The notes under the pieces are model-generated. The model saw only the letters and a list, made by a program, of their open reading frames with translations, did not search any database and was not told where the DNA came from. From Actinomycetota bacterium (GTDB lineage Bacteria; Actinomycetota; CADDZG01; WHSQ01): 39,138 nucleotides of DNA. The number at the start of each line of letters is the position of its first letter. The stretch's first letter is position 1. Of the stretch, positions 1 to 39,138 are shown in pieces. The stretch spans positions 1 through 39,138 of the forward strand of contig WHTI01000014.1 of NCBI GenBank assembly GCA_009377815.1, given 5' to 3'. The translations under genes and the position numbers were made by a program.

Positions 1-141
1 AAGGCCGCCTAATGAAGCTTCACTGCCCGAATAACGATTGCCGCCACGCGTGGTGGTGGAAGCAGCGCACGAGCGCCACGGCTTACAGCGAATGTCCGTT
101 GTGTGGCTCACTGAGCCTCAACCCCGCTGTCGCCCCGCCCC
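1..141. repeat. Terminal direct repeat, left copy (identical to 38998-39138)
   Basis: aaggccgcctaatgaagcttcactgcccg...cgccccgcccc is identical at both ends of the window. Confidence 0.97.
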
Positions 142-380
142 CATTTCGTCAGCTTGGGCCGCGGCGGGTGATACCTGAGTCGGCGTGTCGGTCGTGGTGC
201 AACACGCATCACTGTCAGGCCTGCGGCGAGCGGTTAGACATCCTGACGGATGCGCCCTGTACCGATGACGAGACGGGCAGTAGATGCCTCACTGGATGCG
301 CTGATGAGCGCGAGGGGGGGCCGCTGGCACGGCGCCGCCTGGCGCTGGTTCGAGAGGAGGTGTCGCTGCCATCCGACTAA
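12..380 (+). CDS. Small Cys-rich (zinc-ribbon-like) early protein
   Basis: CPNNDC...CPLC and CNTHHCQACGE Cys pairs. The start overlaps the previous gene across the circular junction (taATG). Confidence 0.65.
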   Translation: MKLHCPNNDCRHAWWWKQRTSATAYSECPLCGSLSLNPAVAPPPFRQLGPRRVIPESACRSWCNTHHCQACGERLDILTDAPCTDDETGSRCLTGCADEREGGPLARRRLALVREEVSLPSD

Positions 381-409
381 CCGCGCTCTCGGCCGTGGCG
401 GATGGGCCG

Positions 410-793
410 ATGACCGCCAGACGACGACAAGAGAAACGCCCCTCCCAGCAGGAACTGAGAGAGGCGCGAAAGACAGGTACAGAGATGATTTTAGCACAGA
501 CGACGAATCTAGACGAGCAAGCGCAGCTCACGAGGCTCGACGAGCAGATGGAGCGCATGCCCCAGCCGTGCCCGTATTGCCAGGCCCCGATGATCCGCCA
601 GATCGCCCTCCAGGCGTCCAGCCTCGGGCTGGGTGGCGTGGTGACGGTGTGCAGCGGGCGCTTGGATGCGCCACTGGTGCCCGTGGAGCTCTACGGGGTG
701 CCGCTGGTCTACCCGTGTGGCGCGCTCACGGCGCTCGGTGAGGACTGGGCGGCGAAGCGCTACGGCGATGACGAGAGCGAGGCGGCGGCATGA
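410..793 (+). CDS. Small early protein with CPYC motif
   Basis: ORF 395-793 (GTG start, or ATG at 410). The stop overlaps the next ATG. Confidence 0.65.
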   Translation: MTARRRQEKRPSQQELREARKTGTEMILAQTTNLDEQAQLTRLDEQMERMPQPCPYCQAPMIRQIALQASSLGLGGVVTVCSGRLDAPLVPVELYGVPLVYPCGALTALGEDWAAKRYGDDESEAAA

Positions 794-1146
794 CCCCCCT
801 CGGCAACACCGGCGTCGGGCTGCCGACGAACCCGCCGAGCGTTGGCCGCGTGCTGCTCCAGTGCGAAGACCGCGGGCCGGGCCTGTATCTGACCGGGAAA
901 GGCGTGACGCTCGGGCCGCAGGAAGTCGCGGCGTTGTTTCAAGCGCTGGTGACGAACGGAACCGATCAGGATCACCCAGTCTTTGACGCGTTGGTGCAGC
1001 ACGGAGCACTGAAAGAGGGCGTCTGCATCCACGCGCATGACCGGATCGATGCTGAGGATGCCGCCGTTGGGCCTGATGGCTTCCGGTGCCCAACGTGTTA
1101 CAGCGAGATGGAGATGCTGGACCCGGAGGATTTTCGTGATGTCTGA
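790..1146 (+). CDS. Small early protein with C-terminal CPTC
   Basis: ATGA overlap with the upstream stop. Its own stop is overlapped by the next start (ATGTCTGA). Confidence 0.65.
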   Translation: MTPLGNTGVGLPTNPPSVGRVLLQCEDRGPGLYLTGKGVTLGPQEVAALFQALVTNGTDQDHPVFDALVQHGALKEGVCIHAHDRIDAEDAAVGPDGFRCPTCYSEMEMLDPEDFRDV

Positions 1147-1405
1147 GCGAGGCCCTGCTACTTACCGCGAGGCCCGGACCGACTGTAGTGAGTGCGGCCG
1201 GCGGGTGGAGCTTGGTCGAGAGAGCATCGTCCTCACCAACGGCGGCTGGCGGTGCACCGAGTGCCAGCGAGTTGCCGAGCGGTTGCGCGACGCCGCGCCT
1301 GAGCTCTACGAGGCCTGTTTACAAAGCCTTCGCCAGCCGCTTGCGCGGAGCACGCGTGATCAGCTGATGGCTGCGATCACGAAGGCAGAGGGAGGGCAGT
1401 CATGA
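1139..1405 (+). CDS. Zinc-ribbon protein (copy A of a duplicated pair)
   Basis: MSERGPATYREARTDCSECGRRVELGRESIVLTNGGWRCTECQ...; similar to 1506-1799. Confidence 0.7.
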   Translation: MSERGPATYREARTDCSECGRRVELGRESIVLTNGGWRCTECQRVAERLRDAAPELYEACLQSLRQPLARSTRDQLMAAITKAEGGQS

Positions 1406-1509
1406 CGCGCCACATGGCTCTCCCCGCCGACGACTACGAGTGGCTCGTCTACGGGTCGCACGAGAAGCGCTGGCCGCTGTTCGCGCGGGTTGAAGGGCGC
1501 ACGCCATGA
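1402..1509 (+). CDS. 35-aa protein MTRHMALPADDYEWLVYGSHEKRWPLFARVEGRTP (copy A of a duplicated pair)
   Basis: Below the ORF-track length cutoff. ATGA overlaps on both sides. Similar to 1796-1984. Confidence 0.6.
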   Translation: MTRHMALPADDYEWLVYGSHEKRWPLFARVEGRTP

Positions 1510-1799
1510 CCGCACAAAGAGTCGCTTCCGGCAACGGCCTATCAACATTTGCCTGCAATCGTTGCGGGAAGCTGGTGGCTATTGGTCTGGATGACTACGT
1601 AGTGAGCAGCGATGGTTGGTACTGCGCGGTGTGCCGATGTGCCATCGACCGGATGTCCGACGCCGTACCTGCTCTGCTGAGGGCAGCGAAGCTCGCACTC
1701 AAGGTGTGGGAACCAGTCCTCACGGACAACCACCTGCACATCATGGCCGTGGAAAATCTCAAGAGCGCGGTCGCTAAGGCGGAAGGACGGGAGCCATGA
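1506..1799 (+). CDS. Zinc-ribbon protein (copy B)
   Basis: CNRCGK...SSDGWYCAVC...KSAVAKAEGREP aligns with 1139-1405. Confidence 0.7.
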   Translation: MTAQRVASGNGLSTFACNRCGKLVAIGLDDYVVSSDGWYCAVCRCAIDRMSDAVPALLRAAKLALKVWEPVLTDNHLHIMAVENLKSAVAKAEGREP

Positions 1800-1984
1800 G
1801 CACCCGCCGATCCATGGCCCTCCCCGCCGACGATTACGAACGCATCGTTTTTGGTGACCGCGAGGAAAAGTGGCCAATCTGGGCGCGGGTACTGGTGCTC
1901 TCGCTCTGCGTCATTGTTGGAGCGGCGTGCTGGGTCGTTGGGTATTACGCCCTGTACCTGCTTCACGGAGCGATCAGGCCATGA
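1796..1984 (+). CDS. Small membrane protein (copy B of MALPADDYE family, with a TM segment)
   Basis: MALPADDYERIVFGDREEKWPIWARV followed by hydrophobic LVLSLCVIVGAACWVVGYYALYLL. Confidence 0.65.
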   Translation: MSTRRSMALPADDYERIVFGDREEKWPIWARVLVLSLCVIVGAACWVVGYYALYLLHGAIRP

Positions 1985-2340
1985 TTGCGCTGATCGTCGC
2001 GCCGCCGCTCCCGCCTGCACAGGCCATCGACGTGCTCCAGCGTGCGCGGGCCAGGATTGAGGACCCGGCGCGTTGGACGACGTGCTACCTGGCGCGTGAT
2101 GCGCAAGGAGAGCACTGCGCGCCTCAAAGTAAGGAGGCCGTCTCATGGTGCGCGCTCGGGGCGCTGCAGACAGAACTTCGCACACTCGGCGAGCGTTACG
2201 ACGAAATTCCCCGCATCTGGCGCCTGCTCCAGCCGTCGGAGCGGTTTCGAAGCACAACACAGGTCAACGATCACGAGGGCCACGCGGCGGTTTTACAGCT
2301 CTACGCCGATGCCATCGCGTACTGGGAGCGGGCGTCGTGA
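1981..2340 (+). CDS. Hypothetical protein (DUF6197-like CxxGAL pattern)
   Basis: ATG at 1981 overlaps the upstream stop. Contains WCALGAL and VNDHEG motifs. Confidence 0.65.
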   Translation: MIALIVAPPLPPAQAIDVLQRARARIEDPARWTTCYLARDAQGEHCAPQSKEAVSWCALGALQTELRTLGERYDEIPRIWRLLQPSERFRSTTQVNDHEGHAAVLQLYADAIAYWERAS

Positions 2341-2522
2341 CCGACAACCAGATGCTCACTACCGAGCAAGTCGCGGAGATCAGGGCGCACCTGAACAACG
2401 CACCCGAGGACGCCACGGTTATCGCGTTTGCTCGCCCCGATGCGTTCGCCCTCTGCGCCACCGTGGAGGCGCAGAGGCGAGAGAACGAGGAGCTACGGCG
2501 CAAGCTGGAGACCCGGCAGTGA
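2337..2522 (+). CDS. Small protein MTDNQMLTTEQV family (copy 1)
   Basis: GTG start. Shares 35 identical nt with 3279-3313. Confidence 0.65.
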   Translation: MTDNQMLTTEQVAEIRAHLNNAPEDATVIAFARPDAFALCATVEAQRRENEELRRKLETRQ

Positions 2523-2893
2523 GGACGGCGATCCTGGCGTTCCTCATCCTGGCCGCCACTGTGACCCCAGTGCAAGCGTCGCCAGCCGTGGAACAGGTGA
2601 TCGTGGAGCGGGCCGAGGCGCATGGCGTCTCGCCGTGGGCTCTTAGGCAAACGCTCGGCTGTGAGACTGGCTGGACCTGGAATCGATGGGCGGTAGGGGC
2701 GAGTGGTGAGCTAGGAATAGCCCAGCTTCATCCCTACGGGCTTCTGCCGACCTTCTTTGCCTACGGCTATAGCGATCCCTACAGCGTCTGGCAGGCCGTG
2801 GACTTCACCGCAGTCATGTTCGCCCAAGGAATGGCCACTCATTGGAGCTGTTACTGGACCAGGGTACTCGGGAGCGTTCCGCCGTGGTGGTAG
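2519..2893 (+). CDS. Secreted SLT-type lytic transglycosylase-like protein
   Basis: N-terminal signal peptide (VRTAILAFLILAATVTPVQASP), then LRQTLGCETGWTWNRWAVGASGELGIAQLHP, which resembles the Glu...GxxQ arrangement of SLT domains. Confidence 0.65.
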   Translation: MRTAILAFLILAATVTPVQASPAVEQVIVERAEAHGVSPWALRQTLGCETGWTWNRWAVGASGELGIAQLHPYGLLPTFFAYGYSDPYSVWQAVDFTAVMFAQGMATHWSCYWTRVLGSVPPWW

Positions 2894-2952
2894 TGAAACC
2901 CATTTCAGAAAGATTCTGGATCAACCGCCTAGGACCACGGAGGGCGTGACGA

Positions 2953-3282
2953 ATGTACGCGATAGCGAAGCGATTCACGGCTGAGGAAAGGCGGACAGCT
3001 TTCGAGCTGTGGAGCGCGGGAGATGAAAACGTCTGTCCCATAGGTGCGCTGCTCCGTGCGCGATTCCACAATCAGGACTATTCCCATCCGATTCCCGAGG
3101 AAGTCGCAGCGGTGCTCGCACCGTATGACGCCAATAACGATGACTCCTTCCAAGTGTGGATGAGTGTGGATGCTGAGGCTACCCGGTTTATCAAGGACTA
3201 TGAAATCGGTCGAATGGGAAGGCTTTTGACAGCCCTTGGGCTCCGAGAGACAGACACCGAAGCCCGGGAGCTGAATCCGTGA
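2953..3282 (+). CDS. Hypothetical protein
   Basis: ATG ORF. CPIGALL motif. The stop overlaps the next GTG start. Confidence 0.6.
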   Translation: MYAIAKRFTAEERRTAFELWSAGDENVCPIGALLRARFHNQDYSHPIPEEVAAVLAPYDANNDDSFQVWMSVDAEATRFIKDYEIGRMGRLLTALGLRETDTEARELNP

Positions 3283-3497
3283 CCGACAACCAGATGCTCA
3301 CTACCGAGCAAGTTCACGAGATCAGGGAGCATGCCAGGAACGCCACCAAGCCGTCCAAGGGCCAGGTGGCGGGCCAGAGCATCACGCTCCTTGGAATAGC
3401 AATGTCCAACGTGCCCGCGTTATGCACGACTGTAGAGCTGCTTCGCCAAGAACTAGATGAATTGAAAGCGCTCATCCGGGAGCTGCAGGCCGAGTGA
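3279..3497 (+). CDS. Small protein MTDNQMLTTEQV family (copy 2)
   Basis: Paralogue of 2337-2522. Coiled-coil-like C-terminus. Confidence 0.65.
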   Translation: MTDNQMLTTEQVHEIREHARNATKPSKGQVAGQSITLLGIAMSNVPALCTTVELLRQELDELKALIRELQAE

Positions 3498-3694
3498 TGG
3501 GGAGCGAGGGCGCTCCGATGGACACCGCGCTGACCCTGGAAGAGCAGGCCGCGATGGCGCGGCTGGACCGGGCTCGTGAGCATGCGGCGCGGGAGATGGA
3601 GCGCTACTGGGCCGAGTGGAGTTTTCGGCGCGACTACCAGCAGCGCTACACGCCGCTTGGTGAGCGCGGTAGCAGCGTGAGGAGGGTGGCGTGA
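3494..3694 (+). CDS. Hypothetical small protein
   Basis: ATGA overlap. Helical charged composition. Confidence 0.5.
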   Translation: MMGSEGAPMDTALTLEEQAAMARLDRAREHAAREMERYWAEWSFRRDYQQRYTPLGERGSSVRRVA

Positions 3695-3733
3695 TGGGGT
3701 GTCACTGGGCTGTGAGTAGCGCGTGATGCGGTT

Positions 3734-4939
3734 GTGAGTCGGATTGATGATGTCGTTTCGGAGAATGCTGCTGTGATGGATTCGTATCGCGCACTTGATA
3801 AGGAATCTGATCTTGACACGCTTGCCGAGGAGATCAGGGGATTGGAAGCGGACGCGCTCGGCCATGCGCAACAGGCCATCGCCTTGAAGGTTCAGATTGG
3901 TGAGCGCTTGCTAGCCGCCAAAGAGCAATTGAAGCACGGCGAGTTCCTTGTCTGGCTCGGAACCAAATGCGGCTATAACCAGCGGCACGCTTACAAGCTC
4001 ATGCACCTAGCGAGAAACTTGCCACGCGTGGCAAGTTTGCCACCAGACACGAGTCTGCGCGGCGCTCTTGAAGCCATCAGTGAAGAGCTGCATCAAGAGC
4101 AGCGGAAGGCGCGAGATGAGGAGCGCGCATCAGCGCCCATCCCAGCTGTGGAGCTACCGTCGTCGGTAGACATTGAGGTTGCGGACGCGGCCGATCTTCC
4201 GCTCTCCGATGGCGAGGTCGATTTAATCGTCACCAGCCCGCCTTACGGATTGGGCATCGACTACCAGGATAGCGACGACGACGAAGGCTACGGTGTCTAC
4301 ATGGAGCATGTGCAAGCGTGGTGCGCGGAGCTCTATCGCGTCGCGGCGCAGCAGGGGCGCATCTGTCTGAACGTGCCCCTCGACGTGACGCGCGGTGGAA
4401 CCAAGCCGTTCTACGCGGACTGGCTGGAGCGGCTGCGGGTCGCGGGCTGGCAGTACCGCTGCACCATCGTGTGGAACGAGGGGAACATCAACAAGAGCAT
4501 CGCGCGAGGAAGCGTCGATTCCCCTGCCTCACCGCACGTGATCGCGCCGGTGGAAGTGATCCTGGTGATGCATAAGGGTGAATGGAATCTTCGCAGGAAC
4601 GGCCCGCATGACCTGGAGCATGGGGATTGGCTCGACTGGACGAATGGGCTCTGGACGTTTGGCGGCGCCTATCGGAGCGACCATCCGGCGCCTTTTCCGG
4701 AAGAGCTTCCACGGCGCTGTATTGCGCTCTTCAGCTTTCGCGGCGATACGGTGATCGACCCCTTTCTGGGATCGGGAACAACAGCGGTTGTCGCTGGGCG
4801 GATGGGGCGGCGAACGCTTGGCTTTGACCACTCGCCGCGATACATCGCACTGGCGCGAGCACGACTGGCGGAAGGAGAAGGGAATCATGCAACTGAAGAT
4901 CGACGACTTGCAGCCGTGGGCGAGAAAAGCTCTCGATGA
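3734..4939 (+). CDS. DNA methyltransferase (beta-class type, TSPPY) with N-terminal DUF3102-like domain
   Basis: TSPPYG (motif IV), DPFLGSGTT (motif I). N-terminus AQQAIALKVQIGERLLAAKEQLKHGEFLVWLGTKCGYNQRHAYKLMHLARN resembles DUF3102. Confidence 0.88.
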   Translation: MSRIDDVVSENAAVMDSYRALDKESDLDTLAEEIRGLEADALGHAQQAIALKVQIGERLLAAKEQLKHGEFLVWLGTKCGYNQRHAYKLMHLARNLPRVASLPPDTSLRGALEAISEELHQEQRKARDEERASAPIPAVELPSSVDIEVADAADLPLSDGEVDLIVTSPPYGLGIDYQDSDDDEGYGVYMEHVQAWCAELYRVAAQQGRICLNVPLDVTRGGTKPFYADWLERLRVAGWQYRCTIVWNEGNINKSIARGSVDSPASPHVIAPVEVILVMHKGEWNLRRNGPHDLEHGDWLDWTNGLWTFGGAYRSDHPAPFPEELPRRCIALFSFRGDTVIDPFLGSGTTAVVAGRMGRRTLGFDHSPRYIALARARLAEGEGNHATEDRRLAAVGEKSSR

Positions 4940-5069
4940 AGCCTACAGGTCATCAGAACGACGTGGCGGAAGAGCCAGTCGTGAGGATTTCAGCGAGGGC
5001 TTCATTGCCGCCCTTGTCTGGGCCCGGTCCTGGTCCTCGTTCAGACCTGAGAGCAGGCCAGGACCGTAA
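4887..5069 (+). CDS. Hypothetical 60-aa protein
   Basis: MQLKIDDLQPWARKALDEAYRSSERRGGRASREDFSEGF...; RBS-like gaaggagaaggg. Overlaps the MTase end out of frame. Confidence 0.55.
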   Translation: MQLKIDDLQPWARKALDEAYRSSERRGGRASREDFSEGFIAALVWARSWSSFRPESRPGP

Positions 5070-5183
5070 ACGCGTGACGCGGAGAGGGGGTGGTGCGCTG
5101 ACCGTGACCGACTGATTGACTTATCCGCCGACTACCTCGCCCTGCGCGCGGCGATCCAGGAGCGCGCCAGAGAGGAAGCTGAG

Positions 5184-5888
5184 ATGACCATTCTCAGGAA
5201 AGCAACAGATCAACAGCAGAGTGAATGGATTCCCGTACCAGAGGGGCTCTGGCGGTGGAGGACTGGAAAGCCTACCGTTCTGCGTTCCCAAATCTACGAC
5301 AACTACCAGGTCCGTTTCCCCCTCACGCTTACGGAAGCAGAGAAGGAGCGCCTGAAAGAAGAAGCGGGCGATCCGCCCGAGGGTGTCAACCAGTCCTGGA
5401 GAACGATGTACTCGGCTGGGCTGAGCCTGGGCTACGTCCAGCGCAGCGGGGAATACAAGAGTACCAAGCTCGTGGACTTCCTGGCCGCCTGTTTCGGTTC
5501 CACAAACAGCAAGAAGCTCCGCTCGTGGATCGCTGACGGTGGAGGCCCCGACCTCTCCGACGACCTGACGGAAGACCAGGAAGTCGAAGAGATCGAGGAC
5601 TGGCTGAGCTGGGTCGAGGACCTTGAGGTGTACGGCACGGTGCGCCATGAGGCGGACAAGAAGCAGGCCGGTGTGACGTGGTCCCGCTTCTCAGGCCCCT
5701 TACCTGTCGGCTCGATTCCAGGACAGCCGGACAAAGAGTACCAGGGGCTCGCGAAAGGAAAGCTCCAGGCCATGATGGCTGAGGACGTGGCTCCTGAAGA
5801 AGCCAAGCCCGAGAAGCCGAAGGCGGACATCGATGCGTACGACGCGATGTTCGAGTCCCCCAGTGACGAGGAGAAGGTGCCCGCGTAG
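5184..5888 (+). CDS. Hypothetical protein upstream of primase (possible ssDNA-binding or replication accessory)
   Basis: 234-aa ORF with an acidic C-terminus (DAYDAMFESPSDEEKVPA) reminiscent of SSB-like tails. The function is inference from position and tail. Confidence 0.6.
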   Translation: MTILRKATDQQQSEWIPVPEGLWRWRTGKPTVLRSQIYDNYQVRFPLTLTEAEKERLKEEAGDPPEGVNQSWRTMYSAGLSLGYVQRSGEYKSTKLVDFLAACFGSTNSKKLRSWIADGGGPDLSDDLTEDQEVEEIEDWLSWVEDLEVYGTVRHEADKKQAGVTWSRFSGPLPVGSIPGQPDKEYQGLAKGKLQAMMAEDVAPEEAKPEKPKADIDAYDAMFESPSDEEKVPA

Positions 5889-5894
5889 GCGGGC

Positions 5895-5954
5895 AGCGCT
5901 GGCCCGGTGGCAGTTCTCTATGAGACTCCAGGCTCGACTCCTGGCAGCGCTCCA
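5895..5954 (+). other. 60-nt tRNA-like cloverleaf ending in CCA
   Basis: 7-bp acceptor AGCGCTG/CAGCGCT; 3-bp GCC/GGC arm; AG(t)TCTC-TAT-GAGACT arm; 5-bp CCAGG-CTCGACT-CCTGG T-like arm; then CCA at 5952-5954. Confidence 0.4.
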
Positions 5955-5966
5955 GTAGAGAGGCGC

Positions 5967-8075
5967 ATGAGCCGCGAAGAGCCGCTGTATCGCGTTCTAG
6001 GACTCCTGGAGGGTGTGAAGAAGAGCGGCTCGGGCTTCAAGGCTCGGTGTCCTGGCCCACTCCATAAGCACGCTGACAAGGACCCCAGCCTATCGGTGTC
6101 CACAGGCTACGACGGCCGAGTGCTGCTCAAATGCTTCGTGGGTTGCACGGCCGAAGACATCTTGTCCGCGCTCGGGCTGAGCTACGGGGACTTGTTCGAG
6201 CGATCAGCGACGGGACTTCCGATTCGCCGCTTTCGTGCAATGGACAGCAACGGCTCGGTCGTGGCTGAGCACGTTCGGGAAGATCAACCGGACGGTGACA
6301 AGCATATGTGGTGGGAGAAGAACGGCAAGAAGAGTCTTGACGGCACTCCTCTCAACACGCTTCCCCTCTATCGCGTACCCGAGGTGTACTTATCTGATCC
6401 GAGCGTGCCGGTGGTGGTGTGCGAGGGAGAAAAGGCCGCAGAAGCACTCGCGGAACTCGGGGTGTTGGCTGTGAGCCCGATGACGGGCTCGCAAGGCAAT
6501 CCGTCCGATGACGTACTGGAGCCGTTGCAGGGACGTGAGGTATGGCTGTGGCCGGATAACGACGATCCGGGCCGGAAGTTCATGGCGGGGATCGCTCAAC
6601 GCATCTATCCCACGCCCAAATGGATTGTCTGGCCCGAGGCGCCTCTCAAAGGGGATGGCGCCGATTACGTCACGGCTGGGGGGACGTGTGAGGGGATACA
6701 TGCTCTTGTAGAAAGCTGCCCCGTCGTCTCGTCGATAGAGGACTCTCCGCGAGAGGAAGAGATCGAGGCGTTTCCGCTTGAAACACTTCCTCGCGTGCTC
6801 TGGCGCTACGTGGAAGAGAGCTCACGGGCGCTGGTGGCACCGCCTGATCTGGTAGCTGTTCCGCTCCTGACGCTAGCGGGCGCGGTGATTGGCAATGCCC
6901 GCCAGGTAGAGGTGAAGCGAGGATGGCGGGAAGGGCCCAATCTTTACTCGGCGGTGATTACGGCCCCGGGCGGCAAGAAGACTCCCAGTGGAGCAGCTGC
7001 CAAGCGGCCAATCTACCGCGTCCAGGACCGGCTGAAGCGCGAGCACGATGACGCCATGCTGCGCTACCGAGAAGAGATGGCCGAGTGGGAGGCGCTCTCG
7101 AAAGTCGGCCGAGCGGGCCAGCATCCACCGGAGCCGCCCAAGTTCGGCCACGTGGTCACGACGGACGCAACGACAGAGGCGATTGCCTCCATGCTCCAGC
7201 ACTGCAAGGGACTGGTCCTGGAACGAGACGAGCTGGCCGGCTGGACGCGTTCGATGGATCAGTACCGCGGGGGGAAGGGGGCAGATCGTCAGCACTTCCT
7301 CAGCATGTGGAGCCGGGGCGCGCTCAAAGTAGATCGGAAAGGAGCACCCCCGATTTTCGTTCCCCATCCCTGCTTGAGCGTGACGGGCGGCATTCAGCCC
7401 GACATGCTCTCCGAGCTGATCGACAGCAGCGGTCGAGAGGACGGATTCATTGACCGCATTCTCCTGTCCTACCCGGAAGAGGTGGCCGACCACTGGACCG
7501 AGGATGAGGTGAGCTTTGAATCTCTCACGGAAGTGGAGGCACTGTTCGAAACGCTGTTCAGCCTTCCGAACGAAACGGGCGGCGAGGGAGGCACGGTTCT
7601 ACTCTCGCAAGAAGCGAAGGCCCTCTGGCGAGAGTGGTATGAGGCCAACGCCGATGAGCAGCAGGCGTGGGACTTCCCGTCGCATCTGCGGGGCGTCTGG
7701 GCCAAGATGCCGAGCCAGCTCCTCCGGATCGCGCTCATTCTGCACGTGACGACGTACCCGGATGCGCTCTTGATGCCCCCGGACATCCTCGCGGCAGCCA
7801 TCAAGCTCGTCAGCTACTTCAAGAGCCACGCACAGCGTGTCTATGACTGCTTGGGCACCGTTCGGCATGACAAGGGCACGCGCATTCTCGGGGCGGCGAA
7901 GGCAAATGGGGGCCGCGTGTCCATGTGGGATCTCATGGACAACGTATTTCAGCGCAATGAGAAATCTGCAGACATCCGTGCGGAGCTCAACCGGCTGGTA
8001 GAGAGGGGCCTCATGAAGCCCGAGAAGGTGGCCGAGACGGGCGGACGCCCGAGGGAGGATTGGGTCCTTGTCTAA
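5967..8075 (+). CDS. Primase-helicase-like replication protein (CHC2-like zinc region, Toprim, DUF3987-like)
   Basis: KARCPGPLHKHADKDPSLSVS...CFVGCTAEDIL; Toprim-like VVVCEGEKAAEAL...WLWPDNDDPG; ATPase-like C-terminal half. ATG at 5967 has GAGAGG upstream and is preferred over GTG 5907. Confidence 0.85.
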   Translation: MSREEPLYRVLGLLEGVKKSGSGFKARCPGPLHKHADKDPSLSVSTGYDGRVLLKCFVGCTAEDILSALGLSYGDLFERSATGLPIRRFRAMDSNGSVVAEHVREDQPDGDKHMWWEKNGKKSLDGTPLNTLPLYRVPEVYLSDPSVPVVVCEGEKAAEALAELGVLAVSPMTGSQGNPSDDVLEPLQGREVWLWPDNDDPGRKFMAGIAQRIYPTPKWIVWPEAPLKGDGADYVTAGGTCEGIHALVESCPVVSSIEDSPREEEIEAFPLETLPRVLWRYVEESSRALVAPPDLVAVPLLTLAGAVIGNARQVEVKRGWREGPNLYSAVITAPGGKKTPSGAAAKRPIYRVQDRLKREHDDAMLRYREEMAEWEALSKVGRAGQHPPEPPKFGHVVTTDATTEAIASMLQHCKGLVLERDELAGWTRSMDQYRGGKGADRQHFLSMWSRGALKVDRKGAPPIFVPHPCLSVTGGIQPDMLSELIDSSGREDGFIDRILLSYPEEVADHWTEDEVSFESLTEVEALFETLFSLPNETGGEGGTVLLSQEAKALWREWYEANADEQQAWDFPSHLRGVWAKMPSQLLRIALILHVTTYPDALLMPPDILAAAIKLVSYFKSHAQRVYDCLGTVRHDKGTRILGAAKANGGRVSMWDLMDNVFQRNEKSADIRAELNRLVERGLMKPEKVAETGGRPREDWVLV

Positions 8076-8097
8076 GGGGACTTACCTCGTTACTTCG

Positions 8098-8268
8098 TTT
8101 CCTCGTACGGGGTATGCCTCTCGTTTTTGTCAAGCGAGAGAAAAAACGTACGAGGGAAACGAGGAAAGGGTAGCGTGGACATCTGAATCATGGAGTTCTA
8201 GCCATAAACCGCCCATGACTTTCCTCGTAGGGGCCTACGAGGAAAGTACGAGGAAAGTACGAGGAAAG
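8098..8268. repeat. Iteron-like block: TACGAGGAAAG motifs in both orientations
   Basis: Three perfect 11-bp tandem copies (8236-8246, 8247-8257, 8258-8268). Inverted copies at 8098-8107 and 8219-8229. Variants at 8149-8159 and 8159-8168. Confidence 0.75.
8218..8247. repeat. 30-bp palindrome (14-bp arms, GG centre)
   Basis: actttcctcgtagg-gg-cctacgaggaaagt. Confidence 0.85.
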
Positions 8269-8278
8269 GCCCTGAACC

Positions 8279-8641
8279 GTGACGGTGGTTGAGGTGCGGG
8301 AGGCTCTTGCGCGGGAAGAGGTGTGGCTAGCCGAGGCAGGGAAGGTACTGGCGGCGCTGCCACCGGACGATCCGAGGCGCCAGAAGGGCGCGGAGAAGCT
8401 GAGACAGCGCCAGGAGAAGCACCGGGCACTCAAGCAGCAACTCCAGAAGATCGAGGACGACGTGCTGGAGATTCGCTATCCATTCGCGGTGCGCTGGTCG
8501 CGACAGAAAGGGGTGATGGAGATACGGGATTGCTTTACCGGTGGGTGGCTCATCGTGGAGGCGAGCCAGGTGCCTGACCACTGGAGGTGGGAAGCTACGG
8601 CTATTGCCAGGCGAGAACGAGCGGCAAGGAAGGCAGCATGA
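8279..8641 (+). CDS. Hypothetical coiled-coil protein
   Basis: GTG-start 120-aa ORF. Charged helical N-terminal half. ATGA overlap with the next gene. Confidence 0.65.
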   Translation: MTVVEVREALAREEVWLAEAGKVLAALPPDDPRRQKGAEKLRQRQEKHRALKQQLQKIEDDVLEIRYPFAVRWSRQKGVMEIRDCFTGGWLIVEASQVPDHWRWEATAIARRERAARKAA

Positions 8642-9006
8642 ACGACATGCAGGTCATGAGCGTTGAGCAACTTCGCGATGGCACCGAGTCACCGATCGAG
8701 AGGACGCTGCTCAACCGCCTGGAGCACGCCGGCCTCCCGAAGCCGGAGATGCAGTTCCAGCCGGTGATGGGCCGCAAGTGGCGGGTTGATTTCTGCTGGC
8801 GCTACGCGCAGCTCATCGTGGAGGTGGAAGGCGGAATCTGGCGGGCCGGGCGTCATGTCAGGCCGAAAGGATTCCGAATGGACGCCGAGAAATACAACAC
8901 GCTCACGGTGCTGGGCTGGCGCGTGCTTCGGGTAACCCCGGAGCAGATCAACAGTGGCGAAGCGGCGCGATGGGTTGCCGTGGCGCTGAACGGCAAGGCG
9001 GCGTAG
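8638..9006 (+). CDS. DUF559/Vsr-like (PD-(D/E)XK-type) nuclease
   Basis: SPIERTLLNRLEHAGLPKPEMQFQPVMGRKWRVDFCWRYAQLIVEVEGG...GFRMDAEKYNTLTVLGWRVLRVTPEQI. Confidence 0.75.
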   Translation: MNDMQVMSVEQLRDGTESPIERTLLNRLEHAGLPKPEMQFQPVMGRKWRVDFCWRYAQLIVEVEGGIWRAGRHVRPKGFRMDAEKYNTLTVLGWRVLRVTPEQINSGEAARWVAVALNGKAA

Positions 9007-9018
9007 GAGGAGGTGTTC

Positions 9019-9372
9019 ATGGACTTGCAGAACTTTGAGGAAGTGACGCGAGAGATAGAGCGCATATGCCCGTCGGACTATCTGTCGGCGGCACTTGATC
9101 CTGGCCGGCCTTACGACGGCCAGCCTTGGACTGACACGGGCGAGCGAGGGAAGACGCTCGTCCAGGGACTCACGTTCCGTGACGTCCGGGATTGCTTCGT
9201 GGTCGGGTGCTTCCAGGCTTCAGGGTTGCCCGTTTCGGAATACCCGAAGTCGCTCTACGAGCTGCCATGGGACCGAATGGACCCGCTCGCAGTCTTTCAG
9301 AACATGTCTTGTGAGATGGAACGCAGGATGGGCATCTATCCGAACGTGCCGTCGCTGAGCGAGGCGGCGTAG
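9019..9372 (+). CDS. Hypothetical protein
   Basis: ORF with GGAGGAG RBS. Confidence 0.6.
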   Translation: MDLQNFEEVTREIERICPSDYLSAALDPGRPYDGQPWTDTGERGKTLVQGLTFRDVRDCFVVGCFQASGLPVSEYPKSLYELPWDRMDPLAVFQNMSCEMERRMGIYPNVPSLSEAA

Positions 9373-9388
9373 GAGGAGGGGATTGATA

Positions 9389-9736
9389 ATGAACCGGCCA
9401 GGTGACCAGCAGGTGCAGGCGCTCAGCGCGGAGGCCGAATGGCTACTGCGTGAAACGCACCATCCCCGCCCGCATCGATTGATGCTCGCGCTCAGCCTGT
9501 GTGCCGATGATGGCCTACGCTGGCCCTGCCATACGGCGCAGGCTCTCGCCACCCTCGACGCTGAGCGGGCGCGCAGTGGGCGGCTGAAACGGGCGCTGCA
9601 ATGGGCGTTGGAGGAAGGCGGGTGGCGGCTGCCGTACCACGCTCACAGTCCGATCCCGGATGCGTTGGAGTATGACGGTGGCGCTTCTCCTGCTCGCATT
9701 CGCGCAGCGCTTGACGAAAGCGAGGCGGGGGCGTAG
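9389..9736 (+). CDS. Hypothetical protein
   Basis: ATG at 9389 with upstream taggagga. Confidence 0.55.
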   Translation: MNRPGDQQVQALSAEAEWLLRETHHPRPHRLMLALSLCADDGLRWPCHTAQALATLDAERARSGRLKRALQWALEEGGWRLPYHAHSPIPDALEYDGGASPARIRAALDESEAGA

Positions 9737-9738
9737 CC

Positions 9739-9951
9739 GTGGACGAACGCGAGCGCGTCCTCCGTGACCTCTGCTCCGAGATGACACGCTTCGGCGAGCG
9801 GAGACTCCGCATGGTCCGCTTCCTCTGCGATTCGCCGGAGCTGGATGGCTTCTTCACCGGTGATCTCGTCTTCCACTGTCAAGGTTCGGAGAAAGTCAAG
9901 GCACGAACGCAGCCAGCGGCACGCGAGGTCTACTTGGACCCGTTGCGATGA
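9739..9951 (+). CDS. Hypothetical small protein
   Basis: GTG-start 70-aa ORF directly after the previous gene. Confidence 0.5.
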   Translation: MDERERVLRDLCSEMTRFGERRLRMVRFLCDSPELDGFFTGDLVFHCQGSEKVKARTQPAAREVYLDPLR

Positions 9952-9961
9952 GTGCTACAAT
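9934..9961 (+). promoter_or_regulatory. Candidate sigma70-like promoter (extended -10 TGcTACAAT; -35 TTGGAC, 16-bp spacer)
   Basis: ttggac 9934-9939 and tacaat 9956-9961, with TG at 9953-9954. Confidence 0.55.
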
Positions 9962-9977
9962 GCAACCACGGAGACGC

Positions 9978-9992
9978 GCACCCTCGGGGTGC
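9978..9992 (+). other. Leader hairpin GCACCC-TCG-GGGTGC
   Basis: Perfect 6-bp stem between the promoter and the terminator. Confidence 0.6.
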
Positions 9993-10000
9993 TTACGTGA

Positions 10001-10026
10001 GCCGCCCTTCTCTGGGCGGCTTTTTT
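10001..10026 (+). terminator. Intrinsic terminator
   Basis: gccgccc-ttctct-gggcggc-tttttt. Confidence 0.9.
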
Positions 10027-10040
10027 GTTGGGCGTAATCC

Positions 10041-10460
10041 ATGGCAATGCAGCCAAAATCAGCGAAAGCCATAAAAGAGCAGCAGGACCGCTACCTCAGC
10101 GCGATGAGGAAAACGGGCACGCTCACGTCTGGGTGCAGGGCTGCCCAGTGCTCACCGACCACGGTCTACCAGTGGCGTGAGCACGATCTTGCGTTCTCGA
10201 TGGCTGAGAACGAAGCCAAGAACGCATTTGCCGACGCCCTCGAAGAGGAAGCCGTCCGGCGAGCCTGGCACGGTGTGGATAAGCCCGTCTATCAGGGCAA
10301 GGAACTGGTCGGGATGATCCGCGAATACAGCGACACGTTGCTGATCTTCTCACTCAAGGCGCTTCGTCCCGAGAAGTACCGCGACCGCTTTGACGTGCGC
10401 ACGCAGCAGGATGCGCCAGTGGTTGTGCCGATGCGCGCCGAGGATGTTGAGGTGGTATGA
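10041..10460 (+). CDS. Terminase small subunit-like (HTH)
   Basis: TSGCRAAQCSPTTVYQWREHDLAF HTH, FADALEEEAVRRAWHGVDKPVYQGKELVG...YSDTLLIFSLKALRPEKYRDRF, immediately upstream of TerL. Confidence 0.8.
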   Translation: MAMQPKSAKAIKEQQDRYLSAMRKTGTLTSGCRAAQCSPTTVYQWREHDLAFSMAENEAKNAFADALEEEAVRRAWHGVDKPVYQGKELVGMIREYSDTLLIFSLKALRPEKYRDRFDVRTQQDAPVVVPMRAEDVEVV

Positions 10461-11815
10461 CGGCTTCTACGGCGGCCCCACCTCAACCGGCGTACGTGCC
10501 GCTGGGTGCGGCTGCCGAGTTGTTCCGACTCCGAGCGCCCGAGGTGGTGATTGCCGGACCGGCGGGTACCGGGAAGAGCCGGGCCTGCCTGCAAAAGCTC
10601 ATGGTCGCTGCTGATAAGTACCGGGGTTGCCGTATCCTGATCGCACGCAAGACACGGGAGAGCTTGACGCAATCAGCGCTCGTGACCTGGGAGAAGAAAG
10701 TGCTGCCGCAAGGCTGGGAGCGGCGGATTACGTTTCACCACGAGGATCAGGAGTACCGTTTCCCAGGTGGTTCGGTGGTGGTGCTTGGCGGACTCGACAA
10801 GCCGAGCAAGATCATGTCCACCGAATTCGATCTGATCTACGTACAGGAATGCCGCGAGCTCGGTCAGGAAGACTGGGAGTCCTTGCTCTCGCGTCTTCGA
10901 CACGGCGCGATGCCGTATCAGCAAATCATCGGTGACACCAACCCGGACGCCCCGGAGCATTGGATCAAGCTGAGGGAGCGCGATGGACATATCCTGATCC
11001 TGGAGAGTCGCCACGAAGACAACCCGACGGTGACTCTGGATTACCTGGCGAAGCTCGATAGTCTCACGGGCTACCAATACCAGCGGCTCCGCCTCGGCTT
11101 GTGGGTGGCGGCCGAAGGCATGTTCTTCACCGAGTGGAATCCCGAGGTCCATATCTGCGAGCCATTCGACATACCGGCCGAGTGGACGCGCTGGACGGCC
11201 ACCGACTACGGCTTTGCTGACCCCTTCTGCACGCTGTGGTTTGCTCGATCACCGGACAGCAAGCACACCTACGTCTACCGCGAGCTTTACGCCACCGGGC
11301 TCCGTGACGAGCAGCAAGCCAAGCTGATCAAAGAGCGGTCAAGCAATGAGCGGATCGTGCGCTACGTGGGTGACCCAAGCATGTTCAACATGCGCACCGA
11401 GCAGGACAAGCCCAGCATCGCCACGGTGTATGAGGCGAACGGCGTGCGCCTCGAGAGAGGTGTGAATGACCGGCGCTCAGGCTGGCAGACGGTCCGGCGT
11501 GCCCTGGCTTGCGAGGATAGCCCGCCACGGCTCCAGGTGTTCCGGGGCCGATGCCCGAACCTCATCCGCACTCTTCCCGCAATGGTGCATGACCCGTTGG
11601 ACGCCGAGGACCTGGCCGATAAGATCAAGAGCCAGAAGACCGAGGATCACGGGGTCGATGCGCTTCGCTATGGACTCGTGGCCGAGCAGCAGGTGAACCA
11701 GACGCAGGCGCTTGCCGAGTGGGCCAAGGCGCCGGTTCGCGTCCACATTGACGCTGGTGGCGAACGGAAGCCGAAGGTTGATCAGAAGGATTGGGAGGGC
11801 ATGCGCGTTGCCTGA
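10457..11815 (+). CDS. terL: Terminase large subunit
   Basis: Walker A AGPAGTGKSR, Walker B-like FDLIYVQE, RKTRESLTQS, C-terminal nuclease-like DYGFADP...HGVDALRYGL. Confidence 0.92.
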   Translation: MTASTAAPPQPAYVPLGAAAELFRLRAPEVVIAGPAGTGKSRACLQKLMVAADKYRGCRILIARKTRESLTQSALVTWEKKVLPQGWERRITFHHEDQEYRFPGGSVVVLGGLDKPSKIMSTEFDLIYVQECRELGQEDWESLLSRLRHGAMPYQQIIGDTNPDAPEHWIKLRERDGHILILESRHEDNPTVTLDYLAKLDSLTGYQYQRLRLGLWVAAEGMFFTEWNPEVHICEPFDIPAEWTRWTATDYGFADPFCTLWFARSPDSKHTYVYRELYATGLRDEQQAKLIKERSSNERIVRYVGDPSMFNMRTEQDKPSIATVYEANGVRLERGVNDRRSGWQTVRRALACEDSPPRLQVFRGRCPNLIRTLPAMVHDPLDAEDLADKIKSQKTEDHGVDALRYGLVAEQQVNQTQALAEWAKAPVRVHIDAGGERKPKVDQKDWEGMRVA

Positions 11816-12056
11816 TCAGGAGACAGTTGAGTATGGAAATTGGGCATTGGTTGAGCCGAATAACGTCAAGGCCGCTTACGACGTTCTTCAGGAGCAGCTT
11901 GAGGCAAGTCTCAGCCAAGCAAGACGAGATACCGGGCGCGCGTTGCGGGTGATTCGCTTTGAACCGTGGCAACCTTGGTCTTTGGATTCACCACGGCATC
12001 CAGAGTTCACTGATGCGGTGCCGGTAGGTGTGAAGGCTATTGTGGCTGATGGCTGA
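11808..12056 (+). CDS. Hypothetical small protein
   Basis: Probable TTG start (MPDQETVEYGNWALVEPNN...). Overlaps the terL end and the portal start. Confidence 0.5.
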   Translation: MPDQETVEYGNWALVEPNNVKAAYDVLQEQLEASLSQARRDTGRALRVIRFEPWQPWSLDSPRHPEFTDAVPVGVKAIVADG

Positions 12057-14088
12057 CGAACTTTCCCGCACGACGGACCTCGCAGCTCTCTGGAACGAGC
12101 GTTACCCACGTTTTCAGCAGAGCCGGCAGCAGATCGAGGTATGTGGTAAGTGGGGCCGGGGAGAAGTCAAGCCGCATCTCCCGAAGGACTGGGAGGCCCC
12201 CGAAGCCTTCACTATCGCGCTCCACCACGGTCAGACGATGGGGCAGGACGTAGCGAGCTTCGTAGGACGGAAGAAGCCGGCGGCACGAAGGCAACCACTC
12301 GGTACAGGTCCTAGAGCGGATCGCAAGACTGACCGGATTGAGAAGTGGGTGATGGCGGCGCTCAATGATTGCGTGAAGATCGAGGGCGAGCCGCTCTGGG
12401 ACACGTTCTGCGCGTTCAGCACGCACGATGCGGAGTTTGCCGTCGTTGTGACCCCTAAGCCTGCCCACTACTCCGGCATGTTGGACTTCACCAGTGAGGA
12501 CGGCGAGATCATCGCTCGCTGGCGACGGAACAAGGATGGGCTGGACGAGGACGAGTATCGTCAGCAGCATCCGCGCGCCGAGTACAGGGTCGATCACGGC
12601 AAGAGCGCCGAGGCGCACGCGGAGTACGCACGCGAATACAAGGCGCGACGCTTCCCGTTTGTCGTTCGGGTCATCCCTGCCGCTGGCTGCATTCCCTTCG
12701 GTCGCGACCCGCAGACGGGGCGCTTGACGGCGCTCCTGATCCGCACCACTCGCAGCGCCTACAGCCTCAAGAAGGACGGGTTTGAGTGGGTGGTGCACTC
12801 CGGGCCCGAGCACGAGCAGACCGCGGGCAGTGACGAGACGGGCCAGGAGTACGACCTGTACGAGCTGCTCACGCCTGGGAAGATTTGTTACCAGATCGTC
12901 GGGCTGCCGAATCGCAAGTATGCCACGTACCTCAATGGCGAGCAGGCGTACGTGGACCTCGAGGCCGAGTACGGCATTCGGGACGTGCCGGCGGGCTACT
13001 TCTACGGCTGGCACCGGGCGCACGAGACGGACCCGAACAAGAAGGGTATCCCGCTGCTGTGGCCGTTCGTGGGACTGCTAGCCGGCGCGCAGCAGATCGC
13101 CACGGCCAAGGTGGCTCATACCTACTTGACCGGCTTCGGCGGCTGGGGGATGAAGCTTGACAAGGACCTGCTCTCAGCCTGGCAGGAGATGGGCAGGCCC
13201 ACCGACTTCACCATCAAGCCCATGCAGATGCAAGTCATGCTTGGTGATCCCAAGCCACTCGTTCACGGCGGCTCCGGCCAGGAAGCCGATCAGATCATGC
13301 AGATGCTCATAGCCGTCGCCAACGACTTCAGCTTCAGCGAAGAGATCAAAGGCGACCCGAGCAACAGTGGCTTCGGCCAGGCCGTCAGTGGTGCCGCGGT
13401 AGAGACAATCCTGGGCCAGATTACGGGCGGTGCGCTCCAGGCCTGGCAGTTCACGGCCGAAGTGTTGCTCGAAGCGTGCGCAGTGCTCTCCGAGAAGATG
13501 GGCGAAGCGATCCCGCTCTACAGCCGCGTCAATGCCAAAGGCGAGCGTCAGGAACACGTGGAGCTGAGTGCGGACGACCTCGACGGCGACTTCAGCCTCA
13601 ACGTCTACCAGCCGGAACCGAAGGGCCGGAACCTCCCCAAGGCGCAGGCCGGGATCGCGTGGGCCGACGCGGGCTACATTTCCGAGCGGGAATGGCGTGA
13701 AGACTTCTACGGGGACGAGAGCCCGGACGAAGCGCTGGATCGTATCTGGGTGGAGCGGAAGCTCAAGAGTCCTGAGATCGAGCAGCAGATCATGGAGATG
13801 GTGGCTCGCATCCAGGTGGACCGGAAGCAGGCCGAGCTACGGCAGCTCGTGGGGCAGGGCAAGGTGGTACCGGGCGGCACGCCTAACGCGCTCATGCCAC
13901 CTCGGCCGGGTCAGAATGGGCAGGTCAGCCCGAACGGTCAGGACGTCACGCAGGGCGGCATGCCGATGCCGAACACGGGCAACCCGGCGCAGTCTGCCGT
14001 CGCGGGCATGATGTCAGGACCATCGCAGACAGCGGCTCAATCGAGGGTGATTCAGGCCACGGGCGAGCCGGCGGAGACGAGTTACTGA
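12049..14088 (+). CDS. Portal protein
   Basis: 679-aa ORF after TerL. FVGLLAGAQQIATAKVAHTYLTGFGGWGMKLDKD...SGAAVETILGQITGGALQAWQFTAEVLLEACA pattern. Confidence 0.82.
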   Translation: MADELSRTTDLAALWNERYPRFQQSRQQIEVCGKWGRGEVKPHLPKDWEAPEAFTIALHHGQTMGQDVASFVGRKKPAARRQPLGTGPRADRKTDRIEKWVMAALNDCVKIEGEPLWDTFCAFSTHDAEFAVVVTPKPAHYSGMLDFTSEDGEIIARWRRNKDGLDEDEYRQQHPRAEYRVDHGKSAEAHAEYAREYKARRFPFVVRVIPAAGCIPFGRDPQTGRLTALLIRTTRSAYSLKKDGFEWVVHSGPEHEQTAGSDETGQEYDLYELLTPGKICYQIVGLPNRKYATYLNGEQAYVDLEAEYGIRDVPAGYFYGWHRAHETDPNKKGIPLLWPFVGLLAGAQQIATAKVAHTYLTGFGGWGMKLDKDLLSAWQEMGRPTDFTIKPMQMQVMLGDPKPLVHGGSGQEADQIMQMLIAVANDFSFSEEIKGDPSNSGFGQAVSGAAVETILGQITGGALQAWQFTAEVLLEACAVLSEKMGEAIPLYSRVNAKGERQEHVELSADDLDGDFSLNVYQPEPKGRNLPKAQAGIAWADAGYISEREWREDFYGDESPDEALDRIWVERKLKSPEIEQQIMEMVARIQVDRKQAELRQLVGQGKVVPGGTPNALMPPRPGQNGQVSPNGQDVTQGGMPMPNTGNPAQSAVAGMMSGPSQTAAQSRVIQATGEPAETSY

Positions 14089-14459
14089 TGCCGAAGCCAC
14101 CGAGCAACATCCTGGAACGACGGGCCACGATGCTGGAGCAGGAGATCGAGGACCGTGCCAGACGGATCGCCCAGATGGAGGACGAAGAGCCTCCCATGTC
14201 CGAGCCGCTGACGCCTGAGAAGGCGCGCGAGATGTTCTACGCATCGCCATTAGGTGACCAGGCGGACGCCATGTTCTGGCAGGTTCACGACCAGGTGCTC
14301 AGTCAAACGGGCGACGCGACGCAGGCTGAGAAGCAGGCGCTGGAAGCCGTGTACCCAGAACGTGCGCGGCTGGTCGGTGTCGGACTTGCACCGCTGGATA
14401 TCCAGGTCAAACGGGCCGAAGAGCTGCGCCGGCTGGTTGACCGGGCGGGAGGTGAGTGA
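14088..14459 (+). CDS. Hypothetical virion-associated protein
   Basis: TGATG coupling to portal. Helical. Confidence 0.65.
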   Translation: MPKPPSNILERRATMLEQEIEDRARRIAQMEDEEPPMSEPLTPEKAREMFYASPLGDQADAMFWQVHDQVLSQTGDATQAEKQALEAVYPERARLVGVGLAPLDIQVKRAEELRRLVDRAGGE

Positions 14460-16240
14460 TGGACGAGGAAGAGCTGAGACAGCAAGCGCTTGATGCTTTT
14501 GTTCAGAGTGCCTTAGCCGGCCAGGCGCCGCCGACAACTGTCTCAGCGCCCCCAACCCAGAAGTACCTTGCGGTACCGATTCAAGGACCGGACGGAAGTA
14601 TTTCGTTCGAGTTTCACGAGAACCCGAACTGGACACCCCCGGCCAATGCGCCAGAAGCAGAGCCGCCACAACTGACGCAGGCTGAGGCGCAGGCCATCCA
14701 CGACGAGGAGATAGCGCGCGCGTACGAGCTAGAGCACGCCCGCCAGCTTCAGGCCGAGCGCCAGAAGAATCAGACCGCCGGCAAGGGCTACATCACGGAT
14801 GCCGAGGCATCGGTGCTCGATCAGCAGGCCAAGGAGCGCGGCCTCACCCAGCAGCAGATCAACATCGAGCGGGAGCGTCTAGCACAGCAGGGACGCCAAC
14901 TTGAAGCCGATCTTGGCCTGACAGCGGCGACGACGGCGCGGACAGAAGCCGAGACGGAAGAGACGCGCGCTAACGTCCAGCAGATTCTCGCGAACACGAA
15001 CCTCACAGAAGCCCAGAAACAGCAGGTGCTCGCGGACATCGGCCTGATCGGCGCGCAGCAAGGGAAGACCGAGGCCGAAATTGGACAGGTCCTCGCCAAT
15101 ACCAATCTCACGCAGGCGCAGCAGCAGGCCGTAATCGCCGAGCTTGGCTTGATTGGCGCCCAGACGCGTGAGACAGGTGCCCGAGCCACGCAGGAAGAAG
15201 CACGGGCAGGCGTGGCGCCGGAGGCGGCTCAGGCTGAGGTTGATCTTGCGCTGGGGAATATCCGAAGCATTCAGCTCGGCAACCAGCAGCTTGAAGCGGA
15301 GCTTCGTACCACTACGGATGCGGACCGGCGCCAGGCGATCCAGATGGAGCTCCGGCAGGGTCAGGCCGACCTCGACACCACCATTCAGCAGATTGAGAAC
15401 CTCAAGTACAGTGGCCAGCTCACGGGCGCCCAGATACGCCAGGTCGATCAGGCCATCGAGACGTCGCGCGAGAGTGTTGAAGCGGCCAAGATGGGCGGCC
15501 TGTACGGCCTCCAGGACCGCATTGACGAGATCAAACGGCAGATCGCCAGCGGTACCCTCAAGCCCGAAGACGGCGATGCGCTCCTGAACGACTACATCAA
15601 CGCCACGATTGCGGGTACTACACCGTTTGAGGCGCGTACGACACGTGCGCAGGAAGAGACACAGCGGATAGGCCAGCGATTGAGCCAGCGCGGTCAGGAT
15701 GTGGACCTGGCTGGAACACAGACGAGCACGCTCGGTAGCTTCGGAAGCAGCATCTTCGGCCAGCTTGCCAACCTCAACCAGTACGCGGAGCCGGGCACGA
15801 GCGGCGGGGCGGCAGCGTTCAGGTCTGCCGTGGATTACATGAAAGGCCAGTTCCCCGAGGCACCCGCGCCCGTAGAGGTGCCAGGGGTACCGGCGTTTCT
15901 GCCTGGTGGTCAGGGCGGCGGGCAGGCTGCCGGCTCCGTCGTGATCAACATCGGTGGCGGAGGCGGCGGCGGACAACCAGCGCCACAGACACAGGTGGGT
16001 GGAGCTAGTCCGTGGGGCCAGTCGGGAATGAATACGGCAGCGCCTAATCCAACACCATCGCTCCAGCCGTTCATGGATCGTAACCTTGTGACAGGCCCAC
16101 TGGCAGGGCCGGGTTCGCTCGGACCCAGCGGGATGCCTGCCGCCTTGCAAGCGGGTGCGGCAGCCGCGCCAGCGATGGTGGATGCGATGCGCCCGGCGAG
16201 CCCCGAGGATGTAGATCGTCTCTGGGGACAGAGCAGGTAG
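14456..16240 (+). CDS. Putative internal virion/ejection protein, coiled coil with ~35-aa repeats
   Basis: LANTNLTEAQKQQVLADIGLIGAQQGKTEAEIGQV / LANTNLTQAQQQAVIAELGLIGAQTRETGARA tandem repeat. Gly-rich C-terminus. Confidence 0.65.
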   Translation: MMDEEELRQQALDAFVQSALAGQAPPTTVSAPPTQKYLAVPIQGPDGSISFEFHENPNWTPPANAPEAEPPQLTQAEAQAIHDEEIARAYELEHARQLQAERQKNQTAGKGYITDAEASVLDQQAKERGLTQQQINIERERLAQQGRQLEADLGLTAATTARTEAETEETRANVQQILANTNLTEAQKQQVLADIGLIGAQQGKTEAEIGQVLANTNLTQAQQQAVIAELGLIGAQTRETGARATQEEARAGVAPEAAQAEVDLALGNIRSIQLGNQQLEAELRTTTDADRRQAIQMELRQGQADLDTTIQQIENLKYSGQLTGAQIRQVDQAIETSRESVEAAKMGGLYGLQDRIDEIKRQIASGTLKPEDGDALLNDYINATIAGTTPFEARTTRAQEETQRIGQRLSQRGQDVDLAGTQTSTLGSFGSSIFGQLANLNQYAEPGTSGGAAAFRSAVDYMKGQFPEAPAPVEVPGVPAFLPGGQGGGQAAGSVVINIGGGGGGGQPAPQTQVGGASPWGQSGMNTAAPNPTPSLQPFMDRNLVTGPLAGPGSLGPSGMPAALQAGAAAAPAMVDAMRPASPEDVDRLWGQSR

Positions 16241-16249
16241 GAGGCGACA

Positions 16250-17524
16250 ATGGCTGTCTATAGACTTCCAAGCAGAGAGGGTGGCGAGCGTCAGGTTGAC
16301 GCGGGCTCCCTCGATGAGGCCAGGTCCAGGGCGCAAGCCGAAGGATGGTGGCAGCCTGGCATGGGTACCTTCGGTGCTAACTCTCTTGTTTCCGGCGGTG
16401 GAGATGGCGGAGGCGGAGGTGGCGGCGGCAATGGTGGCCTCGATCCGCTTGAGGACTTCTTTCAGAACACCTCCGGCTTTGCCATCAAGGACCTCGAAGA
16501 GCGCAAGCGCCAGTTCGATCAGCAGCTCGACTTCGAGCGTCAACGGCTGGAGCGCCTCGGGCTGCCCGAGCTAGCGATCCAGCAGCAGCTTGCGAATCTC
16601 CAGGAGCAGGAATTCCAGTTCGAACGAGCGATGGCACTCTCGAATCAGGGTCTGGACTTGCTCAAGTTCGGCGCCACGCTTCGCGGGCCGGAGGATTACT
16701 TTCAGTCGTCCGATTTCATGCGGGGCGCAAGAGAGCGGGCGGACGTACCGCTCTTCTTGCAGCAGCTCCAGGGCAACACAGGTATTCAGGTGATGCCAGG
16801 GCCAGGTGGTGAGGCGCCAGTTCCCCTGACCATCCAGAGCTTGGGTGGAGAAGCAACAGGCACTGGGGGTGGGCCACCTGCCCCTGTTGGTGCTCCCGCT
16901 CCCGCAGCAGCGCCTACGTACAACGAAAACGCTGCTCGGCAATTCTACAACCAGGCAGCCATTCTGCAGGGCGCCAACCTGACGGACGAGCAGATACGAA
17001 GGTTTACCTCGAATCCGGCCGAGGATGCCCGTAGCCGTGTGCGCCAGATGGTGCAAGCGAGCGGCGACCCAAGCTTCGACGCGGCCTTGCGTCAGTATGG
17101 CCCGCCACAGCCGGGCGAGTCGTTCGATCAGTACTACAATCGTGTGGCGAACCGGGCCGGGCCCTCTGGCTTTGATATGACCCGTCAGGCTCGGATACAG
17201 GCGCTCTACCATGGCCTCCAGGCTGCGCCGGCCCCGGCGTCTGCTCTAGCCCCGGCTCCAGCACCAGCTGCACCGGCTCCAGTCCTGACGGCTCCTACGC
17301 CTACTGCGAGGCGCGACAGGAACACGGACGCCGCGCTCGCGACGATTGATCGTCTCTTCCGGAGTGGGGCGAACAAGCTGGGCCCGCAGTCACTCGAAGC
17401 CTTGAGTAGTGACGAGCTGGCGCTGCTCCAGTCGGGTGGCGATTACCTGGGTTACAGCGTGCCGGCCTTCCTCGAGGGCTACAACAGAAGCCGTATAGGG
17501 CAGCGAGCGGCGCAGCCGTCTTAG
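16250..17524 (+). CDS. Putative internal virion protein
   Basis: Poly-Gly linker, long coil (IKDLEERKRQFDQQLDFERQRLERLG...), Pro/Ala-rich segment. Confidence 0.6.
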   Translation: MAVYRLPSREGGERQVDAGSLDEARSRAQAEGWWQPGMGTFGANSLVSGGGDGGGGGGGGNGGLDPLEDFFQNTSGFAIKDLEERKRQFDQQLDFERQRLERLGLPELAIQQQLANLQEQEFQFERAMALSNQGLDLLKFGATLRGPEDYFQSSDFMRGARERADVPLFLQQLQGNTGIQVMPGPGGEAPVPLTIQSLGGEATGTGGGPPAPVGAPAPAAAPTYNENAARQFYNQAAILQGANLTDEQIRRFTSNPAEDARSRVRQMVQASGDPSFDAALRQYGPPQPGESFDQYYNRVANRAGPSGFDMTRQARIQALYHGLQAAPAPASALAPAPAPAAPAPVLTAPTPTARRDRNTDAALATIDRLFRSGANKLGPQSLEALSSDELALLQSGGDYLGYSVPAFLEGYNRSRIGQRAAQPS

Positions 17525-17526
17525 CT

Positions 17527-20500
17527 ATGACGCTCTATCTGCCTCGAGACACGCTCCGCACGTTCGAGGCGGAGCAGTTCGAGAAGCGCGCGAAAGAGCG
17601 CACAGCCGACGCGTGGGGTCAGAATGCGCTCAAGCAGGCCCAGGCGCGGATCAGCCAGGCGGCCAGGCTCAGGCGGGAGACACCGGCGCCTTTCCAGACA
17701 ATGCTCACGCCCCAGCGGCCCGGCCAGCCTGAAGTAGGCCTGACGCAGCGCCCAACCACGAGAACACCCGTTCTCCAGCCCCAGCGGCCCCAGCCGGAGT
17801 ATGGGCTCACGCGTCGGCGGGAAGAGCAGCCCGACCCACGCCAGGAAGAGAGCGCATTGTGGGCGGCTCAGGCTTTGGATCGGGTGAAGAATCTCCTTGG
17901 GGAAGCCAAAGATACGGCGGGGGAGAAGATCAGCCAGGGTGCGGAAGCCATCCAAACCACGCTAGGCGGTGGTGGGGAGCCCGGTGTGCTCAAGTGGGCT
18001 GACCTCATTCAGAAGAACGCCGAGAAATATGGCGTGCCCGCCAACATCATCGCGGGGCTGATGGAGATCGAGAGCAGTGGCAATCCCGAGGCGCAAAGCC
18101 CAATGAATTACGACGCTCGCGGGAATCCCATCGGACGGGCGCAAAGCCTGATGCAGGTTATGCCTTTCCACTTTCGGGAGGGCGAAAACCCGATGGACCC
18201 TGAGACGAACATGCGTGTCGCCATTGAACGGGTTCTAAAGCCGGCCTACGACCGCCTCGGTGACTGGACGAAGGCAGCCGCTGCCTACTTCGGAGCTATC
18301 GACGCTCAGGGCAACATCACAGGCGCGAGCGATGTAACGGGCACGAGTGGTAACGAGTACGTCCGTCGCTTCCAGGAGGCAGCGAGCAAGTACACCAACC
18401 TCGCTGCAATGGGCGGGCAGGCACCTGTAGACACGGAAGGCTCACCACTTGCTCGGGCCGCAGGATATGTCTTCCCGGTAGAGGGCTACACCGGCGAGAT
18501 CGATCTACACCATGGCGCGCAGGAGGGAACCGGCGGCTCGGACATCTTCGCGGCGGAAGGAACGCCGGTCAAAGTGATGCGGGGCGGCACCGTCACCTCG
18601 GCGGGCTACACCGATATCGGTGGCAACTTCGTGATGATCGAGGGGGATGACGGTAACCAGTATTACTACGCCCATATGGACCGGACGCCAGCCGTCGAGA
18701 CCGGTCAGAAGATCGGGGCAGGTGCCTACCTCGGTGGAGTAGGCGAAACAGGGAACGCCAAAGGTACCGGCGCGCATCTCCACCTAGGCGTCGGGCCGAG
18801 CATCGTGACGGGCACTGGGCCGATGGGTGGCACCGGTGGGAGCTTTGATGCCGTGGGGCTTTTGAGAAGCGTCCTTGGCGGCGAGACAGTCGAGAACCCC
18901 TCACCCAGTGTCGCAGCGCGCCCGCCGAACCCAATGCCCCGCGTATCGCCTCTGCTAGAGCGGCCGGAGCCGCTGGAGTTCCGCCGTAGGACGCCCATGG
19001 AGCCCGTAGCGCCACGAGAGCGGCGCCCGCTGATCGCGGGCATGGGATTGGACGCAGAGGCCCTCAGGAGCGGCGTAGACACGCTAGGACGCATGGCCGG
19101 CGAGACAGCCGAGACGGTTACGGAACGGGGCGGCGTGATCCTTGGGGGCGTGGCGCGTGGGGCGCAGGTCTTTGGTGAGGAAGTCGGGCGTCAGGCAGGT
19201 CTTGCTGGTCGCGAGCTCGCCCGCTTCGCCACGGACCTCGGCCAGGAAACGAGCGAGCTGCTTGCCGAGCGCATGGAGCCTGAGACAGCCCGGCGTCTTT
19301 CGCGTGCGGAGGCAGCCGTTGCCGATCCTGAACGGGCCAGAATGAACCGGCTCGCCGGCATCAGCCCGCTCGACCTGGAGATCACACGCGAGGGAACCGA
19401 GCCGTTCCGCTCGCCGGGTTACCTACAGCCCGCGTCCTACGAAGAGCAGCGCAGCCCGTATGACATGACACCTGAAGAGGCAGAGGGGCCACTGGCAGGG
19501 TTGGCGAGGTTGCCTGAGGGCGTAGGAGGCGCTGTAGAAGACGCCGCAGCCATGACACGCGGCGGGTCGGCTGCATCGTCACGCGATCAATTCCGAGAAA
19601 CATTGGCTGAGCCATTCGACGCTGACGAGTATTCATCGCGAGCACCGTTGGCCCCGGTAGCGGAAGCGGGAACAGAACTAGGGCGAGCATTCGTCCCACC
19701 CATTGGTCAGTCATCTGAAGAAGCCATGCGCCGGACCGAGACACTGGAGAACCTACGCGGCCTTGTGGAAACGCCGGGGCGCATGATTGGGGATGTTATA
19801 CGGGGAGCGGCGGAGCCGGTTGGGGAAGCCTTGGAGCCGTTTGGTCGGCTCCGGGAAGAAATGCTCCCGTCACCTCTGGAGCTTTCGATGATGTCGCCCC
19901 GAGAGCTTCGGAAGTTCCTGGATACTGAAGATGATCCAACAGGAGTCAACTTCTGGGAGATGGGAGAGCAGGCTGCCCGAACGCAGCTCGGTGCTACCGG
20001 GACCCCAACCGAGCGAGAGGTCGCGCGCTCAGCCCGGGATGCCTATCTCGCGTTCGGCGTTGCGGGCAGTGACGTATCGCGGGTTGCTAAGAATGTGCCA
20101 CGTGCACTCGCCAGTGATCCCGCCTACCAGAAGACGGCGCGCATGTACGAGAGCCCGCCCGTGGAAGAGGGCGCCAGGTCTTCTCTGTGGCGCGGATTCG
20201 TGCGACGGGCAACTGATCGCTCTATTGACCTCAAGCACTTTCAGGAGCAGGCACAGAAGAACCTGGGGCGACCGCTCAGGGCTGACGAGATGGCCTACGA
20301 GCTGAGTCGCCTGAATGCTGACTCTGCTGCTGCGGTGCGCGTCCAGAAGAGCCTCGGCCCGGCCGTGCAGAGCGTAGGGCGAGATTACAACCTGCTTACG
20401 CAGTACCTCACGCACCAGAACAACCTCGATATCGCGCGTGCGACCGGGAATGCTGATCGCGTGTTCCCCGGTGGTATCCGCGCGGCAGACTCGCAGCGCG

Positions 20501-22740
20501 TCATCGAGACGATGCAGGGCGAGCTCGCACCCCAGCGCCTTGCCAAGATCGAACAGGCCGCCGATGAGATATGGGGCTTCGGGCGCTCACTTCTGGAGCG
20601 TAAGCGGGATAGTGGTCTGATCTCGGGTGATCTCTACCAGGAACTGACACGGCGTTATCCGCATTACGTGCCGACCAAGATTCTTGATTATCTGGCTGAC
20701 ACGGAAGCACGTTTCCCGGGCCGCAAGCTGAGCGTGAACGATACCGGCCTCAAGCGGCTCACGGCTGAGGGTACATCCAAGGAACGCGAGGACCCCATCG
20801 CTTCACTCGTTCGCCTGGCCTACCAGACGGAAACGCTCACCCGGAAGAACGATGCCGCCCGGGCGTTCATTCGACTGCGGGAAGCCCACCCGGAAGGTGA
20901 ACTGATCGAAGAGCTGGTAGGCGAGACCGCTAATCGGACGGCGGGCCGCAACTTCGAGAAGATCAGCGTGTTCGAGGACGGTGCCCGCCACGTCTACCGC
21001 ATGCCTAAGCACCTTGCCGAAGCCGTGAAGATGGAGAGCACGGCGCAAGTGCCCGGCGTTTCGACCATCATGAACATCGCCCGGATGGGTATGACATCTC
21101 GGAATCCGGTCTTCCTCGCATCCAACAGCATCATGGATGCCTCCACGTTCGCGGTACGCGCGAGCCTCCGGGAAGGCGGGCCGCAGCACCTCCCGCGGGT
21201 GATGGTTGAATTGACGAAAGCCTACGTCGATACGTTCAAGGGTCTAACGCGCGGCCAGTTTGCCGGCGAGATGACGCAGCGCTACCTCGAGGGTGGCGGC
21301 GGCATGTTCGGCTTCTTCAGCCAGAACCAGAGGGGTGTTGCCGAGGCTACCCGTCACCTGCGTCGAAATGGCGTCGTGCTCGACAACGCGGAAGATGCCA
21401 TGAAGATGGTCCGCGACCTCGCAACGTTCAAGCCCATCCAGGAGATCGGCGAGCGGATCGAGCTCGCTCCGCGCGTGGCACAGATGCGGCTCGCCGAGAA
21501 GCGAGGGGCAAACGCCGTGGAGTCCGTTATCCAAGGGCGGACGGTGACGATCGACTTTGCCCAGGGCGGCACGTGGTCCAAGTTCATCAACCAGTTCGTG
21601 CCCTTCTTCAACGTGGGGATTCAATCTGGCGCACAGATTCCCAGGGCGTTCCGCGAGAATCCTAAGGCGTTTGTCGGTACGGTCGGAGCAACGCTTGTGG
21701 GTCCGACCGTAGCGGCCGAGTCCTGGAACCGCAGCGATCCGCAACGTTCACGCGACTATGAAGACGTGCCGCAGTATCTCAAGGACGCGGGTATCGTGCT
21801 CATGCTTCCAGTGGACCCTCAAGAGTCCGTAACGGGTGAGCGGCAGCCGCAGTATTTGTATATCCCCACCCGTGAATTTTCCCCCTTCGTGGTGGCGACA
21901 CGCGAGGCGGCAGGGCGCGTGCTGGGCGAGGACCCGAGGGAATGGGCCTCCTTGCTCCAAGGAGCGGCACAGTCTGTTTTGCCGGCCGAAACGGCTTTCG
22001 ATTTTGTGCCTGTCGGTCTCAGCACGGGCGTGCAGCTTCAAGCCAATGAAGACTTCTTCCGCGGTCGCAACGTCGTCTCTAAGTGGACAGAATCGGAAGC
22101 CACGGACACGGCCCATGCCATCGCTAACCTGATCGAGGAAGCGGCCCGTGCTGCCGGAGACGAACAAGCACAAGTCTCCGGTGCCGCCGTGGAGTTTGCC
22201 GTGCGGGACTACCTCGGTGGTGGCGGCGGAGCAGCCTTGGCCGCTGGCGACCTGATTGGCGCCCTCGCTTCAGGTGAAGGCATTGAGCGCCGTGACGACC
22301 GGATTCAAAGCTTGCCCGGTATCGGCGGGCTGGTTGGCCGGTTCGTGCGCGATTCCGGCGGCGAGCTCTTCTATCGAGCGCGTGATGAGCGGGTGAGCGA
22401 TGAGGCGGCCCGCGTCCTTCGCGAGCACAACCTTGATATCAACATCACTCCTGTCTCGGACACGATCAAAGGCCTGCCACTTTCACGCGCACAGCAGACG
22501 AAGTATCAGAGCACGGTGAATATCATCGTGAACGACCTGCTCCCGATGGTTGCCGAGACACCCGCCTGGCAGGCCGCGCCGCGCGAGGGCAAGGAGAAGG
22601 TGGTGCGCGAGCTCGTGAGCCGCGCGCGCGAAGCTGGCCAAGCTGTCGTGCTCCCCGACCTCGCGGAAGAGGGTGAATCAGAACGGCTTATGAAGCGGAT
22701 GGTGGAGGAGATCAGGCGGGAAGAGCGGGCGCGGCGCTAG
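17527..22740 (+). CDS. 1737-aa polyvalent virion/ejection protein with SLT transglycosylase and M23 peptidase motifs
   Basis: SLT-like MEIESSGNPEAQSP...GRAQSLMQVMPFHF; M23-like SDIFAAEGTPVKVMRGGTV...YYYAHMD...GAHLHLGVGP; C-terminal half resembles large polyvalent-protein-associated domains (SRNPVFLASNSIMDA...FINQFVPFFNVGIQ). Confidence 0.8.
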   Translation: MTLYLPRDTLRTFEAEQFEKRAKERTADAWGQNALKQAQARISQAARLRRETPAPFQTMLTPQRPGQPEVGLTQRPTTRTPVLQPQRPQPEYGLTRRREEQPDPRQEESALWAAQALDRVKNLLGEAKDTAGEKISQGAEAIQTTLGGGGEPGVLKWADLIQKNAEKYGVPANIIAGLMEIESSGNPEAQSPMNYDARGNPIGRAQSLMQVMPFHFREGENPMDPETNMRVAIERVLKPAYDRLGDWTKAAAAYFGAIDAQGNITGASDVTGTSGNEYVRRFQEAASKYTNLAAMGGQAPVDTEGSPLARAAGYVFPVEGYTGEIDLHHGAQEGTGGSDIFAAEGTPVKVMRGGTVTSAGYTDIGGNFVMIEGDDGNQYYYAHMDRTPAVETGQKIGAGAYLGGVGETGNAKGTGAHLHLGVGPSIVTGTGPMGGTGGSFDAVGLLRSVLGGETVENPSPSVAARPPNPMPRVSPLLERPEPLEFRRRTPMEPVAPRERRPLIAGMGLDAEALRSGVDTLGRMAGETAETVTERGGVILGGVARGAQVFGEEVGRQAGLAGRELARFATDLGQETSELLAERMEPETARRLSRAEAAVADPERARMNRLAGISPLDLEITREGTEPFRSPGYLQPASYEEQRSPYDMTPEEAEGPLAGLARLPEGVGGAVEDAAAMTRGGSAASSRDQFRETLAEPFDADEYSSRAPLAPVAEAGTELGRAFVPPIGQSSEEAMRRTETLENLRGLVETPGRMIGDVIRGAAEPVGEALEPFGRLREEMLPSPLELSMMSPRELRKFLDTEDDPTGVNFWEMGEQAARTQLGATGTPTEREVARSARDAYLAFGVAGSDVSRVAKNVPRALASDPAYQKTARMYESPPVEEGARSSLWRGFVRRATDRSIDLKHFQEQAQKNLGRPLRADEMAYELSRLNADSAAAVRVQKSLGPAVQSVGRDYNLLTQYLTHQNNLDIARATGNADRVFPGGIRAADSQRVIETMQGELAPQRLAKIEQAADEIWGFGRSLLERKRDSGLISGDLYQELTRRYPHYVPTKILDYLADTEARFPGRKLSVNDTGLKRLTAEGTSKEREDPIASLVRLAYQTETLTRKNDAARAFIRLREAHPEGELIEELVGETANRTAGRNFEKISVFEDGARHVYRMPKHLAEAVKMESTAQVPGVSTIMNIARMGMTSRNPVFLASNSIMDASTFAVRASLREGGPQHLPRVMVELTKAYVDTFKGLTRGQFAGEMTQRYLEGGGGMFGFFSQNQRGVAEATRHLRRNGVVLDNAEDAMKMVRDLATFKPIQEIGERIELAPRVAQMRLAEKRGANAVESVIQGRTVTIDFAQGGTWSKFINQFVPFFNVGIQSGAQIPRAFRENPKAFVGTVGATLVGPTVAAESWNRSDPQRSRDYEDVPQYLKDAGIVLMLPVDPQESVTGERQPQYLYIPTREFSPFVVATREAAGRVLGEDPREWASLLQGAAQSVLPAETAFDFVPVGLSTGVQLQANEDFFRGRNVVSKWTESEATDTAHAIANLIEEAARAAGDEQAQVSGAAVEFAVRDYLGGGGGAALAAGDLIGALASGEGIERRDDRIQSLPGIGGLVGRFVRDSGGELFYRARDERVSDEAARVLREHNLDINITPVSDTIKGLPLSRAQQTKYQSTVNIIVNDLLPMVAETPAWQAAPREGKEKVVRELVSRAREAGQAVVLPDLAEEGESERLMKRMVEEIRREERARR

Positions 22741-22925
22741 CGTCGTTGACGGTTAGCCCAAGATTCCGATGCTGCCTCAACAATAGCCGCCCCCCATGCG
22801 ATCAACATGACGATGCCGCCAAGCATCATCAGGAACTCGTGCCCCTTGTAGCCAAAGACGAGCACGATTGTCGTTGTGATGACCAGGAACGCCACGCCGC
22901 CTTTGACAACTTCTGGGTCGTTCAT
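22737..22925 (-). CDS. 62-aa membrane protein (two hydrophobic segments)
   Basis: MNDPEVVKGGVAFLVITTTIVLVFGYKGHEFLMMLGGIVMLIAWGAAIVEAASESWANRQRR. ATGA overlap with the upstream minus gene. Confidence 0.65.
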   Translation of the reverse strand: MNDPEVVKGGVAFLVITTTIVLVFGYKGHEFLMMLGGIVMLIAWGAAIVEAASESWANRQRR

Positions 22926-23791
22926 TGGATTCTTCTCACGGTGATAGTTCGATCTACCCCCTCGACCACCATCTGCCACTGCCCACCATCGCGGTAGATC
23001 AGAACTTCGGGTCGATATGCATAGTGGTAGTGATAGTCGTAGGACACCTGCTGCCAGATTTGGCCGTTCGTAAGTTGAAAGATCGTGTCGCCGTCCCAGC
23101 CGGTGAATTCACCGTCAATCCTGGATTCAATGGCCCTCTCGGTGGGGACAGGGGGCGGGGGAGGCGCGGGATCTGGTGATAGGAATTCCAATCCAAGTGC
23201 CGCTCCGTCTCGCGTGATCACTGCTCCTGCCTCGGTTGCATCGTGGTAGACCGCGAGCACGAAGACATCATTTGACGAAAGATGCCAGCCTGCGACCGAG
23301 TTGGATGGGTAAACGCAGAAGTAAAGCTCTATATGATCAATGGAGTCCCAGACGCATTCAGTTGGATTTTCTCCTCGAAACGCAGGACCTATGACTTCCG
23401 GTGTTGGCTCTAGGAACGATTCGGCGGGGACAGGAACAACACCCCGCTCGTAACCAGGGGGATCAATGCTGTCGCCCGTCCAGTACACTAGCCCTTCGGG
23501 GGTGAGCCCCCAATGGTTCCACCCATCGGTAAACGTCGGGGTGTTCGTGGAGGCGCGATAGAAGGCCAGGCCGTATGTCGTGTTCTGAAGCGTGTCGCCT
23601 GAGCCGCTCGGGTCGCCATACTCACAGGTGAGCGGGTCGCCCATCCCAGCGCCTAGCTCCGCTTTCAGGGCGGCGAAACCAAATTGGTAGCCCGGCGTTT
23701 CCCCCGGTTGGCAGTAGGGCGCTGCTTGAGCCGCCACGGCGGCTGGAACAACGAGGCTCAGTAAGAACGCCGCGATCAAAGGTATGCGCAT
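22922..23791 (-). CDS. Secreted protein, moron-like cargo gene
   Basis: Signal peptide MRIPLIAAFLLSLVVPAAVAAQA. C-terminal domain ESRIDGEFTGWDGDTIFQLTNGQIWQQVSYDYHYHYAYRPEVLIYRDGGQWQMVVEGVDRTITVRRI. RBS gggagag. Confidence 0.75.
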   Translation of the reverse strand: MRIPLIAAFLLSLVVPAAVAAQAAPYCQPGETPGYQFGFAALKAELGAGMGDPLTCEYGDPSGSGDTLQNTTYGLAFYRASTNTPTFTDGWNHWGLTPEGLVYWTGDSIDPPGYERGVVPVPAESFLEPTPEVIGPAFRGENPTECVWDSIDHIELYFCVYPSNSVAGWHLSSNDVFVLAVYHDATEAGAVITRDGAALGLEFLSPDPAPPPPPVPTERAIESRIDGEFTGWDGDTIFQLTNGQIWQQVSYDYHYHYAYRPEVLIYRDGGQWQMVVEGVDRTITVRRIQ

Positions 23792-23824
23792 AGCACTCTC
23801 CCAGGCTCAGCATACGCGGTTCCG

Positions 23825-23853
23825 TTGCCAAGCAAAAGTACAGAGCGTATGAT
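23825..23853 (+). promoter_or_regulatory. Candidate sigma70-like promoter TTGCCA-17-TATGAT
   Basis: ttgcca 23825-23830, 17-bp spacer, tatgat 23848-23853. Confidence 0.65.
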
Positions 23854-23869
23854 GTAGGTACTCAGGCGC

Positions 23870-23885
23870 CCCAGGACTTCCTGGG
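23870..23885 (+). other. Leader hairpin CCCAGG-ACTT-CCTGGG
   Basis: Perfect 6-bp stem between the promoter and the terminator. Confidence 0.6.
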
Positions 23886-23892
23886 ACAACGC

Positions 23893-23928
23893 AAGGAGCT
23901 TCTCCCGAAAGGGAGCAGCTCCTTTTTT
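23893..23928 (+). terminator. Intrinsic terminator with GAAA tetraloop
   Basis: aaggagct-t-ctccc-gaaa-gggag-ca-agctcc, then tttttt. Confidence 0.88.
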
Positions 23929-23967
23929 GTTGCCCAGCATCCGGGGTGCCAGGAGAGGAAAGGCACT

Positions 23968-24864
23968 ATGGCTGAACCCGGTACTGAGCAGGCGAACACG
24001 ACGGAGACCGGACCCGCTCCATCCCAACCGAGCGCTGATCCCGAAGCTAACCTGGATGCCGCGATGGCCCAGGCGCTCGAAGCGATCAACGCGGAGGCTG
24101 GGGAAGAGTCGCAGGAGGGAACGTCGGATCAGACTGACCAGACGGGAAAGGCCACGCCCAAGGAACCCGATCCAGAATCCGGAGAGGACGAGGAATCGCA
24201 GGACGAGGGTGCCACGCCAGAGGGCCAGAAGCCGCCGCGGAGAGCGGCGCCAAAGCTGGCCGAACAACTCACGCAAGCCGAGCAGCGCACACGCGAGTAT
24301 CACGCGCAGCTTCAGCAGCGGGAGACAGCCGATCAACAGGTTCTTCAGCAGTTTTCTAAGCTCACCGGCACCGACCAGGAGCTCCAGGACCTCACGGATA
24401 GGGGGCTCCGGGGTGATGATCAGGCCGCTGAGCGGGCGCAGGCCATGAAAGAGTGGCGGAAGGTGCTTCCCCCGCTCTATCGGCACGCACAGAGTCGCGT
24501 GTTTGGCGACTTCGCGCAAGGTTTCTCAGAGCTCCGGACGCTCGAAGGCATGGATGGGGACACCCATCAGGCCCTCATGGCGGAAAAAAGCCCTCTTGAA
24601 GCCATGAAGAAAATGCATCAAGCGGGCGAGAAAGCCGCGCGCGAACGCCTCGAGGGCGAGCTTCAGGCCCTACGGCAGGAAGTGAAGACCCTCAAAGCCA
24701 AGGGCGCGGCCAATGGACGACAGCCCGCGGCGGGCGGGGGCCAGACCTCCGGCACGCCGGCCATGCTCTCACGATTGCTGGACCCCAAGACCGGTCTTCC
24801 CACGGACGAAGCTGAGCAACTCGCCATGAGTGGTGCGCTGAGCGGCGTTGATCTCAACGCCTAG
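23968..24864 (+). CDS. Putative scaffolding protein
   Basis: Acidic, Gln/Glu-rich, directly upstream of the coat gene. Confidence 0.7.
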   Translation: MAEPGTEQANTTETGPAPSQPSADPEANLDAAMAQALEAINAEAGEESQEGTSDQTDQTGKATPKEPDPESGEDEESQDEGATPEGQKPPRRAAPKLAEQLTQAEQRTREYHAQLQQRETADQQVLQQFSKLTGTDQELQDLTDRGLRGDDQAAERAQAMKEWRKVLPPLYRHAQSRVFGDFAQGFSELRTLEGMDGDTHQALMAEKSPLEAMKKMHQAGEKAARERLEGELQALRQEVKTLKAKGAANGRQPAAGGGQTSGTPAMLSRLLDPKTGLPTDEAEQLAMSGALSGVDLNA

Positions 24865-24873
24865 GAGTAACCC

Positions 24874-25839
24874 GTGGCACTTAACACCTACACCAGCCTG
24901 ACCAACGAGCAGCGTTCGTACTACGAAATGCTGCTCATCAAGCGGCTCCTGCCGTTTCTGCCGGCCCTTCAGGACGGGCAGAAGGGCACGGTTCCGAAGG
25001 GCAAGGGCCTCACCGTCGAGTGGCGGAAGTTCGCGGCTTTCAGCTTAGCGACGACCGCGCTGACCGAGGGCACGCCGCCTACTGAGAATGATCTGACGAT
25101 CACCAAGGTGACGGCCGACCTCGACCAGTACGGCGCGTGGTCGAAGCATTCCGACATTCTCCTCGTGGCCGGCATCGACCCCGTTCTCCAGGAAGTGATC
25201 GGGCTGCATGGCGAGCAGGCCGGGCAGAGCTTCCACAGTTTGCTCATGACCGAGCTCGCTTCCGGGTCTAGCGTCCGGTACGCCGATACCGCTACCAGTC
25301 GAGTCACCGTGGCGGCAGGCATGAATCTCAGCATGGATGAGGTGCGACTCGTCGTCCGGGACCTGGAGAGCAACAACGTTCCCCGCTACCCGGATGGGTA
25401 CTACCGGGCCATCATCGATCCGAAGCAGGCGTACGACCTTATGGCCGAGACGGGCGCCGGTGGCTGGCAGGATGTCCAGAAGTACACCAGCAATGAGCCG
25501 TTGCTTCGGGGTGAGATCGGACGCGCTCACGGAGTGCGCTTCCGGACCAGCACGCAGGCTCCGGTCTTCGCCGGCGATGGTGCGGCCGGTATTGATGTGT
25601 ACGCGGGGCTGTTCTACGGGCCACAAGCTTGGGGACAGCGTGACTTGGCGACCCAGACGATGGGCAACGTCAACGCGGAAAGCAACCGCGGCGTCAGCGT
25701 CCACGTGGTGCCAGTTGATAGCCCGAGCAAACAGGACCCGCTGAACCAGTATGGGATCGCCGGCTGGAAGGCGGCCCTTGTCTTCAAGGTGCTGGATTCG
25801 GCCCGGATCGTCCGTCTGGAAACGGCCGTCACGGCATAA
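24874..25839 (+). CDS. Major capsid protein, N4-gp56-like family
   Basis: YYEMLLIKRLLPFLPALQDGQKGTVPKGKGLTVEWRKFAAFSLATTALTEGTPPTENDLTITKVTADLDQYGAW...IDPVLQEVIGLHGEQAG. Confidence 0.85.
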   Translation: MALNTYTSLTNEQRSYYEMLLIKRLLPFLPALQDGQKGTVPKGKGLTVEWRKFAAFSLATTALTEGTPPTENDLTITKVTADLDQYGAWSKHSDILLVAGIDPVLQEVIGLHGEQAGQSFHSLLMTELASGSSVRYADTATSRVTVAAGMNLSMDEVRLVVRDLESNNVPRYPDGYYRAIIDPKQAYDLMAETGAGGWQDVQKYTSNEPLLRGEIGRAHGVRFRTSTQAPVFAGDGAAGIDVYAGLFYGPQAWGQRDLATQTMGNVNAESNRGVSVHVVPVDSPSKQDPLNQYGIAGWKAALVFKVLDSARIVRLETAVTA

Positions 25840-25867
25840 GCGGCAGCTGCATAAGGAGGCATTTCTG

Positions 25868-26305
25868 ATGGCAGAGAACGAAAAGGAACAGCCAAGGGGA
25901 CAGCCCGCGGCTGCCAAGACCGAAGACCTCGACGACGCCCGGCGTGGCGCCGGTGGGATCACGCTCGCGACGCGGGAAATCGGAGGCGGGGCCATCGCCG
26001 AGGAGCACCGCGCACCCGAGCCCGAAGCCGAAGCTGATCCGCGTGTGGTGGCGATGGAGCGGCAGCGACGAGCTGCCGCCTCCAAGGTCGCCCGTGAGTT
26101 CGGGGCGGTCATTGGCCGGCCCGTCACGGATTGGGGCCTCATGGGCAAGGGTGATCGGGTACGAGGTCACATGATCCTCGTGGACCTCGAAAGTGGGAAG
26201 AAGGAGCGTTTTCTACCCGGATCGAGGATCGAAGAGGACCGTCTCTACGCCAATACCCGCAATTTCCCGGTCGCGCTCGTCACGGGCAAGCTGGGACTCG
26301 AATAG
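25868..26305 (+). CDS. Hypothetical protein, capsid module
   Basis: MAENEKEQPRGQ...; ATG at 25868 with aaggaggcattt RBS. Confidence 0.65.
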   Translation: MAENEKEQPRGQPAAAKTEDLDDARRGAGGITLATREIGGGAIAEEHRAPEPEAEADPRVVAMERQRRAAASKVAREFGAVIGRPVTDWGLMGKGDRVRGHMILVDLESGKKERFLPGSRIEEDRLYANTRNFPVALVTGKLGLE

Positions 26306-26362
26306 GCCACGGAGGGCGGGGATTCTCCCAGCCCCGCCCTCCAGCCACTCACAGGAGAGAAC

Positions 26363-26842
26363 ATGTCACGAACGACACAGGAGATTGAGCAAGAGATCGT
26401 CGAAACGCCCGAAGAGGACGAGATCGCGGAGCTGAAGCGTGAGCTGGCCTCGCTCAAGCGCATGGTCCAGGAAGGACGACTAGCGCCCGAGCTTGCCACC
26501 CCGACCGTGGCGGCCGCTTCCGTAGCGCTCGACCAGAGGAAGTTCGAGAACCAGAAACGGGTGCTGGAAGAGCACTGGGCCACTGAGCCCCGGGTCATGA
26601 TCCAGATTGAGCCCAACCAGGTCGAGAAGCAAATCCTGGCCATCAAGGGTGCGTACCCCCCGCGGCGGCACCAAGTGAACGGCGTGGTTGTCTGGCTCGA
26701 GGTCGGGAAGATGATCGAAGTTCCGAAGTCGATTGCCGAGCTGCATCTGCACACCCGCAAGGAGCCTGCGATCAAGAGCATCCCCGCGGGCGAGATGCGC
26801 GTGGGCTACTACGTCGGTGACAGTTTTCCGGGGGTGGGTTGA
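26363..26842 (+). CDS. Hypothetical protein, capsid module
   Basis: 159-aa ORF with aggagag RBS. Confidence 0.65.
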   Translation: MSRTTQEIEQEIVETPEEDEIAELKRELASLKRMVQEGRLAPELATPTVAAASVALDQRKFENQKRVLEEHWATEPRVMIQIEPNQVEKQILAIKGAYPPRRHQVNGVVVWLEVGKMIEVPKSIAELHLHTRKEPAIKSIPAGEMRVGYYVGDSFPGVG

Positions 26843-26961
26843 TGCCGGGCCCCCAGGTGAAAAACTGGGAGCTTTACGAGAAACTCCGCGCCCAGGGGAA
26901 AAGCAAGGAATCGGCCGCCAGGATCGCAAACGCGAGCAAGGTCGGTGGGAAGAAGAAGTAA
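26842..26961 (+). CDS. 39-aa basic protein MPGPQVKNWELYEKLRAQGKSKESAARIANASKVGGKKK
   Basis: Below track cutoff. TGATG coupling upstream; immediately followed by the next GTG. Resembles short 'LYEKLRxxGxSKxxAAxIAN' phage proteins. Confidence 0.65.
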   Translation: MPGPQVKNWELYEKLRAQGKSKESAARIANASKVGGKKK

Positions 26962-27876
26962 GTGCCTGCTCGCCGGAGCCTTCAGAACTATCGACGCCAG
27001 CTCGCGCGCCGGCTCAACAGCCTAACCGTTGCCACGACGACGACTGCAGGCAACGCCGCCGGCAGTAGTCTCGTGGCCACGGCGCTCGCCGGTGGCCTGG
27101 ACCAGAACCGCTATCGCAATGGGTGGGTATTTCCCGTTGAGGGCGATCAACTAGGCCGCCTTCGGCGCGTCGGGGAATCAGCGCTCAATACGAGCACGGG
27201 CGAGTTATCCGTCTCAGTGGCGTACCCGGCACAGATCCCCGCTGACGTGGAATTTGAGGTGCACTTGGTGCTCCCGCCCGAGGATCACGACGGCTGGGTG
27301 GGGTTCCGAAGCTGCATCAATGACGCCCTGGCCGAGTGCTGGACGACGGCCCGGCTAGCGCTCGTGGGTGTTGAGAACCAGCCGAGCTACGAACTTGACG
27401 CGTACGCCGATTGGCTGGAGCCGGAGGCGATCCGGGAACTATGGGCCGAGGCCACGAGCGCCGACGTGAACCGCCTGACGCACGGCGGCACGTTCCCCTA
27501 CCGCGACGCTGAGAACCTGAACCTCGAGGTTCAGCCGCATCTCGGCGCGGGCGAGGCTGCACAGGTGGAAGTCTTTCGCCCGCTCGATACATGGATCAAG
27601 GTAGGCAGCACCTGGGGCAACAGCAGTGTTGGGCTGGTGAACGACTCGGATGAGGCGCTGATCAATCCCGAGCCACTGGTGCAGGTGGCCCTTGCCTACG
27701 CCTACATGGCGCTCTCGGTGGGCCCGGATGCGGAGCGCTGGGAGCGCAAGGCGCGGGACCAGCGGCTCAAGGCGAACCTGCTCAAGCTAGATTACTTGAA
27801 TCACAAGCAGCGCCGCATGGGCGGCGATACGGGCGGCTGGCGGCAGTACGGCGCAAAAGATTGGGAGTCGTTCTAG
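26962..27876 (+). CDS. Putative head-tail connector/tail adaptor
   Basis: 304-aa ORF downstream of the capsid module. Function inferred from synteny. Confidence 0.5.
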   Translation: MPARRSLQNYRRQLARRLNSLTVATTTTAGNAAGSSLVATALAGGLDQNRYRNGWVFPVEGDQLGRLRRVGESALNTSTGELSVSVAYPAQIPADVEFEVHLVLPPEDHDGWVGFRSCINDALAECWTTARLALVGVENQPSYELDAYADWLEPEAIRELWAEATSADVNRLTHGGTFPYRDAENLNLEVQPHLGAGEAAQVEVFRPLDTWIKVGSTWGNSSVGLVNDSDEALINPEPLVQVALAYAYMALSVGPDAERWERKARDQRLKANLLKLDYLNHKQRRMGGDTGGWRQYGAKDWESF

Positions 27877-29796
27877 GTGGCCGTCCCTTCTTTTAGTCAC
27901 ACAATCGAGCTGGATGGCATGCCGCTGGAGGCACGCCGGGCCGATGGCAGCGCTGGCGCCACTGAGTACCTACCGCTGCTGGCGGGGGCACGTGGAGGGG
28001 CGCAACTCGAGCCCGCTAATCAGGCGACCTGGCACCGAGGAAGCCGGTCGGCCGCGAAGATGGCGCCCGGCATGTACTCGTGGACCAAGAACGGCTGGCC
28101 GTGCGATCCGGGGATGGTGCTGCCAGGTCCCGCTGTCACCGATGTCCCGACCGAGATCGGGACCGGGCAAGTGCGTGGATTCGCCGAGCAAGATGGGCAT
28201 ATCTACGTTTTGACGGACCGTTACGTGATGCGGGTGCCGGATGGCTCGGGAACGCCAGTTCAGGACCAGGACCTCGGGGCAAGCTTCGCGGCCAGGAGCA
28301 TCAAACGATTCAAGAGCAGCCTATTCGTTGGGGGTACGGGCGGGAACATCTGGGAGCTGCCTTCCGGCGGCGCGTGGACGCAGGCCATAACAGGAGCGGC
28401 CGGTGTCCAGCGGGGCTACCTCGGGACGGTCTACTGGACGGTTGGTGGTGTGACGGCCGAGAGGCTGATCGCGGAAGACGTGACGGCTACCGTACCAACG
28501 ATCCTCTACGTGGCCGACGATCCACGAAACGACGGCGATTGGAGCTCGGCCATTGCAGTCGGCTCGTATCCAATCACCGGCATCGTCAGCACCCGTGATC
28601 ATGCGTACATCGCCACGACTGGCGGCGTCCGGGACCTCGACAGTACAGGATTGGCGCCGAACCTCACCCCCGAGGTTGAGGCGCTCGTGCTGCCCACGAA
28701 CGGCCGGGCCAACCTGGCCGCGGGCGGCTGGATTTACTCAGGAGCAGGCTACGGGCTGCTCCGCGTCCGGGTGGCAGGTGACCTAGCGTACGCCCTGACG
28801 CAATGGTGCAGCCCTGGTTTAGGACTCCCGGATGAGAGTCCCATTAGCGGCGCTCCGGCTGCTATCACGCGAAAAGGCGAATGGCTGATTCTGGCCCAGT
28901 GGAATGCTGAGGCGAACGCTAGTTACATCAGTTGGGGACGGGAAGCGCTCGAGGGTGAGGCCGGGCCGATTGTCTGGCACAGTGCGCCCATCGTGCTTCC
29001 CTCAATGAAGGTGAATACGCTTCACATCTCGGGCCTCATTGAGGAAGAGCCGCGTCTCTGGATTGGCGGGCTATTCGGAACGGCACCGAGTCTCCGGTGG
29101 GCTCCGTTGGCGCTTGATACGCCCTATCAGGACCTTCGCCAGGGGCGAGCGTATCAGTTCGCGGAGGAATTTGAGCTCTACGAGTCAGCCGAGGATTGGG
29201 GAGACGACACGCTCTCGAAAGACCTCGATCATCTCGCGACGGAATGGGAGAACCTCGGGCCGGGCACAGCGGCCGAGGTGGCTATCGCGGCTGATGGCAG
29301 CACAACCTATGAAACGCTCGGGACGCTGAGTAGTAGCCCGCGGGCGCTCTTGCGAGCCACCACGGCGGTCAAGGGCGGGCGGTTGAGTCTCAAGATCACC
29401 GGCACCGGAACTGTCGTAGCACCGCCAATCCTCCGCAAGCGATCCCTTCGGGCCTTGCCGCGTCCTGATCTGCGCGAGGTACGCCAGTACCAGGTGCTCG
29501 TTGGGCATGCAGTACGGCATCAAGGAGGGGCGGTGAGTGGCGTTGATCCGAGCGTCAGACGCGATGCGCTCGCGCGTCTCCAGATAGGAAATCGCGTCAC
29601 GCTACGTGACGAAGCGGGCAAGACCCACAAGGTCCTCGTGCTGGCTCCGGGAGTGTCGTTCATTGAGGTTGAGGACAAGGGCGCGAACCAGCGGCTTCTC
29701 GCGGCCAACCTGGCCGTTGCCATCGCCGAGACGAGTGGCGTGACGGCTACCTGGGATGGCGGTGCCACGTGGAACTCAGGACGGGTCTGGGCGTAG
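27877..29796 (+). CDS. Putative tail/nozzle-like structural protein
   Basis: 639-aa, beta-rich (VRGFAEQDGHIYVLTDRYVMRVPDGSG-type blades), abuts the previous CDS. Confidence 0.55.
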   Translation: MAVPSFSHTIELDGMPLEARRADGSAGATEYLPLLAGARGGAQLEPANQATWHRGSRSAAKMAPGMYSWTKNGWPCDPGMVLPGPAVTDVPTEIGTGQVRGFAEQDGHIYVLTDRYVMRVPDGSGTPVQDQDLGASFAARSIKRFKSSLFVGGTGGNIWELPSGGAWTQAITGAAGVQRGYLGTVYWTVGGVTAERLIAEDVTATVPTILYVADDPRNDGDWSSAIAVGSYPITGIVSTRDHAYIATTGGVRDLDSTGLAPNLTPEVEALVLPTNGRANLAAGGWIYSGAGYGLLRVRVAGDLAYALTQWCSPGLGLPDESPISGAPAAITRKGEWLILAQWNAEANASYISWGREALEGEAGPIVWHSAPIVLPSMKVNTLHISGLIEEEPRLWIGGLFGTAPSLRWAPLALDTPYQDLRQGRAYQFAEEFELYESAEDWGDDTLSKDLDHLATEWENLGPGTAAEVAIAADGSTTYETLGTLSSSPRALLRATTAVKGGRLSLKITGTGTVVAPPILRKRSLRALPRPDLREVRQYQVLVGHAVRHQGGAVSGVDPSVRRDALARLQIGNRVTLRDEAGKTHKVLVLAPGVSFIEVEDKGANQRLLAANLAVAIAETSGVTATWDGGATWNSGRVWA

Positions 29797-29805
29797 GAGG
29801 AAAAG

Positions 29806-30525
29806 ATGCCGACGTTCACCAAAGCAACAAGCGGCGGAACTGATCTGATCGAGGCTGAAGACCTCAATCAGATCATTGACGCACTGATCGGGACCAGCGG
29901 AAAGGGCGTTCCTCTCTCACCTACGGCTGTCTCGGACGCTATCGCCTATGCACTGAGTGTCAAGAACACCGACGCCACGAATAGCCGGGCAGCGATCTTC
30001 TACGCGGCCGATGGCTCAGTCCTGTTTCAGGCGGACGGGAACGGTGTCAAGGCGAGTCCCGACGGGAGCCAGAGCGCTGCCGCAGTGGTGACGAGAGGCG
30101 ACTCCGGAACCGTCACGACGGAGATGCTCGAGGCCAACGCCGTCACGCAGATCGAGTTCGACGATGTTGGCAATAGTGGTCCGACGACGACAAGCACCAC
30201 GTTTGTGGACCTCGATGGCATGACGATGGGGATCACGACGACTGGAGGAGTCCTTCTTGCCATGTTCACAGGCACCTTTTCGAACGACACGGTCGGGGAG
30301 CGCGTTGATGTCCGGCTCGTGCTCGACGGTGTGCCGGCTGCGAACAGCATTCGCCGGTTCAACGTTCCCGCGGCGAACTATCGACAGACCCTCATGACAC
30401 AGCACCTCTGGACGGGTGTCAGTAGCGCAGCACACACCGTGAAGGCGCAATGGCTCGCGAGTGGCGGCACCGGAACCGCCGATGGATTGCTCCGGTCAAT
30501 GCTGATCGCGGAGGTGAGACGGTGA
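29806..30525 (+). CDS. Putative tail-associated structural protein
   Basis: 239-aa beta-rich ORF in the tail module. Confidence 0.55.
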   Translation: MPTFTKATSGGTDLIEAEDLNQIIDALIGTSGKGVPLSPTAVSDAIAYALSVKNTDATNSRAAIFYAADGSVLFQADGNGVKASPDGSQSAAAVVTRGDSGTVTTEMLEANAVTQIEFDDVGNSGPTTTSTTFVDLDGMTMGITTTGGVLLAMFTGTFSNDTVGERVDVRLVLDGVPAANSIRRFNVPAANYRQTLMTQHLWTGVSSAAHTVKAQWLASGGTGTADGLLRSMLIAEVRR

Positions 30526-30821
30526 CCTGGAACCTCAACCAGCTCGAGCGTGAATTGGAGGCTGCCGGGGTGGAAGTGCGCGGACTCGGAACCGCGCACG
30601 ACCCGCCCCGCCTCATCACCTGGAACGAGAAGGGCGAGCTTATCGATCTCCCACCCGAGGCGCAGCCGGTGATTGAGGCGCACGTGCCACAGGAGACTCC
30701 CAGCCCCGACGAACAGCTTGACGCTGCTATTGCCGCGGCGACCACGCTTGCCGAACTGAAAGCAGCGCTCCGGGGCGAGTCAGGCCTAGCGAGGGTGGCT
30801 GGCAGGATGGTTGAGCGATGA
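30522..30821 (+). CDS. Hypothetical protein
   Basis: GTGA overlap. VTWNLNQLERELEAAGVEVRGLGTAHD... Confidence 0.55.
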   Translation: MTWNLNQLERELEAAGVEVRGLGTAHDPPRLITWNEKGELIDLPPEAQPVIEAHVPQETPSPDEQLDAAIAAATTLAELKAALRGESGLARVAGRMVER

Positions 30822-30851
30822 ATCGGTGGTTGTGGAGTGTGGAGGTAAACC

Positions 30852-31442
30852 ATGGTGGCTATTGACAAATCCTACGGGTCAATTGTTCGCGAGGTACTCA
30901 CACAAACAGCGGACGGGCTTGCCGAGCGCGTCTCGATCGCCGAGGGAGGTCTGACCGGAGGCGGCCAGGTAGTCTCGGACGAGAGCGTATCGGTAGTGCT
31001 CGCCTCGGATCACGAGGACGTGGCTGTTGTCCCTACGGACGGGTCGGGAGATGAACTCTTTACAGCCGCCAATCCAGGCCAGGTTGCCCAGGCTGCTCTT
31101 CTTGGCCCACCCGTCAGTGGCGTCAGTGCGAACATCATTGGCACCACATCGACGCAGGTCATCGCGGCGCAAGGAGCAGGCGTCACGTTTCGTCCCACGC
31201 TCATCGTCATTACTAACCGCGACGCAACGGTAGGTGGAGACGTGCTCATTCAAGACGGGAGCGGCGGGACAACGCTTCTCCGTCTGCCGGTGCCGGTGGC
31301 CGCCGCGAGCGATCCTGCCGGGATCGTTGTCCCGCTTCCTACGCCACTGGCGACAACGGCGAACACGGGGCTTTTCGCGGCCTGTCAGACAGACAGCATG
31401 GATGTCTACGTGTCCGCAAGTGGGTATACGACGAGTAGCTAA
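30852..31442 (+). CDS. Putative tail-associated protein
   Basis: 196-aa ORF abutting the next CDS. Confidence 0.5.
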   Translation: MVAIDKSYGSIVREVLTQTADGLAERVSIAEGGLTGGGQVVSDESVSVVLASDHEDVAVVPTDGSGDELFTAANPGQVAQAALLGPPVSGVSANIIGTTSTQVIAAQGAGVTFRPTLIVITNRDATVGGDVLIQDGSGGTTLLRLPVPVAAASDPAGIVVPLPTPLATTANTGLFAACQTDSMDVYVSASGYTTSS

Positions 31443-32060
31443 ATGGCGACGCTCAACCTCCAGGTGGCGGCGAGCACTGACGACGCCAAGCAGCTCAGCG
31501 ACGGTAGTAGCGACGTTACCGCTGTCCGCTACCGCCTATCTGGCAGCGGCACGCCCGGCGAGCACCTGGGCTTGCGGTTCGCGGGAGTTGGGGAGGCGGG
31601 CGCGGGGATTCCGCAGGGGGCCACGATTACGAGCGCGCTGCTCGCGCTCAAGTTCGATAACCAGGCACAGGACAACATCAACGGGCCAGTCTCGGGCGAG
31701 AAGGCTACGAACAGCAGTACGTTCACGACGACCGCGAACGACCTGAGTGATCGCACGAAAACCACGGCCTCCGTGACGTGGAATGAGCAGGACATTGCGG
31801 CCGCAGGGGTGCCGGCGTTCTACGACTCGCCCGAGCTCATAACGGTGCTGCAGGAATTGGTCGATCAAGTGGGCTGGGATGAGTCGAGCCCCGTCACTAT
31901 CTTTGTGGAGCGGCCAGCGGGCGGCGGTGGCGATTTTGGTGTCCTGACTTTCGATAACGACCCCGGCGACGCAGCAAAGCTCACGGTCGAATACACGGCT
32001 GCTGGAGGCGGCGAACGTGACCGTAGGAAGCTCAACCTTCTCGGACTGGTGGCAAGCTGA
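31443..32060 (+). CDS. DNRLRE-like beta-sandwich structural protein
   Basis: LGLRFAGVGEAGAGIPQGATITSALLALKFDN...VTWNEQDIAAAGV...ELITVLQELVDQVGWDESSPVTIFVER. Confidence 0.5.
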   Translation: MATLNLQVAASTDDAKQLSDGSSDVTAVRYRLSGSGTPGEHLGLRFAGVGEAGAGIPQGATITSALLALKFDNQAQDNINGPVSGEKATNSSTFTTTANDLSDRTKTTASVTWNEQDIAAAGVPAFYDSPELITVLQELVDQVGWDESSPVTIFVERPAGGGGDFGVLTFDNDPGDAAKLTVEYTAAGGGERDRRKLNLLGLVAS

Positions 32061-35000
32061 TGGCCGACGGGCTGACACTTGCCGCATTCACGGCCTACGT
32101 CCAGGAGATCAGTGTCAACCTTGAATGGTTGTTCTCCGGGGACGACAACAGGGACGCCACCGGGGGGCTCGCCCTGATCTCCACGAGCGGGGTGAGCAAT
32201 AGCACGACCGTTGGGCTGAACGCCGGGCTTCCGTACCCGTTGGTAGCTGCCAGCCAGATTGTCTTCCACGACGGAACAAGAGTCACGCTGGACGCGGCCG
32301 CTGCTAAGGGAGCCACCTCCGTCACGGCTACGGAAGCGGTGACAATTGCCGAAGATGTGCAGGCGTTCGTGAGTGGCGTGCAGTTCAAGAAGAGTGCGGA
32401 CAGTGTGTGGCGTTTCCACCTGGGATTGAAGACCTACTGGGCCAATCCTTCTGGGCTCTACCCCGGCGAGACGGAACCGCAGAGCGGGCTCTACGGGCCC
32501 GTGGCGCCTCTCGACAAAGACACTTCCTATGACTTCCTGGTGACCGTGGTGGATGCTGACGGAGTAACGTGTCCGTCAAGTCCTACCGGGGTGCGTGATG
32601 CGCGATCAGGCCAGGCGAGCATGACGGTCACGCGCGAGGCGGGCGGGGATGGTGTGGAGACGTTCGCGCGTGTGAGCTTCACTTGCGCCACGGACGACTA
32701 CAACATCACGGCTCACGGCGATCTGACGCCGACGCACTTCCTTTCCCCTTCGGGCAACGACAGCTCGGGTACCGGCTCGGTTGGCTCGCCCTGGCGTACC
32801 TTTGAGAAGGCCATCGCCTCAGCGGGCCAGAGCGCCGTGGTGCAGTGCGCGCCCGGCTTCTACGTGGCTCCCCAATCGGACATTGCCTCAGACGGCCAAA
32901 TCTACCTGGGCGAAAACCTGCCGGTGGAATACGACGAGACACCCAGTTTCCCCCGCATGGAGTACGACAATACCACGACGGTAGCCGGGGCGACGGAAGG
33001 AACCAACTGGTCCATCGTTGAGGCCGTGAGCAGTGTCGATAAAGGGCCAGCGATGTGCGCGCCCACGGGAGCCACCGATGAAGACTTACAGCCTGACTAC
33101 CAGTGGAACGAGAACGGCACGACGCGCACCATCACTGCGTCGAGGATTGGGCCGTGGGAAGAAGTGGGGGTGAATATCACCAACCCCAACACGCTCGATC
33201 CTGAGACGGTGAACCTCTGGAAGTGGGAGAACGCGCCGGTTGTGGACCTGGCCGCTTTGAGCTACGCCCCGGTGGTGGGCTCGCCAGCGGCCTCGCGTAG
33301 GAAGGCGACCGAGTACGCGCGGATCGGGGTCTGGTCGCCCGCTGCGTTCACGAGTGACGATGGACCCGAAGACGTGGAGGAGTTTGCGACCGAGGTCTAC
33401 TACGACACCCATATCCACTCGTACAACTACGGGGCCTGGAGCGATGGCGCAAGCACGATCTGGATGCGTCCTCCTCCCGCTTTGGTGGCCGATGGCAAGA
33501 CACCGAACGACTACTACATGTATGCCTACGAGTTTGGCGGGGAAGGGGCAGGCTTCACGTTTGCGGGCGACGATCAGCGTCTCTGTGGATTGGTCATTCG
33601 GGCAGCGCGGTCAAACGTGCAGGTCAAGCACAGCACCACGATCCTTCGTCCTGTGGTGGACCACTGTGTGATTCAGAATGGACAGGACCAGCTCAAGGAG
33701 CGATCCCAGCAAGACAACTACTCCACCCGTCTCCTGGCGGAATACAACTACTGCCGCGTAACCAGCACGTGGAGCGAGACACCGGACGATGGAAACACGG
33801 TCCCGTGGAAGTTCGCCAAGTCCGGGCAGGCAACGCAGAAGAAAGGGCACTTGAACCAGTGCACGAACTTCAACGGCCAGAACTGGGGGAGAGAGGTTGT
33901 CGTACGCCACAACACCATTCACGGTGGCTTCGACCCGTGGAGCGGTTCGACCGATGGCGCTGGCCGTTACTCCATGGGCAACAGTGTCTTTCAAGGCAAC
34001 CTCGCGCTAGAGATGTGCGACGATGGCCGCGACACCAGCCGCACCGCTTGGAACTTCGTAGACATCGGTAATCGCACGGAGCGGACACTGACGGGTTACT
34101 CGTGTGTCCAATACATCGGTGTCGCACTGATCGCCAAGAACTATCTCTGGGATCGCGGGAGCGGTGGCGTGGCGCAGGGTGGATTTGGCACACACGGGCG
34201 CAGCAGCTCGACGATTCCGGGTGCAGGAGCGATGATCAAATATGGCGATAACTTGGCATCCACTCATCCTGGCTACCTGAACCCTGGGGCTGTGTACTGG
34301 ATACACAATACCGACTGGACCAATGACACTGGCTCTGGCCCGAACAATGACGCGGGCGGCTCGGGCGACCATATGCCTAAGTTTCATTTCTTCAACAGCA
34401 TCCTTCGTTCGGGCGAGGAAGCGCCCCTGCAACTTAGCCAATTGCGCTCCGGGAGCGACACCATCAACGAAGGATGGTTCTGGGAAGACGGCAATATCTT
34501 TGTGTGTGCCAGGAGTGGGGCGGTCAAATGGGACATCTTGATCCCGCCATCGTCCGGAACGATTTTTGGCCCACAGCAGGCCGCTGGCGACATTGCCGCC
34601 TACCGGAGCTACTACAACACCGCCACGGGGCGTACGAACGCCCGAACGAACAAGCTCGCCTCTGCTGCCAACCTGAGCTTTGGTGGCGCGTCCGCCGTCG
34701 ATTCCGAGCTTGTCGATCCTCTCACCGGCGACCTGGCGCTCACGTCCGATTCCGAGCTGGCCGAGGCAGGTGTGCCGGTTCCTGGCTTCGACGCGCTTTA
34801 CACCGGCATTGGTGAGCCTCCCCTGGATTCTTACCGGGGCACTCTGCCAGCCATCGGGGCGGCTCAAGTCCTCGGAGCGGGCGAGCTGCCGTCTCCGCCC
34901 ACGGCCCCGAGTGGCCTAGCAGCAACAGCCGTCAGTACCGGCCAGGTTGATCTCGAATGGACGGATAACTCACTCGATGAGGACGGTTTCCGGGTTGAGC

Positions 35001-35239
35001 GCAAGCTGTCCAGTGGCAGCACGTGGAGCCAGGTCAAGAGCGTTGCGGCCAACACGACCAGCACCAGCGATACCACCGTGCAGGCCAGCACGAGCTACGA
35101 CTACCACATCGTCGCCTTCAACGATGGCGGCACGGGCACGTCCACCACGGACACCGTGACCACGCCTGAGCCCACACAGACGCCGGGCCGGTTCGCGGCT
35201 GCCGGACGGTTCGCTGCTGCGGGAAGGTACGCGAGGTAA
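32060..35239 (+). CDS. Tail fibre/spike (beta-helix-like) with C-terminal fibronectin type III domain
   Basis: FLSPSGNDSSGTGSVGSPWRTFEKAIASA (DUF1565-like start of a beta-helix); PTAPSGLAATAVSTGQVDLEWTDNSLDEDGFRVERK (FN3); tail GRFAAAGRFAAAGRYAR. Confidence 0.75.
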   Translation: MADGLTLAAFTAYVQEISVNLEWLFSGDDNRDATGGLALISTSGVSNSTTVGLNAGLPYPLVAASQIVFHDGTRVTLDAAAAKGATSVTATEAVTIAEDVQAFVSGVQFKKSADSVWRFHLGLKTYWANPSGLYPGETEPQSGLYGPVAPLDKDTSYDFLVTVVDADGVTCPSSPTGVRDARSGQASMTVTREAGGDGVETFARVSFTCATDDYNITAHGDLTPTHFLSPSGNDSSGTGSVGSPWRTFEKAIASAGQSAVVQCAPGFYVAPQSDIASDGQIYLGENLPVEYDETPSFPRMEYDNTTTVAGATEGTNWSIVEAVSSVDKGPAMCAPTGATDEDLQPDYQWNENGTTRTITASRIGPWEEVGVNITNPNTLDPETVNLWKWENAPVVDLAALSYAPVVGSPAASRRKATEYARIGVWSPAAFTSDDGPEDVEEFATEVYYDTHIHSYNYGAWSDGASTIWMRPPPALVADGKTPNDYYMYAYEFGGEGAGFTFAGDDQRLCGLVIRAARSNVQVKHSTTILRPVVDHCVIQNGQDQLKERSQQDNYSTRLLAEYNYCRVTSTWSETPDDGNTVPWKFAKSGQATQKKGHLNQCTNFNGQNWGREVVVRHNTIHGGFDPWSGSTDGAGRYSMGNSVFQGNLALEMCDDGRDTSRTAWNFVDIGNRTERTLTGYSCVQYIGVALIAKNYLWDRGSGGVAQGGFGTHGRSSSTIPGAGAMIKYGDNLASTHPGYLNPGAVYWIHNTDWTNDTGSGPNNDAGGSGDHMPKFHFFNSILRSGEEAPLQLSQLRSGSDTINEGWFWEDGNIFVCARSGAVKWDILIPPSSGTIFGPQQAAGDIAAYRSYYNTATGRTNARTNKLASAANLSFGGASAVDSELVDPLTGDLALTSDSELAEAGVPVPGFDALYTGIGEPPLDSYRGTLPAIGAAQVLGAGELPSPPTAPSGLAATAVSTGQVDLEWTDNSLDEDGFRVERKLSSGSTWSQVKSVAANTTSTSDTTVQASTSYDYHIVAFNDGGTGTSTTDTVTTPEPTQTPGRFAAAGRFAAAGRYAR

Positions 35240-35242
35240 TGG

Positions 35243-35485
35243 ATGCCACTCGAAGCCATCGAGTTTCTTTCAGGCGTTGGGCCAGCGACGCTGATGTTAG
35301 TTGGTCTCTGGATCATGTTCCGGTTCGTCCGCGAGGTGCAGAAAGGGGATTGGGTTCCGCATCTTTTTTACGAAGACATTCGCAAAGAGCGCGACGCGTG
35401 GAAGTCGATGGCGCTCTCCGGAACCAACATGGCCGAAAAGGCAACCACGACGGTGATCGAGGCAGCCAGGGATCGGAGACCATGA
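35243..35485 (+). CDS. Small membrane protein (holin/spanin-like position)
   Basis: One N-terminal TM (VGPATLMLVGLWIMFRFV) plus a charged tail. Confidence 0.55.
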   Translation: MPLEAIEFLSGVGPATLMLVGLWIMFRFVREVQKGDWVPHLFYEDIRKERDAWKSMALSGTNMAEKATTTVIEAARDRRP

Positions 35486-35685
35486 TCAGTGCCCTATTGC
35501 GTTGGCTATTCCGGGGCGGGCGCAAGCTCGTGCAGCAACCCCCAGCAAGTGATCCCGATCTGGCCGAGATTGTCAGTCGGCAGGCACGGATTCGGCGCGA
35601 CCTCGAAGAGGCGGATCGGCTCTGGGCGTTACGCGCGGAGGCGGAGGCCGTCCGGCGCAGGCGGCTAGGGAGGAATCACGGGTGA
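35482..35685 (+). CDS. Hypothetical small protein
   Basis: MISALLRWLFRGGRKLVQQPPASDPDLAEIVSRQARIRRDLEEADRLW...; ATGA overlap. Confidence 0.5.
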   Translation: MISALLRWLFRGGRKLVQQPPASDPDLAEIVSRQARIRRDLEEADRLWALRAEAEAVRRRRLGRNHG

Positions 35686-36062
35686 TTGTTGAAACGCTGG
35701 GCTGGTATGAGGTGCCCTTTGTCGTCTTCTCCGTCCTAGCGCTCTGCTATGCCACCTGGCTCGTCCTGCGCCGCGTAGGGGATTACCAGGCTGCGATTCG
35801 AGGACGCGTGACGAATGGACGCCTCACGGTGGCCCGGTACCGCATGGCAATCCAAACCATCTGGGCCGTCCTGGCCGTCAATCTTCTGGCCGGGTCGATC
35901 TACCTGGCGGTCCGGCCCGGAAATCCGCCGGACGATCCACGCTCATGGTTCGTGGTGGTGATTCTCACGCTGATCCCGTTGAGCCTGTTTGTTGCCATGT
36001 GGCTGGAACAGCGGCTCCAGCGGTTGTTGATTATGCAAGCGCGACTGGAGATGCGGAAGTGA
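35682..36062 (+). CDS. Membrane protein (about three TM segments)
   Basis: Hydrophobic segments VVFSVLALCYATWLVL, IWAVLAVNLLAGSIYLAV, FVVVILTLIPLSLFVAMWL. Confidence 0.6.
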   Translation: MIVETLGWYEVPFVVFSVLALCYATWLVLRRVGDYQAAIRGRVTNGRLTVARYRMAIQTIWAVLAVNLLAGSIYLAVRPGNPPDDPRSWFVVVILTLIPLSLFVAMWLEQRLQRLLIMQARLEMRK

Positions 36063-36087
36063 GCGGTGAAGAGAGAGGAGGCGAGTG

Positions 36088-36333
36088 ATGGCAGTAGCAA
36101 ATGAGGCGGTTTGGGAAGCGCGCTGGCGGGGGGTCCGGCCGAACGCGGCCTACCGGCACACGTGGGGCCTTGAGGGCGCCTGGAGGGCCAACGCCGATGA
36201 GTGGGGCTTCCCGCTTACTGACGATCAGCATGAGTACGACGCCGCCGGGGGCACGTACCCAGGGCGGGTGTTCTCTGGCATCGGACTGGTTGTCTGGAAG
36301 CCGGATGGGGCGCAAGTGGTAGGTTGGCCGTGA
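36088..36333 (+). CDS. Small LGFP-repeat-like, possible cell-wall-binding protein
   Basis: AWRANADEWGFPLTDDQHEYDAAGGTYPGRVFSGIGLVVWKPDG. GTGA-coupled to the endolysin. Confidence 0.45.
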   Translation: MAVANEAVWEARWRGVRPNAAYRHTWGLEGAWRANADEWGFPLTDDQHEYDAAGGTYPGRVFSGIGLVVWKPDGAQVVGWP

Positions 36334-36899
36334 GCCTGCTGTTGCTAGAGCGTCCCCCCGCTCCACCGTCTCCGGCTCCAGTCACCTACACGCCGCGCAT
36401 TGAGCACGTGCGGGGCAATGTGGCCGGCAAGCTGCGCCAGCCACTTGGCACGATTCTCCACGGTACTCGAAGCGGCAAGGCATGGAGTACCGATCAGGAG
36501 TACGCGTCCACCGTGAGCTACGTGCGCAATGGAGCGGGTGGGCTTGGCTGGCACGTCTGCGTCGGGAATGACGTCGTGTGCATCCACATGGAGCCTGAGG
36601 AGTGGGGCCACAATGCCCGGGCCTGCTCGGATGACTACCTTGCATGTGAATTCGCGCAGGCGCGTCTTGGCGATCCGATCACGGATGCGCAAGTCAGGGC
36701 ATTCGTCTGGTGGTGGCTGCGCTGCACACGGGCCTTCCCGCATCTGCCGGAGTACTTCCCCACCCACAGTGATCTTGACGCAAGTGGAGCGACTGGGAAA
36801 TTCGACGGAAAGAGCGATCCATTCCTCGCCAGCGACCGGAGCGGTGCTGACGAGCTCCGGGCCCGCATCCGCGCGGAGATAGAGAGACAACGGAGGTAA
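36330..36899 (+). CDS. Endolysin, N-acetylmuramoyl-L-alanine amidase (Amidase_2-like)
   Basis: LGTILHGTRSGKAWSTDQEYASTVSYVRNGAGGLGWHVCVGNDVVCIHMEPEEWGHNARACSDDYLACEF...HSDLDASGATGKFDGKSDPF. Confidence 0.75.
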   Translation: MSLLLLERPPAPPSPAPVTYTPRIEHVRGNVAGKLRQPLGTILHGTRSGKAWSTDQEYASTVSYVRNGAGGLGWHVCVGNDVVCIHMEPEEWGHNARACSDDYLACEFAQARLGDPITDAQVRAFVWWWLRCTRAFPHLPEYFPTHSDLDASGATGKFDGKSDPFLASDRSGADELRARIRAEIERQRR

Positions 36900-36905
36900 C
36901 GACTC

Positions 36906-37082
36906 ATGGCTAGCTGGTTGACGCTCCTGGTAGCCGGGCTGGTAATTTACGCAGTGACCTTGGCCCCTTTCTTTCCACCGGCGTGGCGGGCCGTGGCGCA
37001 AGCGCTCGGCGGGATTCTGATTTTCGTGGCACTGTTGCTCCTGGTTCTCGGATTGCTCGGGATCGGTGCGGGGATACCGTGA
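36906..37082 (+). CDS. 58-aa membrane protein (two TM segments)
   Basis: MASWLTLLVAGLVIYAVTLAPFFPPAWRAVAQALGGILIFVALLLLVLGLLGIGAGIP. Below track cutoff. Confidence 0.6.
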   Translation: MASWLTLLVAGLVIYAVTLAPFFPPAWRAVAQALGGILIFVALLLLVLGLLGIGAGIP

Positions 37083-37285
37083 TGTACCGTTTCAAGGGCT
37101 TCGAGGAAGCTGGCTGGGCCGCCGGCGTGGCCGGCGCGCTGGTCGTGCTCCAGGCGCTGGCAGAACTGGACTTCGCGGCCGTGACTTCCTGGGAAGTCTG
37201 GTTAGTAGCGCTGCTGGGTGCCAGCGTACGCGCGGCTGCCGGCGCCGTCCTGGCACACGTGGGGAGGCCCACGCCGCACGGCTAA
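37082..37285 (+). CDS. Holin-like small membrane protein
   Basis: MYRFKGFEEAGWAAGVAGALVVLQALAELDFAAVTSWEVWLVALLGASVRAAAGAVLAHVG. TGATG coupling, adjacent to the endolysin. Confidence 0.55.
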   Translation: MYRFKGFEEAGWAAGVAGALVVLQALAELDFAAVTSWEVWLVALLGASVRAAAGAVLAHVGRPTPHG

Positions 37286-37290
37286 CGACA

Positions 37291-37312
37291 GAAGCCGCCT
37301 GTAGGCGGCTTC
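37291..37312. terminator. Strong hairpin, probable terminator of the late operon
   Basis: gaagccgcc-tgta-ggcggcttc, 9-bp perfect stem directly after the last + CDS. U tract weak. Confidence 0.65.
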
Positions 37313-37415
37313 GATCCCTTTCACCGAAGTTCCAGGGAGGGGTCACACATTCTATCATTTTCTGAAATCTTCTCCCCGACAGCGGAGCGTTCTCCCCCCT
37401 TCCGCTCCGCCCCCT

Positions 37416-37460
37416 GCCCCCGTCCGGCCCCGGCTCTCCACGGCCGGGTTGGGCGGGGGC
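37416..37460. terminator. Large GC-rich hairpin, possible second terminator
   Basis: gcccccg...cgggggc outer stem enclosing cccggc-tctccacg-gccggg, followed by ttctcgtt on +. Confidence 0.4.
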
Positions 37461-37472
37461 TTCTCGTTGTGC

Positions 37473-37643
37473 TCACCGCTCCAGCCGCTCCAGTACCCGG
37501 CGCTCGAGGCACAGCGGCCGGCCACCAGTGCCGGGGCGCCGATCCTCCGGCTTGACACTGGCGCCGCCCCGGCAGTCCGGGTGCGTGTGGTGGCTCGGCT
37601 CGTTGGCGGCGTGCCAGGGTTCAGTTGACGTAACGGCTACCAA
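37473..37643 (-). CDS. Hypothetical small protein
   Basis: Possible TTG start overlapping the upstream minus stop; ...HTHPDCRGGASVKPEDRRPGTGGRPLCLERRVLERLER. Confidence 0.35.
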   Translation of the reverse strand: MVAVTSTEPWHAANEPSHHTHPDCRGGASVKPEDRRPGTGGRPLCLERRVLERLER

Positions 37644-37816
37644 TAACTCTCGCGACGCCAGCGGCTCATGTACTCGGTGCCCGACTTGGTAAGCAAAGAC
37701 ACCCACGATCCACAGAGATCACATTGATAATGCCGACGTAGCGGGTGCGCGCTCCGCCGCGAGAAGATCATCGACTCACCACACACACGACACTGCGGAA
37801 TTGCTATCCGGCCCAT
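37637..37816 (-). CDS. 59-aa zinc-ribbon protein
   Basis: MGRIAIPQCRVCGESMIFSRRSAHPLRRHYQCDLCGSWVSLLTKSGTEYMSRWRRESYW: CxxC...CxxC. Below track cutoff. Confidence 0.65.
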   Translation of the reverse strand: MGRIAIPQCRVCGESMIFSRRSAHPLRRHYQCDLCGSWVSLLTKSGTEYMSRWRRESYW

Positions 37817-37899
37817 GTCCTACTCCCCAAACTCGCCGTCGGGATAGCGGACCGGTGAGCGTAGCGTTTCATTTGCGTATCAGTCAATGGGGCGCCGGC

Positions 37900-38433
37900 T
37901 TAGGCGGCCTGGCGCTCTGGCTCGGGCCGAGACGGTGCAAAAGGGACGACGTTCGGCGGCAATTCCGGCTCACCATAATGTGAAGTATGGGGCGGATTAG
38001 TTCTTACAGAACCCTCGTTTCGGTGCAATTCGGTACGGCCGCCTTCATCTCCCCTTTCGGCCACGGCGACGCCTTCTGAGGGCACCGGGGGCTCGGGGCG
38101 CCGGTGGGCTGCGCTCATCTCCGCAATCAGGACGAGCGAGCTGCGATGGGCGTCCGGGATGTGATCCCACAGACGGACGACACGACTGAGCTGAGGATCG
38201 GATGATGCAACCGGAGACGGTTCGCCAATCTCCGCGTAGAGTTCGCCAACAGTCATACCCAGGCCGGCGGCGATCTTTCGCATGGTTTTCTCGGTGAGGT
38301 TTGTGCGCTCGCCGCGGATGATCTGGTAGGTGTGTGAGGTACTCATCCCTACGCGCTTGGCGAACGACTCCGGCGATTGGCCGCGTATGTGGAGCTCGCG
38401 CTCCAGCAACGCGCCCAGTCGGGTGGTGCGCAT
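37900..38433 (-). CDS. XRE-family (CI-like) repressor
   Basis: FAKRVGMSTSHTYQIIRGERTNLTEKTMRKIAAGLGMTVGELYAEIGEP HTH. AGGAGG 9 nt upstream of ATG 38433. Confidence 0.82.
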   Translation of the reverse strand: MRTTRLGALLERELHIRGQSPESFAKRVGMSTSHTYQIIRGERTNLTEKTMRKIAAGLGMTVGELYAEIGEPSPVASSDPQLSRVVRLWDHIPDAHRSSLVLIAEMSAAHRRPEPPVPSEGVAVAERGDEGGRTELHRNEGSVRTNPPHTSHYGEPELPPNVVPFAPSRPEPERQAA

Positions 38434-38470
38434 ATGCATAATCCTCCTGCCTTGCATCGTATAGCAGTGC

Positions 38471-38484
38471 TGCGCGACCGCGCA
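38471..38484. promoter_or_regulatory. Operator palindrome OL: TGCGCG-AC-CGCGCA
   Basis: Perfect 6-bp half-sites, overlapping the -35/spacer of a minus promoter (TTGCGC-18-TACGAT, 38485 to 38456). Confidence 0.7.
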
Positions 38485-38528
38485 ACCAAGCCTCGTTATT
38501 TTGTGATGTCAATTCGGTTGTTTCCCCT

Positions 38529-38542
38529 TGCGCGCCCGCGCA
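38529..38542. promoter_or_regulatory. Operator palindrome OR: TGCGCG-CC-CGCGCA
   Basis: Perfect 6-bp half-sites, overlapping the -35/spacer of a plus promoter (TTGCGC-18-TACAGT, 38528 to 38557). Confidence 0.7.
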
Positions 38543-38563
38543 CTGCTGTTCTACAGTACCGTT

Positions 38564-38827
38564 ATGCCGACACGCACAAGGGCCTTCGAAGTGATGGGGG
38601 AACGCAAGTGGAGCTTGAAGGAACTGGCGGCACGGGCCGACCTACCGGCAAGCACCCTCTACCAGATCAGGCTGGGACGCCGTGGTTGCGGCCCTGTCGC
38701 CATACGGGGGCTGCTGCGAGCTTTCCCGTCCCTCGGCTACAGGGACCTTTTTTTCGACGATGATTCCGTTACAACGGAACCGTACTCCGATGGGGCGCGC
38801 GCCGAGCAGCAGGAGGTGGCCGCGTGA
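38564..38827 (+). CDS. Cro-like HTH regulator
   Basis: MPTRTRAFEVMGERKWSLKELAARADLPASTLYQIRLGRRGCGPVAIRGLLRAF, divergent from the repressor. Confidence 0.75.
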   Translation: MPTRTRAFEVMGERKWSLKELAARADLPASTLYQIRLGRRGCGPVAIRGLLRAFPSLGYRDLFFDDDSVTTEPYSDGARAEQQEVAA

Positions 38828-39009
38828 GCAAGAAGCCCCGCTGCCACGACTGCGGCCACAAGCGTGGGCCGCGAAGTCTCGGCGCCGGCGTCGAGAAAGC
38901 GGAGAAGCCGTCCATGCGCCGGCCAACGCTCATTCATCCGCTCGGCCGCACGCGAAAAGCGCCCTGTGGATGTGCATGTCACCAGAGTCAAGAGAGGAAG
39001 GCCGCCTAA
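38824..39009 (+). CDS. Small Cys-rich zinc-ribbon-like protein
   Basis: CHDCGHK...CGCACH. GTGA overlap with the Cro-like gene. Confidence 0.65.
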   Translation: MSKKPRCHDCGHKRGPRSLGAGVEKAEKPSMRRPTLIHPLGRTRKAPCGCACHQSQERKAA

Positions 39010-39138
39010 TGAAGCTTCACTGCCCGAATAACGATTGCCGCCACGCGTGGTGGTGGAAGCAGCGCACGAGCGCCACGGCTTACAGCGAATGTCCGTTGTG
39101 TGGCTCACTGAGCCTCAACCCCGCTGTCGCCCCGCCCC
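38998..39138. repeat. Terminal direct repeat, right copy (identical to 1-141)
   Basis: Same 141 bp as the window start. It implies a circular or circularly permuted unit of 38,997 bp. Confidence 0.97.

Follow-up and report, generated by a model that had tools for sequence, protein, structure and literature searches.

The phage contig and its gene content

The window analyzed here is the whole stretch of 39,138 nucleotides of an Actinomycetota contig, and the end of the window is a 141-bp direct repeat of its start. Given this end-to-start repeat, we take the window to be a phage genome that is complete and circular, with a length of 38,997 bp. It has a GC content of 62.8% and was binned within a 3.6-Mb assembly.

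On the plus strand, the small and large terminase subunits, TerS (10041-10460) and TerL (10457-11815), were both identified by PHROG matches, and together (10041..11815, +) they are the first genes behind a leader that we refer to as the terminase leader. A 1737-aa protein with SLT and M23 domains is encoded at 17527-22740 (+). Between this first late block and the second leader, the scaffold leader, sits a pair of minus-strand genes (22737..23791) encoding a small membrane protein (22737-22979, -) and an exported protein (22922-23791, -). The scaffold leader is followed by a scaffold-like gene of 298 aa (23968..24864, +), named for its position and its similarity to an ORF before the capsid gene in a relative, G406, and then by the major capsid gene (24874-25839, +; PHROG match to phrog_1357). 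The window also encodes a DUF3987 protein and a Cro/C1-type repressor (37900-38457, -). Among the scanned window ORFs we found no sigma factor or polymerase gene, so the phage is likely transcribed by the host polymerase. A putative Ogr/Delta-type zinc finger at 37819-37637 (-) was dropped, PF04606 being absent from the families listed. We also noted an 85-nt direct repeat with 78% identity (2324-2408 and 3266-3350) that lies over similar gene starts.

Two leaders with the same layout

The scaffold leader begins with a promoter-like site at 23825..23853 (+), composed of TTGCCA (23825-23830), a 17-nt spacer and TATGAT (23848-23853), which matches the consensus at 10 of 12 positions. It is followed by a first hairpin at 23866..23892 (+), taken from the fold of the terminated RNA with an inferred start site, which has an outer helix of 3 bp (GCG/CGC) and an inner helix of 6 bp (CCCAGG-ACTT-CCTGGG, 23870-23885). 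Without any spacer comes a predicted intrinsic terminator at 23893..23932 (+), AAGGAGCT-T-CTCCC-GAAA-GGGAG-C-AGCTCCTT with the tail TTTTTTGTTG; its hairpin (23893-23924) has a GAAA loop and a folding energy of -22.4 kcal/mol, its T6 tract lies at 23923-23928, and the scaffold ATG is at 23968. Every motif that the initial annotation placed in this leader is present. Its further point, that no upstream plus-strand operon accounts for the terminator, also holds, since the nearest plus-strand gene ends at 22740, 1.15 kb before the terminator, and the genes in between are on the minus strand.

The promoter-like site of the terminase leader (9933..9961, +) has an extended -10, TGC-TACAAT (-10 at 9956-9961), and a poorly defined -35. 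The first hairpin of its terminated RNA (9974..9998, +) has an outer helix of 3 bp (ACG/CGT) and an inner helix of 6 bp (GCACCC-TCG-GGGTGC), and the predicted intrinsic terminator (9999..10030, +) is GAGCCGCCC-TTCTCT-GGGCGGCTT, again with the tail TTTTTTGTTG. This terminator lies ~50 nt past the last early gene, and 20 nt separate its T-tract from the TerS ATG (10041).

The terminated RNAs of the two leaders fold into the same dot-bracket layout from different stem sequences, as the initial annotation had proposed in describing parallel leaders without common stem sequences at the heads of both late blocks. From the 5' end, 6-7 unpaired nt lead into a 3-bp helix, which a 1-nt bulge separates from a 6-bp helix capped by a 3-4-nt loop; on the 3' side there is a 3-4-nt bulge, after which the 3-bp helix closes and the terminator follows without a spacer. 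This is a comparison of two sequences in which pairing is kept, with inferred start sites and no covariation test. A perfect hairpin of at least 6 bp before a terminator is expected by chance in 2.5-3% of cases per leader, which weakens the idea that the first hairpin is remarkable in itself.

In the read-through RNA, longer-range pairing is predicted to replace the first hairpin. For the scaffold leader the prediction is a longer rod (z -6.25) whose arms pair better than 98.7% of shuffles, while the closing arms around the terminase leader pair no better than shuffles (p = 0.6). We saw no obvious competing antiterminator helix in either leader, and the minimum free energy folds of both terminated RNAs contain the terminator, and this makes a simple RNA switch less likely; the best upstream-to-terminator duplexes are -22.0 and -16.6 kcal/mol, computed without co-transcriptional folding. 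No Rfam family matched in the window. Classical attenuation is weakened as an explanation, the competing helix not being obvious, and the term attenuator, which the initial annotation used for these leaders, is too strong in the sense of an RNA switch.

The initial annotation had also noted that both leaders end in one sequence, and TTTTTTGTTG is indeed the tail of both. It occurs exactly twice in the window, at 10021 and 23923, where shuffled sequences lead us to expect none, and three times in the 3.6-Mb assembly, compared to 17 occurrences of TTTTTTG. Local alignment of the two leaders gives CTTTTTTGTTG as the sole common sequence. The third copy of TTTTTTGTTG is the tail of the terminator behind a host SAM riboswitch (Rfam RF00162; contig C371, locus L140, 1669-1500, -), ~43 nt from the next start codon. 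In Rfam searches outside the window, the only matches were a tRNA and this riboswitch. In the riboswitch the tail is thus on a terminator that is conditionally bypassed, although a single host example proves nothing.

Ranking of promoters and terminators

We ranked promoter-like sites genome-wide by their -10, extended -10 and -35 matches, with a bonus for an extended -10. The two best sites on the plus strand are those of the two leaders (9956 and 23848, with scores of 11 and 10), the terminase-leader site ranking first and the scaffold-leader site second, and every other plus-strand site scores 8 or less. For an 85-nt slot upstream of a random point, the probability of a score of at least 10 is 0.004, but this scoring scheme was devised after both leaders were known and the ranking is therefore not a blind test. 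A preset consensus promoter scan showed no excess (2 found, 3.1 expected). Independently of the promoter ranking, the two strongest sites on the plus strand with a hairpin followed by a T-tract are again the two leaders.

No promoter-like site was found between the T-tract and the ATG in either leader (20 nt for TerS, 45 nt for the scaffold gene), so plus-strand transcripts that reach TerS or the scaffold gene must cross a terminator, an argument that covers recognized promoter types, since other types could escape the scan. By sequence criteria, then, both leaders have the order promoter, intrinsic terminator and late gene, with nothing promoter-like in between. We infer that the promoters and terminators of both leaders are functional and that read-through is regulated.

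On the minus strand, the best promoter-like site (TGC-TAAAAT, -10 at 493) is followed at 467-436 by a strong hairpin with TTTCTCTT. The two make up a third promoter-terminator unit (496-428), which lies in antisense orientation within the early region. This unit overlaps the start of a predicted plus-strand gene and may be due to chance. The second-best minus-strand site (TGA-TAGAAT, 37354-37281) falls at the end of the late genes and is followed by a hairpin, GAAGCCGCC/GGCGGCTTC, with no T-tract.

A syntenic relative retains the terminase leader

Close relatives of this phage are rare, and the only syntenic one that we found is G406, an IMG/VR contig (loci L018 and L120-L122). Its portal-like, scaffold, capsid and downstream genes match those of the window at ~32-50% identity over the matched parts. 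In contrast, its TerS, which was assigned from position and matched no PHROG family, has no similarity to the TerS of the window, and its TerL matches with an E-value of 0.003 over 59 residues only.

The G406 TerS leader has TATGAT, a CGCGC/GCGCG hairpin and the terminator ACGGCCCCGCCCATCTCAGGGCGAGGGCCG-TTTTTTGTTG, which is the strongest found in that contig, with 15 nt from the T-tract to the ATG. Its -35 is weak. The terminator core CGCCC-NTCTCN-GGGCG and the tail TTTTTTGTTG are common to this leader and the terminase leader of the window, and the alignment score of the two was reached by none of 1000 shuffles. Given that the leader is kept while the terminase genes are very different, the leader has been retained more than the genes behind it.

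The scaffold locus of G406 matches the local layout of the window, with a large gene, a small minus-strand membrane protein at the equivalent place, a TGC-TAGACT box, a strong rod hairpin and the scaffold gene. This leader has the -10-like box and the rod hairpin but no T-tract, which means that the paired switch is not strictly conserved. The common late-gene switch that the initial annotation suggested thus fares differently at its two ends, in that the layout of the TerS leader is kept in G406 while the T-tract of the scaffold leader is absent there and the terminator is missing in other relatives of the terminase. In another relative, G407 (locus L019), TGC-TAGACT precedes a rod of ordinary stability (z -1.27). 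We also noted that these two diverged phages share an identical TGCTAGACTA box (L018 at 4971 and L019 at 4931) located ~80-130 nt before the scaffold start.

Leaders in other relatives and in the wider capsid family

Two relatives of the window terminase (L005 and L009) have one common leader with a T6 terminator before TerL, with a weak -10 (TACACT) only and no separate first hairpin in the fold, and three others (L003, L004 and L098) have no terminator before the terminase. The initial annotation had named as counter-evidence relatives that keep the terminator and lack the promoter or first hairpin; we did not clearly find such a case, L005 and L009 being the nearest, and the layout is not universal. 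By inspection, no terminator was seen in the relatives of the G406 large terminase (L142-L144). Four contigs considered as holders of a promoter-terminator leader of the window's type (G405, G016, G017 and G407) were rejected or weakened. Searches with the capsid query alone in IMG/VR, and with the terminase and portal-like queries against genome contigs, were unproductive, and the capsid protein gave one weak partial match against 398 genomes of the phylum.

Of 68 distinct loci in the wider capsid family, 15 carry an intrinsic terminator no more than 250 nt ahead of the predicted scaffold gene, compared to 2.6 expected. The binomial p of 3e-8 is optimistic, since the prediction of gene starts was mechanical, two loci with a terminator are doubtful (L036 and L070) and the loci are related. 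Terminators were found upstream of the terminase genes in 8 of 22 loci. In some of these loci (L049 and L057) a promoter comes after the terminator, which is ordinary insulation, so the position of a terminator is by itself no proof of gating; the promoter-before-terminator order of the window does imply it.

Several other elements were observed in these phages. An element near GACACTTCGGAAAGACGATGAG recurs upstream of TerS and/or the scaffold gene in five capsid-family phages (L050, L083, L089, L069 and L096), just before the ribosome-binding site of late genes, sometimes twice, and in the group it stands before both TerS and the scaffold gene. It had no Rfam match in the loci scanned and is possibly a late-gene leader element. 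In Bacillus-type phages (L041, L062, L074 and L087), a small hairpin with the loop CAACCATAG, for example TTCCCAACCATAGGAAAAGG, overlaps the ribosome-binding site upstream of the scaffold gene. In G407 (L123-L125), near 13043 (-), a promoter-like site is followed by two overlapping hairpins, CAGGCGG/CCGCCTG and then CGCCTGGTG/CACCAGGCG, and by ATTTCGTG; the hairpins are apparently mutually exclusive and, by eye, attenuator-like.

A candidate read-through factor

When all ORFs of at least 35 aa in the window and G406 were compared at the protein level, the genes in common were structural, with one plausible exception. This is a 70-aa ORF at 9739..9951 (+), which ends immediately ahead of the extended -10 in the terminase leader. 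It is not a zinc ribbon, the kind of small protein that the initial annotation had singled out for read-through tests. It matches a 67-aa ORF located two genes upstream of the TerS leader in G406 with an E-value of 0.0025, a value expected about once by chance in this comparison and at which the other matches look like chance. The two ORFs have the motif G[EK]RRLRM in common, and none of 3000 shuffles in the control matched as well. Based on the matching position and the shuffle control, homology of the two is likely but not certain.

No further homologs of the 70-aa protein were found, matches outside the window being short partial matches in larger frames. It has no sequence match in the PDB, where a sequence search could miss an analogue of the antitermination protein P7, and no PHROG family; in a fold search with a low-confidence model all E-values were above 0.6, and a second model had a pLDDT of 61. 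The gene at 9739-9951 is the best candidate for a read-through factor, and its role is a guess. Among the scanned window ORFs we recognized no known antiterminator family (Pfam, PHROG), in a search that would miss very diverged Q proteins.

Interpretation of the two leaders

The leaders are real, unlikely to be due to chance and functionally plausible, and judged from the DNA they are best read as terminator-gated late leaders. In the mechanism that we propose, each leader would be a late promoter gated by a terminator. Host RNA polymerase would start at the leader promoter and, by default, would stop at the intrinsic terminator ahead of the first gene, releasing a structured RNA of ~60-70 nt. 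A factor from the phage or the host that joins the polymerase late in infection, at the promoter or shortly beyond it, would allow read-through, and both the terminase block and the scaffold/capsid block would be turned on at once. We give about an even chance to this reading, in which default termination at terminator-gated late promoters may be relieved by promoter-proximal antitermination.

Several observations lead to this reading: the top two plus-strand promoters coincide with the top two plus-strand terminators, both terminated RNAs have the same predicted fold, no promoter-like site lies between T-tract and ATG, and the scan of the ORFs turned up neither a sigma factor nor a polymerase gene. 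In addition, G406 keeps the promoter, hairpin and terminator of the TerS leader, with the core and the TTTTTTGTTG tail, despite a very different TerS and TerL, the terminator of the host SAM riboswitch ends in the same tail, and the layout matches the targets of P7, Q and AlpA. Against it stand the G406 scaffold leader without a T-tract, the three terminase relatives without a terminator (L003, L004 and L098), the weak -35 of the G406 TerS promoter, and the fact that no known antiterminator was recognized. By inspection, no loading site common to both promoters is obvious and no -10-like pause element is evident, which also count against the gate.

Leaky terminators without any switch would explain the same arrangement if the promoters were always on, a fixed fraction of transcripts were stopped, and timing came from promoter access or template number. 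Such an explanation needs no factor, in keeping with the failure to find known antiterminator families, and many loci of the wider capsid family (15 of 68, 2.6 expected) have a terminator upstream of the scaffold gene. We consider it unlikely, since the two terminators are the strongest of the plus strand, which fits a gate better, strong termination before the most highly needed proteins would be costly, and the TerS leader is retained in G406 before very different terminase genes.

Somewhat less probable again is that these are ordinary terminators with chance promoters, the one in the terminase leader ending the early operon and the one in the scaffold leader stopping stray transcription, while the real late promoters are of an unrecognized type. 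The terminator of the terminase leader does lie ~50 nt after the last early gene, the preset consensus scan showed no promoter excess, and L049 and L057 have the promoter after the terminator. The terminator of the scaffold leader, however, lies 1.15 kb past the nearest plus-strand gene, across minus-strand genes, and the best two plus-strand promoters fall in the leader slots with nothing promoter-like after the terminators.

The two leaders could instead be small-RNA genes, in which the terminated RNA of 60-70 nt acts in trans and read-through into mRNA is secondary. There is a precedent in IsrK of the prophage Gifsy-1, a promoter-terminator unit that yields both a short RNA ending at the terminator and an mRNA made by read-through (PMC4825925). 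The window has two structured terminated RNAs of matching layout, and its minus-strand unit near 496-428 is not directly before a gene, although that unit overlaps a predicted gene start and may be chance. Both plus-strand units are 20-45 nt from late-gene start codons with no other promoter, and the stem sequences differ between the leaders whereas a trans-acting RNA would often need conservation, so we regard this explanation as improbable; IsrK itself resembles the leaders in its organization but controls an antirepressor/AntQ module and not structural genes.

Slightly more improbable still is a put-like RNA, in which the nascent leader would bind polymerase and confer terminator resistance with no protein: at the start of the transcript, both leaders do have a bulged stem that directly adjoins another one, and putL likewise forms two stems immediately downstream of its promoter (PMC9378689), but here the second stem is the terminator itself, leaving little RNA available in time, putRNAs are similar to each other in sequence while these leader stems are not, and no Rfam match was found in the window.

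Comparison with known systems

The terminator-gated reading has precedents. The lambda Q gene sits just upstream of the late promoter, and our candidate gene is likewise just upstream of a late promoter. The window also resembles lambda and phage 21 (PR' - tR') in having a late promoter, a short leader, an intrinsic terminator and then the late genes. For Q to act, the promoter must carry a binding element, and a -10-like pause element must lie among the first transcribed bases (PMC6606751). By inspection, an NANNAT-like pause element is absent between the -10 and the first hairpin in both leaders, and the window has two leaders where lambda and phage 21 have one. Given that a pause element is not evident and that no Q family protein was found, the leaders are not assignable to the Q type.

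In Xp10, intrinsic terminators lie before late genes, the host RNA polymerase transcribes them, and the phage protein P7 enables bypass (PMC6624301). The likeness is in the terminators before late genes and in a small phage protein, which is the candidate here too, but we found no P7 homolog in the window, and the window has two leaders, each with its terminator within ~70 nt of its own promoter. In Pseudomonas aeruginosa, AlpA acts on two target operons, in both of which a terminator lies between the first gene and the nearby promoter; one of these terminators begins 26 bp after the start site (PMC7969949). The pair of targets with promoter-proximal intrinsic terminators is as in the window; the AlpA targets, however, are not phage late genes and AlpA needs a binding element between the -35 and -10, whereas by inspection no element common to both -35/-10 spacers is obvious in the leaders, nor was an AlpA homolog found. 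The put elements of HK022 form a two-stem leader RNA at the start of phage transcripts and are used twice per genome (PMC9378689), like the two stem-loops and two copies seen here, but they are alike in sequence, are not terminators and serve early genes, whereas in the window the second stem is a terminator and the stem sequences differ between the leaders.

The initial annotation called the switch possibly undescribed, which goes too far, as a bypassed promoter-proximal terminator is known before late genes (Xp10 P7 and lambda/21 Q) and elsewhere (AlpA). We found no paper on the exact layout in PubMed Central, outside which most of the subscription literature lies. The promoter-terminator gate is known; what is new is this instance, its duplication and its putative factor. 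A more specific proposal is a two-leader late switch of an uncultured phage lineage, in which both blocks are gated by structurally matched hairpin-terminator leaders and are released together by a new antiterminator of ~70 aa, whose gene adjoins the terminase leader and which is related to none of Q, P7, gp39 and AlpA. We regard this fuller version as doubtful.

The promoter, hairpin and terminator make a short, testable cassette, and TTTTTTGTTG is a sequence tag for finding more of them. Operon calling based on terminators would cut the late operons of such phages in the wrong place. Late-gene antitermination is understood in a few phages with cultured hosts. If the gate is true, it would bring an uncultured lineage into this picture, one whose leader is duplicated in matching structure and whose candidate factor differs from those known.
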